Source of the DNA: Streptomyces sp. SCUT-3
Lineage (GTDB): Bacteria; Actinomycetota; Actinomycetes; Streptomycetales; Streptomycetaceae
Assembly: GCF_014083985.1 (NCBI RefSeq)
Contig: NZ_CP046907.1
Span: 4,440,501 to 4,504,500 of the forward strand
Length of the DNA stretch: 64,000 nt
Direction of reading: 5' to 3'
The notes beneath the pieces are model-generated. The model did not search any database, was not told where the DNA came from, and saw nothing but the letters and a program-made list of their open reading frames with translations. Positions 1-64,000 of this stretch are shown in pieces. Every line of letters starts with the position of its first letter. Position 1 is the first letter of the stretch. Both the position numbers and the translations under genes were made by a program.

Positions 1-557
1 CCCTCGTTGAGGCGTGAGAGTTCCGGGCCCAGCCGTGCCAGGCGGGCGGCCAGGTCGTCGGCGCGGAACCCGGCGGCCCGGACGTCGTCGAGCGCCCGGG
101 TGGCGGCGAGCAGCGCCTGCCGGGCCCGCTCCACGGCGGGCAGGAGCCGGGCGAGCTGCGTCTCCGCCCGTTCCAGCAGCGGGGCGGACGACTGCGCGAA
201 GCGGTCCAGGGCGCCCTTGACCCGCACCAGTTCGTCCCGGGCGGCGAGCAGTTCGACGCGGGCCCGCGACGCGGCGGCGGGGGAGAGGTCGTCGCGGTCG
301 AGGTCGCACGCGTCGACGGCGGCTATGTAGCCGGCGCTGGCGGTGTCCACGGCCTGCCCCAGGGCCGCGAACTCCGCCGCGGCGCGCTGCGCGTCCGGGG
401 AGTCGTCGACCGCGGCCAGGGTCTCCACGGAGATCCTCAGGTCGCGCTGGGCGGAGTCGAGCTCGTAGAACGCGTGCGCGGCCGCGTCCTTGGCCTCCTG
501 CGCGTCCGCCCGCAGGCCGTCCCCGCCGCGCCGCCACCACGAACGTGCCGTCGTCAC
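1..557 (-). CDS. Helical hypothetical protein, partial (runs off left edge)
   Basis: The reading frame is open to the left edge, so only the N-terminal 185 or so residues are visible. I chose the GTG at 557, which has a GGGGA purine run just upstream. The product is rich in Ala, Arg, Leu, Asp and Glu, with long amphipathic stretches (for example RVELLAARDELVRVKG near residues 105-120). It has no signal peptide or membrane span, so it is probably an all-helical, coiled-coil cytoplasmic protein. The strong GC bias at third codon positions in this frame shows it is the real gene here and not the opposite-strand frames. It is divergent from the nickel operon and shares the 182-bp intergenic region with it. 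I do not recognise a named family. Confidence 0.75.
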   Translation of the reverse strand, partial: MTTARSWWRRGGDGLRADAQEAKDAAAHAFYELDSAQRDLRISVETLAAVDDSPDAQRAAAEFAALGQAVDTASAGYIAAVDACDLDRDDLSPAAASRARVELLAARDELVRVKGALDRFAQSSAPLLERAETQLARLLPAVERARQALLAATRALDDVRAAGFRADDLAARLARLGPELSRLNE

Positions 558-693
558 TTCCCCGCTCCCGCAGTCCCCGCTCCGGCCGTGCCGGCTTGCC
601 GCTCCATCCTCCCACCCGCCGGCCGCGGGCACACGGGGCCGTGCGCGAGGGCGGGGGAGGGGCTGTGGCCCGCGGTGCGCACACAGTGTTTAA

Positions 694-710
694 TTGCGAT
701 TTGATTGCAA
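694..710 (+). promoter_or_regulatory. Candidate Nur box (nickel repressor operator)
   Basis: TTGCGA-N5-TTGCAA, 30 bp before the ATG of the binding-protein gene. The Nur box described for Streptomyces coelicolor is, from memory, tTGCaa-N5-ttGCAA; this site matches at 11 of 12 specified positions with the right spacing. Nur is the nickel-responsive Fur-family repressor of nickel uptake genes. The stretch is conspicuously AT-rich for this genome. Inference: the operon is repressed when nickel is sufficient. No Nur gene is in the window. Confidence 0.7.
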
Positions 711-739
711 CAACTTTGGATCTTCAATTGGGGTGGGCG

Positions 740-2373
740 ATGACTGCCAGGACCGGACGGGGGCTCGCGGCGACCGCGGCGGCCGGCGCGATACTGGCCG
801 CGACGGCGGCCTGCTCGGTGCCGAGCAGCGGCGGCGGGAACAGCGGCGGCAGCGGGGACGGCGGGAGCGGCGGGAGCGGCGCCGGGGACGGTACCTCCCT
901 CGTCGTCGGAATCGCCCAGGAACCCGAGACCCTCAACCCGCTCCTCGGCTACGGCAAGGACGGCAACTCCAAGATCTTCGACGGCCTGCTCACCCACGAC
1001 GCCGGAATGAAGCTGCGGCCCGCCCTCGCCGAGGAACTTCCCGACGTCTCCGACGACGGCCGCACCTACACCTACCGGCTGCGCGAGGGCGTCGAGTTCA
1101 GCGACGGCGAGGAACTCACCGCCGAGGACGTCGTCTTCACCTACGAGACCATCCTCGACGAGGGCACCAACAACCCCTCCAAGGGCGAACTCGACGCCGT
1201 CGCCGACGTCCGGGCGAAGGACGACCGCACCGTCGTCTTCCGCCTGAAGTACCCCTACGCGCCCTTCGCCGAGCGCACCGTCCTGCCGATCGTCCCCGAG
1301 CACGCCGCGGGCAAGGGGGACGTCAACACCGGCCCGTTCAACACCGCCCCGATCGGCACCGGCCCCTACGTGCTCACCGGCTGGAGCCGCGGCGAGAAGC
1401 TCACCCTGAAGGCCAACCCCGACCACTGGGGCGGCGCGCCGAAGGTCGAGCGGCTCACCATGGCCGTCGTCGAGGACGACGACGTCCGCGCCACCCGGCT
1501 GCGCTCCGGCGACCTCGACGCCGCCGTCCTCCCCCGGCCCTCGCGGCCGGATTCGAGGACGACGAGGGCCGCAGGCGGATCGACGCCCGCACCGCCGACT
1601 ACCGCGCCGTCACCCTGCCCACCGGCAACAAGGTCACCGGCGACACCGCCGTCCGCCGCGCCCTGGACACCGCCGTCGACCGCGACGCCATGGTCGACGG
1701 AATCCTCGACGGCGCCGGCCGGGCCGCCCACGGCCCGATCCCGGTCCACAGCCCCTGGTTCGCCGAGGGCACCGAGCGCCCCCACGACCCGGCGAAGGCC
1801 CGGAAGATCCTCGACGAGGCCGGCTGGAAGCCCGGCGAGGACGGCATCCGCACCAAGGACGGCCGCCGCGCCTCCTTCACCCTCTGGTACTTCTCCGGCG
1901 ACAAGCTCCGCCAGGACCACGCCCTCGCATACGCCTCCGACGCAAAGAAGATCGGCATCGAGGTGAAGGTGCAGGCCGGCACCCGCGAGACCGTCCGCGC
2001 CCGCCTCGGCAAGGACGCCATGCTCATGGGCAACGGCTTCCCCGCCGACCCCGACTTCGACCTCTACGGCCTCCTCCACTCCTCCCTCGCCGGAGACGGC
2101 TGGAACAACATGAGCCGCTACACCTCCGACGAGGTCGACGAAGCGCTCGACGAGGGCCGCCGCAGCAACGACCCGAAGACGCGGGGGAAGGCCTACGACC
2201 GGGTGCAGCGCGCCCTCGTGAAGAACCCCGGCTACACCTTCCTCACCCACATCGACCACGTCTACGTCATGGACGACGACTGGGACGGCGTCACCACCCA
2301 GCTCGAACCCCACGACCACGGCCTCGGCACCGGCCCCTGGTGGAACGTCGAGGACTGGACCCCGAAGAAGTGA
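740..2373 (+). pseudogene. nikA: Nickel/peptide ABC transporter substrate-binding protein, frameshifted
   Basis: Family 5 extracellular solute-binding lipoprotein (NikA/DppA/OppA type), the outer-surface ligand receptor of the importer encoded downstream. The ATG at 740 starts a lipoprotein signal ending in the lipobox LAATAAC, followed by a Gly/Ser-rich linker. The mature part has family landmarks: GIAQEPETLNPLLGYG, LRPALAEELP, YTYRLREGVEFSDG and GTGPYVL. Frame +2 (740 register) is coherent to about residue 265 and then turns to nonsense. The register one base back continues from ALAAGFEDDEG to a stop at 2373. Adding one C to the five-C run at 1531-1535 restores a 544-residue protein of normal family length. 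It is either a recent loss-of-function mutation or a homopolymer sequencing error; intact downstream genes make an error, or a very recent mutation, likely. Confidence 0.85.
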
Positions 2374-3506
2374 CCCCCGCAGCGCACCCGGGCCCGGACG
2401 CCCGCCCCGGGCCAAGCTCTCCTCCTGAGGCGGGCTCTCTTCCCGCGGCGGGCTCCCGTCCCGGCAAGGGCCCCCGGCCCGCCGAGGGTCCCCGGCCCGC
2501 CGAGGGGCGCCGCCCAGGGGCCGGCCTGCCCCTGGGCCCGATGGCGAGGATGGCCGGGCGGCGGCTGCTGGCCGCCGTCCCCGTCCTCCTCGCCGTCACC
2601 CTCGGCATCTTCGCCGTCGCCGCCGCCTCGCCCTTCGACCCCGCCCAGGCCTACGCCGGCACCGCGGGCCTCAACGCCTCCCAGGAGACCCTGGACCGGC
2701 TCCGCGCCAACCTCGGGGCCGACCGGCCGCCGCTCGCACAGTGGTGGGACTGGCTCACCTCCGCCCTCCGCGGCGACCTCGGCCACTCCGCCGCCCTGCG
2801 CCGGCCCGTCGCCCAAGTGCTGGCCGAACGCCTCGGCTGGTCCGTCCTGCTGGGCGGCGTCGCCTTCGCCGTCACCGTGCTCGCGGGCACGGCGCTCGGC
2901 GTCGTCGCCGCCCGCCGCCGCGGCGGCCCGCTCGACCGCCTCGTCACCGGCGGCTCCTACGTCCTGCAGGCCGCGCCGCCGTTCTGGATCGGCCTGCTCG
3001 CCATCTGGCTCTTCGCCCTCCACCTGGGCGTCCTCCCGGCCGGGGGGCTCACCGACACGGGCTCGGACACCGTCACCCCAGGCTCCGTCCTGCGCCACCT
3101 GGTGCTCCCCGCCCTCGTCCTCGCCGCCTCCCAACTGCCGTGGTTCGTCCTGTACGTGAGGCAGTCGGTCGGCGACGCGCTCGACGAGGACCCGGTGCGC
3201 GGCGCCCGCGCCCGCGGCCTGCGCGAACGCACCGTCCTGCTGGGCCACGCACTGCGCTCCGGCCTGCTGCCCGTCCTCACCCTCGTCGGGTCCCGGGTGC
3301 CCGAACTGATCACCGGAGCGCTGCTCGTGGAGACCGTCTTCAGCTGGCCCGGCATCGCCGACGCCACCGTGCGGGCCGCCACCGCGGTGGACTTCCCGCT
3401 GCTCGCCGCCCTCACCGTCCTCGCCACCGCCGCGGTGCTCCTCGGCAACCTCGCCGCCGACCTGCTCCACGGAATCGCCGACCCCCGGGTGGGATTCGAT
3501 GGCTGA
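2370..3506 (+). CDS. nikB: ABC transporter permease, nickel/dipeptide type (NikB-like)
   Basis: Inner-membrane permease with the binding-protein-dependent transport fold and about six transmembrane segments. The first follows MAGRRLLAAVPVLLAVTLG. A cytoplasmic EAA-type loop (GARARGLRERTVLLGHALRS) contacts the ATPases. The GTG at 2370 overlaps the binding-protein stop (GTGA), implying translational coupling, but it adds a 57-residue Pro/Gly-rich tail that the family lacks. The ATG at 2541 would give a family-typical 321 residues, without a clear Shine-Dalgarno sequence. The downstream gene overlaps by 8 bp. Nickel as substrate is inferred from the Nur-like operator and from the NikABCDE-like gene order; sequence alone cannot exclude a peptide transporter. 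Confidence 0.85.
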   Translation: MTPAAHPGPDARPGPSSPPEAGSLPAAGSRPGKGPRPAEGPRPAEGRRPGAGLPLGPMARMAGRRLLAAVPVLLAVTLGIFAVAAASPFDPAQAYAGTAGLNASQETLDRLRANLGADRPPLAQWWDWLTSALRGDLGHSAALRRPVAQVLAERLGWSVLLGGVAFAVTVLAGTALGVVAARRRGGPLDRLVTGGSYVLQAAPPFWIGLLAIWLFALHLGVLPAGGLTDTGSDTVTPGSVLRHLVLPALVLAASQLPWFVLYVRQSVGDALDEDPVRGARARGLRERTVLLGHALRSGLLPVLTLVGSRVPELITGALLVETVFSWPGIADATVRAATAVDFPLLAALTVLATAAVLLGNLAADLLHGIADPRVGFDG

Positions 3507-4506
3507 CCCCGCACCGGCCTCCGCACCGGCCGCACCGGCCCCCACTCCCGCCTCCGCTTCTGCTCCTGCCTCCGCTCCTGCTCCCGCGCCGGCCGCTCCC
3601 GTCCCCGGCGGTCGCGGCCGACGCGGCCTCCGCCCCGGCCGACCTCGCCGTTCCGGCCGACCCCGCCGCCCCGCAGGCCGTGGCGTCCGCGCCCTGCGGG
3701 TGTGGTCCTCCGCCGCCGTCGCCGTCCTCGCCGTGGGCGCAGTCCTGATCGTGCCGCCGCTCGTCCAGCTCGACGAGCAGGCCGTCGACCTGTCCGCCAA
3801 ACTCCTGCCGCCCTCCTGGGCGCACCCCTTCGGCACCGACGACCTCGGGCGCGACCTGCTGCTGCGCTGCGTCCACGGGCTGCGGGTCTCGCTCCTGGTG
3901 GGCGTGGTCGCCGCCCTCGCCGCCACCGTCGTCGGCACGGCGGTCGGCGCGTCCGCGGGCGCGCTGGGAGGACGGGCGGACCGGGCCGTCATGCGCGTGG
4001 TCGACGCCTTCTCCTCCGTGCCGCACCTGCTCATGGGCATCTTCGTCGTGGCGATGTTCCGGCCCGGGGTGTGGCCGGTCGTGGCCTCCGTCGCCCTCAC
4101 CCACTGGCTGACCACCGCCCGCATCGTCCGCGCCGAGGTGCTGTCGCTGCGCACCCGCCCGTTCGTGGACGCGGCGGTCTCCGGCGGCGCCTCCCGGTGG
4201 CGCGTCGGCGTACGGCACCTGCTTCCCGGCGTGCTGCCGCAGGCAGGGCTGGCGGCGGTGCTGATGGTCCCGCACGCGATCTGGCACGAGAGCGCCCTGT
4301 CGTTCCTGGGCCTGGGCCTGCCCACCCACCGGGCCAGCCTCGGCACGATGATCCAGGCCGCGCGGGGCTCGCTGCTCGCCGGAGACTGGTGGCCCACCCT
4401 CTTCCCCGGCCTGTTCATCATCGTGCCGACCCTGGCCGTCGCCGGCCTCGCCGGCGCCTGGCGGGAACGGATCAACCCGCGCCGCCGATCGGAGCTGATG
4501 CTTTGA
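3499..4506 (+). CDS. nikC: ABC transporter permease, nickel/dipeptide type (NikC-like)
   Basis: Second permease of the importer. The 335 residues begin with about 60 of low-complexity Ala/Pro/Arg sequence (APTPASASAPASAPAPAP), followed by a first membrane helix (VWSSAAVAVLAVGAVLIVPPL) and then the HPFGTDDLGRD motif typical of DppC/NikC-type permeases. The EAA loop is DAAVSGGASRWRVGVRHLLPG, and it ends with the usual SFLGLGLP segment. The ATG at 3499 lies inside the end of the preceding gene (8-bp overlap), and its own stop overlaps the next start. The low-complexity N-terminal tail is unusual for the family and recurs in the neighbouring subunits. Confidence 0.88.
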   Translation: MADPAPASAPAAPAPTPASASAPASAPAPAPAAPVPGGRGRRGLRPGRPRRSGRPRRPAGRGVRALRVWSSAAVAVLAVGAVLIVPPLVQLDEQAVDLSAKLLPPSWAHPFGTDDLGRDLLLRCVHGLRVSLLVGVVAALAATVVGTAVGASAGALGGRADRAVMRVVDAFSSVPHLLMGIFVVAMFRPGVWPVVASVALTHWLTTARIVRAEVLSLRTRPFVDAAVSGGASRWRVGVRHLLPGVLPQAGLAAVLMVPHAIWHESALSFLGLGLPTHRASLGTMIQAARGSLLAGDWWPTLFPGLFIIVPTLAVAGLAGAWRERINPRRRSELML

Positions 4507-5843
4507 CGCCCCCGCCCCCGCCCCCGCCCCCGCCCCCGCCGTTTTTCCCTTCCCCGTCACCGCCCCCGCGGCCGTCCCTGTCCGTCCGGGACCTGTCAGT
4601 GCGCTTCCGCATGCGGCGCGGCGCGGACGTCGCCGCCGTCACCGGCGCCTCCTTCGACCTCGACGCCGGGCAGTGCCTGGCTCTGGTGGGGGAGAGCGGC
4701 TGCGGCAAGTCCGTCCTCGCCTCCGCCCTCCTCGGCCTCCTGCCGGGCAACGCCCGCGCCACCGGCACCGCCACCGTCCGCACCGGCGCCGATGCCACCG
4801 TCCGCACCACCGGCCGTGGCGGTGGCGCCGAGACCGACAGCGGCCCCGCAACCGCCCGCCCGGCCGGCAGCGCCGCCGCCCGCCTCCGTCCCGGCCTCCG
4901 TAGTCACACCCGGCCCAGCCCCCGGAATGCCCCCGGAGTTCCGGACGTCCTCGACCTGCTGGCCGCGGACGAGGAGACCCTCGCCCGCCGGGTCCGCGGC
5001 CGGCTCGTCGGACTCGTCCCGCAGAGCCCCGCCGCCCACCTCACCCCCGTGCGCACCGTCCGGTCCCAACTGGAGGAGACGGTGCGGGAACTGTGCGCCC
5101 CCGCCCGGCAGGACCTGCGTGCCGCGGCCGAGGCGGCGGCCGGGCGCGCGGCCTTCCCCGCCGACCACCTCGACCACTACCCCCACCAGCTCTCCGGGGG
5201 CCTCGCCCAGCGGGCGGCCCTCGCCCTGGCCCTCGTCGGCGACGCCCCCGTCCTCCTCGCCGACGAACCCACCACCGGCCTGGACCGCGACCTGGTGAAC
5301 CGCACCGCCGACGAGCTGCGCCGCCACGCCGACAGCGGCCGCGCCGTCCTGCTCGTCACCCACGACCTCGTCGCGGCCGAACGCACGGCCGACCGCGTCG
5401 CCGTGATGTACGCCGGCCGCATCGTCGAACTCTCCGACGCCCGCGACTTCTTCGGCACCCCCGGCCCCCGCCACCCCTACGCGGCCGGACTCCTCGACGC
5501 CCTACCCACCCGCGCGTTCCGCACCATTCCCGGCACGCCGCCGGAACTGGGCAGCCTCCCCGCCGGCTGCGCGTTCGCCCCCCGGTGCCACCGCGCCACC
5601 GACACCTGCACCACCACCCTGCCCGCGCCCCCGGCCCCCACCGGCGGAGCCGCCTGCCACCACCCCCTCGAACCGGCCCCCGCCACCCCGGCCTCCGCCG
5701 CCCCGGGCCCGGCCTCCATCACCTCGCCGACGCCACCCGCCCCCGTCCCCCTCCCCGCGCCCGCCTCCGCCCGTCCTGCTGCGCACACGGGCCCGGCCGG
5801 CCCCGCACACCCCGACCCCACGGAGGCCGCCGCCGATGCTTGA
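4503..5843 (+). CDS. nikD: ABC transporter ATPase, nickel/oligopeptide type (NikD-like)
   Basis: Cytoplasmic ATPase subunit. It has Walker A GESGCGKS, a Q-loop in GLVPQSP, signature LSGGLAQRAALA, Walker B VLLADEPTTGLD and the H-loop THD. The C-terminal oligopeptide/dipeptide-transporter extension with paired cysteines (GCAFAPRCHRATDTC) is present, followed by an Ala/Pro-rich tail. The only start that couples to the previous gene is the TTG at 4503 (TTGA overlap); the GTG at 4599 would cut into the first beta strand. The N-terminus is a run of about 11 prolines encoded by a CCCCCG hexanucleotide repeat. Roughly 70 residues rich in Thr/Ala/Arg/Pro are inserted between Walker A and the Q-loop, which is longer than usual. 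Confidence 0.85.
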   Translation: MTPPPPPPPPPPPFFPSPSPPPRPSLSVRDLSVRFRMRRGADVAAVTGASFDLDAGQCLALVGESGCGKSVLASALLGLLPGNARATGTATVRTGADATVRTTGRGGGAETDSGPATARPAGSAAARLRPGLRSHTRPSPRNAPGVPDVLDLLAADEETLARRVRGRLVGLVPQSPAAHLTPVRTVRSQLEETVRELCAPARQDLRAAAEAAAGRAAFPADHLDHYPHQLSGGLAQRAALALALVGDAPVLLADEPTTGLDRDLVNRTADELRRHADSGRAVLLVTHDLVAAERTADRVAVMYAGRIVELSDARDFFGTPGPRHPYAAGLLDALPTRAFRTIPGTPPELGSLPAGCAFAPRCHRATDTCTTTLPAPPAPTGGAACHHPLEPAPATPASAAPGPASITSPTPPAPVPLPAPASARPAAHTGPAGPAHPDPTEAAADA

Positions 5844-6528
5844 ACTGCGCCGTATCACCGCCGGCTACGACCGGCGCGCGCCCGTCCTGCGCGGAGTCTC
5901 CCTGGACATCGCCCCCGGAGAGGCCGTCGGCCTCCTGGGCCCCAGCGGCTGCGGGAAGTCCACCCTCGCCCGGGTCGCGGCCCTGCTGCACCGCCCCGAC
6001 TCCGGGGAGGTCGTCGTCGACGGAACCCCCGCCCGCGGCTGGCGGCACCGCGCACCCCGCGAGCAGCGCACCGCCTTCGGGGTCGTCTTCCAACAGCCCC
6101 GCCTCTCCACGGACCCCCGTCTCACCCTCGCCGCGGCCGTCGCCGAACCGCTGCGCGCGACCGGCCGCCGCGCCGAGGCAGGCTCCCGCACCGCCGAACT
6201 GGCCGAGGCGGTCGGTCTCACCCCCGACCTCCTGACCCGCCGGCCCCACGAGGTCAGCGACGGCCAGTTGCAGCGCGCCTGTCTGGCCCGCGCGCTGGCA
6301 CTGCGCCCGCGCTGGCTGGTGTGCGACGAAATGACGGCGATGCTGGACGCCTCCACCACCGCGGCCCTCGTCGGCGTCGTCGAGGACTACCGGCGGCAGA
6401 CCGGCGCCGGCCTCCTGGCCGTCGGACACGACCGCGACCTGCTGGAACGCTGGTGCGACCGCACCGTCACCCTCGAGTCCCTCACGGCCCCGCCCGGCGG
6501 ACCCCGCTCACCGGTCGCCGGACGGTGA
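5836..6528 (+). CDS. nikE: ABC transporter ATPase, nickel/oligopeptide type (NikE-like)
   Basis: Second ATPase of the importer, 230 residues. Walker A is GPSGCGKST, the Q-loop region FGVVFQQPRLS, the signature VSDGQLQRACLARAL (a DppF/NikE-style SDGQ variant), Walker B WLVCDEMTAMLD and the switch histidine GHDRD. Walker B ends in DEM rather than the common DEP, as in several NikE/DppF proteins. The ATG at 5836 overlaps the end of nikD by 8 bp. It is the last gene of the operon. It lacks the C-terminal zinc-type extension that its partner carries. Confidence 0.88.
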   Translation: MLELRRITAGYDRRAPVLRGVSLDIAPGEAVGLLGPSGCGKSTLARVAALLHRPDSGEVVVDGTPARGWRHRAPREQRTAFGVVFQQPRLSTDPRLTLAAAVAEPLRATGRRAEAGSRTAELAEAVGLTPDLLTRRPHEVSDGQLQRACLARALALRPRWLVCDEMTAMLDASTTAALVGVVEDYRRQTGAGLLAVGHDRDLLERWCDRTVTLESLTAPPGGPRSPVAGR

Positions 6529-6692
6529 GTCGGACCCGCGGCCGGTGACCCCGGCCGGCGGTGGTCCCGGCCCGTGACGGCCCGGCCGGAACCGGGACAA
6601 CGGTTCGCCCGCCTGCCCGGTTGAACGGCAGGGCACGAAACACGGTAGCCTGTGCACTCACCTACGGCCGGGCTCAGCCGGTCCGGTCGCAG

Positions 6693-6764
6693 GGGCGCAT
6701 AGCTCAGTGGTAGAGCACTGCTCTTACAAAGCAGGGGTCGGCGGTTCGAAACCGTCTGCGCCCA
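6693..6764 (+). tRNA. tRNA-Val (anticodon UAC)
   Basis: A 72-nt cloverleaf. The acceptor arms GGGCGCA (6693-6699) and TGCGCCC (6757-6763) pair completely. The D arm contains AGCTCAGTGGTAGAGC. The anticodon loop CTTACAA (6723-6729) carries TAC at 6725-6727. The T loop is GGTTCGAAACC. The discriminator is A6764 and CCA is not encoded. Confidence 0.97.
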
Positions 6765-6783
6765 CCCCGCACCAGCAGCGCAG

Positions 6784-6815
6784 AGCCCCGGACCGCACCA
6801 CGGTCCGGGGCTTCT
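6784..6815 (+). terminator. Intrinsic terminator after tRNA-Val
   Basis: Perfect 12-bp inverted repeat (AGCCCCGGACCG with its complement, loop CACCA) followed by TTCTTC, 20 bp after the tRNA. Confidence 0.85.
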
Positions 6816-7471
6816 TCATGCCCGACGACGTCCACGGGTGACCTCAACGGTGGCGTGACAGCCTGTCCGTGCGGCTCATCACCTTCCGCCGGGCACCCTG
6901 GGCAACGGCACGAAGCGAGTAACAACTTTCTTCACGGGTGCGAGGCGGCTCGCTCCGCCCGCGCGCCAACGACAACCGCCTCACGGGGCGAGCACCATCA
7001 CGACCGGATCGTCATCGGCCAACGACCACGGCCCACACCCGGAGGTGCCGGCCAGGCCGCGAATCGACAGCCCGCATCGGGAGGGGCGGAATCAGGAGGG
7101 GGCGGGATCGGTGGACCGGCTTACACGGTGGGTGCGCGACCGAGTGCGGCACACCTGTTGTGCGCGCACAGAGGCTGGCTATGAGGGAGGCGTTCCCGCG
7201 GCTTGAGCGCCGTCGCCAACGACTTCCGTCGCCGGTGCAAGCCGGTGAGGTCGGCTGCCGCCGAGCTGTGGCGGGCCACCGTCGTATCGGTGCCCAACGA
7301 GACGGCTGGGCTTCCTGCGAAGGACGGATCGGAAGCCTTCTGCTGTCCGTGCCCCTTCCGTGCCGCGTCTGACGGGGAACCACAGGGGCTACGGGGACGT
7401 CGCGGTACCGGGTACGAGGACGGCCCCTGGCCGAACTTGCTGGTCAGAGGCCGCTTTGTTGCTTCCGCCTG
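6816..7471. other. Gene-poor stretch between tRNA-Val and a tRNA-Ser fragment
   Basis: I see no convincing gene here. The open frames on both strands are short, lack a codon-position GC pattern and show no family resemblance. The base composition is less GC-biased than the neighbouring genes. Because a tRNA-Ser 3' fragment bounds it on the right, it may be chromosomal sequence that once lay downstream of a tRNA-Ser gene, or a decayed mobile element. I see no integrase remnant. Confidence 0.5.
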
Positions 7472-7528
7472 CGGAGGGTGTGGGTTTTGAACCCACGGTG
7501 ACATCGCTGCCACGACGGTTTTCGAGAC
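7472..7528 (-). pseudogene. tRNA-Ser(CGA) 3'-half fragment, probable att site
   Basis: Read on the minus strand, this is the 3' half of a class II tRNA-Ser: anticodon-loop core CTCGAAA, 3' anticodon stem ACCGT, a long variable arm (CGTGGCAGCGATGTCACC), T arm GTGGGTTCAAAACCCAC and acceptor ACCCTCC plus discriminator G. No 5' half exists: upstream of the anticodon loop the sequence is GCAGT instead of a strand able to pair with ACCGT, and no D arm or GGAGGGT acceptor follows. Fragments from anticodon loop to 3' end are what tyrosine integrases of actinobacterial integrative elements leave when they recombine into a tRNA gene. Read as protein, this gives the classic false peptide GVGFEPTVTSLPRRFSRLL. 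Confidence 0.8.
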
Positions 7529-7573
7529 TGCTCATGACGGGCCCCGCTACGGACGGACACAGCCGATCGGCAG

Positions 7574-8029
7574 CTACGGGAGGTCGCTGTTGCCGCCGAG
7601 GTTGGCGATCATCCGGCGGAGCACGTTCAGGGTGGTGACGTAGTCGGCGGTCTCCACGCCGTTGTGCATCTGCTCGTGGACCTTGAGGGTGCGGGCCTTC
7701 GCGCGCTGTCGTCCCCCTTCGCCGGCGTCGGTGAGTGTGAGGCGGCCGTTGAACTCCGCGATCCAGCCCCGGGAGACGAGGTCGGCGTAGACGGCCTCGA
7801 AGTCGGTGTCCTGACGGTCGAAGGGGGAGAGCTTGGCGGTGAGGGAGACGCGGGTCCACTGCTCGGGGGCGCCGGCGAGGTGGTTGAGGATCCACCAGTG
7901 CGGTTGTGTGAGCCTTTCCTCTGCGAGGGCGGCACGGATGCAGCCGACTACGATCTCGTTTGCGACCCCGCTCCAGTAGCCGATGGGCTGGGCGGCAAGC
8001 TGCTCTTGCGAGTACTCCGTGATCGTCAT
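7574..8029 (-). CDS. MarR-family winged-helix regulator
   Basis: 151 residues. The layout is an N-terminal dimerisation helix, a DNA-binding winged helix (PHWWILNHLAGAP... RVSLTAKLSPFDRQDTDFEAVYADLVSRGWI, with the wing strand NGRLTLTDAG) and a C-terminal helix, as in MarR repressors. The ATG at 8029 is the first good start. It stands alone, divergent from the kinase-like gene on its right and next to the tRNA-Ser fragment, so it may be cargo of a former integrative element. The ligand and targets cannot be told from the sequence. Confidence 0.75.
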   Translation of the reverse strand: MTITEYSQEQLAAQPIGYWSGVANEIVVGCIRAALAEERLTQPHWWILNHLAGAPEQWTRVSLTAKLSPFDRQDTDFEAVYADLVSRGWIAEFNGRLTLTDAGEGGRQRAKARTLKVHEQMHNGVETADYVTTLNVLRRMIANLGGNSDLP

Positions 8030-8267
8030 GCCTGGACCGTAAAACTCGAAGCGCAGTTGAGGTCAACAGGTGACATCCAATGGCGGAGGCGTCGCCGCAG
8101 GGCGTGATCGGTCTGATGTCCCGGACCGCTGGGGAATTGCGCAACCGCTACGGTGGTTCATCGCCCGGCAACTGAGAGCCGGCAAAGCCGCAGGCCGCCG
8201 CCAAGACGTCTCAGCCTCTCCTGCAAACCGGTGGTCGTCCGCATGCCCGGCCTGACACGATCCGGGC

Positions 8268-8792
8268 GTGACCACGTTGTTCCTGCTGGTCGGCCTGCCC
8301 GGGGCCGGCAAGACCACTCGTGCCCGGCAGCTCGCCGAGGAGTACGGCGCGCTGCGCCTGACGCCCGACGAGTGGATGATCCCGCTGTTCGGTCTGTTGG
8401 AGGCGGACGGGAAGCGCGATGTACTGGAAGGGCGGATGCTCCGGCTCGCGCTGGAGGCGGTAAAGCTCGGCACCGACGTAGTGATGGACTTCGGCTGTTG
8501 GTCCCGGGACGAGCGGTCCGCGATCCGCTGGCTGGTGGAGGCCGAGAGCGCGCGCTTCCGCATGATCTACCTGCCGGTGGATGACGCGACCCAGCGCGCC
8601 CGGATCGCCCACCGCCGGGCGACCGCCCCCGAGGAGACGCTGCCGATGTCCGAGGCCGACATCCTCTACGGGCGGGCGCACTTCGAGGAGCCCGACAAGG
8701 CGGAACTCGACGGGTGCACGATCGACGGCCCGCCTTATGGATGGCCGACCTGGCGGGAATGGGCCGCCGACCGGTGGCCGTCTTTCGCGTGA
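8268..8792 (+). CDS. P-loop kinase-like ATP-binding protein (AAA_33 type)
   Basis: A 174-residue single-domain P-loop protein. Walker A is GLPGAGKTT at residues 9-17. The later FGCWSRDERSAIRWL and the lid-like QRARIAHRRATAPEETLPMS match small zeta-toxin/chloramphenicol-phosphotransferase-like kinases (AAA_33) common in Streptomyces. Such proteins phosphorylate small molecules or nucleotides, but the substrate here is unknown. GTG start at 8268. No antitoxin-like partner sits next to it, so a zeta-toxin role is not supported. It is followed 81 bp later by a membrane protein gene on the same strand. Confidence 0.75.
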   Translation: MTTLFLLVGLPGAGKTTRARQLAEEYGALRLTPDEWMIPLFGLLEADGKRDVLEGRMLRLALEAVKLGTDVVMDFGCWSRDERSAIRWLVEAESARFRMIYLPVDDATQRARIAHRRATAPEETLPMSEADILYGRAHFEEPDKAELDGCTIDGPPYGWPTWREWAADRWPSFA

Positions 8793-8873
8793 CTGTTTCG
8801 GCCCACGACAACGAGCGCCCGGTAGTGCGCCGCGGCCGTTGTCCTCCTTCGGGGCGGCCTCTACGGTGTGCGC

Positions 8874-9488
8874 ATGCGTCTGAGTGCCCGGGAGTGGGAC
8901 ATCGAGAGGTTCGGCCCCGGTGCCCGCCGGTGGCTGGTGGGCCTGTCCGCGGTGCTGTTCCTGGTGGTGCTGATGGTCGTGGTGCCCGGGCTGTGGCGCT
9001 GGTTGGACAGTGCCCCGTTCCTGGGGGCGGCGGCGACGGCGGTGCCCCTCGACGACGGCCCCGGCTGGGGAAGGCTGTACACCGCCGCCTACGTGTCCTC
9101 GCTGGCGCCGGGGCTGGTCGCGGTCGGCGCGCACCTGTCCTGGGCGGTGCGCCGCAGGCCCGGCGGCCGGGTGCCCACGCCGCTGCTGGTCGCCGTCGGC
9201 GCCCTGGCCGTCTGCCAGTGCGCGTTCGTCGCCGCGGGTTGGGGGGAGCCCGCCACCGGGGACGCGCTGGGCGAGAGCCTGGAGAGGGCGGGGGTCGGCG
9301 TGTGGGGCCGCGACGTCGTCGAACGCGGCTGGTACGTCGGTTTCGCCGCGCTGGCCGCCTGGCTCGCGGCCGCCGTGTTCGCCTCCACCCGGCGCACTCG
9401 CTCGCACACCTGGTTCGCCGTGCTCCTGGTCCCCGCCACGGTGCTGCCGTGGCTGCTGCTCTCCGGCCCCCACCTGTTCCGGCCCTGA
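8874..9488 (+). CDS. Integral membrane protein of unknown function
   Basis: 204 residues from the ATG at 8874 (a GTG two codons earlier is possible). About five hydrophobic segments can be seen: WLVGLSAVLFLVVLMVVVPG, AAYVSSLAPGLVAVGAHLSW, PLLVAVGALAVCQCAFVAAG, YVGFAALAAWLAAAVFAS and FAVLLVPATVLPWLLLSG. There are short charged loops and no recognisable catalytic motif. Codon usage is fully native. It is convergent with metX, with a strong hairpin between the two. Confidence 0.7.
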   Translation: MRLSAREWDIERFGPGARRWLVGLSAVLFLVVLMVVVPGLWRWLDSAPFLGAAATAVPLDDGPGWGRLYTAAYVSSLAPGLVAVGAHLSWAVRRRPGGRVPTPLLVAVGALAVCQCAFVAAGWGEPATGDALGESLERAGVGVWGRDVVERGWYVGFAALAAWLAAAVFASTRRTRSHTWFAVLLVPATVLPWLLLSGPHLFRP

Positions 9489-9511
9489 CCGCGGCCCTCC
9501 CGTGCACGGCA

Positions 9512-9566
9512 ACGGCCCCGGACCGTCCTGGATCGTCCTGGATCGTCCGGGACGGTCCGGGGCCGT
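9512..9566. terminator. Bidirectional terminator hairpin
   Basis: Near-perfect inverted repeat with 17-18-nt arms (beginning ACGGCCCCGGACC) and a loop holding two copies of TGGATCGTCC. It lies between the convergent membrane-protein and metX genes. Confidence 0.75.
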
Positions 9567-9575
9567 CGCCGCTCT

Positions 9576-12642
<3,067 letters not shown>

Positions 12643-12702
12643 TCAGCACACGGCGGTACAGCCGGTGCTGGTAACACGCGCGTAGTCGATGTGACGCCGC
12701 AT
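12643..12702 (-). CDS. Cys-terminated leader peptide upstream of metYX
   Basis: A 19-residue peptide, MRRHIDYARVTSTGCTAVC, ending in Cys-stop. It belongs to the RRH(V/I)D...C 'putative leader peptide' class found before sulfur genes in Streptomyces. Stalling at the Cys codons when charged tRNA-Cys is scarce is the presumed sensor. In-frame ATGs at 12711 and 12717 are alternative starts. No strong Shine-Dalgarno sequence is visible, as with the other leaders here. It precedes metYX on the same strand and is divergent from a second leader 158 bp away. Confidence 0.75.
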   Translation of the reverse strand: MRRHIDYARVTSTGCTAVC

Positions 12703-12860
12703 CACGAGCATGACCATGAGCGCAGTGAAGCACACGGGTGCCCGGCGTGCCATCGCTTTGTGCTGTGACGGCGGGCACGCGCGGCACCATTCCCTATTTT
12801 TCCTACCGATTACCTGGGGAAGCGTTGACGGACGGGAACGGCGCGGGGAGGATGAGGAAC
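12703..12860. promoter_or_regulatory. Bidirectional promoter region between two leader peptides
   Basis: A 158-bp divergent intergenic stretch with a less GC-rich core (for example ATTCCCTATTTTTCC near 12788). It must hold both leader promoters. I cannot assign -35/-10 boxes with confidence. Confidence 0.5.
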
Positions 12861-12944
12861 ATGTCCCGCACGCAGCAGCCGCTCGTACGCCGCAGGCATG
12901 TCGACTTCCGTCGCGTCGCCGGCGCCGTCTGCTGTCGCGACTAG
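12861..12944 (+). CDS. Cys-rich-ended leader peptide upstream of winged-helix regulator
   Basis: 27 residues: MSRTQQPLVRRRHVDF, then a tail ending AVCCRD with adjacent cysteines. It shares the RRRHVD core with the other two leaders in the window. The start at ATG 12861 has GGGGAGG ten bases upstream; an ATG at 12852 is also possible. It is followed by a 204-nt spacer containing a hairpin (arms 13032-13038 and 13054-13060) and then the regulator gene on the same strand. Presumed cis-acting attenuator peptide sensing cysteine supply. Confidence 0.75.
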   Translation: MSRTQQPLVRRRHVDFRRVAGAVCCRD

Positions 12945-13148
12945 AACAGCGGTCGCCGCGCTTTCCCGCGCCGCTCTTCCCCGCTCGCCCTGCGCCCTCC
13001 CGCCCTCCGTCGCCGTGCGACGGGCCCGGGCGCGGCCCCTGCGGCTGCGCCGCGGGCCGCTGCCGGCCGGGAGCCTCGCCGCAGGCCCCCCTCCCCGCCG
13101 ATCCGCCGCGCACCCTGGTTCCCGCGCGCCCCCTGAAGGACGACTGCC

Positions 13149-13685
13149 ATGACCACGACGCTGTCCGCGCACGCCTTTCGACCCGCCTCCCCGCCCTCCG
13201 CCCCGGGCCGCCTGCGGCTCGTGGGCGAGGACGGGTGCGAAGGCGCGGGAACCGACGTCCCCCCGGGTCTCGTCGGGTATCTCGTGCTCCTGCCCGAGGG
13301 GGTCGACCCCGCGGCCCTCCTGGCCGCCAACGGGGTGCGGCCGGAGATCCGCCCCCTTCCGCACGACGGCGCACCGCCCTCGCCGCCCCCCGGGGACGAT
13401 CCGATCCGCATCGACCGGGAACGGCACGTCGTGGAGGTGGACGGCCGCGAACTCGACCTCACGTTCCTGGAGTTCGGACTGCTGGCCCAACTGGCCGAGC
13501 ATCCGCACCGGGTGCACTCGCGCGACTTCCTGGTGTCCAACGTCTGGGGCTACGGGCACGTCGGCGACGGCCGCACCGTCGACGTCCACGTCGCACGCGT
13601 GCGGCGCAAGCTGGGGGAGGCCCACCGGCACCGGATCGTCACCGTCAGGAGACTGGGCTACAAGTACGTGCCCGACCCGCGCTAG
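13149..13685 (+). CDS. OmpR/PhoB-type winged-helix DNA-binding regulator
   Basis: 178 residues. The C-terminal half (about residues 85-176) is a complete Trans_reg_C winged helix: IDRERHVVEVDGRELDLTF, LEFGLLAQLAEHPHRVHSR, the recognition helix region DGRTVDVHVARVRRKLG and wing VTVRRLGYKYV. The N-terminal half is not a receiver domain: it lacks the phospho-acceptor Asp pattern and is Pro/Gly-rich. It may therefore be an orphan regulator without a kinase. The Cys-ended leader in front and the divergent metYX operon suggest a role in sulfur control. Its TAG stop coincides with the TA target of the adjacent insertion element; the pre-insertion sequence would also have read CGC TAG, so the protein is unchanged. 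Confidence 0.8.
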   Translation: MTTTLSAHAFRPASPPSAPGRLRLVGEDGCEGAGTDVPPGLVGYLVLLPEGVDPAALLAANGVRPEIRPLPHDGAPPSPPPGDDPIRIDRERHVVEVDGRELDLTFLEFGLLAQLAEHPHRVHSRDFLVSNVWGYGHVGDGRTVDVHVARVRRKLGEAHRHRIVTVRRLGYKYVPDPR

Positions 13686-13755
13686 CGCCGTGTCAGGCAA
13701 CGTTTGCCCTGTCGACGACGGTCCGTAGACGTCGGTCGTCGGCGTGGCGGTTTCG

Positions 13756-14826
13756 TCAGATGATGTAGCGGCGGATCATGCTGCCCTGTTCTTTGTGGTC
13801 GATGTGGTCGGTGCCGTCGAGGGTGAAGTAGCGCAGGGCGGTGAACTGGGCCTCGATCCGGTTGATCCAGGATGAGTTCGTCGGTGTGTAGGCGATCTCG
13901 ACGTTGTTTGCCGCGGCCCAGGTGCTGACGCGCTGACACTTCTTCGTGGTCAGGTGCGGGGAGAAGTTGTCGCAGACGATCGCGATCCGCACCGTAGGTG
14001 GGTAGAGGGTGCGGAGGTAGCGGCAGAATTCCAGGAACTGGGTGCGTCGCTTGACGGGTTTGATGTGGCCGTAGAGCTTGTCCTTGGCCAGGTCGAGGGC
14101 TGCGAACAGGTGTCGCACTCCGCCGTAGCGGTGGTAAGTTGCCCGCCGCCGACGGCGGGGTTCGCGGTCGGGGTCCTTGTGTTTGCCGCTGCGCTCGGCC
14201 CACTGCCGGCCGGGGTGGGGCATCAGATTGAGCGGGCCGAACTCGTCCATGCAGAAGACGACGTCGGGCTCACCCTCCTCGGGTATGACCTCTCCGTCGG
14301 CGATCGCGTAGAGGTGTTCGACGCGGGCCTTCTTGGCCGCGTAGTCCGGATCACGAGAGGTCTTCCAGGTCTTCACCCGTTGAAAGGAGACGCCTTCCTC
14401 GCGGAGCAGGATGCGCAGGCCCTCGTGGCTGATGTCGTCGACCACCCCCTCGGCGACCAGGAAGTCCGCCAGTTTGGTCAGGCTCCACGACGAGAACGGC
14501 AGGCCGTGCTCGGTCGGCATCGACTTCGCGACCTTCTTGATCTCCCGCCGCTCGGCCAGCGTGAACGTCCTGGGCCGGCCGCCGGAGTACTTCGGACACA
14601 AAGACGCGAAGCCGTCGGCGTTGAAGTTGTGGATCACGTCCCGGACCCGGTCGGGGCTGGTGAACGACACCTCGGCGATCCGTGTGACCGGCATGCCTTG
14701 CGCGGACAGCAGCACCACCTGGGCCCGCCTCCAGGTCACCACCGACCCTGTGCCCCTGCGGATGATCCGCAGCAGTCCGTGTCTCTTGTCGTCATCGATC
14801 TCGCGTAAACGCACCGGTGCGGCCAT
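13756..14826 (-). CDS. IS630-family transposase
   Basis: 356 residues, full length for the family. The N-terminal paired helix-turn-helix region is RRAQVVLLSAQGMPVTRIAE followed by a second HTH. The C-terminal DDE domain is intact: first Asp in VVFCMDEFGPL, second in AIVCDNFSPHLT, Glu in INRIEAQF. The segment TPTNSSWINRIEAQF is diagnostic for IS630/Tc1. Start at ATG 14826. Intact catalytic residues suggest the element could still be active. It is divergent from the passenger methyltransferase. Confidence 0.92.
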   Translation of the reverse strand: MAAPVRLREIDDDKRHGLLRIIRRGTGSVVTWRRAQVVLLSAQGMPVTRIAEVSFTSPDRVRDVIHNFNADGFASLCPKYSGGRPRTFTLAERREIKKVAKSMPTEHGLPFSSWSLTKLADFLVAEGVVDDISHEGLRILLREEGVSFQRVKTWKTSRDPDYAAKKARVEHLYAIADGEVIPEEGEPDVVFCMDEFGPLNLMPHPGRQWAERSGKHKDPDREPRRRRRATYHRYGGVRHLFAALDLAKDKLYGHIKPVKRRTQFLEFCRYLRTLYPPTVRIAIVCDNFSPHLTTKKCQRVSTWAAANNVEIAYTPTNSSWINRIEAQFTALRYFTLDGTDHIDHKEQGSMIRRYII

Positions 14827-14929
14827 AGCCGCATACTCGCTGGTTTTTCCCGGCGGCGTCGTAGCAGTATGTGCACGGAATACCTGGGCAGAGCCCGCTT
14901 ATCAGACTTAAGCGCCACTGAAGGAACGC

Positions 14930-15706
14930 ATGAACACCGGCTTCGACAACACCGCCTGGCATTACGGACCGCTGGCAACCTTGTTCTACGAACTCGACAA
15001 GCCTGTTGGCACCTCCTTCGGAGACGTCGAGTTCTACGCCGACCGTCTGCGGCACGTGACCGGCCCCGTCCTGGAGCCAGCCGTGGGCACCGGCAGAATC
15101 CTGATCCCCCTGCTCGAACAGGGACTGACCGTGCGCGGCTACGACACCTCGGCCTCCATGCTGGAGCAGTGCCGCGCCAACTGTGCCCGGCGAGGCCTGA
15201 AGGCCGACGTGTTCGAGGGCGACATGATCACGCACCACGACCCCGGAGCCTTCGAAGCGATCGTGATCCCCACCGGCTCCTTCGCCCTGCTTGCCGACCG
15301 TGACAGTGCGCAGACCGCGCTCACGGCCATGCACGACAACCTGGCGCCGGCGGGCCGGCTGATCGTCGACATCGAACCACCCTCTACAGGCACAGCCCCC
15401 GATACCGGACCCGTCCCCCACCAGTGGAACGGCAGCGATCTCCTCACCCTCACCACCTGGCGCACACAAGTGGACCCGGTAGCCCAGCGCGTCACTCGCT
15501 GGATGCGCTACGAAGCCTGGAAGGACGGCACCCTGACACGCACCGAGCTCCAGATCTTCTCCCTGCTGTGGTTCGGACTGTCCGAGTTCACCGCCATGCT
15601 GCACCAGGCGGGCTTCACCAACGTCGTCGTCCATGGCGGGTACCGGGCAGGCAGCGCACCAACCGTGGCAGACGACATCTGGACCTTCGAGGCCACCCGC
15701 GCATAG
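14930..15706 (+). CDS. Class I SAM-dependent methyltransferase (IS passenger)
   Basis: 258 residues with a Rossmann-type SAM fold. Motif I is VLEPAVGTGRILIPLLEQG, the acidic end of beta 2 is VRGYDTSASML, and a motif II-like segment FEGDMITHHDPGAFEAIVI follows. Its substrate is unknown; the C-terminal half resembles generic small-molecule methyltransferases. ATG start at 14930. It lies between the transposase and the right inverted repeat of the IS630 element, so it would move with it. Its codon usage is somewhat less extreme in GC than flanking core genes, consistent with transfer. Confidence 0.82.
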   Translation: MNTGFDNTAWHYGPLATLFYELDKPVGTSFGDVEFYADRLRHVTGPVLEPAVGTGRILIPLLEQGLTVRGYDTSASMLEQCRANCARRGLKADVFEGDMITHHDPGAFEAIVIPTGSFALLADRDSAQTALTAMHDNLAPAGRLIVDIEPPSTGTAPDTGPVPHQWNGSDLLTLTTWRTQVDPVAQRVTRWMRYEAWKDGTLTRTELQIFSLLWFGLSEFTAMLHQAGFTNVVVHGGYRAGSAPTVADDIWTFEATRA

Positions 15707-15823
15707 CGCACTGCCCCACCATTCAGCCCTGGGTAAACGTTGCCTGACACGGCACTAGGGGGTGTGTGATGTCGTGATCACGCGGTGGTCACGAGGCCTC
15801 CGGGACAGGCCGAACCGCAGAAA

Positions 15824-16810
15824 TCAGCCCAACCAGTAGTGCTCGACCTTGTCGAACCGTCTGGCTTGAAGGTTGTCGCGGCTGATCAACCAGCTGATGT
15901 CGCCGTCCATCCAGTCGTACTGGAGCGACTCCATGTTGAAGGTCGCGAGGTGCAACAGCGGTTGTCCGGGCAGCTCCCGCCATGCCCGGTCGTAGACCTC
16001 GTCGAACCGGTCCGGGGCGTCCCTGAGTTCGCGGACCGCCTCCTCCCGCAGGCGCTGGAACGCCTCTGTGCTCTTGTCCCAGCTGTGGTGGATGTTCCCC
16101 TGCACTCCCCGCAGCTTGTCGGTGCTGTTGTCCATGGCCGGTCTGACGCCGACCTTGGCGGCGTACTCCTCGACGGCGGCCTCCAGCCGGGCGTGCCACT
16201 CGGCTTCCTCCCCTTCCGGCTCGCCCCAGATGCCCCCGTGGTCCTCGCCGATGAGCCAGGCGTGGGCGTCCCATGCGTCGTTGTGGGAGGCGACCATGGT
16301 CCAGCGGTCCAGCATCATGTGGGAGGACCCGAACTGCAGGTCCAGTTCGCTCGGGACGGGGGCCGGGCGCACGGTCGTCTTGGTCCCGGGCGGTATGTAG
16401 AGCGCCTTGCCGCCGCCGGCGTCCGACCAGGTGAACAGCAGGAGGTGCCCCTCCCGGGGCAGCCCGTCGTCGAACAGCGTGCGGGGCACCGCGGCGAGGT
16501 CGAAGGATGCGACGAAGATGTCGCCCACCTTCCACTCCATGTCCAGGGGCAGCGCCGGCGCCCCTCCGATGTGACCGATCACCCGGTCGCCGGGCCGGAC
16601 GCTCTCCGGCGTCTTCTGCTTGAAGTACACGGCCGGCTCCATGCTCCACAGCAGGCGGGTGATGGCGTCGTCGGACACCCCGTGCCGCCGGGCGAAGGCC
16701 CGGAAGGCACTGCTGCGGGACGTCTGCCCCACGGGATCGCCGGAGGGGCCGACTGTGCTGTCCCAGTTGCTCACGAGTTCGCTTTCTGACGAGGGATCGG
16801 TGACCGGCAC
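15824..16810 (-). CDS. DUF1963/YwqG-like protein
   Basis: 328 residues. It has the DUF1963 (YwqG) layout: RVIGHIGGAPALPLDMEW, then FDLAAVPRTLFDDGLPREG, HLLLFTWSDA, and a late acidic-aromatic region (GDISWLISRDNLQARRFDKV). The family has no firmly established biochemical role; members are often found near toxins and mobile elements. The GTG at 16810 is the longest start; an internal GTG (LVSNWDS) is an alternative. It lies between IS5-type ends and may be cargo. Confidence 0.7.
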   Translation of the reverse strand: MPVTDPSSESELVSNWDSTVGPSGDPVGQTSRSSAFRAFARRHGVSDDAITRLLWSMEPAVYFKQKTPESVRPGDRVIGHIGGAPALPLDMEWKVGDIFVASFDLAAVPRTLFDDGLPREGHLLLFTWSDAGGGKALYIPPGTKTTVRPAPVPSELDLQFGSSHMMLDRWTMVASHNDAWDAHAWLIGEDHGGIWGEPEGEEAEWHARLEAAVEEYAAKVGVRPAMDNSTDKLRGVQGNIHHSWDKSTEAFQRLREEAVRELRDAPDRFDEVYDRAWRELPGQPLLHLATFNMESLQYDWMDGDISWLISRDNLQARRFDKVEHYWLG

Positions 16811-16962
16811 CGTGCGGGCGGAGCCCGATGCTGATCAACACGGTAGAGCACCCCTCCGACAACGCCCTCGTCGCCAACTGCCGGTGCCCCTAAGGCTGTC
16901 CACACGCCGCGTCACCCTCGGACCATCGTCGGCCTGAGGGTGGCGCGGCGCCGGCGACTCCT

Positions 16963-18037
16963 GGGGCCTGTGTGTTGTCGTGATTAGTTGCCGGGTTCTG
17001 AGCTCTTCGCGAGGTGGAAGCCGGTAGGACTGTGGTCGTGACGCGTAGGCAACTCACCGATGCTCAGTGGAAGTTCATCGAGCCGTATCTGCCGATCGGT
17101 AAGTACGGCCCGTATCCGGAGCGTTTGCGGGAACAGTTCGAGGGGGTGATCTGGCGGTTCCGCTCCAGCGGTCAGTGGCGGGAGATGCCTGCCGAGTTCG
17201 GCCCATGGGCCACCGTCTACGGACGTTTCCGCATCTGGCGAGACGCCGGTGTGTTCACCGCCCTGCTGGAAGGCCTGATCGCTCAGGCAGCCCGCGCGGA
17301 GCAAACAGATTTATCGCTGGTCAGCGTGGACTCCACTACGGTCCGTGCCCACCATGACGCCGCGGGGCTCCGCGTCAGCAAGCACCTCATGTCGGCCCTG
17401 GAGGAGGCTGCGCACAAGCAGGAGACAGCCCGGCAAAAAGGGGTGGTACGGAGGAACAGAACGGACAGGACGAGCGCCGGCGTATCCGGCGCCGACACAA
17501 GCTCCGTCTGAAGCAAGCCCTGCTCGGCCGGTCCCGGGGCGGCCTCACCAGCAAGATTCATCTCGCGGCGGACCGCAGATGCCGTCCGCTCGCCTTCGTC
17601 TTGACCGCCGGGCAGGCCGCGGACAGTCCGCAGTTCATCCCCGTGCTCGAGAAAGTGCGAGTCCGTCTGCCGGTCGGCCGTCCCCGCACCAAACCTGGCG
17701 CAGTCGCCGGTGACAAGGCCTACTCATCGCGCGGAAACCGCCGCTACCTGCGAAAACGCAACATCAAAGCAGTCATCCCGGAGAAGAAGGACCAGGCCGC
17801 AAATCGCAAGAAAAAGGGCTCACGCGGCGGCCGGTCCATCAGCCACGACGCCGACCTCTACAAGGAACGGAACACTGTCGAACGCCTGATCAACAAGCTG
17901 AAAGCCTGGCGGGGCGTCGCCACCCGCTACGACAAGTCACCCGAAAGCTACCTTGCCGGCCTCCACCTCCGAGCCTCCATAATCTGGATCGACGACTCGC
18001 TCAAGTACACCGTGTGATCACGACATCACACAGCCCC
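16963..18037 (+). mobile_element. IS5-family insertion sequence
   Basis: About 1075 bp. Its left end begins GGGGCCTGTGTGTTGTCGTGAT at 16963-16984 and its right end is the imperfect inverted copy ending at 18037. It encodes one transposase in two overlapping frames. The left end has a 1-bp insertion and other differences from the right end and is not flanked by TA, suggesting decay or rearrangement on that side. Confidence 0.8.
17038..18017 (+). CDS. IS5-family transposase, expressed by -1 frameshift
   Basis: The first frame (GTG 17038 or an upstream GTG at 17014, to 17511) encodes the family N-terminus RRQLTDAQWKFIEPYLPIG, FEGVIWRFRSSGQWREMP and the first catalytic Asp in SVDSTTVRAHHDAAG. 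Similarity then continues in the -1 frame: RSRGGLTSKIHLAAD, second Asp in VAGDKAYSSRGNR and Glu in NTVERLINKLKAWRG, ending at 18017. The switch can occur at CAAAAAGGGG (17434-17443), a classic slippery run. Many IS5-family members use programmed -1 frameshifting, so this is probably normal expression and not decay. All three catalytic residues are present. Confidence 0.85.
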
Positions 18038-18081
18038 TAGTTCCGGGGCCCGCCTCCGTGCGGGCCGACGACAGGCGTGCG

Positions 18082-18122
18082 ACGCCCCCGGCCGCCGGGA
18101 AACCCCCGGCGGCCGGGGGCGT
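18082..18122. terminator. Strong hairpin terminator
   Basis: Perfect 18-bp inverted repeat (arm ACGCCCCCGGCCGCCGGG, loop of about 5 nt). Before the insertions it would have lain just downstream of the winged-helix gene, whose terminator it probably is. Confidence 0.7.
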
Positions 18123-18132
18123 CCCGTCCGCA

Positions 18133-18182
18133 GTGCCTGCCGTGTCCGCCGGGGTCCGGACCCCGGCGGACACGGCAGGCAC
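18133..18182. repeat. 50-bp perfect palindrome
   Basis: Two 25-nt halves with no spacer, beginning GTGCCTGCCGTGTCC and ending with its exact complement. It sits 1 bp from the end of the oxygenase gene. Most likely a bidirectional terminator; a cruciform-type site is possible. Confidence 0.8.
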
Positions 18183-18183
18183 G

Positions 18184-19218
18184 TCAACGCGGGCCGTGGC
18201 CGGGGCCGGTGACGAGGCCGGCGTGGTGGCGCCGGGCCACCTCGGGGTGTGCCCGGAGCCAGCCCTTGAGCTCGTTGCGGCCGTACTCGGCGAACAGGGG
18301 GTTGGCCGGGTCGCGGGTGGCACCGGGGGCCCGGTGGGCGTGCGGGAAGGGCACCGGGTCGATGCGCGCGTCCAGGCGCGGGTTGTAGAAGAAGGGCACC
18401 GAGAACCGCTCGCGGCTGCCGGGCGGGCTCACCACGCGGTGGTTCGTGGCCCTGAGGTAGCCGTCGGTGGCGACCTCCAGCAGTTCGCCGAGGTTCACCA
18501 CGAACGCCCCGGGCAGCGGCGGCACGTCGACGAACGTGCCGTCCGGCGCCTGCACTTGGAGGCCGCCCACGTCGTCCTGGAGGAGCAGGGTGAGGAAGCC
18601 GTAGTCCTTGTGGGCGCCGACGCCCTGGTCGGCCCCGTCGGGGGCGCGGCCGGGGTAGCGGACCAGCTTCAGGTGCAGGTGCGGTCGTCCGGCGAAGGCG
18701 TCGGCGTAGAAGTCGGGGGGCGCCCCGACGGAGGCCAGCAGTTCGCGCAGCAGCCGGTCGGCCACCTCGCTCAGCCTGTCGATCCATCCCAGGGCGGCGG
18801 TGCGCAGTTCGGGCAGGGCGTCGGGCCACTGGTTCGGGCCCTCCAGCCACCAGAACGGCGGCTCGTCCGGTCCGGGGGCGCGCGGCGGGCGTTCGGCGCC
18901 GATGTCGAGCTGGTCGCGCCAGTCGCGGCTGCCCGCGGTGAGCTCGTCGCCGGTCCGGGTGTAGCCGCGGAAGTGGGGCGAGTTGAGGTTGGAGACGGCG
19001 AGCCGGTCCTTCTCGGGGAGGGCGAAGAACCTGTGGACGGCGGTCATCAGCGCCCGGGTCTCGTCGGGGCCGACGCCGTGGCCGACGAGGTGGAAGAAGC
19101 CGGTCCGGTGGGCTGCGTCGTGCAGGGCGAGGTGGAGACGAGCGCGCTCGTCCTTCCCCCCGTCCGCCGCGGAGAGGTCGATCACCGGCAGGTCGTGCGC
19201 AGGGGTGTTCTCAGGCAT
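18184..19218 (-). CDS. Isopenicillin-N-synthase-like Fe(II)/2-oxoglutarate dioxygenase
   Basis: 344 residues with the DIOX_N plus 2OG-FeII_Oxy architecture. N-terminal LPVIDLSAADGG and TGFFHLVGHGV are typical of the family. The Fe(II) ligands are His and Asp in GVGAHKDYG and His in ATNHRVVSP, and the 2-oxoglutarate-binding Arg is in RFSVPFF. The ATG at 19218 was preferred to a TTG four codons earlier. It sits behind a Cys-ended leader peptide and opposite an Rrf2 regulator and sulfur-transport genes. A role in releasing sulfur from an organosulfur compound is therefore likelier than beta-lactam synthesis, but the substrate is unknown. Confidence 0.82.
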   Translation of the reverse strand: MPENTPAHDLPVIDLSAADGGKDERARLHLALHDAAHRTGFFHLVGHGVGPDETRALMTAVHRFFALPEKDRLAVSNLNSPHFRGYTRTGDELTAGSRDWRDQLDIGAERPPRAPGPDEPPFWWLEGPNQWPDALPELRTAALGWIDRLSEVADRLLRELLASVGAPPDFYADAFAGRPHLHLKLVRYPGRAPDGADQGVGAHKDYGFLTLLLQDDVGGLQVQAPDGTFVDVPPLPGAFVVNLGELLEVATDGYLRATNHRVVSPPGSRERFSVPFFYNPRLDARIDPVPFPHAHRAPGATRDPANPLFAEYGRNELKGWLRAHPEVARRHHAGLVTGPGHGPR

Positions 19219-19365
19219 GGAGACATCCAAGGAACCGTGAGGGCGGTGGCGTCCGGCGGTGGACGGACGCTTCGGGGACGGCGGGGTGCGCCGATGTGCG
19301 GAGCCGGCTGCGGTGAAGGGGTGCCCGGACGGGGCACCGCGGCAGTCACGGCTGCGACGAGGGCG

Positions 19366-19440
19366 TCAGGCGCAGGGGCGACAGGAGGCACTGGCCACGC
19401 GGAGCAGGTCCACGTGGCGGCGGCTGACGAGCACGGTCAT
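19366..19440 (-). CDS. Cys-rich-ended leader peptide upstream of the oxygenase
   Basis: 24 residues: MTVLVSRRHVDLLRVASA, then SCRPCA. Third RRHVD-type leader in the window, ATG at 19440. It is followed by a 147-nt GC-rich leader and then the oxygenase gene. Two Cys codons near the 3' end fit ribosome-stalling attenuation by cysteine shortage. Confidence 0.8.
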   Translation of the reverse strand: MTVLVSRRHVDLLRVASASCRPCA

Positions 19441-19605
19441 GACTCGAGCATAGGCGACGGAATCCGTCCCCGGGAGCCCGGAGGACCACTCGCCCTCCGC
19501 CTTCACCTCCGCCTCCGCCTTCCCCGAGGAGGGCTGCGGGCCGGCGCGGCGGGGCGGCCCGCGGGCGGTGGCCGGTGGGTGGAGGCGGTGCGGGATAATG
19601 CGGTC

Positions 19606-20064
19606 ATGCGGATTTCGGCCAGGGCGGACTATGCGGTGCGGGCGGCGCTGCAGCTCGCCGCCGCCCGGGACGAGGGGCCGCTCAAGGCCGAGGCCATCGC
19701 CGACGCCCAGGAGATCCCGCACAAGTTCCTCGAGGGCATCCTGAACGACATGCGCCGGGGCGGGCTCGTGGTCAGCCAACGCGGCGTCAACGGCGGCTAC
19801 CGTCTGGCCCGTCCGGCGGATTCCGTCAGCATCGCGGACGTGATCCGCGTCGTGGAGGGGCCGTTGGTGTCGGTGCGCGGGGTCCGGCCGCCGGACTTGT
19901 CCTACACGGGCCCCGCCGGGTCGCTGCTGCCCCTGTGGGTCGCACTGCGGGCAAACGTCCGTCAGATCCTGGAGGGCGTCTCCCTCGCCGACGTGGCGTC
20001 GGGCGAGCTTCCCCGGGGCGTGTCCGCCCTGACCGAGGACCCCGCCGCCTGGGCCAACCCCTAG
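19606..20064 (+). CDS. Rrf2-family transcriptional regulator, cysteine-free
   Basis: 152 residues. N-terminal winged helix MRISARADYAVRAALQLA ... IPHKFLEGILNDMRRGGLV, wing VNGGYRLARP. The Fe-S-binding Cys triad of IscR/NsrR-type proteins is absent; there is not a single cysteine. In this it resembles CymR of Bacillus, the cysteine-metabolism repressor that works without a cluster. It is divergent from the leader/oxygenase unit and followed by a TauE/SafE transporter and a DszC-like flavoprotein, which supports a role as local sulfur repressor. Confidence 0.85.
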   Translation: MRISARADYAVRAALQLAAARDEGPLKAEAIADAQEIPHKFLEGILNDMRRGGLVVSQRGVNGGYRLARPADSVSIADVIRVVEGPLVSVRGVRPPDLSYTGPAGSLLPLWVALRANVRQILEGVSLADVASGELPRGVSALTEDPAAWANP

Positions 20065-20179
20065 CCGGTCCCTCTCCTGTCCCACCTGTCCTGCCTTTCC
20101 CACCTGCGGTTTCTCATTTTCTGAGATATCGTCGTCCATTTGATGAACACCCTTTGCCGGGGCGGGGGTTCGCCGTCAA

Positions 20180-20213
20180 AATCCCTATCACTCCAGTGGG
20201 AATACTAGGGATT
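20180..20213 (+). promoter_or_regulatory. Candidate operator, AATCCCTA-N18-TAGGGATT
   Basis: Perfect 8-bp inverted repeat with a small nested CACT-cc-AGTG repeat in the spacer, in an AT-rich stretch that ends 4 bp before the Shine-Dalgarno region of the exporter gene. A second inverted repeat, TCTCA-N5-TGAGA, lies at 20112-20126. Plausible binding site(s) of the Rrf2 protein encoded just upstream. Confidence 0.5.
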
Positions 20214-20226
20214 CTGCGAGGTGGCC

Positions 20227-21171
20227 GTGAGAACACTGATCCTGTTGGCCCTGGCCGGGCTGGGAGCCCAACTGGTCGACGGCAGCCTGGGCATGGCCTA
20301 CGGCGTCACGTCCACGACCTTGCTGCTGGCCGTCGGCACCAACCCCGCGGCGGCCTCCGCCACCGTGCACCTGGCGGAGATCGGCACCACACTCGCCTCG
20401 GGCGCGGCGCACTGGCGCTTCGGCAACGTCGACTGGCCCGTCGTCGCGAAGATCGGCATACCCGGCGCCGTCGGCGCCTTCGCGGGAGCGACCTTCCTGT
20501 CCGGCCTCTCCACCGACCTCGCCAAGCCGGTGATGGCCTTGGTCCTGCTGGGACTCGGCCTCTACGTGCTGCTGCGGTTCACCTTCCTCGGGCTCCCCGA
20601 GGGCAACCTCGGCAAGCCGCTGCGCAAGAGGTTCCTGGGCCCGCTCGGCCTCGTCGCCGGGTTCCTCGACGCCACCGGTGGCGGCGGCTGGGGACCGGTC
20701 GGCACCCCGGCCGTCCTGGCCGGCGGCCGCCTGGAACCGCGCAAGGTCGTCGGCTCGATCGACACCGGCGAGTTCCTGGTCGCCGTCGCCGCGAGCCTCG
20801 GCTTCCTCGTCGGCCTCGGCTCCGAGGGGGTCGACGCGGCCTGGGCGGCGGCCCTGCTGATCGGCGGCCTGATCGCCGCGCCCCTCGCCGCGTGGCTGGT
20901 GCGCCACGTGCCCCCGCGCATCCTCGGCTCGGCGGTGGGCGGCCTGATCGTCCTCACCAACATCCGCACCCTGGTGCGCAGCGACTGGATCGGCGCGGGC
21001 GACGCCGCCCAGTGGACGGTGTACGGGATCGTCTACGTCCTGTGGGCAGCCGCCCTGGCCCACTCGTTCAGGGCGCACCGCCGCCTGTCCTCGGCGGCGG
21101 GGTCCGGAGCGGCGGAGCCCGCGGCCGACACCGCGGACACCCGCCCCTCCGGAACCGCCACCACGGTCTGA
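20227..21171 (+). CDS. TSUP (TauE/SafE) family sulfite/organosulfur exporter
   Basis: 314 residues, about eight membrane segments in two repeats. The first repeat opens LAGLGAQLVDGSLGMAYG and the second GFLDATGGGGWGPVGTPA; this pairing is diagnostic of TauE/SafE. Members export sulfite, sulfoacetate or related anions. GTG at 20227 was chosen because GAGG sits five bases upstream; a GTG at 20221 is in frame. It forms a unit with the downstream DszC-like gene (24-bp gap) and could export sulfite or another by-product of organosulfur breakdown, or import a sulfur source. Confidence 0.85.
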   Translation: MRTLILLALAGLGAQLVDGSLGMAYGVTSTTLLLAVGTNPAAASATVHLAEIGTTLASGAAHWRFGNVDWPVVAKIGIPGAVGAFAGATFLSGLSTDLAKPVMALVLLGLGLYVLLRFTFLGLPEGNLGKPLRKRFLGPLGLVAGFLDATGGGGWGPVGTPAVLAGGRLEPRKVVGSIDTGEFLVAVAASLGFLVGLGSEGVDAAWAAALLIGGLIAAPLAAWLVRHVPPRILGSAVGGLIVLTNIRTLVRSDWIGAGDAAQWTVYGIVYVLWAAALAHSFRAHRRLSSAAGSGAAEPAADTADTRPSGTATTV

Positions 21172-21195
21172 ACCCGCAGGGAGGTGAACGGCGCC

Positions 21196-22578
21196 GTGTC
21201 ACGTGAACCGGAGGCGCTTCCCGCGCCCCCCGGGGGCGAGCACCCTGCCGTACAGCAGGTCTGGGGCCGCGTCGTCCGCGAGCTCGCGGACGACCTCGCC
21301 ATCGACGCGGCCGCCCGGGACCGGAAGGGCGGCCTCCCGTTCGACGAGGTCTCACGGCTGCGCGAAGCAGGGTTGCCGGCGCTGCTGAACCCGCACGGCC
21401 CGATGCGGCGGGGAGCCGACTGGCGCACCGCCTGTGCGGCCGTCCGGGAGATCGCGGCGGCCGACGGGTCCGTCGGTGAACTCCTCGGGCGCCACTACGC
21501 CCTGTCGTGGAGCGGACGGTTCTTCAGCACGCCGGAGAGAGCCGCCGCGCTCGAACTCCGCGCCGTCCGGGAACAGTGGCTGTGGGCCGGCAGCACCGCC
21601 GCCCCGGACACCGGGGCGGAGCCCGACCTCTCCCTCGAACCGTCCGGCGGCGGGCACCTCCTCAACGGGAGCAGGGAGATCGCCGCGGGCGTGGCAGTCT
21701 CCGACCGGCTGGTCCTCGACGCGGTGTGCACCGCCACGGGGGACTCGCTGGTCGTGCTGGTGGACCCGGCCCACCCCGGAGTGTCGCTCGAAACGGCGCA
21801 CGGACGCCTCGGCCAGCGCCTCGCGGCAGCGGGACGGGTCGGTTTCGACGGTGTCCCGGTGGACGCGGAGCACCTGCTCGGCACGGGGCTGCGCGACGAG
21901 CACGCCGTCCCGCCCTTCACCGCGCTCGCCCCGCTCGCCCTCCGGCTCGTCCTGGCCCACGTCGCCCTGGGGATCGCAGAGGGGGCGTTGGCCGATGCGC
22001 GGGACGTCCGCAGGACTGCTCCGTCCGCCCAGCTGCCCGCCCCGCCGTCCGCCCCGCCCCACGGGAACGGGTGCACAGAGTGCTGCTGCGCCGGAACGGA
22101 GCAGGGCCTCCTCGTGGCGTACGGAGAGATGGTGACCGCCGCCCGCGCCGCCGACGCGCTCCTCGAACGCGCAGGAGGAGCCCTGGAGAGAGGAGTCCTC
22201 GCCGGAGGGGAGCTCGGCGCCGACGAGCGCGCGGACATCGCGGTCCTCGTCGCCACCGCGGAATCCGTCGCCGAGAGGGCGGCGCTGCACATCACCGCAG
22301 GCGTCCTCACGCCGGCCGGCGGCCCCGGGCTCGACAGGTTTTGGCGCAACGCCCACACCCTGACGGCGCAACGCCCCGCCGCCGGCGGACTCCGCGACGT
22401 CGGCGACCACTACCTGAACGGGACCCACCCTCCTGCCACGGGCCGGCCCGGTCCGTACGGACTCCCCGACGCGTACCGGGTCCGGTGGCACGGGAACGCC
22501 GGACGCCCCGCCGGACGCCCCGGCGCCGGCCCCGCCGGGCAGCCGCTGTGTCCCGCGGACGGCTCTGGACCCCCGTGA
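21196..22578 (+). CDS. Acyl-CoA-dehydrogenase-fold flavoprotein, DszC/SfnB-like
   Basis: 460 residues with the DszC/SfnB arrangement: VVRELADDLAIDAAARDR, FDEVSRLREAGLPALLNP, EIAAADGSVGELLGRHY, then a C-terminal helical bundle with LDRFWRNAHTLTAQRP. Such FMNH2-dependent enzymes attack organosulfur compounds (dibenzothiophene, sulfones) under sulfur limitation. The GTG at 21196 has GGGAGG 11 bases upstream; the GTG at 21184 overlaps that site. Oddity: a surface segment NGCTECCCAGTE places four cysteines within six residues, not seen in the classical enzymes. A flavin-reductase-like gene lies 3.6 kb away but not in this operon. Confidence 0.8.
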   Translation: MSREPEALPAPPGGEHPAVQQVWGRVVRELADDLAIDAAARDRKGGLPFDEVSRLREAGLPALLNPHGPMRRGADWRTACAAVREIAAADGSVGELLGRHYALSWSGRFFSTPERAAALELRAVREQWLWAGSTAAPDTGAEPDLSLEPSGGGHLLNGSREIAAGVAVSDRLVLDAVCTATGDSLVVLVDPAHPGVSLETAHGRLGQRLAAAGRVGFDGVPVDAEHLLGTGLRDEHAVPPFTALAPLALRLVLAHVALGIAEGALADARDVRRTAPSAQLPAPPSAPPHGNGCTECCCAGTEQGLLVAYGEMVTAARAADALLERAGGALERGVLAGGELGADERADIAVLVATAESVAERAALHITAGVLTPAGGPGLDRFWRNAHTLTAQRPAAGGLRDVGDHYLNGTHPPATGRPGPYGLPDAYRVRWHGNAGRPAGRPGAGPAGQPLCPADGSGPP

Positions 22579-22667
22579 CGACGACGGCGGAACCGGGACC
22601 CGTTCCGCCGTTCCCGGCCTCGGACACGTCGGCCGCCCGGCCCGCACCGGCGCGGCCGGGGGCGGGG

Positions 22668-22895
22668 TCAGGCGGCGCGGACCAGTTGGGAGCGGACGGC
22701 GGTCAGCCACTGCCGGCGCAGTTCGGCCAGCTCGGCGAGCTCGGCCGACGTCCACGGCCGGTCGCCGTGCAGGCGCACCAGCTCGCGCAGCGCCCGGTTC
22801 GCCGTCTCCACGACCCCCGCCGTTCCCGCGGTCTCCGCGGCCGTCCCCGTGGTCCTCGTGGTCTCCACTGCCTTCCTCGACTTCACGTCCCCCAT
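22668..22895 (-). CDS. Small hypothetical protein, paralogue of 25968-26153
   Basis: 75 residues from the ATG at 22895. A Thr/Ala/Glu-rich N-terminus precedes a conserved-looking core, ANRALRELVRLHGDRPWTS and LAELRRQWLTAVRSQL. This core aligns with the other small protein beyond the phosphatase gene. It is highly charged with no membrane span or Cys. I recognise no named family. Convergent with the flavoprotein gene and divergent from the phosphatase. Confidence 0.65.
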   Translation of the reverse strand: MGDVKSRKAVETTRTTGTAAETAGTAGVVETANRALRELVRLHGDRPWTSAELAELAELRRQWLTAVRSQLVRAA

Positions 22896-23009
22896 CACCC
22901 GGGTGAGTCTACGAGGGGGGTCCGACAACGTCGTCCGATTTGTTGGGCCGCGCCAGTGGGACCACTCTGGACTGGACAGCTGTCACTCCGCAGGTGTGGG
23001 ACGGACGAC

Positions 23010-25658
23010 ATGGGCGCCGGATCGTGCGACGAGGCGCAGGAGCCGCAGGCCCCTGCGTACACCGCCACGGCCACGGCGGACGCGCGGTGGGTCCTGACCG
23101 GGTGGAGCGAGGGGGCCCGGCGCATGCTCGGCTACTCCTGCGCCGAGGCGGTAGGGCGTCCCGCGGCCGAGTTGCTGGCCGGGGACGGCCCGGGCGCCGG
23201 TACTGCGGCGGCGGCCCCCGCTCCCGCCTCCGGCGGAACCCCCGCACCCCCGCCTCCGCCCCTGCCCGTTCCGGCCGGGCCGGGGAGGGACCCCGCCGAG
23301 GCGCTGCCGTGGAGCGGGCCGGTGGCCCTGCGCCACAGGGACGGCCACCGCCTGGAGCTCGACCTGTGCGCGTACCCGCTGCTCGACGGGGGCGGCTGCT
23401 CGCAGGGCTGGCTCCTGACGGCCGAGTCGCAGGGGCTGCGGCAGAGGAAGCAGGACCGGGAGATCCTCGAGCGGACCTTCGACCAGTCCCCGTTCAGCAT
23501 GTGGATCTACGACGCCGATCTGCGGTTCTGGCGGGTGAACGAGGCCGCGGCCCGGCTGATGGAGGCCGGCGAGGACGAGGTGCGCGGGCGGCCCTTCGAG
23601 ACCGCGGTCCCCGACCCCTCCTACGTGGGTTTCCGGGAGCGGATGCGCCAGGTGGTGCGCACGGGGGAACCCGCCCGGCACATCAGCTTCCTCAAGGAGG
23701 GGAGCGGGCAGGAGCGGGCCTGGGCCTCCAGCATCTGGGCCGCCAGGGACGAGTCCGACCGGGTGTGCGCCGTGACGGCCTGGGGGCTCGACATGAGCGA
23801 GGAGTACTGGGCGCGCCGGCGACTCGTCCTGCTGAACGAGGCCAGCAGGTCCATCGGCCTGACCCTGGACATGGTGCGCACCACCGAGGAACTGGCCGAG
23901 GTGGTGGTTCCGCGCTTCGCCGACCACGTGCGGGTGGAACTGCTGGAGTCCCTGTTCGGCAACGGCGAGCTGCGGGACGGACCGGCTGCGGACCCCGTCC
24001 GCCTGCGCCGCACCGCACAGCGTTCCGCGGGCGGGGACGGGCCCGCGGACGGGCGCGCGGGTGCGGACGGGAGGCCGGGACCGGACGGGGCCCGGGGCCC
24101 GGCGCGGCCCGGACCGGAAGGCGCCGGTCCCGCCGCCCCCGCCGCCCCCGCCGCGCCCGGCACCCCCGGCGGGCTTGCGGTGGTCGAGTGCCTGGCGACC
24201 GGCAGGCCGTCCGTGCGGTTGGCCGCCGAGCCGGAACAGCCTGCCTCCTTCGGGCTCGGCCCCGTGCTCGGGCCCGGGCACGGCCCGGCGCGCTGGCCGG
24301 CCGGCAACCCGGTCGTGGACCCCGGCGTCCGCGCCGAGGGCTTCCACTCGGTGATGACCGTCCCGCTGATCGCCCGCGGCACCGTGCTGGGCGTTGCCGT
24401 CCTCGCCCGGGGCGCGCACCTGCGGCCCTTCAGCGCCGACGACCTCATGCTCGCCGAGGAGCTCGCCGCACGTACCGCGGTCTGCATCGACAACGCCCGC
24501 CGCTTCGCCCGCGAGCGGGCCGCCGCGATCACCCTGCAGCGCAGCCTCCTCCCGCAACGCCTGCCGGGGCAGACGGCGGTCGAAGTGGCCTCCCGCTACC
24601 TGCCGGCCGGTGCCCGGGCCGGCATCGGCGGCGACTGGTTCGACGTGATCCCGCTCTCCGGGGCCCGGGTGGCCCTGGTCGTCGGCGATGTCGTCGGACA
24701 CGGCCTGCACGCCTCGGCGAGCATGGGACGGCTGCGCACCGCGGTGCGCACCCTCGCCGAGGTGGACCTGCCGCCCGACGAGCTGCTCACCCATCTGGAC
24801 GATCTGGTCCTCCACCTCAACGAGGAGGCGGAGGGTCTGGGCGCGGAGGCCGACCCGTTCGGGGGCGTCCCCGTCACCGACATGGGCGCCACCTGCCTGT
24901 ACGCGGTCTACGACCCCGTCTCCCGCCGCTGCCGGGCGGCCAGCGCCGGCCACCCGGCGCCCGCCGTCGTCGCGCCGGACGGGACCGTGGAGTTCCTGCC
25001 GGTGTCCCCCGGGCCCCCGCTCGGGGTGGGCGGCCTGCCCTTCGAGGCGGTCGAGGTGGAGCTCGACGAGGGCAGCCTGATCGCCCTCTACACGGACGGC
25101 CTGCTGGAGGCGCGCGGCAGGGACGTGGACGAGGGGCTGGAGCGGCTGCGCCGCGCCCTGGCGGCCGCGCACACGGCCGACCCGGAGACCACGGGCAACG
25201 CCGTGGTGGAGGACATGGTGCCCGGCGCGGCCCCGGACGACGTGGCCCTGCTGCTCGCCCGCACCCGGGCCCTGGCCCCGCACCAGATCGCCACCTGGCA
25301 GGTGGAGGACGATCCCGCGTCCGTTCCCCGGGCCCGCAAGCTGGCCGCCGAGCAGCTGGCGGCATGGGGCCTGGACGACCTCACGTTCGTCGTCGAGCTG
25401 GTGGTCAGCGAACTGGTCACCAACGCCGTCCGCTACGGCAGGCCCCCTGTCCGGCTGCGGCTGATCCGCGACCGCACCCTCATCTGCGAGGTGTCCGACA
25501 GCAGCGCCACCGCCCCCCACCTGCGGCGGGCCCGCGCCTTCGACGAGGGGGGCCGCGGACTCCTGCTGGTCGCCCGGCTCATGCAGGGGTGGGGCGCGCG
25601 CCAGGACGCCGGGGGCAAGACGATCTGGGCCGAACACCCCCTGCCCCCGCGTCCTTGA
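23010..25658 (+). CDS. PAS-PAS-GAF-SpoIIE phosphatase-HATPase (RsbU/RsbW-like) protein
   Basis: 882 residues. Two PAS domains (about 15-145 and 149-265; the second has TFDQSPFSMWIYDADLRFW), a GAF domain (about 270-497), a PP2C/SpoIIE phosphatase (about 510-753, with GGDWFDVIPL, VVGDVVGHGL and LYTDGLLE) and a C-terminal RsbW-like HATPase_c (about 758-882, with ELVTNAVRYG and FDEGGRGLLLV). Such fusions both dephosphorylate and phosphorylate anti-anti-sigma factors in response to a sensed signal. An Ala/Pro/Gly-rich stretch sits in the GAF region. ATG at 23010 with GGGACGGA upstream. Probably part of the SigB-like stress network; partner proteins are not in the window. Confidence 0.9.
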   Translation: MGAGSCDEAQEPQAPAYTATATADARWVLTGWSEGARRMLGYSCAEAVGRPAAELLAGDGPGAGTAAAAPAPASGGTPAPPPPPLPVPAGPGRDPAEALPWSGPVALRHRDGHRLELDLCAYPLLDGGGCSQGWLLTAESQGLRQRKQDREILERTFDQSPFSMWIYDADLRFWRVNEAAARLMEAGEDEVRGRPFETAVPDPSYVGFRERMRQVVRTGEPARHISFLKEGSGQERAWASSIWAARDESDRVCAVTAWGLDMSEEYWARRRLVLLNEASRSIGLTLDMVRTTEELAEVVVPRFADHVRVELLESLFGNGELRDGPAADPVRLRRTAQRSAGGDGPADGRAGADGRPGPDGARGPARPGPEGAGPAAPAAPAAPGTPGGLAVVECLATGRPSVRLAAEPEQPASFGLGPVLGPGHGPARWPAGNPVVDPGVRAEGFHSVMTVPLIARGTVLGVAVLARGAHLRPFSADDLMLAEELAARTAVCIDNARRFARERAAAITLQRSLLPQRLPGQTAVEVASRYLPAGARAGIGGDWFDVIPLSGARVALVVGDVVGHGLHASASMGRLRTAVRTLAEVDLPPDELLTHLDDLVLHLNEEAEGLGAEADPFGGVPVTDMGATCLYAVYDPVSRRCRAASAGHPAPAVVAPDGTVEFLPVSPGPPLGVGGLPFEAVEVELDEGSLIALYTDGLLEARGRDVDEGLERLRRALAAAHTADPETTGNAVVEDMVPGAAPDDVALLLARTRALAPHQIATWQVEDDPASVPRARKLAAEQLAAWGLDDLTFVVELVVSELVTNAVRYGRPPVRLRLIRDRTLICEVSDSSATAPHLRRARAFDEGGRGLLLVARLMQGWGARQDAGGKTIWAEHPLPPRP

Positions 25659-25967
25659 GGGGGCGCCGCTCCCGGGCTCCCCGCAGCCCCGGACCACGGC
25701 ACCGGGCCCGCGGTCGGCGGCATATGACGGAGTGATGTTCGCAACTCCGCCGCATCGTGAAGGAGGCGTGTGCGACCCCGGGTGCCCGGGGCGTTCCCGG
25801 CTCCCCGTGCGGCACGGAGGGGGCAAACCGCTGGTCAGAGGGGTGAATCGGGGCACCCGGTGCGGAGGTGGGGGTGTGCGGGGAGGCGGCGCGGGGGAAC
25901 GGTGCGTGTTCTCCTGGTTACGTGATTCACTGCACGGGCGGAGGTTTTGTCCGAGGTTGCTCGTAAG

Positions 25968-26153
25968 ATGTCTGCCATGCAGGGGGATTCGCAAGAGAAT
26001 GTTGCGGCCGCCAACGAGGCGGTCAGGGAGTTCGTGGCGCGCCGCGCCGGACGCTCCTGGTCCCGCGAGGACCTGGAGGAGCTGGACCGGCTGCGCCGCA
26101 CGTACACGCAGGCCGTCCGGGCGGCGCAGGGCATGGAGCCGCAGCCGGTCTGA
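25968..26153 (+). CDS. Small hypothetical protein, paralogue of 22668-22895
   Basis: 61 residues from ATG 25968 (ATG 25977 also possible). The core ANEAVREFVARRAGRSWSR ... LDRLRRTYTQAVRAAQG matches the protein on the other side of the phosphatase gene at the same spacing: AN-A-RE-V, G-W, L--LRR---AVR. No recognised family, no membrane span. Convergent with the flavin-reductase-like gene. Confidence 0.65.
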   Translation: MSAMQGDSQENVAAANEAVREFVARRAGRSWSREDLEELDRLRRTYTQAVRAAQGMEPQPV

Positions 26154-26177
26154 GGCACTTCGCCCCGGGGCCCGCCG

Positions 26178-26831
26178 TCATTCGCGCCGCCCGGTCCGGA
26201 CAGGACGGGCGGAACGGACGGGAGGGGCCGACCCGTCGTCCCCGCGCCGACCCGCCCGTGCGGCCGTCCCGGGACCCTCCTCGGACGGGGACGGGGACGG
26301 GGACGGGGACGGGGAAGAGGGCAGGCGCTTCGCGGTCGCGTACGCGCCGTCGTGGCGCAGCAGTGCCGGTGCTTCCCTTCGGACGCCGCCGCCGTCGACC
26401 GCACCGACGACCAGCACGTGGTCCCCGGCGCGATGCCGCGCGACGATGCGGGCGCTGAGCCAGGCGGGCGCGGCGGTGAGGACCGGCAGGCCGTCGGGCC
26501 CGTACGCGCCGGCCGTGCCGGCGAACCGGTCGACGCCGCTGCGCGCGAAGCGGTCCGCGAGCTCGGCGTCGTCGGGCCCCAGCAGGTGGACGGCGAAGCG
26601 GTCGGCCCGCTGCACCGCCCCTGCGACCGAGGCGGCCGACGCCACGCAGAAGGAGACCAGGGGAGGCTCCAGCGAGACGGAGGTGAAGGACGTGGCGGTG
26701 AAGCCGGCCGGTCCGGCCACGGTGATGATCGTGACGCCGGCGGCGTGGCGCCGCAGGGTCCGGCGCAGAATCGTTTCGCCGATGGCGTTCGCAGTCTCCT
26801 GCGCCCGGGGCGGCGTGATGTTCCGGGACAT
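26178..26831 (-). CDS. Flavin-reductase-like domain protein
   Basis: 217 residues. FMN-binding split-barrel fold: LRRHAAGVTIITVAGPAGFTATSFTSVSLEPPLVSFCVA is the hallmark N-terminal region, followed by FAVHLLGPDDAELADRFA and the GDHVLVVGAVDG segment. Such proteins supply FMNH2 to two-component monooxygenases, so it could serve the DszC-like enzyme at 21.2 kb, though it is not co-operonic. Oddity: a C-terminal tail with (Ser-Pro) repeats encoded by a GGGGAC hexanucleotide repeat, then an Arg/Gly-rich end. Confidence 0.8.
   Translation of the reverse strand: MSRNITPPRAQETANAIGETILRRTLRRHAAGVTIITVAGPAGFTATSFTSVSLEPPLVSFCVASAASVAGAVQRADRFAVHLLGPDDAELADRFARSGVDRFAGTAGAYGPDGLPVLTAAPAWLSARIVARHRAGDHVLVVGAVDGGGVRREAPALLRHDGAYATAKRLPSSPSPSPSPSPSEEGPGTAARAGRRGDDGSAPPVRSARPVRTGRRE
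26281..26316 (+). repeat. GGGGAC hexanucleotide tandem repeat
   Basis: About five to six in-frame copies inside the flavin-reductase-like gene, encoding a Ser-Pro dipeptide run on the minus strand. Copy-number change by slippage would keep the frame. Confidence 0.8.
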
Positions 26832-26977
26832 GGTTCTTCCTCGGCTCCGGGGTCCGGCGGGCCGGTGTGTTCCTCCGGCGCGCGCCGTCGGGTGAGGGAG
26901 ACCCCGGGGGTCGGCGCTCCCGCACGGCCGCGCTGTCCGACGGCCGTGCGGGGCGGTTCGGATCGCTGGTGCCGTCC

Positions 26978-27020
26978 GCCCGTGCCTCCCGCCCGGCGGA
27001 CGCGGGCGGGAGGCACGGGC
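26978..27020 (-). terminator. Terminator after dapA-like gene
   Basis: Perfect 17-bp inverted repeat (arm GCCCGTGCCTCCCGCCC, 9-nt loop) starting 5 bp downstream of the stop of the minus-strand dapA-like gene. Confidence 0.75.
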
Positions 27021-27025
27021 CGGCC

Positions 27026-27964
27026 TCAGGAGGCGGGCCCTGCCGTTCCGGCGGCCGCGTTATCCGGCAGCGGGCGGGAGGCGAGCCGCTCCAGCAGTTC
27101 CCGGAGCTGCTCCGCCTCCTCGGCCGGCAGCGGCAGCAGCGGCGCCCGGGGAAGGCCGACGCCCCTGCCCTGGATCTCCAGGCCCGCCTTGACGGCCCGC
27201 GGCAGTCCGTGGCCGACGATGAACCTCAGGAACGGCAGGAGCTCCTCCAGGACCGCGTCGGCCCTGTCCTCCTCGCCCCGCAGCGCCGCGGCGTGGAGTT
27301 CGAGGCACCACCGGGGCACCAGGCAGGGCGCTGCGGTGCACCAGCCGACGGCGCCGGCGCGGAACGCCTCCAGGGCCACGGGGTTGTTCCCGTTGTAGAC
27401 CGACAGCTCGCCGTCGGACATCTCGAGGATGTCGCGGAAGCGGGAGACGTCGCCCGAGCTCTCCTTGACCATGGTGAGGCCGGGGATCCTGCGCGCGAGC
27501 GCCACCACCGTCTCCGGCCGCAGGTCGACGCCGGTCGTGCCCGGGTTGTTGTAGAGCATCACCGGGAGGTCGGCCGCCGCCGCGACCGCGGCGAAGTGCT
27601 GCTCGAGCTCCGCCGTGGTGAGCTTCCAGTACATCTGCGGAAGCACCATGATCGCGGTGGCTCCGCCGCGGGCGGCGACGCGGGCGCGGCGGACGGTCTC
27701 CTCCGTGCTCCAGTGCGAGACGCCGACCAGGGTGGGGACCCGTCCCGCCACGGCCTGCAGGGTGGTCCGGCAGACCGCGTCCCACTCGCCCTCCCGCAGG
27801 TAGGCGCTCTCACCGGTGCTGCCCAGCGGGGCGACGGCGTGGCTCCCGGCGGCGACCAGCTCGTCGGTGAGCCGGTGCAGCGCGGGCAGGTCGACCTCGC
27901 CCGTGGCCGGGGAGAAGGGGGTGACGGGGTACGAGACGATGCCCTTCAGGGGCGGTGTCGCCAT
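27026..27964 (-). CDS. DapA-family aldolase/lyase (dihydrodipicolinate-synthase-like)
   Basis: 312 residues, TIM barrel. The Schiff-base Lys is in GLTMVKESSGD, the catalytic Tyr in LPVMLYNNPG, and a GSTGES phosphate-type loop (PLGSTGESAYL) is present. Context argues against lysine biosynthesis: it overlaps a class II aldolase gene (ATGA) and is divergent from an XRE-cupin regulator, so it probably works in catabolism of a keto acid or sugar acid. Relatives include KDG aldolase, N-acetylneuraminate lyase and 5-dehydro-4-deoxyglucarate dehydratase; I cannot choose among these. Confidence 0.85.
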   Translation of the reverse strand: MATPPLKGIVSYPVTPFSPATGEVDLPALHRLTDELVAAGSHAVAPLGSTGESAYLREGEWDAVCRTTLQAVAGRVPTLVGVSHWSTEETVRRARVAARGGATAIMVLPQMYWKLTTAELEQHFAAVAAAADLPVMLYNNPGTTGVDLRPETVVALARRIPGLTMVKESSGDVSRFRDILEMSDGELSVYNGNNPVALEAFRAGAVGWCTAAPCLVPRWCLELHAAALRGEEDRADAVLEELLPFLRFIVGHGLPRAVKAGLEIQGRGVGLPRAPLLPLPAEEAEQLRELLERLASRPLPDNAAAGTAGPAS

Positions 27965-28761
27965 CAGATCTCCACCTTGTTCGTGAGGCAGTCGGGGTGG
28001 TTGCGCAGTGCCCTGCGCGCGTAGTAGGCGAAGTTCGCCCGGTTCCGCCGGTCGGTGGAGGTCCAGTCGTGGGCCTCGCGGGCGAGGGCCGGGGGCAGCG
28101 GCCGGACGGTTCCCGCCGACATGGCGAGCAGCTGGAGGCGTGCGGCGCGCTCGATGAGGACCGCCAGGCTGCACGCCTCCTCGACGGTGCGGCCGGTGAC
28201 GAGGTGGCCGTGGTGCGCGAGGAGGATGGCGCGCTTGTCGCCGAGGGCCGCGGAGATGATCTCGCCCTCCTCGTTGCCCACCGGCACGCCGGGCCAGTCC
28301 TTGAGGAAGGCGCAGTCGTCGTACAGGGGCGTGGTGTCCATCTGGGAGACCACGAGGGGGACTTCCAGCATCGACAGCGCCGCGGTGTGCAGCGAGTGGG
28401 TGTGGATGATGCAGTTGACGTCCTCGCGGGCCCGGTAGATCCAGGTGTGGAACCGGTTCGCGGGGTTGGGCATGCCCTCGCCCTCGAGGACCTGCAGGTC
28501 CTCGTCCACGAGGAGCAGGTTGTCCTCGGTGATCTCGTCGAAGCCGAGGCCGAGGCGCTGGGTGTAGTAGGTGCCGGGTTCCTGTCCGCGGGCGCTGATC
28601 TGGCCGGCGAGTCCCGAGTCGTGCCCGCCGTCGAAGGCGATGCGGCAGGTCAGGGCCAGTTTCTGCCGGACGGTCAGCTTCGGGTCGGTGAAGTGTTCGC
28701 GCATCTGCTGCTCGGCGCGGCCGACGAGCACGTCCTTCGTGTCCCGGAGTGTTTTTGCCAT
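27964..28761 (-). CDS. Class II aldolase/adducin-family protein
   Basis: 265 residues. Zn(II)-binding histidines lie in IIHTHSLHT and LLAHHGHLVTG; the substrate-side segment is DGGHDSGLAGQISARG. The family includes fuculose-phosphate and ribulose-phosphate aldolases/epimerases and non-phosphorylated-substrate members; the sequence does not tell which. The ATG at 28761 has GGAG upstream. First gene of a two-gene operon with the dapA-like gene; the two may act successively on one carbon source. Confidence 0.85.
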   Translation of the reverse strand: MAKTLRDTKDVLVGRAEQQMREHFTDPKLTVRQKLALTCRIAFDGGHDSGLAGQISARGQEPGTYYTQRLGLGFDEITEDNLLLVDEDLQVLEGEGMPNPANRFHTWIYRAREDVNCIIHTHSLHTAALSMLEVPLVVSQMDTTPLYDDCAFLKDWPGVPVGNEEGEIISAALGDKRAILLAHHGHLVTGRTVEEACSLAVLIERAARLQLLAMSAGTVRPLPPALAREAHDWTSTDRRNRANFAYYARRALRNHPDCLTNKVEI

Positions 28762-28833
28762 GTCTGCTCCAGTCCCGGGGCGCCGGCCTTGCGGAGGGCC
28801 CCGTCGTCGGGTGCCGCTCGGAGCGACACCTTG

Positions 28834-28869
28834 AGGAAACGTTGTTCACTATAGGACACAAAGTTTCCT
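28834..28869. promoter_or_regulatory. Candidate operator, AGGAAAC-N22-GTTTCCT
   Basis: Perfect 7-bp inverted repeat in a markedly AT-rich spot (28834-28840 and 28863-28869) between the aldolase operon and the divergent XRE-cupin gene. Likely the regulator's binding site, overlapping the aldolase promoter. Confidence 0.45.
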
Positions 28870-28972
28870 GACGTGAAGGCGGCACCGGGCCGGGACCGCG
28901 TGAAGGAGCGCGGCGGGACATACTGGGGTGCCGCCCGGCCGCTTCCCGGCCCGCGGGGCGGCGTGAGGGGAA

Positions 28973-29551
28973 GTGACAGTGATCAATCGGGTACGGCAGC
29001 TGCGCAAGGAGCGGCTGATGACGCTGGAGGTGCTTGCCGAGCGTTCCGGCGTCACGAAGAGCTACCTGTCCAAGGTCGAACGGGGGCAGAGCGTCCCGTC
29101 CATCGCGGTCAGCGCCTCACTCGCGCGGGCCCTGGACGTCCCGCTGGACAACCTGTTCGCCGATGCCGAAGAGCTCGCCGACGTCACGGTCACCCGGGCC
29201 GGAGAACGGCAGATGCTCACGGCCGACCAGGAGCCCGGGTCCCGCTACGAGGGCATGGCGCTCCGGGCCGGCACCAAACGGATGACGCCGTTCATGCTGT
29301 ACCCGCCGCACGACGCCGACTCGGTGCCCTTCCGGGACCACCCGGGCGAAGAGTTCCTCTTCGTCCACCGGGGCCGGGCCGAACTGCTCCTTCCCTCCCG
29401 CTCCATCGCCCTCGAACCGGGCGACTCCGCCTACTTCAGGGCCACGGTGCCCCACAAGGTCCGGTCCGTCGGCACGGAACGCGCCGCACTCCTGCTCCTG
29501 GTGTGCGACGACCGCACCGGGGCGGAGGCCTCCCACCCGCACCTGCCCTGA
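28973..29551 (+). CDS. XRE-family regulator with cupin sensor domain
   Basis: 192 residues. HTH_3 domain at about 5-60 (RLMTLEVLAERSGVTKSYLSKVERG) and a C-terminal cupin at about 115-185 (HPGEEFLFVHRGRAEL, LEPGDSAYF). These proteins sense a small ligand in the cupin barrel and regulate a neighbouring catabolic gene, here the divergent aldolase operon. GTG at 28973; GTG 28979 has better Shine-Dalgarno spacing. Its last 121 bp overlap the 3' end of the convergent acyltransferase gene. Confidence 0.88.
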   Translation: MTVINRVRQLRKERLMTLEVLAERSGVTKSYLSKVERGQSVPSIAVSASLARALDVPLDNLFADAEELADVTVTRAGERQMLTADQEPGSRYEGMALRAGTKRMTPFMLYPPHDADSVPFRDHPGEEFLFVHRGRAELLLPSRSIALEPGDSAYFRATVPHKVRSVGTERAALLLLVCDDRTGAEASHPHLP

Positions 29552-30390
29552 CCCGCGGAGCCCTGAGCTGTCGTGCCGGCCTCCGTGCCGTCCGTCGCGC
29601 CGTCCACCGCGGCCCGGGCGGCGCGGGCCAGGTCGCGCCGGTCCCGGTGGGCCCCGGCCGGTATCGGGGGCAGGACCGTCACCTCGGCGACCAGGCCGCG
29701 GGCCCCGGCCACCCGCCGCACCGAGGCGAGCAGCGTGTCCTCGCCGACGAACGAGGCCACCGTGGTCGGCGTGCCGTCCGCCAGCCGGTAGCCGACCGCC
29801 ACCGGCTGCACGGGAACGCCAGCGTCCAGGGCCGCCTGGAAGACGGCCCGGCGGAACGGCCCGCCCGGCCGCCCGCACCAGGTGGTCCCCTCGGGGAACG
29901 CCACCACGGTGGAGCCGCCGCGCAGCGCGGCGGTGATCCCGGCGACGGTGCCCGGCAGCCCGCGCAGCCGGTGCCGGTCGACGAACAGGGTCCCGCCGGC
30001 CGCGGCCAGGCGGCCGAGCACCGGCCAGCGGCGCACCTCCGCCTTGGCCAGCATCCGGCCCGGCCGAACGGCGGCGGCCAGCAGCACGTCCAGCCACGAG
30101 ACGTGGTTGGCCACCAGGAGCATCCCGCCGGCCGGGGCCGTCGCCGGGACGCCGGAGATGCGCGTGCGCACCCCGAACGCGCCGGTGATCGCCCGCGCCC
30201 ACCACCGCACCGCCCGGTGCCGGTGCGGTGCCGGCAGCCGCATTACCGGCGCGGTCAGGACCAGCCCGGCCAGTACGACCCCGGCGGCCGCCGCGTACCG
30301 GGACCAGCGCCGGACGCGGCCGACGGACGGCGCGGTGCCGGCCAGGCAGTCCTGCGGGGTGCACGGGGCCACCGGGGACCACGGGTTCAC
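29431..30390 (-). CDS. Lysophospholipid acyltransferase, OlsA/PlsC-like
   Basis: 319 residues. Two N-terminal hydrophobic segments, then the PlsC acyltransferase motifs NHVSWLD (NHxxxxD) and FPEGTT, with FVDRHRLRG between. It is fused end-to-start (GTGA at 30387-30390) with an OlsB-like gene, so the likely reaction is O-acylation of lyso-ornithine lipid at the membrane. The last 55 or so residues (Ala/Gly/Ser/Arg-rich) are antisense to the end of the XRE-cupin gene, which suggests a stop-codon extension of the C-terminus. An alternative role is phosphatidic acid synthesis. Confidence 0.8.
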   Translation of the reverse strand: MNPWSPVAPCTPQDCLAGTAPSVGRVRRWSRYAAAAGVVLAGLVLTAPVMRLPAPHRHRAVRWWARAITGAFGVRTRISGVPATAPAGGMLLVANHVSWLDVLLAAAVRPGRMLAKAEVRRWPVLGRLAAAGGTLFVDRHRLRGLPGTVAGITAALRGGSTVVAFPEGTTWCGRPGGPFRRAVFQAALDAGVPVQPVAVGYRLADGTPTTVASFVGEDTLLASVRRVAGARGLVAEVTVLPPIPAGAHRDRRDLARAARAAVDGATDGTEAGTTAQGSAGQGRCGWEASAPVRSSHTRSRSAARSVPTDRTLWGTVALK

Positions 30391-31268
30391 CGGGCGGATC
30401 CGAGCGACATGAAGTGCCGCAGGTAGCGGGGGTCGGTGCGCTCCAGGGAGAGCAGCACGTACAGGTCGGCCACCCCGAAGCCGGGGTCGTGCGCGGGGGC
30501 CCCGCACACCTGGGCGCCCAGGCGCAGGTATCCGCGCAGCAGGGCGGGCATCGCCGTCCGGGCCGCGGGCTCCGGCCCGGCGGCCCCGGCGGCGTCCCAC
30601 GGGCGGTGCGGGGTGACGCGGTACTCGGCGGGGGAGAGGTGCCGGGCGCGGACGGACTGCCAGACCCCGGCGGCCGTCGCCCCGCCGTCGGCCAGGGGCA
30701 CCGAGCAGCACCCCGCGACCCAGGTGTGCCCGCGCTCCAGGAGGTAGCGCAGGATGCCGGCCCACATCAGGCCCACGACTGCGCCGTCCCGGTGGCCGGG
30801 GTGGACGCAGGAGCGTCCGGCCTCCACCAGGGCGGGACGCAGCCCGGCGAGGCGCGACAGGTCGAACTCGGTCTCGGAGTACAGGCCGCCCGCCGCGGTG
30901 GCCCCGGCGGGGGAGAGCAGGCGGTAGGTGCCGACGATCTCGCCGGTCGCCTCCTCCCGGACGAGGAGGTGGTCGCAGTGGGCGTCGAAGGGGTCGACGT
31001 CCAGACCGGGGACGGGGGTGGAGAGGGAGGCTCCCATCTCGCCCGCGAACACCTCGTGGCGCAGGCGCTGCGCGGCGCGCACGTCGTCCTCGTCGGCGGC
31101 GAGCAGGACCGAGTAGCGGGCGGGCGCGGTCCCGGCCGGGGCGGCGGGCACGGAGCGGGCGGGCGCGGACCGGACGGGCCCGGGCCCGGGCGCCGCGGGC
31201 GCGGGCACGGGGGGAGCGGGGACGAAGGGCGCGGTGGCGGTGGCGGCGGTGGCCGGTGCTGCGGTCAT
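30387..31268 (-). CDS. GNAT-fold N-acyltransferase, OlsB-like (ornithine lipid synthesis)
   Basis: 293 residues: an Ala/Pro-rich N-terminal tail of about 48 residues, then the Acetyltransf_5 (OlsB) fold with LRHEVFAGEMGA, DVDPFDAHCDHLLVR and GRSCVHPGHRDGAVVGLMWAG. OlsB transfers a 3-hydroxyacyl group from ACP to ornithine. Pairing with the following PlsC-like gene is the classical olsBA arrangement. ATG at 31268 with GGAG 11 bases upstream. Ornithine lipids replace phospholipids under phosphate limitation in many bacteria; whether that applies here is inference. Confidence 0.78.
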   Translation of the reverse strand: MTAAPATAATATAPFVPAPPVPAPAAPGPGPVRSAPARSVPAAPAGTAPARYSVLLAADEDDVRAAQRLRHEVFAGEMGASLSTPVPGLDVDPFDAHCDHLLVREEATGEIVGTYRLLSPAGATAAGGLYSETEFDLSRLAGLRPALVEAGRSCVHPGHRDGAVVGLMWAGILRYLLERGHTWVAGCCSVPLADGGATAAGVWQSVRARHLSPAEYRVTPHRPWDAAGAAGPEPAARTAMPALLRGYLRLGAQVCGAPAHDPGFGVADLYVLLSLERTDPRYLRHFMSLGSAR

Positions 31269-31555
31269 GGGCGTGTCTCCGGAGCGTGGGGAGAACGGTG
31301 GGCGGATGGCGCTCCCCCATGTCTCGCCCCGCCCGCTGACCGTGACATGACGGATTCGGGACCCGTGGGTGTGCAGGGGCTGAAGGACGTCCCCGGGCGC
31401 CGGTGCGGGTCCCGCGGTTCACGCTGCGGACACCCCGCGGTGGCCCCGGGCGGTCCGGACCGCCCCCCCCGGGGACCGGCCGCGCGGCCCCCGGGACCGG
31501 CTGCCCTCCGGGCCGGTCACCACTCCCGGGGTCCGGTCGCCCGCCCCCGGTCGGG

Positions 31556-32161
31556 TCAGCCCTGCTGCCGGGCGGGGGTGCTGCCGCGCAGGGCGCGGGC
31601 GGCGAGGGCTCCGGTGCCGAAGAAGGCGAGGACCGACAGCAGCGGGGTCAGCCAGGGTACGTCGATCCAGGTGCTGCCCAGGTAGCCGAGACCGACGCTG
31701 TAGCCGGCCCAGGCGATGCCGGCCAGCCCGGACCAGCACAGGAACTCGCGGCTCCCGCGTTCGACGGATCCCGCGCCCAGACTGAGCACGGAGCGTCCCG
31801 CGGGGGCGAAGCGGGCCAGGAGGAAGAGGGTCGCGCCGCCACGGGACAGGACTTTGCCGAAACGTTCCTGCGCCCTGGTCAGACGCTTCGAGCGAGCCAG
31901 CAGCCGCTCCAGGTGCTCGCTGCGGCGCCGGGCCAGGCGGAAGGCGGCGTAGTCGCCCAGGCAGGAGGCGGCGGCGGTGCAGAGCAGCAGCAGGAGGATC
32001 CGCACGGGTCCGTCGGCCGTCCCGGCGCCGACGGCGGTCACCGCCGTCACGACGAGGACGCCGCTGGGCAGCACCGGCAGGAAGACGTCCAGGACGACCG
32101 AGAGGGCGACGAGGGCGTACATCCACTGCGACTCCAGCAGTGACCCCAGGGGTTCGAGCAC
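31556..32161 (-). CDS. DedA-family membrane protein
   Basis: 201 residues with four to five hydrophobic segments. The DedA core is FLPVLPSGVLVVTAVTAVG, CLGDYAAFRLARR and GGATLFLLARFAPAGRSVLSLGAG, the last carrying the conserved F-R-G motif region of the family. DedA proteins are lipid (undecaprenyl-phosphate) flippases or general membrane homeostasis factors. The GTG at 32161 has GGAGAAAA directly upstream. A 290-bp gap with no gene separates it from the PhoD gene. Confidence 0.85.
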   Translation of the reverse strand: MLEPLGSLLESQWMYALVALSVVLDVFLPVLPSGVLVVTAVTAVGAGTADGPVRILLLLLCTAAASCLGDYAAFRLARRRSEHLERLLARSKRLTRAQERFGKVLSRGGATLFLLARFAPAGRSVLSLGAGSVERGSREFLCWSGLAGIAWAGYSVGLGYLGSTWIDVPWLTPLLSVLAFFGTGALAARALRGSTPARQQG

Positions 32162-32451
32162 CTTTTCTCCATGTCCGACGTGCGGTGCCCGACCGTCCGG
32201 GCCCGCCCTGCTGCTGCCGCGACGTCGCAGCGGACGCCCGGCGGCGTCCGGAGCGGCGGCAGGGGCGGCCCTCCCGGGCACGCCCCGTGGCGGCACGCCC
32301 AGCACAGGGTACGTCGGGCGTCCGGCCAAAGCGTCGGCAGGGTCCGTAACGGGACAGTCCGGACGCCGGGGGCGAAGCACGGCGGCCGGAGAGGTGACGG
32401 AGAGGAATGCGGCGCCGGGAATGCGACGACGGGGAGGCGGGCTGCCGGGCG

Positions 32452-34248
32452 TCACCCGGTCCGGGGCGTGCCGGCGGCACCGCCGGGCCCGGCGGCGCCG
32501 CCGACGCCCGGGGTCAGTGCCCTGTCCAGCACTGTGACCAGCCGCGGGCCTCCCGGTGCGGGGCGGGCCTGTTGCAGGCGCAGCCTGGCCGCCCGCCCGG
32601 TGAGGGTGAGGGTCATCAGCTGGTTGCCGAAGAACGGCCCCGCGCTCCTGCGCCAGGCCACCGACGGGGCGGCCCCGTGCCCGTGCCGGCGGAGGGCCCG
32701 GCCCGCCCAGCGGGCCGGGCGGCTCCAGCCGAGCCGGAACCCCAGGCGGATCGCGGCCGGGACGCTGTTGTGCACGGGGGAGCAGGTCAGCTGGAACACC
32801 GCGCTGCCGGGCCGTTCGCCCTTCCGCCACCGGGCGTCGGCGACGTAGGCGTGGTGCACGTCGCCGGAGAGGACGCAGACCGACGCGGGCGCCTCCGGTC
32901 CGCGGCCGGCCCGGGCCACGACGCCGGCCAGGGCCTCGAAGGACTCCGGGAAGGCCGCCCAGTGCTCCAGGTCCCCGGCCCGGCGGATCCTCTCCGACAG
33001 CCGGGCCCAGCGGGGGCCGCGCCGGCCCGCGCACAGGGCGGCGTTCCACGTCTCGGCGTCGTGGACGGCGTGCGGGAGCAGCCAGGGCAGGGAGGTGCCG
33101 ATCAGCAGGTGGTCGAAGGACCCGTCGGGGGTGCACTGCTCCCGCAGCCACTCCATGCCGTCCTCGCCGAGGATCCGCCGGCCGTCCTCCTCGAGGATCC
33201 GGCCGGCCCGGGAGTCCACCATCACCAGCCGCACCCGGCCGAAGTCCCGGCGGTAGCTCCAGCGCATCGCGCCGGGGTCGGCCTCGGCCCGGGCCGCGAA
33301 CTCGCGCAGCAGGGGGTACGCGTCGCCGTCGCCCGCGCCCGCGGCGCGGACCTCGGCGTACAGCTTGTCGGTCTCCAGCTCGGCGGGGGAGAGGTTGCCC
33401 AGGTGCTGGTGGACCCAGTAGGAGGCGAAGCCGCCGAGGATCCGCTCCCGCCACCAGGGCGTGCCGCGCATCCCGGCCAGCCAGGCCTCGGAGGTGTTCC
33501 AGTCGTCGATGACGTCGTGGTCGTCGAAGATCATGCAGCTGGGGACGGTGGAGAGCAGCCTGCGGATCCCGGGGTCGAGCCAGCTCTCGTGGTAGAGGTG
33601 CGTGTACTCCTCGTAGTCCGCCACCTGGTCGGCGGGCGCCTCGCCGGGGCTTCCGGTGCGGCGGCCGGCCAGGTAGCGGCGGGTGCCGGGGGAGACCTCG
33701 TCGGCGTAGACCTGGTCGCCCAGCAGGAGCAGTACGTCCGGCCACTCGCGCCGGGGGCTGCGGGCGAGGTGCGCGGCGAGAGTGTCCAGGGCGTCGGGAC
33801 CGACGGAGGGGCTGTCCGCGGCGCCCGGGGTCGTCCAGCGGCAGGAGCCGAACGCCACGCGGACGGTGGCGTCGCCCCGGACGGCGCCGGAGTCGTCGGG
33901 CAGGGTGCGGACGGTGCTCGGCGGGTGGCCGGCGTCCGCCGGGGGCCACACGGGGGCGCCGTCCAGCAGCACCCGGTAGGGAAGGACGCTGCCCGGGGGC
34001 AGGCCGGGCACCACCACGAGGGCGTAGTGGTGCCCGGCCACCCGCCAGGTGCGGCAGGAGGCGGAGGCCGCGTTCCCGCTGCCGCTGCTGCCGCCGCTGC
34101 TGTCATCGCCGGTGCCGCCGCCGTCGAGGGGCGCGCCGCACACCACCTCGACCTCGCAGGGCCGGTCGGTCTCCACCCACACGGTCGCGGTGGTGGTGCC
34201 GACGTGGCGCAGCAGCGGTCCCAGCCTCAGTCCGGCCACTCCGGTCAC
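32452..34248 (-). CDS. PhoD-like alkaline phosphatase/phosphodiesterase
   Basis: 598 residues. N-terminal Fn3-like region (LRLGPLLRHVGTTTATVWVE), then the PhoD metallophosphatase: VAFGSCRWT, LLLGDQVYADE, the metal site IFDDHDVIDDWN and SGDVHHAYVADARW. No Tat signal is visible (PhoD is usually exported by Tat), so this member may be cytoplasmic; many Streptomyces carry such leaderless PhoD-like proteins. GTG start at 34248. A Ser/Gly-rich run (SSGGSSGSGN) interrupts the N-terminal domain. Confidence 0.88.
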   Translation of the reverse strand: MTGVAGLRLGPLLRHVGTTTATVWVETDRPCEVEVVCGAPLDGGGTGDDSSGGSSGSGNAASASCRTWRVAGHHYALVVVPGLPPGSVLPYRVLLDGAPVWPPADAGHPPSTVRTLPDDSGAVRGDATVRVAFGSCRWTTPGAADSPSVGPDALDTLAAHLARSPRREWPDVLLLLGDQVYADEVSPGTRRYLAGRRTGSPGEAPADQVADYEEYTHLYHESWLDPGIRRLLSTVPSCMIFDDHDVIDDWNTSEAWLAGMRGTPWWRERILGGFASYWVHQHLGNLSPAELETDKLYAEVRAAGAGDGDAYPLLREFAARAEADPGAMRWSYRRDFGRVRLVMVDSRAGRILEEDGRRILGEDGMEWLREQCTPDGSFDHLLIGTSLPWLLPHAVHDAETWNAALCAGRRGPRWARLSERIRRAGDLEHWAAFPESFEALAGVVARAGRGPEAPASVCVLSGDVHHAYVADARWRKGERPGSAVFQLTCSPVHNSVPAAIRLGFRLGWSRPARWAGRALRRHGHGAAPSVAWRRSAGPFFGNQLMTLTLTGRAARLRLQQARPAPGGPRLVTVLDRALTPGVGGAAGPGGAAGTPRTG

Positions 34249-34350
34249 CTCTTCCGCCGCGGGTTCCGACGTCCTACAGGATGGCCGGAGTTCCCGCCGC
34301 GTGCAGCGGGCGCGCCCGGGGAGCGCGGGACGCGCCCCGGGCGGCGGCCG

Positions 34351-35028
34351 TCAGCAGCCGTTGAGCGTGGAGCTCAGGGCGTTCTTCTCCGCGGAGTCGA
34401 CGCTGAGGCCGTAGTAGTACTTCACCCACACCCACATGCGCGCGTAGGTGCAGTGGTAGGTGGTGCGCGACGGCATCCACTCGGCCGGGTCCTGGTCGCC
34501 CTTGGCCTGGTTGACGTTGTCGGTGACGGCTATGAGCTGGGAGCGGGTCAGGTCGTTGGCGAAGCCCTGCCGCTTCGAGGTGGTCCAGCTGCTGGCGCCG
34601 GACCTCCACGCCTCGGCGAGCGGCACGACGTGGTCGATGTCGACGTCGGAGGCGGCGTACCAGGTGGCCCCGTCGTAGGGGGAGTACCAGCTGCCGCTGG
34701 TGGCCGCGCAGCTGCTGTCCTGGACCACGTTGGTGCCGTCGCGCTTCAGGACGACCTCGCGGGTGTTGCAGGTGCCGCTCTGGGTGATCCAGTGCGGGAA
34801 GAGGTCGCGGGAGTAGCCGGTGGAGGAGCCCTCGGTCTTGACCGTGAGCGAGGCCAGGTAGGTGCGGGCCGTGGACGCGCTCGGCGGGGTGGGGGGCGCG
34901 GCCTGGGCGGGCGCGGTGCCGAGCATCAGGGTCAGGGCGGACGCGGCGGCGGTGAGCGCGCCGAGGAGCCCGACGCGTCGACGCGCGTAGAAAGCGCTCC
35001 GGGGAGACCGGCTGGAGGAGCGGAACAT
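34351..35028 (-). CDS. Secreted HNH-type endonuclease
   Basis: 225 residues. A Sec signal peptide (RRRVGLLGALTAAASALTLMLG, cleavage near AQA-AP) is followed by an HNH/DUF1524-type catalytic region: SDVDIDHVVPLAEAW (DHVVPL core), NLIAV-like QLIAVTDNVNQAKGD and a late MWVWVKYYYGLSVDSAEKNAL. Cysteines (CNTRE, SSCAAT, YHCTYA, NGC) may form disulfides. Same class as exported Streptomyces DNases that degrade extracellular DNA. ATG at 35028. Confidence 0.88.
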   Translation of the reverse strand: MFRSSSRSPRSAFYARRRVGLLGALTAAASALTLMLGTAPAQAAPPTPPSASTARTYLASLTVKTEGSSTGYSRDLFPHWITQSGTCNTREVVLKRDGTNVVQDSSCAATSGSWYSPYDGATWYAASDVDIDHVVPLAEAWRSGASSWTTSKRQGFANDLTRSQLIAVTDNVNQAKGDQDPAEWMPSRTTYHCTYARMWVWVKYYYGLSVDSAEKNALSSTLNGC

Positions 35029-35375
35029 GAGACCTTCTGGGGGCGAGGTGAGCGGTCATGGCCTGGCGGCCGCCGCCAGAGTGGTGGCGGCGGATTTCCT
35101 GGTGGGGTACGCCAGGTAACAGGGTGAAGTCATGTTCACGACATGCGCAAGGGGGGTGGGGTGAATGTGACCGTTCGACAACCTGTGTGAAACGGCGGGC
35201 GATTGGGGGCTCGGCCAGGCGGTTCGTCCGGGCCGGTCTGCAAGGGGGGCGGGGCCGCATGGCGCCCGGCGTCCGTGCTCCACCGCCGCCTGCGCGGTGT
35301 GCGGCCTGCCGCCTGCGCGGTGTGCGGCCGGTGCGGTGTGCAGTCAGTGCGGCCTGCGGTCAGTGCGGCCTGCGG
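35029..35375. other. Intergenic stretch with short tandem repeats
   Basis: I see no gene. It holds the nuclease promoter region and, at about 35285-35390, a run of imperfect repeats of the units CCTGCGCGGTGTGCGGC and CAGTGCGGCCTGCGGT abutting the end of the HAD gene. The function is unknown; it may be slippage-derived. Confidence 0.6.
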
Positions 35376-36053
35376 TCAGTGCGGCGACTCCACCGCCACG
35401 CGCAGCAGGTCCGTGCCGTCGCCGACCGGCTCCACCCGCACCTGTTCCAGCGTTGCGACCGCCACGGTGGGTGCTTGCGGTCCGGTCCCGGCGCGCGGGC
35501 CCACGCCGATCACCCGCATTCCTGCCGCGAGCCCGGCGGCGATCCCCGCCGCGGAGTCCTCGAAGACCACGCAGTCCCGCGGGGCGAACCCGAGTTCGGC
35601 CGCGCCCTTGAGGAACCCCTCGGGGTCCGGCTTGCTCGCGCCGACGCACTCCGCCGTCACTGCGACCTGCGGCACGGTCAGCCCTGCGGCGCCCATCCGG
35701 GCCCGGGCCAGGCCGGAGTCGGCCGAGGTCACCAGGGCGTGCGGGAGGGCGGAGACGGCGGCCATCAGAGCGGGCGCGCCGGCGACCGGAACGACGCCCT
35801 CGGTGTCGGCGGTCTCCCGGTCGAGGATGCGGCGGTTGTCCGCCAGGTTCAGCTCCTCGGGGCGGTCGGGCAGCAACTCGGCCATGGTCGCCTGCCCCTG
35901 GCGCCCGTGCGCCACCCGCAGGACCTCGTCCGGGTCCAGCCCCACCTCGTCCGCCCGGCGGCGCCAGCAGCGCTCCACGGCCGCGTCGGAGTTCACCAGG
36001 GTCCCGTCCATGTCGAACAGCAGGGCGCGGGCGGTGAACTCGGTGACCGGCAT
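35376..36053 (-). CDS. HAD-family sugar-phosphate phosphatase
   Basis: 225 residues, HAD IA. Motif I is ALLFDMDGTLVNSD, motif II LVTSADSG, motif III Lys in GASKPDPEGFL and motif IV FEDSAAGI. The overall form matches DOG-phosphatase/beta-phosphoglucomutase-like enzymes. The ATG at 36053 is preceded by GGAG. No operon partner; the substrate is not defined. Confidence 0.88.
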   Translation of the reverse strand: MPVTEFTARALLFDMDGTLVNSDAAVERCWRRRADEVGLDPDEVLRVAHGRQGQATMAELLPDRPEELNLADNRRILDRETADTEGVVPVAGAPALMAAVSALPHALVTSADSGLARARMGAAGLTVPQVAVTAECVGASKPDPEGFLKGAAELGFAPRDCVVFEDSAAGIAAGLAAGMRVIGVGPRAGTGPQAPTVAVATLEQVRVEPVGDGTDLLRVAVESPH

Positions 36054-36330
36054 CGGAGATCTCCTCTGGTGATGCACGTTGCACGAAGCGGTCCCGCCCC
36101 TCCTGGTCAGGGAAAGGTGGGCGGGACCACTTTGTTCCTCCACGATACAAAACCTGGGGCGAAGAAGCCACTCCCTTCGCTCGCCGATTCCGTGCCGTCG
36201 CCCCGCACCGTCACCCCGTACACCTCACGGGTGACGGCAGCCCCACTGGTCACATGCGTACCGGGACTTCGCCCGCGCCGCCCCGGGCTCACCGTCCCGG
36301 GCCCACCGGACCGTCCAGCGGTTCCCGCGC

Positions 36331-36888
36331 TCAATCCGTCCGGTCCACGTACTGCAGCAGTCCCCAGGTGAAGTGCGCGACGCTCCCGTCGCCCAGTGCG
36401 AGCCGCCACCGGGACGGAGCCGTCCCCTCCATCGGGCGCACAGGGCGCAGGGCGGGAGCCGCGGCCACCTCGTCCACCGTGCACGACCACGGCCGCAGGT
36501 CCTCCACCGAGGCCAGGGCAGGGCCGGCGGCCCCCGGGGCACGCACCAGCCACTCGTTCCACACCGCCCCGCCGGGGCCGGTCAGCACCTCGAACCGCAG
36601 GTCCGGCCACAACGGCACCGGCCACAGCAGTGCCCGGCACTCCAGGTCCCCGATCCGCCGCGCGGAGACCGTCCCGGCGGGCCCGAGCACCGACCGGAAA
36701 CGGCGCTCGCCGTGCGGGAAACCGCGCGAGCGGACCATCGCCTGCCAGCGGCGGTTCGCCTCCCGCATCTCGGCCCTGTCGACGCCGAGGGTGCGCAGCG
36801 CGTCCTCGACCAGGTGCGGCTGGTGGTCCGCCATGCGGCGCAGCAGGACGAGCTGGAACTGGAGCGGACCGAAGTCGTTCACCGGCAC
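36331..36888 (-). CDS. Hypothetical protein
   Basis: 185 residues from the GTG at 36888. Begins VPVNDFGPLQFQLVLLRRM; a helical first half is followed by Trp-rich beta-like segments (LLWPVPLWPDLRFEVLTG, WNEWLVRAPG, HFTWGLLQYVDRTD). No signal, membrane span or known motif. Native codon bias supports it as real. Not recognised. Confidence 0.65.
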   Translation of the reverse strand: MPVNDFGPLQFQLVLLRRMADHQPHLVEDALRTLGVDRAEMREANRRWQAMVRSRGFPHGERRFRSVLGPAGTVSARRIGDLECRALLWPVPLWPDLRFEVLTGPGGAVWNEWLVRAPGAAGPALASVEDLRPWSCTVDEVAAAPALRPVRPMEGTAPSRWRLALGDGSVAHFTWGLLQYVDRTD

Positions 36889-37194
36889 GGCGGAACCTCA
36901 TGGGACGGAAGCGGCGGGCGGCGGGTGAGGAGCGGGCCCCGGGCCCGGGGACGGCCGGGCCGCCCCATCGTCCAGCCTGCCGCACCCGGGCTGCCGCGCC
37001 CGGCCCGCCGCGCGGAGTCCCGCCGCGCCCGGGGCCCTCCGCCCGGCCCGCCGCGTGGGGCCGTGCCGGCCGCTCCGGGCGAGGAACGGCGTCCCCGGCC
37101 CGGTTGCCGCGCCCCGTTCGCAGTGCGCCGCCCCCCCCCGGCGCGTCCCTGCGTACTGTCCCCGCCCCGGTGCGCTGCGCCGGGGCGGGGGGTC
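36889..37194. terminator. Intergenic region with terminator at its right end
   Basis: 306 bp without a gene, extremely GC-rich. At 37160-37190 an inverted repeat (CCCCGCCCCGGTG with its near complement) directly follows the stop of the minus-strand peptidoglycan-binding gene and is probably its terminator. Confidence 0.6.
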
Positions 37195-38343
37195 TCAGGT
37201 CTCGGACTCCAGGGCCCGCCGGGTGGACGGGCCGTAGACGCCGGGGGCGTCGCCCTCGATGCCCTCGCGGGCCTGGTAGCGCGCCACCGCGTCCTTCACG
37301 TCCTCGTCGAAGACGCCGTCGCTCTGGCGGGTGCCGTACGTCCCCGCCGCGCTGAGCCGGTACTGCAGTTCCACGACCTCGGAACCGCTGTCCCCGACGC
37401 GCAGGACCGGTCCCCTGCCGGGTCTGCCGTTGTCGGACCAGGTCGGAGGGGCCGACTCCGCGGACGTGCCGGAGGGGGCGGACGAGGAAGCCGGGGCCGA
37501 CGCCCGGGCCGATGTGCCGGTGCCGGACGGGGAGGCGGTGGCCGAGGAGGAGGCGTCCGCGGAGGAGCTGCCCGGGGCCGTCGGCGAACCGGTCGGCGAA
37601 CCGGGCTCCGCGGTGGCCGTCAGGGAGGGCAGGGGAACTGTCGGCAGGGCCCGGCCTCCGTCCGGCCCGGAAAGGTCGTGCCGTTCGCCGTCCCCGCCGG
37701 ACAGGGCGACCACCAGGGCCGTCACCGCGGCCACTCCCGCGGCCGCCCCGGCCGCGGCCAGGGGGCGGACACCGCGTTTCCGGGCCCGCCGCCGACGCCC
37801 CGGGGCTGCAGCGCGTCCGAGGGTCACGACGGGCTCGTCCGGGGCGCCCGCGTCCTTCCCGGCCTCCCCGCGGCCCTCCGTGGTGCCTCCGCCCTCGTGC
37901 CCGTGCCCGCCCGCGTGGCCGCTTCCGTGCTCGTGCGGGCGGGAGCCGGCCCCGGGGAACAACTCCACGTCGTCGAGGCGGGAGTCTGCCGGGCCGTGCG
38001 CGAGGGACGGCATCAAAACCGTGGCGGCCGCGGCCCCGGGAACGCCCCCGCCCGCCGGGCCCGGCCCGCCGGTGCCCGCGGGCCCGGTGTCCGCGCCGCC
38101 CCTGCCGTCCCAACCGTCCGTGCCGTCCCGCCCGTCCCCGGGGGGAACGGCCGGTGCGTAGGGCCTGACCCGCAGCGGACGGAAGGACTCCGGTCCCGTT
38201 CCCGGTCCCGTTCCCGGGCCGGTCCCCGGGGCCCCCAGGGGCCCGGTGCCGTCCACCGCGTGCCGCCCGGGGCATCCGCAACCCGGTGCGCCTTCCGGCC
38301 CCGGCGTCACCGCGCCGCACACGGCGCAGGGCTCTGCGCCCAC
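37195..38343 (-). CDS. Membrane-anchored peptidoglycan-binding protein
   Basis: 382 residues. An N-terminal short Cys motif (CAVCGAVTPGPEGAPGCGCPG) could bind zinc. A long disordered Gly/Pro/His-rich cytoplasmic part, a basic patch and one membrane helix (PLAAAGAAAGVAAVTALVVALS) follow, then a Ser/Thr/Pro-rich extracytoplasmic linker and a C-terminal PG_binding_1 domain (LRVGDSGSEVVELQYRLSAAG to YGPSTRRALE). Topology suggests a cell-wall-tethering protein with a cytoplasmic zinc-ribbon-like head. GTG at 38343 with GGAG. Divergent from the MFS gene. Confidence 0.78.
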   Translation of the reverse strand: MGAEPCAVCGAVTPGPEGAPGCGCPGRHAVDGTGPLGAPGTGPGTGPGTGPESFRPLRVRPYAPAVPPGDGRDGTDGWDGRGGADTGPAGTGGPGPAGGGVPGAAAATVLMPSLAHGPADSRLDDVELFPGAGSRPHEHGSGHAGGHGHEGGGTTEGRGEAGKDAGAPDEPVVTLGRAAAPGRRRRARKRGVRPLAAAGAAAGVAAVTALVVALSGGDGERHDLSGPDGGRALPTVPLPSLTATAEPGSPTGSPTAPGSSSADASSSATASPSGTGTSARASAPASSSAPSGTSAESAPPTWSDNGRPGRGPVLRVGDSGSEVVELQYRLSAAGTYGTRQSDGVFDEDVKDAVARYQAREGIEGDAPGVYGPSTRRALESET

Positions 38344-38448
38344 GAGCTCTCCTTCTCCTGCCCCCGACGGTCCTGTCGGGGGGTGATTATGCAGAAAGGG
38401 AGCGCCGCCGCACAGAAAAGCAAGAGCGTGAATGCGGTACTCGGCAGG

Positions 38449-38470
38449 TCATTTCCGGACATGGAAGTGA
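38449..38470. promoter_or_regulatory. Candidate operator TCATTTCC-N6-GGAAGTGA
   Basis: Inverted repeat with one mismatch, 48 bp before the MFS gene, in an AT-richer divergent promoter region. It could bind a MarR-type protein, perhaps the C-terminal domain of the transporter's own product or a relative. Confidence 0.4.
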
Positions 38471-38490
38471 AGATTGGAATGCGACGGTGA

Positions 38491-40584
<2,094 letters not shown>

Positions 40585-40811
40585 GACCCGGCCGGCCGAT
40601 CATGCGGCGGGGGCCCGAGGCGATCCCGGGCCGGGCTCGGGGCGGTCCAGGTACGGGTCCAGGTACGGGTCCCGGACGGGGCCCGGGGCGCGTCGTCGAT
40701 GCGGGCGCGGCGGCGGAGCGGTCCGGGTGCCGCCCCTGACCGTCACGCCGAGGCAGCGGCCGGACCGTGCCCGGCGCGCCCTCCGCGGGGAGGACGGCCC
40801 GCCGGGCGGTC

Positions 40812-41222
40812 TCAGGCCTTCGGCTGGGTGAAGCGGATGCGGTTGCCGAAGGGGTCGCGCAGACCGCAGTCGATCCCGTACGGGCGCTCGGTGGGCTCCT
40901 CGGTGAACTCCACCCCCCGCTCCAGCAGCGTCTCGTAGGTCTTGCGGCAGTTGTCCGTGGTGAGGATCAGCCAGCCGCCCATCGCACCCTTGGCCACCAG
41001 CTCGCGGACCTGCTCCGCCGTCTCCTCCGACATCGCCGGAGCGCCCGGCCGCTCCAGCAGGACCTGCCGTTCGGGGTGGCCGGGAACGCTGACGGCCAGC
41101 CAGCGCATGAAGCCCATGTCTATGTCGGCTGCGATCTCCAGGCCGAGCTTGCCGACGTAGAAATCGACGGCCTCGTCCTGGTCGAGGACGTACATCTGCG
41201 AGTGCGTGATGGCGTTGAACAT
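40812..41222 (-). CDS. VOC-family (glyoxalase/bleomycin-resistance-fold) protein
   Basis: 136 residues. Starts MFNAITHSQMYVLDQDEAVD, with the VOC betaalphabetabetabeta repeats FYVGKLGLEIAADIDMG and RPYGIDCGLRDPFGNRIRF. Potential metal ligands include the N-terminal His and the late Asp/Glu. Co-oriented 48 bp after an AraC-type regulator gene; probably one operon. The activity (dioxygenase, isomerase or drug binding) is undetermined. Confidence 0.82.
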   Translation of the reverse strand: MFNAITHSQMYVLDQDEAVDFYVGKLGLEIAADIDMGFMRWLAVSVPGHPERQVLLERPGAPAMSEETAEQVRELVAKGAMGGWLILTTDNCRKTYETLLERGVEFTEEPTERPYGIDCGLRDPFGNRIRFTQPKA

Positions 41223-41270
41223 GGATCTCACGCTAGTGGGCCGGGGGGACGGAAACTTATCCGAAACTGC

Positions 41271-41678
41271 TCAATCGGCGGACGGCCGGGAACCCGGCCG
41301 CGTCCACGCCATCGTGAAGCACGTCGGGACGCGCGCGGCCACCGCCTCCCTTCGGTACGTCCGCGGCGGCCGGCCGACGATGTCGCGGAACGTGCGGCTG
41401 AAGGTGCCCGTGCTGCCGAAGCCGACCTCGTAGCAGATCTCCGTCACGGTGCGGTCGGTCTCCCGCAGCAGGAACATCGCCCGCTCCACCCGGCGGCGCT
41501 GCAGGTAGCGGTGCGGTGTCTCGCCGAACACGGCCCGGAAGGTCCGCGTGAAGTGCGCCTCCGACACGTGGGCGATCCGGGCCAGGGCCGGGACGTCCAG
41601 CGGCCGCGCGTAGTCGCGGTCCATCGCGTCCCGTGCCCGGAGCATGCGTCGGTTGCTTTCTTCTGCGGCGCGGGTCAC
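41271..41678 (-). CDS. AraC-family DNA-binding regulator (single domain)
   Basis: 135 residues, essentially only the two-HTH DNA-binding domain: LDVPALARIAHVSEAHFTRTFRAVFGETPHRYLQRRRVERAM and VTEICYEVGFGSTGTFSRTFRDIVGRPP. No ligand-binding domain, so it may sense through another protein or act constitutively. The GTG at 41678 was chosen over an upstream GC-rich extension. It precedes the VOC gene. Confidence 0.85.
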   Translation of the reverse strand: MTRAAEESNRRMLRARDAMDRDYARPLDVPALARIAHVSEAHFTRTFRAVFGETPHRYLQRRRVERAMFLLRETDRTVTEICYEVGFGSTGTFSRTFRDIVGRPPRTYRREAVAARVPTCFTMAWTRPGSRPSAD

Positions 41679-41801
41679 GGTGCCATCCCACCACGGCCCT
41701 TCCGCCGCCGGCCATGCCCGGTCCGGCGACCGCCCCGCCGTACGTCTCGCCGTACGTCCCGCGCGCTGTCCGACGCGCCGGGCACGAGGGGACAAGGGAT
41801 T

Positions 41802-41870
41802 GTTGAGGTCATGTCAACGCGGGTAGAGTGGCCCGGCCGGCGGACCGGGCGGCGCTCGGTCCGCCGGCCG
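41802..41870 (+). promoter_or_regulatory. Promoter and leader hairpin of the M23 peptidase gene
   Basis: TTGTTG (about 41802) and TAGAGT (41824-41829) at about 18 bp spacing make a sigma-70-like promoter. Immediately after, at 41834-41847 and 41857-41870, a perfect 14-bp inverted repeat (CGGCCGGCGGACCG) would form at the very 5' end of the transcript, 85 nt before the start codon. Confidence 0.5.
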
Positions 41871-41955
41871 TGTCCGCGCTCCGCACCCCTGCTCCGCGCC
41901 CCTGTTCCACGCACCACGTCCCGTGCTCGCCCCTCCGGCCCGAGGAGCCACCGCC

Positions 41956-42738
41956 GTGTTCTTCAGACGCGCACTCTCCGCGCTCGCCGTACTCGCCGCG
42001 GCCGTCGCGGTCCCGCTCGCCGTCCCCGGGCAGGCGCATGCCGCCCCCAACTTCAAGGCCCCCTTCGCCTGCGGGCAGAAGTGGACCTACAGCCACCACT
42101 CCGCCGAGGTCAGGCGCGCCCTGGACTTCGTGCGCTCGGACGGCGGGACCACCTCCGGTGCCCCCGTGCTCGCCTCCGCCGGCGGCACCGCGACCCGCAT
42201 GTCGCAGCCCGACGGCGCCGGCAACTACATCGTCATCGACCACGGCGGCGGCTGGAAGACCTACTACTTCCACCTGGCGAGCTACTCGGTCGCCAGCGGG
42301 ACCTACGTCAGCCAGGGCCGGCAGATCGGCACGACGGGCAGCACCGGGAACTCCTCCGGCCCGCACATCCACTACGAGCAGCTCTACAACGGCGTCGGGC
42401 AGGACATCCGCATCAACGGATCCGCGCTGCCCTACCCGTCCTCCTACGGGCAGTACCACCTGACCAGCGACAACGGCTGCAGCAGCGGCGGGACCGCCTT
42501 CCGCACCTGGGGCAGCGACGTGCGCGTCCGCGCCGACGCCTACCTGAGCTCGGCGGTGGTCGGCAGCCTCTCCGGCCCGACCGACGTCGTGGTCGTGTGC
42601 CAGAAGCAGGGCGACACCGTGAGCGCCGAGGGCTACACCAACAACTGGTGGAGCAAGCTGCGCGACCAGGGCGGCTTCATCACCAACATCTACATCGACC
42701 ACCCCGACGCCAAGCTGCCGGGCGTGCCGTTGTGCTGA
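41956..42738 (+). CDS. Secreted M23-family peptidoglycan endopeptidase
   Basis: 260 residues. Sec signal (FFRRALSALAVLAAAVAVPLAV, cleavage near AHA-AP). The LytM/M23 zinc site uses His and Asp in SHHSAEVRRALDF and His in GPHIHYEQL; the catalytic core includes GNYIVIDHGGGWKTYYFHL. A C-terminal SH3-like domain (VRVRADAYLSSAVVGSL) may bind the wall. The GTG at 41956 has GAGGAG 10 bases upstream. Cell-wall remodelling enzyme, outside the membrane. Confidence 0.9.
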   Translation: MFFRRALSALAVLAAAVAVPLAVPGQAHAAPNFKAPFACGQKWTYSHHSAEVRRALDFVRSDGGTTSGAPVLASAGGTATRMSQPDGAGNYIVIDHGGGWKTYYFHLASYSVASGTYVSQGRQIGTTGSTGNSSGPHIHYEQLYNGVGQDIRINGSALPYPSSYGQYHLTSDNGCSSGGTAFRTWGSDVRVRADAYLSSAVVGSLSGPTDVVVVCQKQGDTVSAEGYTNNWWSKLRDQGGFITNIYIDHPDAKLPGVPLC

Positions 42739-42761
42739 CCGCCGGCCGCCGCCGGTGACAC

Positions 42762-42801
42762 CGCCGCCCCGCCGCCTCGTGGAAGAGGCAGCGGGGCGGC
42801 G
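42762..42801 (+). terminator. Terminator after M23 peptidase gene
   Basis: 17-nt arms with one mismatch (CGCCGCCCCGCCGCCTC), loop GTGGAA. It lies between convergent genes. Confidence 0.7.
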
Positions 42802-42830
42802 GCGTTCCACGGCGCTGTTCCGCGGCGGTC

Positions 42831-43166
42831 TCAGCCCTGCTTGGGGCCGGCCTGCTGGACGACCTCGAAGGACCACACGGTGGACCCGGTCGCGGCCGGC
42901 TTCGGGCGCTCCCCGCCCTCGCCGCCCGCACCGCCGCCCTGGTGGGCGGCCTTCATCGGCCCCTCCATCCACGCCTGGAAGTCCTCCTCGCTGCGCCACC
43001 GGGTGTAGACGAGGTACTGGTCGGTGCCCTCCACCGGGCGCAGCAGCTCGAACCACTCGAAGCCGTCGGAGTTCTCCACGGCGCCGGCGCGGGCGCCGAA
43101 CCGCTTCTCCAGCACCTCCCGCTGCTCGGCCGGCACGGTCAGGACGTTGATCTTCACGATGCTCAT
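42831..43166 (-). CDS. Haem-degrading monooxygenase, MhuD/IsdG-like
   Basis: 111 residues with the ABM dimeric alpha-beta fold. It starts MSIVKINVLTVP. The three residues that define haem degradation in Mycobacterium MhuD (Asn7, Trp66, His75) are present at exactly the same numbers: N7 in VKIN, W66 in FQAW and H75 in KAAH. EKRFGARAGAVENSDGFEWF and LLRPVEG also match MhuD-type sequence. It would cleave haem to release iron for reuse. After His75 there is a Gly-rich insertion (GGGAGGEGGE). ATG at 43166. Confidence 0.82.
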   Translation of the reverse strand: MSIVKINVLTVPAEQREVLEKRFGARAGAVENSDGFEWFELLRPVEGTDQYLVYTRWRSEEDFQAWMEGPMKAAHQGGGAGGEGGERPKPAATGSTVWSFEVVQQAGPKQG

Positions 43167-43222
43167 GCCCCCATCCTGCCGCACCCGCCCCGGCCGGTCC
43201 TCCGGGGCGGGGCCCTGAGCTG

Positions 43223-43657
43223 CTACCGGGCGCCGAAGTCGGGGAGGACGACCGAGCCGTCCTCGGCGAGGGGGATCCCCGGGTTGTACGCGATCTCCCA
43301 CGGGTGGCCGTCGGGGTCGGTGAAGACCCCCGCGTAGCCGCCGTAGAACGTGGGGGCCGGGGGCTTGGTGACGGTGGCGCCCGCCTGCCGGGCCTGCTCG
43401 ACGAGGTCGTCGACCTCCTCCCGGGACCGCACGTTGTGCGCCAGGGTGAAACCGCCGAAGCCCGACGGCCCCTTGTCGTCGATCCCGCAGTCGCGCGCCA
43501 GTTCGTCACGGCCCCACAGGACCAGTGCGATGCCGCCGGCCTGGAGGAAGACGGTCTTCTCGACCTCCTGGCCCCGCCAGCCGAGGTGCTCGTAGAAGGC
43601 CCGGGACCGCCCGACGTCGGCCACACCCAGGGTGACCATGCTGAGACGTTGCTCCAT
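43223..43657 (-). CDS. VOC-family protein
   Basis: 144 residues. MEQRLSMVTLGVADVGRSRAFYEHLGW and the second module GYAGVFTDPDGHPWEIAYNP are typical of the VOC superfamily; the DPDG and E motifs are standard metal or substrate sites. Start at 43657. Unrelated in sequence to the VOC protein at 40.8 kb. Substrate unknown. Confidence 0.82.
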   Translation of the reverse strand: MEQRLSMVTLGVADVGRSRAFYEHLGWRGQEVEKTVFLQAGGIALVLWGRDELARDCGIDDKGPSGFGGFTLAHNVRSREEVDDLVEQARQAGATVTKPPAPTFYGGYAGVFTDPDGHPWEIAYNPGIPLAEDGSVVLPDFGAR

Positions 43658-43760
43658 GGGCCCACGCTATCCGCGCGGAAGCGCCGCGGTCCGGCGTTCG
43701 CCCCGGCCCCGACGGAAAACCGGTGCCCGCGCCGCCGCGCCGGGGTTAGCGTTCCGGTCC

Positions 43761-44522
43761 ATGACGGACACCGATCTCCCGCCCCGCCTCACCCGCCTGG
43801 CCTTCCACGGTCCCATCTCCGAGGACCGGGCGGCCCGCCTGGTCGACAGGCTCGCCCGGAGCGCCCCGGCCGGCGTCCTCGACATCGGCTGCGGCTGGGG
43901 AGAGCTGATGCTCCGCATCCTCGAAGCAGTGCCCGGGGCCACCGGCCTCGGCGTCGACGTCAACGCCGACGACCTGGCCCGGGGGCGGCGCAACGCCGCG
44001 GCCCGCGGACTCGCCGGGCGCGCCCGGTTCGTGGAGGGGCCGGCGTCCACGACGGCCCGGGGGCCGGCCGACCTCGTCCTGTGTGTCGGGGCCGGCCAGG
44101 CCCTTGCCGAGGAGGAGCCGTACAGCCCTGCCGCGGTGCTCCGGGCGCTCCGCGGCCTGGTCGCCCCGGGCGGGCGCGTCCTGCTCGGCGAAGGTTTCTG
44201 GCAGCGGCCCCCGGCCCCCGGCGAGTTGGCCCTGATGTGGCCGGGCGCCTCGGCCGACGACCACCACGACCTCGCAGGGCTCGTCGACCTCGCCGTCGGT
44301 GCGGGGTTCCGCGTCGAACGGATCGAGACGGCGAACGACGACGAGTGGGAGGAGTTCGAGTCCGGCTACCTGGCCGACGAGGAGGAGTGGCTCGCCGCCA
44401 ACGCCGACCACCCCGCCGCAGCCGGGATCCGCGAGCGCGTGGACCGGCACCGGGCGTCCTGGCTGCGCGGCTACCGCGGCATCCTCGGAATCGCCTACCT
44501 CACCCTGGTCCCCGTCGGCTGA
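43761..44522 (+). CDS. Class I SAM-dependent methyltransferase
   Basis: 253 residues. Motif I is VLDIGCGWGELMLRILEAVPG, the acidic residue after beta 2 is GLGVDVNADDL, a post-motif runs ADLVLCVGAGQAL, and motif III is APGGRVLLGEGFW. A C-terminal acidic segment (DDEWEEFESGYLADEEEW) resembles the small-molecule methyltransferases common in Streptomyces. ATG 43761. Stands alone between convergent neighbours. Confidence 0.85.
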   Translation: MTDTDLPPRLTRLAFHGPISEDRAARLVDRLARSAPAGVLDIGCGWGELMLRILEAVPGATGLGVDVNADDLARGRRNAAARGLAGRARFVEGPASTTARGPADLVLCVGAGQALAEEEPYSPAAVLRALRGLVAPGGRVLLGEGFWQRPPAPGELALMWPGASADDHHDLAGLVDLAVGAGFRVERIETANDDEWEEFESGYLADEEEWLAANADHPAAAGIRERVDRHRASWLRGYRGILGIAYLTLVPVG

Positions 44523-44529
44523 CGCGCGC

Positions 44530-44558
44530 CCGGCGCCCCCGCCCGGCGGGGGCGCCGG
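44530..44558. terminator. Bidirectional terminator hairpin
   Basis: Perfect 11-bp arms (CCGGCGCCCCC), 7-nt loop, between the convergent methyltransferase and VapC genes. Confidence 0.75.
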
Positions 44559-44560
44559 AC

Positions 44561-44956
44561 TCAGGAGGGGGCGACCACCGGCAGGCCGATCCCCATGGCG
44601 GCTGAGGCGAGGCGCTTGTCATAGGTGACGAAGGCACTCAGCTCCGGACGGACCTCCTCGGCCGTGGCGAGGTGGATCGCGTCGAGGGAACGCAGGAGCG
44701 GGTCGGGATAGGCCGCTGCGCGCCGACGGACGGCCTGGTCGATCTCGATCAGGTCGAAGGCGGCCAGGAGGCCGGGGAGTCGCGGCAGGGCTTCAGGGTC
44801 GGACCGGCGCAGGGCGCGTGCCGCCTCGACCTCTGCCAGTGCGCTGCTCACGCGCCGGTTCTCCGTGGGACTGCTCAGCAACCATGCTCTGAGGGCGGAG
44901 GACTCTGCTTCCCGGTGGGCGAGTTTCAACAGGGCGCAGGTATCCAGGTAGATCAT
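44561..44956 (-). CDS. PIN-domain toxin, VapC-like
   Basis: 131 residues with the PIN nuclease acidic set: D5 in MIYLDTCALLK, Glu in ALAEVEAARAL, Asp in RSLDAIHLATA and Asp in FVTYDKRLA. VapC toxins cleave tRNA or rRNA. ATG at 44956 overlaps the antitoxin stop (ATGA), so they are translationally coupled. Confidence 0.9.
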   Translation of the reverse strand: MIYLDTCALLKLAHREAESSALRAWLLSSPTENRRVSSALAEVEAARALRRSDPEALPRLPGLLAAFDLIEIDQAVRRRAAAYPDPLLRSLDAIHLATAEEVRPELSAFVTYDKRLASAAMGIGLPVVAPS

Positions 44957-45231
44957 CAGTAGCGCTCTTCGTCCCTCAGGTCGGCAAGGGCCTCCGACGG
45001 GCTGGGGCCCTCGTCGGCGAAGGAGATCTCCGCAGGGAGCTCCGTGGTGAGGGCCGGGCGGAGGCGCCCTTCGGAGATCAGCCGGTCCCTGACGGACTCG
45101 CCTTCCTTTATCGGAACCAGGCGCAGGATGGGTTTGCCGTGGTCCGTCACTTCGATGACCTCGCCCTGTCGGACGCGGTTGACGATGCGGGACGTGTGGT
45201 GGCTGAGATCCCTCAGCCCGATGCTCGCCAT
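44956..45231 (-). CDS. Phd/YefM-type antitoxin (VapB-like)
   Basis: 91 residues. The N-terminal Phd/YefM DNA-binding fold is ASIGLRDLSHHTSRIVNRVRQGEVIEVTDHGKPILRLVP; the C-terminal disordered acidic tail (PSPSEALADLRDEERY) would wrap the toxin. First gene of the pair, probably autoregulated with the toxin. Confidence 0.9.
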   Translation of the reverse strand: MASIGLRDLSHHTSRIVNRVRQGEVIEVTDHGKPILRLVPIKEGESVRDRLISEGRLRPALTTELPAEISFADEGPSPSEALADLRDEERY

Positions 45232-45253
45232 ACAGGAAAGTTACCACATGTGC

Positions 45254-46168
45254 CTACATTCGGCCCCGGTCTTCGCTCCCGCCCGGGGTGAAGGTGACGG
45301 GGGCGCCGAAGGCGGTGCGGCGGGTGGCGCGGCGCAGGGCGAGCAGGACGGGGCGGCCCAGGGCGAGGGTGAGCACGGCGGTGAAGACGGCCCGGGACAG
45401 GTCCCACCCGGCGGAGCGGACCACCCAGTAGGCGCCGAAGCGTGCCAGGTTCTCGTGCAGCGGCGCACCCGGCTGGAAGGCGGCGTTCGAGGACGGGTCC
45501 AGCTCGTACGGCCAGCCGGACATGTTCATGATGAACCCGTAGGCGACGCCGGTGACCGCCCCGTACGCGGCGAGCAGGAGCAGTTCGCCCCTGCCGCGCA
45601 GGGTTTCCGGGCGGGGCAGCAGACCTGCGCCCATGGTCACCCAGCCCATGGTGAGCATCTGGAACGGCAGCCACGGGCCCACGCCGCCGGTGAGCAGCGC
45701 CGAGGCGAACATCGACAGGGACCCGAGGACGAACCCGAAGCCCGGCCCCAGGACCCGGCCGGACAGCACCATCAGGAAGAACATCGGTTCCAGGCCGGCG
45801 GTTCCCGCGCCCAGCGGCCGCAGTGCCGCCCCCGCGGCGGTCAGGACGCCGAGCATGGCGACGGCCTTGGCGTCCAGCCCGGTGTCGGAGACGGTGGCCA
45901 TGACCACCGCGATCAGCAGCGGCAGCAGCGCCGCGAACAGCCACGGCGCGTCCTGCGCGTGGGCCAGGGACGAATCGGGGGCGGCCAGCAGCGGCCAGCC
46001 GAAGCCGACCACGCCGACCGCCGAGACCAGGACCAGCGCGGCGATCGAGCGGGGGCCGAGCCGGACGGGCCGGGCGGCTCGGGCGGGGCGGGCGGCTCGG
46101 ACGGGGCGGGTGGTCCGGTCCGGTCCGGGGGACGGGGACGGGGCCGGGGCCGGGGGCCGGGCGGTCAC
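45254..46168 (-). CDS. ECF transporter S component (corrinoid/cobalt-type)
   Basis: 304 residues: a Pro/Arg/Ala-rich N-terminal tail of about 40, then about six membrane segments (SIAALVLVSAVGVVGFGWPLLAA; ALLPLLIAVVMATV; FFLMVLSGRVLGPGFGFVLGSLSMFASALLTGGVGPWLPFQMLTMGWV). The GPWLPFQM region is typical of ECF S components of the CbrT-like class. GTG at 46168 overlaps the ATPase stop. Last gene of a cobalamin-riboswitch operon, so a corrinoid (or cobalt) is the expected substrate; binding specificity is not readable from the sequence. Confidence 0.8.
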   Translation of the reverse strand: MTARPPAPAPSPSPGPDRTTRPVRAARPARAARPVRLGPRSIAALVLVSAVGVVGFGWPLLAAPDSSLAHAQDAPWLFAALLPLLIAVVMATVSDTGLDAKAVAMLGVLTAAGAALRPLGAGTAGLEPMFFLMVLSGRVLGPGFGFVLGSLSMFASALLTGGVGPWLPFQMLTMGWVTMGAGLLPRPETLRGRGELLLLAAYGAVTGVAYGFIMNMSGWPYELDPSSNAAFQPGAPLHENLARFGAYWVVRSAGWDLSRAVFTAVLTLALGRPVLLALRRATRRTAFGAPVTFTPGGSEDRGRM

Positions 46169-48075
46169 GACGCCTCCCCGAGAGCGGCGGCGACCTGCCG
46201 GACCGTCAGCCACCTCTGCGGCTGCAGGACCTTGGCCACCTGCGGGGCGAAGGTGGGGGAGGAGACCACCACCTCGGCCGAGGGGCCGTCCGCGACGACC
46301 TCGCCGTCGGCCAGGATCACCACCCGGTGGGCCACCTCGGCGGCCAGCTCCACGTCGTGGGTGGCCAGTACGACGGCGTGGCCGCGGGCGGTGAGGCCGG
46401 CCAGGTGCTCGACCAGGCGGGCCTTGGCCGCGTAGTCCAGGCCCCGGGTGGGCTCGTCCAGCAGGAGCAGCGGGGGCTCGGCGGCCAGGACGACGGCCAG
46501 GGCGAGGGCGAGCCGCTGCCCCTCGGACAGGTCGCGGGGGTGGGCGGCGTCGTCGACGCCGGGGAGGAGGGCGGAGACCAGGGCGCGGCAGGTGCCCGGC
46601 TCCGCGCCGGCGTCGCGGTCGGCGGCCTCGCACTCGGCGGCCACGGTGGAGGCGGTCAGCAGGTCGCGCGGGTCCTGCGGGACCAGGCCGACGTGGCGCA
46701 GCAGTTCGCGCGGCCCCGTGCGGTGCGGGGTGCGCCCGCCGACGGTGACGCTGCCGGAGGAGGGGGCGTGCAGGCCGACGAGGGTGCCCAGCAGGGTGGA
46801 CTTGCCCGCCCCGTTGCGGCCCATCAGGGCGACCGCCTCGCCGCGGCGGACGGTCAGGTCCACCCGGCGCAGGGCGGGCACGGGGCCCCGCCGCACCGAC
46901 AGCCCGGCCGCCTCGGCGAACGGCCCGCCGGTTCCGGGGCCGTCGGCGTCGCCCGGGGCGCCCGCAGGCGCGGCGGGGGACGGGACCGCCGCGGCAGGGG
47001 CGCCGCCGGCCGGGCCCGGGGCACCGGAACGGCCCTTCGGGGAGGCGGCGTTCCCGGAACCGAGACGGGTGCGCAGACGGGACCACAGACCGCCCCGCCC
47101 GTCCGGCCCGCCCCGCCCGGCGGTTTCCGGTGTCCCGGCCTCCTCCACGGCTCCGGCCCCGGGCGCGACGGCGGGCAGGGGGGAGGGGCCCGCGGCGGCC
47201 GCCGGCACGCCCACGACGCCTGCGGCGTCCGGGGCGCCCGAAGCGGGCACGGTGGGCACGGAGGCGAGGCGCTCGCGCAGGTCCCCCGCCCTGCGGCGCG
47301 CGTCGCGCACGGTCAGTGGGAGCGGCGACCAGCCGGCGAGCCGGCCCAGGGCCACCACCGGGGGGAAGACGGGGGAGACGCCCATGACGTCGGCGGGCGT
47401 GCCGACGACCGGCGCCTGCCCGGGGCCGGGCAGCAGCACCACCCGGTCGGCGTACTGCACGACCCGCTCCAGGCGGTGCTCGGCCATCAGCACCGTCGTG
47501 CCCAGGTCGTGCACCAGCCGCTGCAGGACCGCCAGCACCTCCTCGGCCGCCGCCGGGTCCAGCGCGGACGTCGGCTCGTCGAGCACCAGCACCTTCGGGT
47601 GGGTGGTCAGCACCGAGCCGATGGCCACGCGCTGCTGCTGGCCGCCGGAGAGGGTGGCGATGGGCCTCTCGCGCAGGTCGGTCAGGCCCAGCAGGTCCAG
47701 GGTCTCCTCGACCCGGCGCCGCATGGTGTCGGCGGGCAGCCCAAGCGACTCCATGCCGTAGGCGAGTTCGTCCTCGACGGTGTCGGTGACGAAGTGCGCC
47801 TGCGGGTCCTGCCCCACCGTGCCGACCAGGTCGGCCAGTTCGCGGGGCCGGTGGGTGCGGGTGTCGCGGCCGTCGACCGTCACCCGGCCGTGGAGCGTGC
47901 CGCCGGTGAAGTGCGGCACCAGTCCGCTGACCGTGCCCAGCAGGGTGGACTTGCCCACGCCGGACGGCCCGACGAGCAGGCACAGCTCACCCTCCGGGAC
48001 GGTCAGGTCCACGCCCGCGACCGCCGGGGCGGGAGCGCCGGGGTGGACGACGGAGACGTCCTCGAAACGGATCAC
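46165..48075 (-). CDS. ECF transporter fused double ATPase (EcfA-EcfA')
   Basis: 636 residues holding both energising ATPases in one chain. Domain 1: Walker A GPSGVGKST, Q-loop GTVGQDPQAHF, LSGGQQQRVAIG, VLVLDEPTSALD. Domain 2: Walker A GRNGAGKST, GLVPQDPRDLL, LSEGQRLALAL, LLLLDEPTRGLD and ATHDVE. They are joined by a linker of about 140 residues rich in Ala/Gly/Pro. Domain 2 has an S-E-G-Q signature variant. GTG start 48075, overlapping EcfT's stop. It couples ATP hydrolysis to toppling of the S component through EcfT. Confidence 0.92.
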   Translation of the reverse strand: MIRFEDVSVVHPGAPAPAVAGVDLTVPEGELCLLVGPSGVGKSTLLGTVSGLVPHFTGGTLHGRVTVDGRDTRTHRPRELADLVGTVGQDPQAHFVTDTVEDELAYGMESLGLPADTMRRRVEETLDLLGLTDLRERPIATLSGGQQQRVAIGSVLTTHPKVLVLDEPTSALDPAAAEEVLAVLQRLVHDLGTTVLMAEHRLERVVQYADRVVLLPGPGQAPVVGTPADVMGVSPVFPPVVALGRLAGWSPLPLTVRDARRRAGDLRERLASVPTVPASGAPDAAGVVGVPAAAAGPSPLPAVAPGAGAVEEAGTPETAGRGGPDGRGGLWSRLRTRLGSGNAASPKGRSGAPGPAGGAPAAAVPSPAAPAGAPGDADGPGTGGPFAEAAGLSVRRGPVPALRRVDLTVRRGEAVALMGRNGAGKSTLLGTLVGLHAPSSGSVTVGGRTPHRTGPRELLRHVGLVPQDPRDLLTASTVAAECEAADRDAGAEPGTCRALVSALLPGVDDAAHPRDLSEGQRLALALAVVLAAEPPLLLLDEPTRGLDYAAKARLVEHLAGLTARGHAVVLATHDVELAAEVAHRVVILADGEVVADGPSAEVVVSSPTFAPQVAKVLQPQRWLTVRQVAAALGEAS

Positions 48076-49184
48076 TGGACCTCCTTCTGGGGGCGCGCGG
48101 CGGGACGCGCGGGGACCGGGGCGACGAGGGCGGGCAGCAGCCCGAGCAGCACGCCCGCGGCCGGCAGCAGGGGCAGTTCGGGGGCGGTCAGCGGCACGGC
48201 GGGCGGGTTCATCGCCTGCGGGTACGCGCCCGCGGCCCACACCGTCACCGCGGCCACCGCGACCCCGGACAGCGAGACGGCCCAGGCCCGCGCCCCCCAG
48301 CGGTCGGGCCGGTAGCGGGTGCGCACCGAGCGCCGCCCGCCCAGGTACAGGCCGCCGAGGGCGGCGGCCAGCCCGGCCAGCAGCAGCGGCAGCCCGAAGG
48401 CCCCGCCGACGGTGGTCAGCAGGCCGTAGGAGCCGACGCACACCCCCAGCAGGCCGCCCAGCGTCAGGACGGCGGTGGTCCTGCGGACCGCGGCCGGCAC
48501 GGCAGCGGTGCGGCCGTACCCGCGCGCGTCCATCGACGCGGCCAGGGCCACGCTGCGCTCCAGGGCGCCCTCCAGGACGGGGATCGCGACCCGCACCAGC
48601 GCCGCCGGCCCCTTGTCCTTGCGCCCGCGCAGCCGGCGCGCGGAGCGCAGCCGGGCCATGTCGGCGACCAGGGTGGGGGCGGACGTCATCGCCACGACCA
48701 CGGCCACGCCCACCTCGTACAGCGCCGCGGGCAGCGACTTGAGCAGCCGCGCGGGGTTGGCCAGGGCGTTGGCCGCACCGATGCAGACCAGCAGCGTGGC
48801 CAGCCGCAGGGCCTGGCGCAGTGCGAAGGCCACGCCCTCGGCGCTGACCGGCCCGCCCAGCCGGATGCCCTGCGCCCAGTACGGCAGCGGGATCTCCGGC
48901 AGGGTGAACAGCACACGGGTGCCGGGCACGGAGGAGCCGAGGAGGACGGTGAACACCAGCCGGATCACCAGCACCGCCAGGCCCAGCTTGAGGAACGCCC
49001 CGTAGGAGCGCGCCCACGGCGCGGCGGTGCGGCGTACCGCCACCACGTACCCGGAGACCGCGACGAGCAGGGCGAGCAGCAGCGGGTTGGTGGTCCGGGA
49101 GGCGGCCGCGGCCAGGCCGAGAGCCCACAGCCACCACGCTCCGGCGTGCAGGGCGTTGCTGCGGTCGGCGACCGGCGCGGTCAT
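48072..49184 (-). CDS. ECF transporter transmembrane protein EcfT
   Basis: 370 residues. About five to six N-terminal membrane segments, with ECF-T coupling-helix motifs SARRLRGRKDKG (ARG-like) and ASMDARGYGRTAAV (second A-R-G), as in CbiQ/EcfT. C-terminal extra helices (GGLLGVCVGSYGLLTTVGGAFGLPLLLAGLAAALGG, shown here as two joined spans) make it longer than minimal EcfT. ATG at 49184 overlaps the upstream stop. Scaffold between S component and ATPases. Confidence 0.9.
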   Translation of the reverse strand: MTAPVADRSNALHAGAWWLWALGLAAAASRTTNPLLLALLVAVSGYVVAVRRTAAPWARSYGAFLKLGLAVLVIRLVFTVLLGSSVPGTRVLFTLPEIPLPYWAQGIRLGGPVSAEGVAFALRQALRLATLLVCIGAANALANPARLLKSLPAALYEVGVAVVVAMTSAPTLVADMARLRSARRLRGRKDKGPAALVRVAIPVLEGALERSVALAASMDARGYGRTAAVPAAVRRTTAVLTLGGLLGVCVGSYGLLTTVGGAFGLPLLLAGLAAALGGLYLGGRRSVRTRYRPDRWGARAWAVSLSGVAVAAVTVWAAGAYPQAMNPPAVPLTAPELPLLPAAGVLLGLLPALVAPVPARPAARPQKEVQ

Positions 49185-49939
49185 GAGCGGCGGCGTGCCT
49201 GCCACGCCGCTGCCGCGCCGAGCAGTACGACGGCGCCGACGCCGGCGAGGACGCCCACGGAAGGCCCGCCGTCCCTGCCGCCGTCTCCGTTGCCGTCCCC
49301 GCCGCCGTTCCCGTTGCCGTTCCCGGAGGAGGCCCCGGGGGCGTCCCCGCCGGCGTCGGCGCCGTCGGTGTCCTCGCCGGTGTCCTTCCGGCCGTCGCCG
49401 GCCACGGCCTCGCCGCAGCCCGAGGCGGGGAAGCCGTCGATGGCGCAGAGCAGGCCGTCGGAGCCGTAGCGCAGGGGCGCGGCCACCTCGGCCAGCGCCT
49501 CGGCGGAGGTGGCGCCCTCCGGCACCCGGGCGCAGGCGGTGCGCGGCCGGGGCGGAGTCTCGCCCCCGGGGGCGTCGTCCGCCGTGCCGAAGTCCAGGAC
49601 CAGCGCGATGCGCTTGGTGCCCTTCTCGGCGGGGGTGTCCGCGCAGATCTCCGCGAAGTCCCGGTCCCCGCGCGGCCGCGCAGCCTTCTCGGAGGAGTCC
49701 TCGCTGACCGAGAACCGCCAGCCCTCGACGCTGCCGTCGAGGGGGCGGCTGACCGACGGCCCCTGCCGGGCGTAGGCCCAGGCGTCGCCGTCGGTCTGCC
49801 AGAAGGACCAGTAGCGGTAGCCGACGGCCTCGGCCGGCGAGGCCGTGGCGGCCAGCAGGGCCGCGGCGGCCGGCAGGGCCGCGGCCACCGCCCTGCGGCG
49901 GAGCCGGCCCGCCGCAGGGGTGCGTCCCGCGCGTATCAC
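49181..49939 (-). CDS. Membrane-anchored surface protein, SCO2322-like, DUF4430-reminiscent
   Basis: 252 residues: an N-terminal signal (RRRAVAAALPAAAALLAATAS), an exported domain, a long Gly/Asn/Asp linker and a C-terminal membrane anchor (GVLAGVGAVVLLGAAAAW plus RRRS). The domain begins GYRYWSFWQTDGDAWAYARQGP and DGSVEGWRF, and later has VPEGATSAEALAEVA and GLLCAIDGFPASGCG. These segments recall the DUF4430 (transcobalamin C-terminal) fold but in swapped order. I recall the family name 'SCO2322 family' from Streptomyces annotation; unverified. GTG 49939 overlaps the upstream stop. Probably part of corrinoid capture outside the membrane. Confidence 0.7.
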   Translation of the reverse strand: MIRAGRTPAAGRLRRRAVAAALPAAAALLAATASPAEAVGYRYWSFWQTDGDAWAYARQGPSVSRPLDGSVEGWRFSVSEDSSEKAARPRGDRDFAEICADTPAEKGTKRIALVLDFGTADDAPGGETPPRPRTACARVPEGATSAEALAEVAAPLRYGSDGLLCAIDGFPASGCGEAVAGDGRKDTGEDTDGADAGGDAPGASSGNGNGNGGGDGNGDGGRDGGPSVGVLAGVGAVVLLGAAAAWQARRRS

Positions 49940-51198
49940 TTGTTGTTCCGGCCCCGCAGGCTGATGACGACGCCCGCGACGAGTCCCACGAGCAGGCCGG
50001 CGCCGATGATCCACCACAGGGCGCTGCCGGAGGAGTCCTCGGCCTCCTCCTGCTGCCCGTCGCCGTTGCCGGCGTCCTCGGAGGCGGCCTTCGGCTCGGG
50101 GCCCAGTGCGGTCAGCTGCTCGACGTGGGCGGAGGCGTCGCCGCCGGTCGCCGCCGCGGTGAGGACCAGCTTGCCCAGGGCGGCCGGCTGGTCCTTCGCC
50201 CACTCGGAGGAGTTCTTCCCCAGCCACGCGGCGGGGGCCTTCGCCGCCTCCAGGTGGCCGCCGGCGGCGAGGGCGAGCACGGCGTCGGCGGTCGTGCCGT
50301 GGTCGGGCGCCGGCTTGTCCGCGCCCGGCTGGAGGGCGCTCAGGTGCTGCCCGTCGGCCTTCAGCCGGGACACCAGGTAGGCGGCGGCCGCATCGGCCGC
50401 TTCCTCGGCGGAGCCGAAGCCCTCGGCGTCGCCGCCGGAGCACTTCGGCGCCTCGACGGGCCGGTCGCCCTTCGGGGCGGGGACGGCGTGGCCGCTGCCG
50501 AGGGAGGCGAGGGCGGCCGCCGCGGTGGCGTTGTCGTTGGCGACGAGTCCGCCCTCGGCGTCCGGCTGGTAGGCGAACGCGCCGCGCCCGTCCTTCTCGT
50601 CCGCGTCGCAGCCCAACTGGAAGGAGAGCAGCGCGTCGTAGGGGGACTTCGACCCCTTCAGCACGTCCGCGACCTTCTGCCCGGAGGCGTCGAGGGCGCC
50701 GATCACCACGGAGGTGGAGTTGGCGTCGCTGGGGTTGCCCGGGTTGTACGGCCAGCCGCCGTCCTTGTTCTGAACCTCCTTCAGCCAGTCCACGGCCCTG
50801 TCCACCGTCGCGGACTCGCCGCCGAGGGCCGCGAGGGCCTGCACGGCCATGGCGGTCGCGTTGGTGTCCTGGGTCTTCGGGTCGCACTTCACGCCGGTGT
50901 CGGCGCGGTAGGAGGCGAAGCCGCCGTCCTCGCACTGCTGGCCCGTGAGCCAGTCCACGGCCTCGTCGGCGGGGGTGACGCCGGCGGTGTCGAGGGCGAG
51001 CAGGGCCAGGGACTGGCGCCACACGCCGTCGTAGGCCGGGTCGGCCTTGCCGTACAGCCCGGCGGGGAGCTCGGGGGAGGGGGAGGCGGAGGCCGCGGGG
51101 GAGGCGGCGGCGACGGGGGCCGCGGCGGTGCAGAGGACGACGCCGGCGGCCAGGACCGCCGCGCTGCGGCGGACGGTCGCGGTGAACATGGTGGACAT
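49936..51198 (-). CDS. Membrane-anchored alpha/alpha-barrel (prenyltransferase/squalene-oxidase repeat) protein
   Basis: 420 residues. Signal peptide (RRSAAVLAAGVVLCTAAAPVAA), then QW/prenyltransferase-like repeats: DEAVDWLTGQQCEDGGFASY, ATVDRAVDWLKEVQNKDGGWPY, YDALLSFQLGCDADEKDGRG and DAVLALAAGGH, forming an alpha6-alpha6 barrel, and a C-terminal anchor (ALWWIIGAGLLVGLVAGVVISL then RGRNNK). It lacks the catalytic DxDD or zinc ligands needed for cyclase or prenyltransferase chemistry. The same barrel is the B12-binding N-domain of intrinsic factor/transcobalamin. First gene behind a cobalamin riboswitch and fused by overlaps to an ECF transporter, so I infer corrinoid binding. Confidence 0.78.
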   Translation of the reverse strand: MSTMFTATVRRSAAVLAAGVVLCTAAAPVAAASPAASASPSPELPAGLYGKADPAYDGVWRQSLALLALDTAGVTPADEAVDWLTGQQCEDGGFASYRADTGVKCDPKTQDTNATAMAVQALAALGGESATVDRAVDWLKEVQNKDGGWPYNPGNPSDANSTSVVIGALDASGQKVADVLKGSKSPYDALLSFQLGCDADEKDGRGAFAYQPDAEGGLVANDNATAAAALASLGSGHAVPAPKGDRPVEAPKCSGGDAEGFGSAEEAADAAAAYLVSRLKADGQHLSALQPGADKPAPDHGTTADAVLALAAGGHLEAAKAPAAWLGKNSSEWAKDQPAALGKLVLTAAATGGDASAHVEQLTALGPEPKAASEDAGNGDGQQEEAEDSSGSALWWIIGAGLLVGLVAGVVISLRGRNNK

Positions 51199-51304
51199 GG
51201 GAAGCCCGGTTGCCTTTCGGTGAGCGGTCCGTTGCCGGACACCGCTGCACACCCGCCCGGGAGGGCGGGGGCACCGGACTCCAGCTCCGTATACCTCGAC
51301 GGTG

Positions 51305-51351
51305 CCGGACCCGGTGGCCGGCGGCGCTCGCGCGCCGGCCACCGGGTCCGG
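51305..51351 (-). terminator. Strong hairpin between riboswitch and operon start
   Basis: Inverted repeat with about 17-bp arms (GGACCCGGTGGCCGGCG), about 110 nt before the first gene and 10 nt after the riboswitch core. Candidate riboswitch-controlled terminator. Confidence 0.6.
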
Positions 51352-51361
51352 GAGCCGCTCG

Positions 51362-51485
51362 TGCCCGTCCGGGTGTTCCGACTCACGGCCCTGTGCGGGC
51401 CGTTCACGGTTGCGGGTCAGCGCCGGATTCGCACCGGCTTCCCCCGATCGGACACGGATGAAGTTTTCTGGCCAACACTGTAGCC
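51362..51485 (-). ncRNA. Cobalamin riboswitch
   Basis: On the minus strand the conserved core reads GGGGAAGCCGGTGCGAATCC then GGCGCTGACCCGCAACCGTGA. This is the hallmark of the B12 element: GGGAA, CCGGTG...CCGG stem-loop, and CCCGCAACxGTGA. A further stem-loop (ACGGCCC...GGGCCGT) and GAGTCGGAACACC follow as in actinobacterial examples. It lies upstream of the ECF operon at 45.25-51.2 kb and would turn it off when adenosylcobalamin is plentiful. Confidence 0.93.
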
Positions 51486-51520
51486 GGACGGGGCACCTCC
51501 GGAACCTTCCGTGAGGCGCA

Positions 51521-52435
51521 TCACCCCCGGCCCCGCCCGGCGGGGGCGTCGCACAGGCGGCGCAGCGCCCCTTCCTCCGGGGACCCGGGCCCGGCCAGGT
51601 GCACGACGACGCTGTGGCCGGGGGTGCCCTCCACCGCCAGGCGCAGGTGGGTGAGGGTCAGGTCGCCGGTGTCCGGGTGGCGGAAACGGCGCACGGCGCT
51701 CGGTGCGGGCCGGGCGTCCGGGCCGTTCCACAGGTCGCGGAAGAGCCCGTTGGTGCGCTGGAGGGAGGCGACCAGCTCGGTGAACCGGGGGTTGTCCATC
51801 TCGAGGGGGGACACCTCGCGCAGCTCCGCGACGAGCCGGGCCGCCTCCGCGTCCCGGTCCGGCAGCAGCCCGCCCACCCACGGCTCGTTGAACACCAGCC
51901 ACAGCACGTTCAGTTCGGCCGGCGGCCGGTCCCGGCCGAGGCCGCCGGCGAGCGCGGACGCCGCCCGGTTCCAGGCCAGGACGTCGAAGCAGCGGTCGAC
52001 CACGAACGCGGGGTTGGGCACCAGCGATTCCAGCAGCAGCCGCACGTCGGCCCCGACGGCGGTCGCCGGGGGCAGCGCCGGGCGTTCGGCGACCCGGCCG
52101 CGGCCGGCGAGCCGGAACAGCTCGGCGCGGTCGCGCGGGCCCAACCCGAGGGCGGCCGCCAGGGCCCGGAGCGCCGGTTCGGAGACCGCGACGGAGCGCC
52201 CCTGCTCCAGCCAGGTGTACCAGGTCAGGCTGAGCCCGGAGAGCACCGAGACCTCCTCGGGCCGCAGCCCGCGGGTGCGGGGCGCCCCGCCGTCCGGCCC
52301 GCCGTCCGGCCCGCCGTCCGGCGTTCCGGCCGCGGCCACCCCCTCGAGGAGCCCCGCGCGCTCGCGGCACGAGCGCAGGAAGGACGCCAGTTCCCTGCGC
52401 GCCCGCTCGTCCATGACGCCCGCGTCCGAAGCCAT
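51521..52435 (-). CDS. HTH regulator of the MmyB/MLTR ligand-binding type
   Basis: 304 residues. N-terminal XRE helix-turn-helix (RGLRPEEVSVLSGLSLTWYTWLEQGR; YTWLEQGR is diagnostic) and C-terminal MmyB-like PAS/fatty-acid-binding domain (NPAFVVDRCFDVLAWNRAASAL, LNVLWLVFNEP, HLRLAVEGTPG). A short Asp-Gly-Gly-Pro repeat interrupts the N-terminus (GGPDGGPDGGA). ATG 52435 or 52414. Such regulators control neighbouring oxidoreductase genes, but none is adjacent here. Confidence 0.85.
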   Translation of the reverse strand: MASDAGVMDERARRELASFLRSCRERAGLLEGVAAAGTPDGGPDGGPDGGAPRTRGLRPEEVSVLSGLSLTWYTWLEQGRSVAVSEPALRALAAALGLGPRDRAELFRLAGRGRVAERPALPPATAVGADVRLLLESLVPNPAFVVDRCFDVLAWNRAASALAGGLGRDRPPAELNVLWLVFNEPWVGGLLPDRDAEAARLVAELREVSPLEMDNPRFTELVASLQRTNGLFRDLWNGPDARPAPSAVRRFRHPDTGDLTLTHLRLAVEGTPGHSVVVHLAGPGSPEEGALRRLCDAPAGRGRG

Positions 52436-52579
52436 GGGCCCCCTCGATCCTCGTGCCGGCAGCATCACCCCTTCCTTCTTCCACCCACCGCGCCGTTGAA
52501 GCGTGGGAGGCGCGAACGGGCGGGCGGGGGCGGCGGAGGCGGAGGGCCTGCGCGTCGGAGGGCCGCCGGAGGCGGAGGG

Positions 52580-53191
52580 TCAGTGCGGCGGGCACGCGGC
52601 GTCGACGAGGCGGCACGCCGTCGCGATGTCGGTCTCCACCTGGTCCGCGTCGGCCCGGCCCGCCAGCCAGGCGGCCAGGGAGAGCACCCAGGTGTGCTCG
52701 ACGACGCGGACCGCGGAGAGCAGTTCCCCGCCCGGTTCGCCGTGCAGCCCGGTCGCGTCCAGCACGATCGCCACCGTCAGCCGTTCGACGGCCTCCACCT
52801 GCGCGCAGGCCGAGCGGTCGGCGAAGGTCAGCGCCCGCACCATGGCGTCCGCCAGCTGCGGTTCGCGCCGCAGGGCGCGGAAGGCCCTGCCCAGGACGTC
52901 GGCGACGCGTTCCCCCGGAGTGGCGCCGGCCGGGGGCCGCGAGCGGATCTGCGCGCGCAGGCGGTGCAGCTGGTCCTCCATGACGGCCACCAGCAGGTGC
53001 ACCTTGGAGGGGAAGTACCGGTAGAGGGTGCCCAGGGCCACCTCCGCCGCACCGGCGACCTCGCGCATCTGCACCGCGTCGAACCCGCCCCGGCCGGCCA
53101 GCAGCGCGCCGGCGGACAGGATTCCGGCCCGGCGGGCCTCCTGCCGCTCGGTCAGGGGCGAGGGGGGAGCCTTCGTGTGCTGGGTGGGCAT
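52580..53191 (-). CDS. TetR-family regulator, KstR-like
   Basis: 203 residues. HTH: AGILSAGALLAGRGGFDAVQMREVAGAAEVALGTLYRYFPSKVHLLVAVM; the VALGTLYRYFPSKVHLL string strongly resembles KstR, the actinobacterial cholesterol-catabolism repressor whose ligand is a sterol-CoA thioester. Start at ATG 53191. Divergent from a glycosyltransferase-led operon, with a KstR-like palindrome between them. Inference: it regulates that cassette and/or itself in response to an acyl-CoA ligand. Confidence 0.85.
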   Translation of the reverse strand: MPTQHTKAPPSPLTERQEARRAGILSAGALLAGRGGFDAVQMREVAGAAEVALGTLYRYFPSKVHLLVAVMEDQLHRLRAQIRSRPPAGATPGERVADVLGRAFRALRREPQLADAMVRALTFADRSACAQVEAVERLTVAIVLDATGLHGEPGGELLSAVRVVEHTWVLSLAAWLAGRADADQVETDIATACRLVDAACPPH

Positions 53192-53342
53192 GCGTCCCGT
53201 TCCGCTCTTTTCCGCCGCTGGGGCGGGTGCGACGAATGGCTGGGCTCCGGCAGGGGCGGGACCGTGGCGTGAATCACCCGTCCCTCCTGACGGCAGGCGG
53301 CGTACCGCCGGGTAGATTCGAGTTTCCTCGAACGAACAGATC

Positions 53343-53356
53343 TGAAACTTGTTCTA
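53343..53356. promoter_or_regulatory. KstR-like operator
   Basis: TGAAACTTGTTCTA, i.e. TAGAACAAGTTTCA on the other strand. The published KstR motif core is, from memory, TAGAACnnGTTCTA-like; this has one changed half-site position. It is in the AT-rich divergent promoter between the TetR gene and the glycosyltransferase gene. Confidence 0.55.
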
Positions 53357-53411
53357 GATTACTGCGGGCGGTTACGCTCCGCCTTCAAGTGCAGCGAGAA
53401 GGGGGCCGTGA

Positions 53412-54758
53412 GTGACCGCCGAGGCCACGCAGCCCGCGCAGGCGACGGGCTCCGCGCCCGCCAGTTCCCCGGCCGGGGACGGACCCCTGCGCATCGCCAT
53501 GCTCACCTACAAGGGGAACCCCTTCTGCGGGGGGCAGGGCGTCTACGTCCGGCACCTCTCCCGCGAACTGGCCCGGCTCGGGCACACCGTCGAGGTCATA
53601 GGCGCCCAGCCCTACCCCGTCCTCGACGAGGACGCCGCCCCCGGCAGGCTCTCCCTCACCCGCCTGCCCAGCCTCGACCTGTACCGGCAGCCCGACCCCT
53701 TCCGCACCCCGCGCCGCGAGGAGTTCCGGGACGCCGTCGACCTCCTGGAGGTCGCCACCATGTGGACCGGCGGCTTCCCCGAGCCGCTCACCTTCTCCCT
53801 GCGCGCCCGCCGCCACCTGGCCGCCCGCCACGGCGAGTTCGACGTCGTCCACGACAACCAGACGCTCGGCTACGGCCTGCTGGACGGCCGCGCCCTCGGC
53901 GCGCCCCTGGTCACCACCGTCCACCACCCCATCACCGTCGACCGGCAGCTGGACCTGGACGCCGCCGACGGCTGGAAGCGCCGCCTGTCGGTGCGCCGCT
54001 GGTACGGCTTCACCCGCATGCAGAAGCGGGTCGCCCGCCGCCTGCCGTCCGTGCTCACCGTCTCGGGCACCTCCCGGCAGGAGATCGTCGACCACCTCGG
54101 CGTGCGCCCCGAACGCATCCACGTCGTCCACATCGGCGCCGACACGCAGCTGTTCTCGCCCGACCCCTCGGTCCCCGAGGTCCCCGGCCGGATCGTCACC
54201 ACCTCCAGCGCCGACGTCCCCCTCAAGGGCCTGGTCCACCTGGTGGAGGCGCTGGCCAAGCTGCGCGCCGAGCAGCCGGACGCCCACCTGGTGGTCGTCG
54301 GCAAGCGCGCCGACGACGGACCGGTGGCCGCCGCGATCGACCGCTACGGACTGGGCAACGCGATCGAGTTCGTCAAGGGCATCAGCGACGCCGAACTCGC
54401 CGACCTGGTCCGCAGCGCCCAGGTCGCCTGCGTCCCCTCCCTCTACGAGGGCTTCTCCCTCCCCGCGGCCGAGGCCATGGCCACCGGCACCGCCCTGGTG
54501 GCCACCACCGGCGGCGCCATCCCCGAGGTCGCCGGCCCCGACGGCGAGACCTGCCTGGCCGTCCCGCCCGGCGACCCCGGCGCCCTGGCCGCCGCCCTGG
54601 GCCGCGTCCTGGCCGACGACGGCCTGCGCCGCCGCCTGGCCGCCGCCGGCCGCGAGCGCGTGCTCGCCCGCTTCACCTGGGAGGCGGCCGCCCGCGGCAC
54701 CGCCGAACGCTACCGGGCGGCGATCGCCGCGCAGGGAGCGGCGGCCAGGACCCGCTGA
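53412..54758 (+). CDS. GT4-family glycosyltransferase
   Basis: 448 residues, GT-B fold. Acceptor-side loop CGGQGVYVRHLSRELARLGHTVEV, donor-side GRIVTTSSADVPLKGLVHLVEAL and the E-x7-E motif in SLYEGFSLPAAEAMATGTALVATTGG. Retaining enzyme using a nucleotide-sugar. GTG 53412 (a GTG at 53408 is in another frame). First gene of a three-gene unit with a methyltransferase and a cyclase-like protein; the acceptor may be a lipid or terpenoid. Cytoplasmic or membrane-peripheral. Confidence 0.9.
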   Translation: MTAEATQPAQATGSAPASSPAGDGPLRIAMLTYKGNPFCGGQGVYVRHLSRELARLGHTVEVIGAQPYPVLDEDAAPGRLSLTRLPSLDLYRQPDPFRTPRREEFRDAVDLLEVATMWTGGFPEPLTFSLRARRHLAARHGEFDVVHDNQTLGYGLLDGRALGAPLVTTVHHPITVDRQLDLDAADGWKRRLSVRRWYGFTRMQKRVARRLPSVLTVSGTSRQEIVDHLGVRPERIHVVHIGADTQLFSPDPSVPEVPGRIVTTSSADVPLKGLVHLVEALAKLRAEQPDAHLVVVGKRADDGPVAAAIDRYGLGNAIEFVKGISDAELADLVRSAQVACVPSLYEGFSLPAAEAMATGTALVATTGGAIPEVAGPDGETCLAVPPGDPGALAAALGRVLADDGLRRRLAAAGRERVLARFTWEAAARGTAERYRAAIAAQGAAARTR

Positions 54759-54879
54759 CCGGCCGACCGGCCCGCCCACCAGCCCGCCGACCGACGACCG
54801 CCGACCGACGACCGCCCGGGCCCGTCCCCCCATCCCGCCCGGCACCGCCCCTCGACCCCTCGGACGAAAGCAGACCCCC

Positions 54880-55650
54880 GTGCTGACCGTGGACTTCTCC
54901 CGCTTTCCGCTCGCCCCCGGCGACCGGGTCCTCGACCTCGGCTGCGGCGCCGGCCGGCACGCCTTCGAGTGCTACCGCCGCGGCGCCAACGTCGTCGCCC
55001 TGGACCGCAACGGCGAGGAGATCCGCGAGGTCGCCAAGTGGTTCGCCGCCATGGCCGAGGCGGGCGAGGCCCCGGCCGGCGCCACCGCCACCGCGATCGA
55101 GGGCGACGCGCTCGCCCTGCCCTTCCCCGACAACAGCTTCGACCGCGTGATCATCTCCGAGGTCATGGAGCACATCCCCGACGACACCGGCGTGCTCGCC
55201 GAGATGTTCCGCGTCCTGCGGCCCGGCGGCCTCATCGCCGTCACCGTGCCGCGCTGGCTGCCCGAGAAGATCTGCTGGATGCTCTCCGACGAGTACCACG
55301 AGGTCGAGGGCGGCCACATCCGCATCTACCGCGGCGACGAACTGCTGGGCAAGATGCGCCGGGCCGGCCTGCGGCCCTACGGCACCCACCACGCCCACGG
55401 TCTGCACTCGCCCTACTGGTGGATCAAGTGCGCGGTCGGCGTCGACAACGACAAGGCGCTGCCGGTGAAGGCCTACCACAAGCTCCTGGTGTGGGACATC
55501 ATGAAGCGCCCGCTGGCCACCCGCGTCGCCGAGCAGGTCCTCAACCCCCTCATCGGCAAGAGCTTCGTCGCCTACGCCACCAAGCCGCACCTGCCCGCGA
55601 ACACCGCCGCGCCCGCCGCCGCGGCACCGGTCGGCGGAGCCGCCGAATGA
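54880..55650 (+). CDS. Class I SAM-dependent methyltransferase (Methyltransf_11)
   Basis: 256 residues. Motif I VLDLGCGAGRHAFECYRRG, acidic D in VVALDRNGEEI, motif II DNSFDRVIISEVMEHIPDD, motif III LRPGGLIAVTVPRWLPE. A C-terminal helical extension (KAYHKLLVWDIMKRPLATRVAEQVLNPL, split over about residues 195-225) is typical of the lipid-acting subgroup. Second gene of the cassette; GTG 54880. Ends in an Ala/Pro tail, and its stop overlaps the next ATG. Confidence 0.88.
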   Translation: MLTVDFSRFPLAPGDRVLDLGCGAGRHAFECYRRGANVVALDRNGEEIREVAKWFAAMAEAGEAPAGATATAIEGDALALPFPDNSFDRVIISEVMEHIPDDTGVLAEMFRVLRPGGLIAVTVPRWLPEKICWMLSDEYHEVEGGHIRIYRGDELLGKMRRAGLRPYGTHHAHGLHSPYWWIKCAVGVDNDKALPVKAYHKLLVWDIMKRPLATRVAEQVLNPLIGKSFVAYATKPHLPANTAAPAAAAPVGGAAE

Positions 55651-56768
55651 CCTCCCCCGGACGCACCGAGCGCCTCGTCCTCCCCGGCGTCCTCACCGCC
55701 GAGCAGGCCGCCGCCACAGTGCGCGGCATCCTCGCCGTCCAGCGGCCCGACGGGGCCGTCCCCTGGTTCACCGGCGGGCACCTCGACCCGTGGGACCACA
55801 CCGAGGCCGCCATGGCCCTGGACGCCGCGGGCGAGCACGAGCGCGCCGAGGCCGCCTACGACTGGCTCGCCTCCCGCCAGAACCCCGACGGCTCCTGGTA
55901 CGCCGCCTACGGCTACGGACCCGGCGAGGACGGCCGCCCCGCCGAGGGCGAACCCACCGACCGCGGACGCGAGACCAACTTCTGCGCCTACATCGCCGTC
56001 GGCGTGTGGCACCACTACCTGTCCACCGGCGACGAGGCGTTCCTCGACCGCATGTGGCCGTGCCTGTACGCCGCCGTGGAGTTCGTCCTCTCCCTCCAGC
56101 TGCCCGACGGCACCGTCGGCTGGAAGCTCGACGACGGCGACACCCCCGACCGGGCCCCGCGGGAGGCCCTGCTCACCGGCTGCTCCAGCATCTACCACGC
56201 CCTGCGCTGCGCCCTGGCCGTGGCCGAACAGCGCGAGGACCCCCAGCCCGACTGGGAACTGGCCGCCGGCCGCCTCGGCCACGCCGTCGCCCGCCACCCC
56301 GAGCGGTTCCTCGACAAGGACCGCTACTCCATGGACTGGTACTACCCGGTCCTGGGCACCGCGCTGCGCGGACCGGCCGCGCAGCAGCGAATCGCCGACC
56401 ACTGGGACCGCTTCGTCGTCGACGGCCTCGGCGTCCGCTGCGTCGACGACCACCCCTGGGTCACCGGCGGGGAGAGCGCCGAACTCGCCCTCGCCCTCTG
56501 GGCGATCGGCGAGTCCGAGCGCGCCGTGCAGATACTGCGGTGGATCCAGCACCTGCGCGCCGAGGACGGCATGTACTGGACCGGGTACGTCTTCGCGGAC
56601 GAGGCGATCTGGCCCGAGGAGCGCACCAGCTGGACCGCCGGCTCCGTCCTGCTCGCCGTCGCCGCGATCGGCGGCGACGAGGCGACCACCGCCGTCTTCG
56701 GCGGGGAACGGCTGCCCGCCGGCCTGGCACCCGCCGAGGACGACTGCGACTGCCTCCCCGGAGCCTGA
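55647..56768 (+). CDS. Prenyltransferase/squalene-cyclase-repeat protein
   Basis: 373 residues. Alpha/alpha-barrel repeats LAVQRPDGAVPWFTGGHLDPWDH, YDWLASRQNPDGSWY, FVLSLQLPDGTVGWKL and SWTAGSVLLAVAAIGG. No DxDD motif and a soluble rather than membrane-bound form, so cyclisation is unproven; it may bind or trim a lipid or glycan. ATG 55647 in ATGA overlap with the methyltransferase. Third gene of a KstR-like-controlled cassette of unknown product. Cys-rich C-terminus DDCDCLPGA. Confidence 0.82.
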   Translation: MTSPGRTERLVLPGVLTAEQAAATVRGILAVQRPDGAVPWFTGGHLDPWDHTEAAMALDAAGEHERAEAAYDWLASRQNPDGSWYAAYGYGPGEDGRPAEGEPTDRGRETNFCAYIAVGVWHHYLSTGDEAFLDRMWPCLYAAVEFVLSLQLPDGTVGWKLDDGDTPDRAPREALLTGCSSIYHALRCALAVAEQREDPQPDWELAAGRLGHAVARHPERFLDKDRYSMDWYYPVLGTALRGPAAQQRIADHWDRFVVDGLGVRCVDDHPWVTGGESAELALALWAIGESERAVQILRWIQHLRAEDGMYWTGYVFADEAIWPEERTSWTAGSVLLAVAAIGGDEATTAVFGGERLPAGLAPAEDDCDCLPGA

Positions 56769-56801
56769 CACCGCCCCGGAGGCCCGTCCCGGAGGCCCCG
56801 G

Positions 56802-56848
56802 ACAGCACTGCGCCCCACCGGTCCGTGACCGGTGGGGCGCAGTGCTGT
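56802..56848. terminator. Bidirectional terminator hairpin
   Basis: Near-perfect inverted repeat with about 22-bp arms (core GCACTGCGCCCCACCGGTC, 3-nt loop) between the convergent cassette and the membrane-protein gene. Confidence 0.85.
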
Positions 56849-56882
56849 GCCCGGCGGGATCGGCCCCGGGACGGGGCCGCCC

Positions 56883-57788
56883 TCAGCCGCGCTGGATGCC
56901 GGTGGTGTCCTGCAGCACGCCGCGGCGGCCGTCCTGGGTCTGCGCGACCAGCGACTGCCCGCGCTGGTCCACCGCCAGGTACCAGACGCCCGGCGTCAGT
57001 TCGGCCACCGGCGAGGGCGAGCCGTCCTCGCCGTACAGCGGGCGGTTGACCGGGACGGCGAACCAGAACGGGGCGAACTCCGGCGCGTGGCCCGGCGACC
57101 CGGCCTCCGGGTGCCCGCCCTGCGACGGGACGCCCTGCTGCGGGCCCCCCTGCTGGTGACCGCCCGGCTGCCGGCCGCCGTACGCCGCCGGGCCACCCGT
57201 CCCCGGGTAGCCGTAGCCGCCGGCGGCCTGGCCCACGCCCGCGGCCGGGTGCGGCTGCGCCTGCGGCCGGGGGGCGGGCAGGAGCGCGGCGCGCAGGGCC
57301 GGGACCTTGCCGCCCGCCACGGCCAGCCCCGCCAGCACCATGGCGAACACCGCGGTCAGGAAGGCGCCGTAGCCCAGGGCCGTCTTCTCGTTCAGCGTCT
57401 CGAAGGGGCTGACCACCCCCTCGGGAAGCTGCGCGGCGGCCTCCTGGGCGTCGGGCTCGTACCACAGCTCGGAGAAGAGCGACCACAGCGCCGACCAGGC
57501 GGCGAACACGCTCAACGCCACGCCCCACTGGCCGAGTTCGAGCCCCAGTACCTTGCGGCCGGCCGGCAGGAAGCGAGCCGCGACGACCAGCGCGGCGGCG
57601 AGCAGGCCGAGCAGGTGCACCGACGGCAGCACCGGGAACACCGCGGTGCTCCAGGCGCTGACGGTGCAGTCCTCCTTGGCGCTGTCGCACTCGTCGAAGC
57701 TGAAGAACGGCAGGAAGGAGGTGATCAGCAGCAGCACCGCTGCGCCGATCACCGCGCCGTCTCCTCGGGTGAGGGAGCGGATGTTCAA
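56883..57788 (-). CDS. Four-helix membrane protein with disordered Gly/Pro/Gln tail
   Basis: 301 residues from a TTG at 57788 (GAAGGA seven bases upstream). Four membrane spans: AVIGAAVLLLITSFLPFFSF, FPVLPSVHLLGLLAAALVV, WGVALSVFAAWSALWSLFS and YGAFLTAVFAMVLAGLAVAGG. Cysteines flank the first loop (DECDSAKEDC). Then a Gly/Tyr/Pro/Gln-rich cytoplasmic stretch and a C-terminal beta-like domain (EFAPFWFAVPVNRPLYGEDG, GVLQDTTGIQRG). Resembles DUF5336-type actinobacterial proteins. Function unknown. Confidence 0.72.
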   Translation of the reverse strand: MNIRSLTRGDGAVIGAAVLLLITSFLPFFSFDECDSAKEDCTVSAWSTAVFPVLPSVHLLGLLAAALVVAARFLPAGRKVLGLELGQWGVALSVFAAWSALWSLFSELWYEPDAQEAAAQLPEGVVSPFETLNEKTALGYGAFLTAVFAMVLAGLAVAGGKVPALRAALLPAPRPQAQPHPAAGVGQAAGGYGYPGTGGPAAYGGRQPGGHQQGGPQQGVPSQGGHPEAGSPGHAPEFAPFWFAVPVNRPLYGEDGSPSPVAELTPGVWYLAVDQRGQSLVAQTQDGRRGVLQDTTGIQRG

Positions 57789-57956
57789 GGGAGGTCCTTC
57801 GGGATGACGTGCCGGGCGCGGGACTTCTGAGCGGGGCACCATCCTAAGGGGACGCCGGACGGACCGTGGTCCGGGTTTGACCATGAGTGCACGGCCGGCC
57901 CTCCGAGGGCCGTACGCGGCCCCGGGCGGTCGCGGCCGGTCTCAGGAGCGGCCGTG

Positions 57957-58868
57957 TCAGGAGAGGAAGTCCGTGACGCCGTCGGCGATGCCGCGGGCCG
58001 CGTCCTGACGCCAGGCGGGATCCTTCAGCAGGGCCGCGTCGCGCGCGTCGCGCATGTTGCCGCACTCGACGAACACCTTGGGCACCGTGGACAGGTTGAG
58101 CCCGCCCAGGTCCCGGCGCACCGTCAGCCCGGTCCCCTCGCCCAGGTAGTTGGAGACCGGGCTGCCGGTGGACCGGGCGAAGTTCTCCTTCACCGACTCG
58201 CCCAGGCGCCGGGACGGGCCGGTGATCGCGGTGGTGTCGGCGCCGCCGGCCCGCACCTTCGCGGGGAGGATGACGTGGAACCCGCGGTTGCCGGAGCCCG
58301 ATCCGTCCGCGTGCACCGACACCACCGCGTCCGCGTCCGCCTTGTTGCCGATCCGCGCCCGCTCGTCGATGCACGGCCCCCAGGGGCGGTCGCCGTCCTG
58401 GGTCAGCCGCACCGTCGCGCCCTGCCGCTCCAGCAGTTCGCGGGCGCGGCGGGAGACGTCCAGGGTGAACGCCGCCTCCGCGTAGCCGTCGTCGGTCGAG
58501 GTGCCCGTGGTGTCGCACTCCTTGCGGTGGGTGCCGACGTCCACCGTTCGGTTGATCTCGGAGGTGTGGCGGAAGTTGCCTGGGTTGTGGCCGGGGTCGA
58601 GGACGACGACCCGGCCGGCCAGCGGCAGGGTCTTCGCGTGCGGGCCTTTCCCCCCGCCCTTGCCGTCCCCGCTCTTGCCGTCCCCGCCCTTGCCGTCCCC
58701 GCTCTCAGGGGCGGAACCGGCCGGGGAGGCCGCCGACGGGGCCGGGCCGGGGGATGGGGGCCCGTTCCCGGCCCACACCAGCCAGCCCGCGAAGACCGCC
58801 GGGACCAGTACGCACACGGCGATCACCGCGGACCTGCCGGCTCCCCTCCGGGGTTCCTCAGAAGGCAT
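57957..58868 (-). CDS. N-acetylmuramoyl-L-alanine amidase (Amidase_3), membrane-anchored
   Basis: 303 residues. N-terminal membrane anchor (SAVIAVCVLVPAVFAGWLVW), a Gly/Lys/Asp-rich linker with GDGKGGDGKSGDGKG repeats, then Amidase_3: VVVLDPGHNPGN (zinc His), Glu in DDGYAEAAFTLDV, His in AVVSVHADGSGSGNRGF and Glu in PKVFVECGNMRD. Cleaves the amide joining stem peptide to glycan. ATG at 58868, 11-bp overlap with the upstream gene, suggesting coupling. Confidence 0.92.
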   Translation of the reverse strand: MPSEEPRRGAGRSAVIAVCVLVPAVFAGWLVWAGNGPPSPGPAPSAASPAGSAPESGDGKGGDGKSGDGKGGGKGPHAKTLPLAGRVVVLDPGHNPGNFRHTSEINRTVDVGTHRKECDTTGTSTDDGYAEAAFTLDVSRRARELLERQGATVRLTQDGDRPWGPCIDERARIGNKADADAVVSVHADGSGSGNRGFHVILPAKVRAGGADTTAITGPSRRLGESVKENFARSTGSPVSNYLGEGTGLTVRRDLGGLNLSTVPKVFVECGNMRDARDAALLKDPAWRQDAARGIADGVTDFLS

Positions 58869-60039
58869 CCGCGGACCTCTTCTCGAGGCCGTGCTCGGCC
58901 GCTGTCGCGTTCCACTGCTCCACGAACGTCTCCTTGGCCGCCGACGCCTTGCCGCTGCTGGTCACGCCCCGACGATAGTCCGCGTCCTGCGGGGCGGTCC
59001 CGGAGGCGCACGCGCCGCCGGCCGCCGTGTCCGCCCAGTCGGCGAACGCCCGGTCGGCGGCGGCCGAGTGTCGCCAGGCGCTGAGCAGCACCGAGACGGC
59101 GTCCCGCCCGCCCTCCAGTGCCGAGACGTCCAGGCGGCGGAGCCGCGCTACCAGGTCGTCCCGGTGCTCGGCGGCCTCGTCGAGGTCGTCGCGGGCCGAG
59201 GCCAAGGAGGAGGCGGAGCCGCAGGCGGAGACGGTGCCGACCGCGTCGATCACCTTCTGCCGGTCCTCGGAACTCTCCTCCAGGAGGGCGTCGAGCGCGG
59301 CCGCCTGGCCCGCGGCGTCCCGCGGGCCGCTCGGGGAGGGAGAGGGTGAGGGCGAGGCGGACGGTCCGGGCCCCGCCGTCCCGCCGCCGGGGGCGGTGAC
59401 GGTGCCGCCCGGCTCGGTCGGGTCCGCCGTGGGGGAGGCCGCAACCCCGCCCCCGTCGTCCTCGGAGACCAGGGCCACGACGCCGACGCCGAGCGCCGCG
59501 CACAGCAGCGCGGCCCCCGCGAGCAGTGCCCACCGGCGCGGCCCGCCCCGCCCGGGGGGCGCCGCGTCCGGCACGGGAACCCCGGGCCCGCCGTGCGCGG
59601 CCCCGGCCGGTCCCGGCTGCCCGTGGGGGAACTGCTGCCCGTAGGGGGACTGCTGGCCGGGGAGGAGGGGCTGCCCGTGAGGGGTTCCCGGCCGGCCGTA
59701 CGGCGGCGGTGGTGCGGTGTACGGCGGCGGGGTCGGGGTGACCTGCGGTGGCATCGGCGGCATCGGAGGCCGCTCCTGCGGAGGGACGGTCCGCGGCGGC
59801 CCCGTCCGGTCGCCGTCCCCGGGGCCCGTGCCGCCGTCCCCGGGGCCCGTGCCGCCGCCGTCGCTCCTGCCGCTGTCGTGCGTGCCGCCGTGGGTGCCGT
59901 CGTGCGGGGGCAGTTGCCGGGACGGGAACGGCCGGTCGGCCGTTCCGTCCGGTGGGCCCGCGGGCCGAACCCATCCGCCCGCGCCCCCGTCGGCCGTCGG
60001 GTCCCACACCGCCCGTGCGCCGTTGTTCCAGCCCGTCAT
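58858..60039 (-). CDS. Single-span membrane protein with Pro/Gly-rich cytoplasmic region
   Basis: 393 residues. The long N-terminal disordered part (PPMPPMPPQVTPTPPPYTAP; HGQPLLPGQQSPYGQQFPHG) is typical of proteins that interact with kinases or cytoskeletal partners. One membrane span (WALLAGAALLCAALGVGVVAL), a Ser/Pro linker and a C-terminal helical extracytoplasmic domain follow (AALDALLEESSEDRQKVIDA to EQWNATAAEHGLEKRSADAF). Two cysteines (SACGSA, GGACASG) may pair. Upstream partner of the amidase, possibly regulating it. Confidence 0.78.
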   Translation of the reverse strand: MTGWNNGARAVWDPTADGGAGGWVRPAGPPDGTADRPFPSRQLPPHDGTHGGTHDSGRSDGGGTGPGDGGTGPGDGDRTGPPRTVPPQERPPMPPMPPQVTPTPPPYTAPPPPYGRPGTPHGQPLLPGQQSPYGQQFPHGQPGPAGAAHGGPGVPVPDAAPPGRGGPRRWALLAGAALLCAALGVGVVALVSEDDGGGVAASPTADPTEPGGTVTAPGGGTAGPGPSASPSPSPSPSGPRDAAGQAAALDALLEESSEDRQKVIDAVGTVSACGSASSLASARDDLDEAAEHRDDLVARLRRLDVSALEGGRDAVSVLLSAWRHSAAADRAFADWADTAAGGACASGTAPQDADYRRGVTSSGKASAAKETFVEQWNATAAEHGLEKRSADAF

Positions 60040-60146
60040 GACCCCGCCCCTGTCCGCCCGCTCCGTTCCGCCAACCGCAGGGGAACGATTCTCACCCGGC
60101 GGGACGGCCGGGCTCCAGCGGATGCGGCAACAGTCGCGTCACGGGG

Positions 60147-60836
60147 TCAGATGCCGGTGCCGGTGCGGCGCAGCACCCGCAGGGAGCGGGTCGCCGAGAC
60201 CTCGGTGAAGGCGCCGGAGTCCAGGGCCCGGCGGTAGATGCGGTACGGCGCCTGCCCGCCGTCGGCGGGGTCGGGGAAGACGTCGTGGACGACGAGCAGG
60301 CCGCCCTCGGCGACGTGCGGGGCCCAGCCCTCGTAGTCGGCCGTCGCGTGCTCGTCGGTGTGCCCGCCGTCTATGAAGACCAGGCCCACCGGGCGGTTCC
60401 ACAGGGCGGCCGCCTGCGGGGAGCGTCCGACCAGCGCCACCACGTGGTTCTCCAGGCCTGCCGCGTGCAGGGTCCGGCGGAAGGTCGGCAGCGTGTCCAT
60501 CAGGCCGACCTCGGGGTCGACCAGCCCGGCGTCGTGGTACTCCCAGCCGGGCTGCTGCTCCTCGGAGCCGCGGTGGTGGTCGACGGTGACGGCCACCGTC
60601 CCGGCCTCCCGCGCGGCGGCGGCCAGCAGGATCGTGGACCGGCCGCAGTAGGTTCCGACCTCCAGCAGCGGCAGCCCGGTGCGGGCGGCCTCGGAGGCCG
60701 CGGCGTACAGGGCAAAGCCCTCGTCCACCGGCATGAAGCCCTTCGCCGCCTCGAACGACGCGAGCACGCCGTCGTCCGGGCGCCCGGCGGCGCGGTCCTC
60801 GGTGCGGTCGGCGGTGGTACGGGCGGCCTGTGCCAT
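60147..60836 (-). CDS. Class I SAM-dependent methyltransferase (Methyltransf_24)
   Basis: 229 residues. Motif I LLEVGTYCGRSTILLAAAAREAG, acidic VDHHRGSEEQQPGWEYHD, then GLVFIDGGHTDEHATADYEGW, which identifies the Methyltransf_24 family (often O-methyltransferases of carbohydrates or antibiotics). ATG at 60836 with AGGGCAGGA. No signal peptide. Substrate not determined. Confidence 0.88.
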   Translation of the reverse strand: MAQAARTTADRTEDRAAGRPDDGVLASFEAAKGFMPVDEGFALYAAASEAARTGLPLLEVGTYCGRSTILLAAAAREAGTVAVTVDHHRGSEEQQPGWEYHDAGLVDPEVGLMDTLPTFRRTLHAAGLENHVVALVGRSPQAAALWNRPVGLVFIDGGHTDEHATADYEGWAPHVAEGGLLVVHDVFPDPADGGQAPYRIYRRALDSGAFTEVSATRSLRVLRRTGTGI

Positions 60837-61016
60837 GTCCTGCCCTGCTCTTTCGTGCGCGCGGATCGACGGTGCACATCGTGCCTCACCCCCGCTCCCG
60901 GCGAACCGCTGGCCCCGCCCCGGCCCCGGAGCACACGCCGCAGCCGGGGCAGGCGCCGGAGCCGGGACCGGGACGTGGCCCGGGGCACGGCCGGACCTTC
61001 CGGCCCGGCCGCGTGC

Positions 61017-61178
61017 TCAGTCTTCCTGCGGGACGGAGGCGGCGCGGCGGTGCCGGCCGCTCGCCCCTCCCTCCGCGTCGCGGGGGGAGGCGGGTCCCCG
61101 GTGCCTGCCGTGGCCGGCTCCGGGAGCGGCCGCATCAGGGGCACGGTCCTCGGCGGTGTCGGGTCGGGCGTCGGACAT
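61017..61178 (-). CDS. Small Arg/Asp/Gly-rich hypothetical protein
   Basis: 53 residues from ATG 61178, which has GGAGAGACACGC directly upstream. Ends RHRRAASVPQED. Disordered, no recognised motif; similar tiny conserved proteins occur in Streptomyces near this type of locus. Supported mainly by the good ribosome-binding site. Confidence 0.45.
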   Translation of the reverse strand: MSDARPDTAEDRAPDAAAPGAGHGRHRGPASPRDAEGGASGRHRRAASVPQED

Positions 61179-61395
61179 GCGTGTCTCTCCGTCGGGTCGT
61201 TTCGGTTCCGGGAAATTCGGGGCCGCGGGTCTTCCGGTCCGGAGTGCGCGACCGTCCCGCTGCGACCGCGGACAGGCGCGTCGACCGGCTGCGTGACGAC
61301 CCGTGGGGCCCGGCTGTCCGGTCCCCCGCCCCACAGGGTTCACGACCGCACGGGCCCCGCCGGTTCCACCCGCCGTCCCGCCCGTCCGCGCCGGT

Positions 61396-62949
61396 TCAGG
61401 CGGACAGGCCGCCGGCCGCGGGCCCGGGTCCGGCGGCCCCGGCCGTGGCCGCCGTTGCGGGCAGGGGGATGCGGACGGCTTCCCAGCGGCCCGGCCGGGG
61501 CCCGCCGTCCGCCGTCCCGTTCCGGACCGGAGCGGGACGGGACGGGAAAGCCGGGCCCGGGCCCGGGAGGGGACGTTCCTGCGCCGTCCCGCGGGCGCCC
61601 GGTCCGCGGCGGCCGTCCGGCCCTCGGCGGGCGGCGGCCGCGGCGGCGGTGAACAACGCCACCGCTCCGGTGTCGGCGCCCCGTCCGGCCCTCGGCGCCT
61701 CCCGGCGCACCTGCGCCCGTCCCGCGCCGCCGACCGTCGGTGCGGGCGCGGCGGGGGTGGCCGGACCGACAGGTGCGGCGGGTGCGGCGGGTGCGGCCGG
61801 ACCTGTGGCCGCCGACGGGGTGCCGGGGACGGCCGTGCCGCCGGGGGCGGGCGGGTCCGCGGGAACGGCCACTCCGCAGCCGCCTTCCGCCTCGAAGAAC
61901 GGCAGGCACAGGCCGTGCGGGGTCCAGCGCCCCGCACCCGCCAACCAGCCCCGCGGGGCGGGGAGCTGCCGCAGGCGCCGCTCCGCGGGCCGCCACACCG
62001 CGAGCCCGGTGCCCTGCGGCCCGTCCACCCGCAGGGCCACCCCGGCCGCCTCCGGTGCCAGCGCCTCGCCGGGCTGCACGGCGAACGGCGTCAGCCGGAC
62101 GTCGGGCGGGGCGAGGCAGTCGGGGAAGCGCACCGGCAGCCTGCTGCCGAGCACGCCCCAGCCCAGCCGGGCCGTCCCCGGTGCGTCGCTGCGCAGGACG
62201 AGCAGGCCGCTGTCGGGGTCGGCGAGCAGCAGCCGGTCGTCGCTGTCCGGGGTGAGCTGGAGCAGCGGGGTGACGGCCCCGGTGGCCAGGTCCACGACCA
62301 CCGTCTTCGCGCCGCCCGTCCCCGGGCCGTCGCCGGCGTGCCGGTCGACGGCGAGCAGCCGGGCCGTGCGGTCGAGCCAGACGCCCCCGGTGCAGCGCCC
62401 GTCCACCGAGGCCACGGGGCGCGGCACACCGGCCGTCCGGCCGTCGTGGACCAGCCACACGGTCGTGCGGTCCCCGTGCCGTGCCAGGGCGAACACCAGG
62501 TCCGCCGCGGCCCCGGGGCCCTGCACGGGCGGGGGAGGGAGGAGCCGCACCTCGGTCCCGGCGAGCGAGCCGAGCGGCAGCTCGCCGGTCCGGGGGCCGG
62601 TGGGGTGGAGCAGGGCCAGGTGGTGGCGCGAGCCGTCCGGCGACGGCCGGCGGATCAGCACCCTCCCGTCGGGAAGTGCGGCCACCTCGCTGCCGGGCCC
62701 CTCGGGCCGCGCTCCGGGCAGCGGGACGGTGTACGGCTCGGGGCCGTCCAGCGTCCAGCGCTCGACGTGCGGTCCGGTGCCGTCCGGGCCGGGGGCCAGG
62801 CACGCCGCGTAGGAACCGTCCGCGGCGAACGAGAAGCCCGCCCTCCCCGCACCCCGGGCGCCCGCGCCGGACCCGGCCGCCGGGGCGGGCCCGTCCCGGC
62901 GGCCGAGGGTCTCGCCCCGGGGGAACGCAGTAGTGACGCAGGCCGTCAT
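61396..62949 (-). CDS. Beta-propeller-like hypothetical protein
   Basis: 517 residues. ATG at 62949, preceded by GGAGGTGACCCGAAG. Repeated blade-like segments: GFSFAADGSYAACLAPGPDG, SEVAALPDGRVLIRRPSPDG, LTPDSDDRLLLADPDSGLLV and HGLCLPFFEAEGGCGVAVP, suggesting a beta-propeller. The last 150 or so residues are low-complexity Ala/Pro/Arg. No catalytic motif. It lies next to the Nif3-like gene, divergent, sharing a 225-bp promoter region. Confidence 0.72.
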   Translation of the reverse strand: MTACVTTAFPRGETLGRRDGPAPAAGSGAGARGAGRAGFSFAADGSYAACLAPGPDGTGPHVERWTLDGPEPYTVPLPGARPEGPGSEVAALPDGRVLIRRPSPDGSRHHLALLHPTGPRTGELPLGSLAGTEVRLLPPPPVQGPGAAADLVFALARHGDRTTVWLVHDGRTAGVPRPVASVDGRCTGGVWLDRTARLLAVDRHAGDGPGTGGAKTVVVDLATGAVTPLLQLTPDSDDRLLLADPDSGLLVLRSDAPGTARLGWGVLGSRLPVRFPDCLAPPDVRLTPFAVQPGEALAPEAAGVALRVDGPQGTGLAVWRPAERRLRQLPAPRGWLAGAGRWTPHGLCLPFFEAEGGCGVAVPADPPAPGGTAVPGTPSAATGPAAPAAPAAPVGPATPAAPAPTVGGAGRAQVRREAPRAGRGADTGAVALFTAAAAAARRGPDGRRGPGARGTAQERPLPGPGPAFPSRPAPVRNGTADGGPRPGRWEAVRIPLPATAATAGAAGPGPAAGGLSA

Positions 62950-63174
62950 CTTCGGGTCACCTCCGGGCCCGAAGCTAGTTTTCGCACTCCGTGACGACCA
63001 ACGCGAGACGGGTCGATTCACACGTAAGGGTGTACCGGTCCGATTTACGCAGAAGTTGTGGGCGGGGTGTGCCGACCGGAGGCCGCGGCCCCTCCTCCTC
63101 CGTCCCCGCCCGCCCGCCGGCCCGGCCGCGCCGCGATTGAGGCCGGGATCCCCCGCCGGGGTAACCTCTCACCC

Positions 63175-64000
63175 GTGCCCACACTGTCCGACGTCATCGC
63201 AGCCCTCGAAGTCCTGTGGCCCCCGGAGCGGGCCGAGTCGTGGGACGCGGTCGGCCTCGTCTGCGGCAACCCCGACGCCGAGGTGGGCCGGGTCCTGTTC
63301 GCGGTGGACCCGGTGCAGGAGGTCGTCGACGAGGCGGTGAGCCTGGGGGCCCAGCTCCTGGTCACCCACCACCCGCTCTACCTGAGGGGCACCACGACCG
63401 TCGCGGCGACCACCTTCAAGGGCCGCGTCGTGCACCGCCTCGTCGAGAACGGCGTGGCCCTGCACGTCGCCCACACCAACGCCGACCGCGCGGCCCCCGG
63501 CGTCTCCGACGCGCTCGCGGCCGCCGTCGGCCTGCGCGTCACCGGCCCGCTCGTCCCCGACCCCACCGACCCCGACGGCCGGCGCGGCCTGGGCCGCGTC
63601 GGCGAACTGCCCGAGCCGACGACCCTGGCCGCCTTCGCCGCCCGGGCCGCCGCCGGACTGCCCCGCACGGCCACCGGCCTGCGGGTGGCCGGCGACCCGG
63701 ACGCCACGGTGCGCACCGTCGCCGTCTGCGGCGGCTCCGGCGACAGCCTCTTCGACGACGTCCGCCGCGCCGGGGTCGACGTCTACCTCACCGCCGACCT
63801 GCGCCACCACCCCGCCTCCGAGGCCCTGCAGGCGGGCCCGCCCGCCCTGGTCGACGCGGCCCACTGGGCCACCGAGTGGCCCTGGGTGGAGCAGGCCGCG
63901 GCCCAGCTGGACGACATCGCCGCCCGCAACGGCTGGGACCTGGAGACCTCCGTCTCCCGCACGGTCACCGACCCGTGGACGGCCCACACCCCGAACCCCG
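63175..64000 (+). CDS. Nif3-like dinuclear metal-centre protein, partial (runs off right edge)
   Basis: 275 residues visible. The GTG at 63175 opens VPTLSDVIAALEVLWPPERAESWDAVGLVCG, matching the Nif3/YqfO N-terminus WDAVGL. Metal-binding motifs VTHHPLYL and the YLTADLRHHPASEA/DAAHWATEW segments are present. Members form hexameric rings with a two-metal centre; proposed roles include GTP cyclohydrolase-like and phosphatase activities, none settled. A zinc-ribbon partner gene usually follows but lies outside the window. Confidence 0.9.
   Translation, partial: MPTLSDVIAALEVLWPPERAESWDAVGLVCGNPDAEVGRVLFAVDPVQEVVDEAVSLGAQLLVTHHPLYLRGTTTVAATTFKGRVVHRLVENGVALHVAHTNADRAAPGVSDALAAAVGLRVTGPLVPDPTDPDGRRGLGRVGELPEPTTLAAFAARAAAGLPRTATGLRVAGDPDATVRTVAVCGGSGDSLFDDVRRAGVDVYLTADLRHHPASEALQAGPPALVDAAHWATEWPWVEQAAAQLDDIAARNGWDLETSVSRTVTDPWTAHTPNP

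Follow-up and report, generated by a model that had tools for sequence, protein, structure and literature searches.

What is the role of two anchored surface proteins that share a cobalamin riboswitch-headed operon with an ECF importer, and are they related to the animal carriers of vitamin B12? This question is raised by a five-gene operon in the window, i.e., the whole stretch of 64,000 nucleotides of Streptomyces sp. SCUT-3 DNA that was analyzed. The locus holds the following features:

51350 to 51467, minus strand: cobalamin riboswitch aptamer, 5' of the operon (RF00174; score, 40.5 bits; gathering score, 31.5)
49936 to 51198, minus strand: SCO2321-family protein, an alpha/alpha toroid (NF053823 and AlphaFold2)
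49181 to 49939, minus strand: SCO2322-family protein with GPS-CTERM (NF040672 and permutation test)
48072 to 49184, minus strand: EcfT, CbiQ-type transmembrane component (PF02361)
46165 to 48075, minus strand: EcfA1A2, fused double ECF ATPase (two ABC_tran stretches)
45254 to 46168, minus strand: EcfS, substrate-specific membrane component (PF12822 near the cut-off; orthologues and tree)

The riboswitch noticed in the initial annotation was confirmed by its RF00174 score, and our own covariance model, R1, matches at 51452-51362 with 96.6 bits, the window itself being in the R1 training set. Behind it, the genes follow in the order SCO2321-type, SCO2322-type, EcfT, EcfA1A2, and EcfS, and the junction sequences (GTGA, ATGA, GTGA, and GTGA) bear out the four 4-bp stop/start overlaps that had been described. 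The export and C-terminal anchoring proposed for the first two proteins are supported to the extent that a signal peptide and a C-terminal membrane helix can be read by eye from both translations.

The assignment of the last three genes to an ECF module composed of EcfT, a fused double ATPase, and an S component was upheld by Pfam, with EcfS on the cut-off line. EcfT matches PF02361 with 28.1 bits (cut-off, 25), and EcfA1A2 contains two stretches of PF00005 (ABC_tran) in one protein and matches the NCBIfam models for ECF ATPases below their cut-offs. EcfS scores 30.1 bits against PF12822 as a whole protein and 30.7 bits when trimmed (cut-off, 30.7), and PF12822 is found with an E value of 0.001 or better in 18 of the 21 rows of the EcfS family alignment. 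On the basis of its sequence, EcfS is assigned to a family that is found together with the surface pair. A sequence search of the PDB with EcfS and with its profile returned no solved S component, CbrT included.

The first surface protein belongs to NCBIfam family NF053823 (512 bits against a cut-off of 300) and also matches Pfam toroid families. Its AlphaFold2 model (pLDDT, 94.9; pTM, 0.93) is an alpha/alpha toroid, as the barrel fold claimed for it had anticipated; such a domain is also present in transcobalamin and intrinsic factor, and the fold is common to many functions. Among the best 50 of the 874 chains with Z >= 2, terpene cyclases are the best structural neighbors of the model (Z, 23.7), and these 50 include neither transcobalamin nor intrinsic factor. 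A phmmer search of the PDB yielded cyclases, prenyltransferases, and complement C4, and neither the protein nor the toroid profile reached transcobalamin by sequence search. Since terpene cyclases are the closest solved folds, one could argue that the operon encodes an ECF importer for corrinoid or cobalt whose surface proteins have another job, e.g., acting on the cell wall or on lipids, with the toroid as an active enzyme. A genome represented by one contig (G062), where riboswitch, SCO2322, and ECF genes are present and no toroid is detected at an E value of 0.01, would fit this idea, in that the rest of the system is kept. However, DxDD is the catalytic motif of class II terpene cyclases, and DxDDT is found in none of 78 toroid rows and DxDD in only six, three of these at one common place, so that a class II cyclase was rejected as the identity of the toroid. 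In addition, the protein looks exported, and a strong co-occurrence links toroid genes to SCO2322-like genes, both of which remain associated with the riboswitch and the ECF genes (see below), which makes such a separate enzymatic job quite improbable. The earlier statement that the barrel lacks the catalytic residues of cyclases and prenyltransferases stands for class II cyclases only.

The second surface protein matches NF040672 with 220 bits (cut-off, 85) and GPS-CTERM with 28.8 bits (cut-off, 28). Its AlphaFold2 model (pLDDT, 75.8) found no structural match, with a best E value of 2.3 in Foldseek and a best Z score of 2.2 in VIA-align, where only 93 chains were compared, and phmmer against the PDB gave nothing useful. 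The check suggested in the initial annotation, a structure prediction of each protein followed by a structural search, consequently turned up neither transcobalamin nor intrinsic factor among the matches listed. A match does exist at the profile level. Compared with a domain that occurs in canonical order in other actinobacteria, the SCO2322 profile scores 84.7 over 42 columns in its native order and 150.2 over 106 columns with its halves swapped, against at most 18.4 in 60 shuffles. By these scores, the SCO2322 domain is a circular permutation of the domain found elsewhere in actinobacteria; permutation by motif was possible for 63 of the 67 SCO2322 rows. Circular permutation would explain why the model lacks a structural match, although this absence is no support for it.

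The same rearrangement is seen in the partner protein, as the SCO2321-type toroid has its halves swapped relative to the toroids of other actinobacteria. This comparison used 16 of 20 open reading frames and left out those of L054 (two), L058, and L066, where the swap is weak or absent; a second comparison, independent of that choice, also checked the swap. The toroid of the Streptomyces family, too, is circularly permuted relative to its homologues. For structure prediction, 77 of 80 toroid segments and 66 of 80 SCO2322 segments, many of which end early, passed the length filter; of the 67 SCO2322 rows, only 34 retain four or more cysteines. L059, nearly identical to L055, was omitted from row set A1.

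How does the rearranged domain relate to the animal carriers? According to one report, TCN proteins carry DUF4430 at their C-terminal end (PMC4350170). Pfam finds DUF4430 neither in the SCO2322-type protein nor in 19 canonical relatives, and a PDB profile search with these relatives gave no matches. When profiles are compared, the canonical domain appears to align moderately well with DUF4430: the alignment covers 80 columns, runs co-linearly through most of the domain, and scores 28.5 (probability, 47%), compared with at most 21.5 in 60 shuffles. Against a hand-chosen subset of ten DUF4430 rows (seven from operons examined with their flanks and three without fetched flanks), the score is 29.5 over 92 columns. 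The probabilities for the link are only 47 to 55%, and the scores fell to 28.0 against all DUF4430 and 22.7 against the ten-row subset once 63 permuted rows had been merged into the canonical profile (at most 17.7 in 100 shuffles of the merged profile). SCO2322 itself scores 26.7 against DUF4430 in native order and 28.4 when swapped, i.e., undoing the permutation hardly helps. Transcobalamins are found with the DUF4430 profile at no better than E values of 0.13 and 0.22.

The silence of Pfam on the canonical domain, the modest probabilities, and the poorer merged profile might all reflect convergence among small beta-rich domains instead of common descent. We find this rather doubtful, given the margin over the shuffles, the co-linearity, and the operons in which genuine DUF4430 occurs. 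Twelve such loci were fetched among 34 genomes with PF14478, plus G171, G040, and G107, and 11 of the 12 (all but L186) were scanned with Rfam. Seven of the 12 carry RF00174 (88.8 to 115.7 bits) together with DUF4430, EcfA, EcfS, and a toroid, the latter two being related to their counterparts in the window, and six of these seven also have an EcfT match. Both the canonical domain and DUF4430 are present in G040 and G171; in G107, neither ECF genes nor a toroid or riboswitch lie near the DUF4430 gene. The chain of profile comparisons and the operon position together support the view that the SCO2322-type protein is a DUF4430-like domain. The DUF4430 resemblance that had been claimed for it holds in this indirect sense, and Pfam does not detect the family in it. 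By extension, the intrinsic-factor reading gains support along the route through the permuted domain and DUF4430, and the direct tests with Pfam, PDB profiles, and Foldseek gave no transcobalamin match.

The five-gene cassette is conserved beyond chance. In 80 loci fetched with the SCO2322 protein as a query (79 from Streptomyces and one from Wenjunlia), the toroid gene is always present and all five genes are found in 62; 16 of the 18 incomplete loci end at a contig edge, and L122 and L134 fail a crude check of gene order. R1, trained on five of the 93 sources, matches in 90 of them (the window, 12 of 12 near-relative loci, and 77 of the 80 SCO2322 loci, the misses being L139, L152, and L165). 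The distance from the riboswitch to the approximate start of the downstream toroid gene is 49 to 333 bases in 76 of these 77 loci, the crude measure having failed for L148. Among 396 sampled actinobacterial genomes, 54 have an SCO2322-like gene, 70 have the toroid, and 47 have both (Fisher p of ~7e-36, uncorrected for kinship and with differing E-value limits); all 12 genomes listed from the family of the window have both. The association extends to 20 distant loci, fetched from 41 genomes with weak SCO2322 matches: EcfT, EcfA, and EcfS are each found within the stretch in 19, the toroid is found in 16, and RF00174 exceeds its gathering score in 12.

A few loci depart from this arrangement, and they could be taken to mean that the surface pair serves as a store or buffer of corrinoid, or supplies an importer other than this EcfS. 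In L098 the surface pair is kept and ECF genes were not detected in the ~7 kb downstream, and in four draft genomes (G134, G102, G166, and G335) the toroid match and the SCO2322-like gene are on separate contigs. Such a detached role nonetheless seems unlikely, considering that ECF genes share the stretch with SCO2322-like genes in 19 of the 20 distant loci and that a related EcfS accompanies the DUF4430 and toroid genes.

Transcobalamin and intrinsic factor hold B12 sandwiched between their two halves. The surface pair of the operon probably consists of distant, split, and rearranged relatives of these two halves in the animal B12 carriers, and from the context we infer that it binds a corrinoid and passes it to the S component. 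We therefore consider it likely that the operon encodes a two-protein, membrane-anchored corrinoid receptor that feeds an ECF importer. Such a corrinoid (B12-family) uptake system would be made when cellular cobalamin is low. By comparison with established families, the halves of transcobalamin and intrinsic factor would have their counterparts in the toroid and in the DUF4430-like beta-grasp protein, each of which would be tethered to the outside of the membrane through its C-terminal helix. In the wall space, the two would enclose a corrinoid and then hand it over to EcfS, and EcfS, EcfT, and EcfA1A2 would jointly move it across the membrane; being separate anchored chains, the surface proteins may allow the complex to open and release its ligand onto EcfS. 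For the more specific proposition that the Streptomyces family has turned intrinsic factor-like receptor halves into separate anchored chains, both permuted, as a dedicated two-part catcher for the ECF importer, we see about even chances.

Which corrinoid is transported is a separate matter. Elsewhere in the same genome, cobalamin riboswitches also precede CobD and BtuF/FecCD-like genes for import, and a second corrinoid importer could be specialized. It is tentatively conceivable that the substrate is not complete cobalamin but some other corrinoid, e.g., cobinamide or a different salvage precursor, with cobalamin being left to the BtuF/FecCD-like genes. ECF-CbrT accepts both Cbl and Cbi, but according to the accessible part of the same paper, poly-specificity seems inherent to B12-binding proteins (PMC5997447). 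Cobalt itself is an unlikely substrate because a CbiM/CbiQ system with a riboswitch of its own is encoded elsewhere in the genome, and a cobalt importer was rejected on these grounds.

The closest precedent is found in the work of Burroughs et al. (2007), which predicts B12-scavenging surface systems of toroid domains and SLBB domains, the latter from the clade of the transcobalamin C-domain, mainly in low-GC Gram-positive bacteria (PMC1796856). As far as the available text goes, these systems resemble the present one in being secreted, several of them anchored, in combining a toroid with a beta-grasp domain (here, a DUF4430-like one according to moderate profile evidence), and in sharing operons with a CbiO-like ATPase and a CbiQ-like membrane protein (PMC1796856), just as the secreted toroid (export read by eye) shares its operon with the CbiO/CbiQ-type genes EcfA1A2 and EcfT. 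They differ in that they occur in low-GC Gram-positives, planctomycetes, and some euryarchaea, commonly as one fused chain, in hosts usually devoid of key B12 synthesis genes (PMC1796856), whereas CobD and cobalt-uptake genes are present here; moreover, the pair described here consists of two separate chains, lies beyond Pfam's DUF4430, and is permuted in both members in the Streptomyces family. Animal intrinsic factor, transcobalamin, and haptocorrin are alike in the proposed pairing of an alpha/alpha toroid and a DUF4430 beta-grasp around B12, but they are single secreted chains, in contrast to two anchored and permuted chains, and no direct match in sequence or structure was found. ECF-CbrT of Lactobacillus delbrueckii also brings a corrinoid into the cell by an ECF transporter. 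Its S component, CbrT, is predicted to use an ECF module in common with other S components, and the consulted portion of its description mentions no surface partners (PMC5997447); in the sequence search described above, EcfS matched none of the solved S components. The B12-capture proteins of Bacteroides also act at the surface but are lipoproteins of a Gram-negative bacterium (PMC6143338), and LhaSTA mediates ECF uptake of a tetrapyrrole as well, but it is iron regulated and takes up heme, with no toroid or DUF4430 partners mentioned in the abstract (PMC7299338).

The surface toroid/beta-grasp system for B12 was thus already predicted in 2007 (PMC1796856), and what appears to be new here are the permutations: in the literature searched (titles and the beginnings of abstracts, with few subscription papers), neither they nor the SCO2321/SCO2322 pair are described, and nothing on topic was found for SCO2321 to SCO2325, as judged by title and abstract. 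SCO2321 and SCO2322, two families whose NCBI names are no more than locus tags, hereby receive a testable function, one that suggests how Streptomyces-like bacteria may catch B12 outside the cell. To our knowledge, the usual picture of an ECF importer has no separate binding protein on the extracytoplasmic side; if our proposal is true, this one would have two, and the transcobalamin-type way of holding B12 would extend to Streptomyces. The paired permutation would also offer a natural experiment on how a binder made of two domains withstands cutting and rejoining.

The initial annotation described a cobalamin riboswitch followed by five genes with four 4-bp overlaps, and both are present in the window, the four 4-bp stop/start overlaps on the minus strand being read directly from the sequence. 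The gene content of this operon is conserved among close relatives, and its first two proteins are permuted relative to their distant actinobacterial counterparts.

51467-51350, minus strand: cobalamin riboswitch (40.5 bits), upstream of the five-gene operon
49936-51198, minus strand: gene 1 (protein 1), NCBIfam SCO2321 family membrane protein
49181-49939, minus strand: gene 2 (protein 2), NCBIfam SCO2322 family protein with GPS-CTERM
48072-49184, minus strand: gene 3, EcfT
46165-48075, minus strand: gene 4, fused EcfA1A2
45254-46168, minus strand: gene 5, EcfS, scoring at the PF12822 cut-off

Read by eye, the products of genes 1 and 2 each start with a signal peptide and end in a C-terminal membrane helix. 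The barrel of alpha-helices claimed for protein 1 was recovered as a confident toroid by structure prediction; its closest structures were toroids, squalene-hopene cyclase first among them (Z 23.7). Directly downstream of the operon lie two ORFs (44561-45231, minus strand), by eye a short one resembling a Phd/VapB antitoxin and one resembling PIN/VapC.

When genomes were scanned with the SCO2322 alignment, the best 80 of 547 relatives were kept; 79 of them bear the name Streptomyces and one is a Wenjunlia. The toroid gene was present in all 80 SCO2322 loci and the complete five-gene set in 62. Sixteen of the 18 incomplete loci run into a contig edge; the exceptions, neither of them at an edge, are L098, where the ECF genes went undetected, and L162, where a match to EcfS is absent. 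A covariance model built from five riboswitches gave a single match each in 90 of the 93 sources scanned (none in loci L139, L152, and L165). Among the 80 loci, 77 were matched, and in 76 of these the match precedes the toroid gene, 49 to 333 bases from its approximate start. The window attained the stricter Rfam score, as did 4 of 12 loci from near relatives.

Protein 2 of the window has the block order YRYWSFW ... VEGWRF followed by RIALVLDFG ... GLLCAIDGFP, and the distant proteins have the two blocks in the opposite, canonical order; accordingly arranged matches, with the SCO2322 halves swapped, came from genomes G390, G366, G134, and G284 in a profile scan. When SCO2322 was aligned to the canonical profile with hhalign, the native order scored 84.7 (42 columns); cutting near residue 107 and rejoining raised this to 150.2 (106 columns), with a plateau across neighbouring cut points and at most 18.4 in 60 column shuffles. 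Four cysteines are invariant in all nine rows of alignment A2, and counterparts of all four were seen by eye in 18 of 19 canonical rows (the exception is L066). By the same reading, the fourth cysteine of the canonical rows lies in a C-terminal tail or immediately before the first strand, the two sites bridged by the linker of the permuted form. Only 34 rows of the trimmed 67-row set retain at least four cysteines, because many segments stop early.

The toroid displays a similar pattern: in 18 of 20 distant toroid ORFs, the later part of the SCO2321 profile (between 185 and 322) precedes the earlier part (between 3 and 275), the first part scoring negligibly in the swapped matches of L054 and L058. 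Neither L066 nor a second ORF of L054 showed the swapped order. Undoing the swap raised the hhalign score from 237 (198 columns) to 327 (295 columns) for 16 of the distant ORFs, picked for a clear swap, and from 115 (160 columns) to 164 (264 columns) against seven toroids of DUF4430 operons picked irrespective of order. Since toroids are built from repeats, register shifts arise more easily here than in protein 2; that the score has an optimum among the cut points tried speaks for a genuine permutation. In a tree of EcfS, the permuted rows group together (support 61/86 with G062, 99/98 without it) and fall among the canonical ones; the DUF4430-type rows sit separately. Under a midpoint root, the only one used, the permuted order thus looks derived.

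Across 396 sampled actinobacterial genomes, 54 held an SCO2322-like match at E 0.001 (13 of these above the family cut-off), 70 a toroid match at E 1e-10, and 47 both. A toroid match lay near the SCO2322-like gene of G016 and G036 once the limit was loosened, and the two matches were on different contigs in draft genomes G134, G102, G166, and G335. EcfT, EcfA, and EcfS were each found within the stretch in 19 of 20 distant loci fetched, the toroid in 16, and a riboswitch above the gathering score in 12. Individual loci depart from this layout: L047, from the one-contig genome G062, combines a permuted SCO2322, a covariance-model riboswitch match, and ECF genes with no detectable toroid, and L065 (G204) packs two toroid ORFs and three cobalamin riboswitches into 10 kb. 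In L168 (1983-3768, minus strand), a strong cobalamin riboswitch (91.6 bits) precedes a gene for a family 5 solute-binding protein, which runs divergently from an SCO2321/SCO2322-type cassette in canonical order.

Protein 2 had also been likened to DUF4430, the C-terminal domain of TCN proteins according to PMC4350170. DUF4430 sequences from 20 actinobacterial loci gave a co-linear alignment with the canonical domain, scoring 28.5 over 80 columns where 60 shuffles reached at most 21.5; with ten hand-chosen DUF4430 rows the score was 29.5 over 92 columns. However, profile probabilities were only 47-55%, swapping the halves of SCO2322 itself gained little against DUF4430 (26.7 to 28.4), and a merged profile scored lower, which leaves the link doubtful from sequence alone. 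The predicted model of protein 2 is middling (pLDDT 75.8; the final 25 residues poor) and gave no match in structure comparison; taken in unpermuted order, its elements run strand, strand, helix, three strands, which we read as what would be expected of a beta-grasp. The stronger evidence comes from operons. In seven of 12 DUF4430 loci fetched (L179-L185), a riboswitch (88.8-115.7 bits) heads a set of genuine DUF4430 (62.7 bits in L181), EcfA, EcfS akin to that of the window (E 5e-21 to 9e-29), and a toroid akin to SCO2321 (E 2e-18 to 4e-30), with an EcfT match in six of the seven. Both domain types share one run in G040 (riboswitch, DUF4430, toroid, canonical SCO2322-like, EcfT, EcfA) and in G171 (canonical SCO2322-like, EcfT, EcfA, EcfS, toroid, DUF4430), where the riboswitch is on the opposite strand beside a divergent solute-binding protein gene. 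The DUF4430 gene of G107 had no detected ECF, toroid, or riboswitch in its vicinity, and the actinobacterial DUF4430 profile matched Transcobalamin-2 and -1 at only E 0.13 and 0.22. Between riboswitch and DUF4430 gene, L181 (3433-5991) and L180 (3050-5752) encode a PQQ_2/DUF5719 beta-propeller-type protein, perhaps a third surface part.

The window's genome (one contig, 6.08 Mb) has four other cobalamin riboswitches, which precede CbiM/CbiQ, CobD, a BtuF/FecCD-like importer, and the following:

L173 (G000:C1:1963662-1963791), window genome: ribonucleotide reductase gene (large chain) preceded by a cobalamin riboswitch

With a separate riboswitch-headed CbiM/CbiQ, the cobalt role is already filled, and given the other riboswitch-led genes, including the BtuF/FecCD-like importer, the SCO2321/SCO2322-ECF operon is likely one of two corrinoid importers in this genome. 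The surface pair would then bind corrinoids and deliver them to EcfS. Burroughs et al. (PMC1796856) predicted a B12-scavenging role for secreted toroid and SLBB proteins encoded next to CbiO/CbiQ, chiefly in low-GC Gram-positives in which key enzymes of B12 synthesis are usually missing. The operon is quite probably an actinobacterial variant of this kind, a confidence lowered slightly by the small gain of permuted SCO2322 against DUF4430. It has two separate, permuted partners, and its host has at least some B12 synthesis genes.
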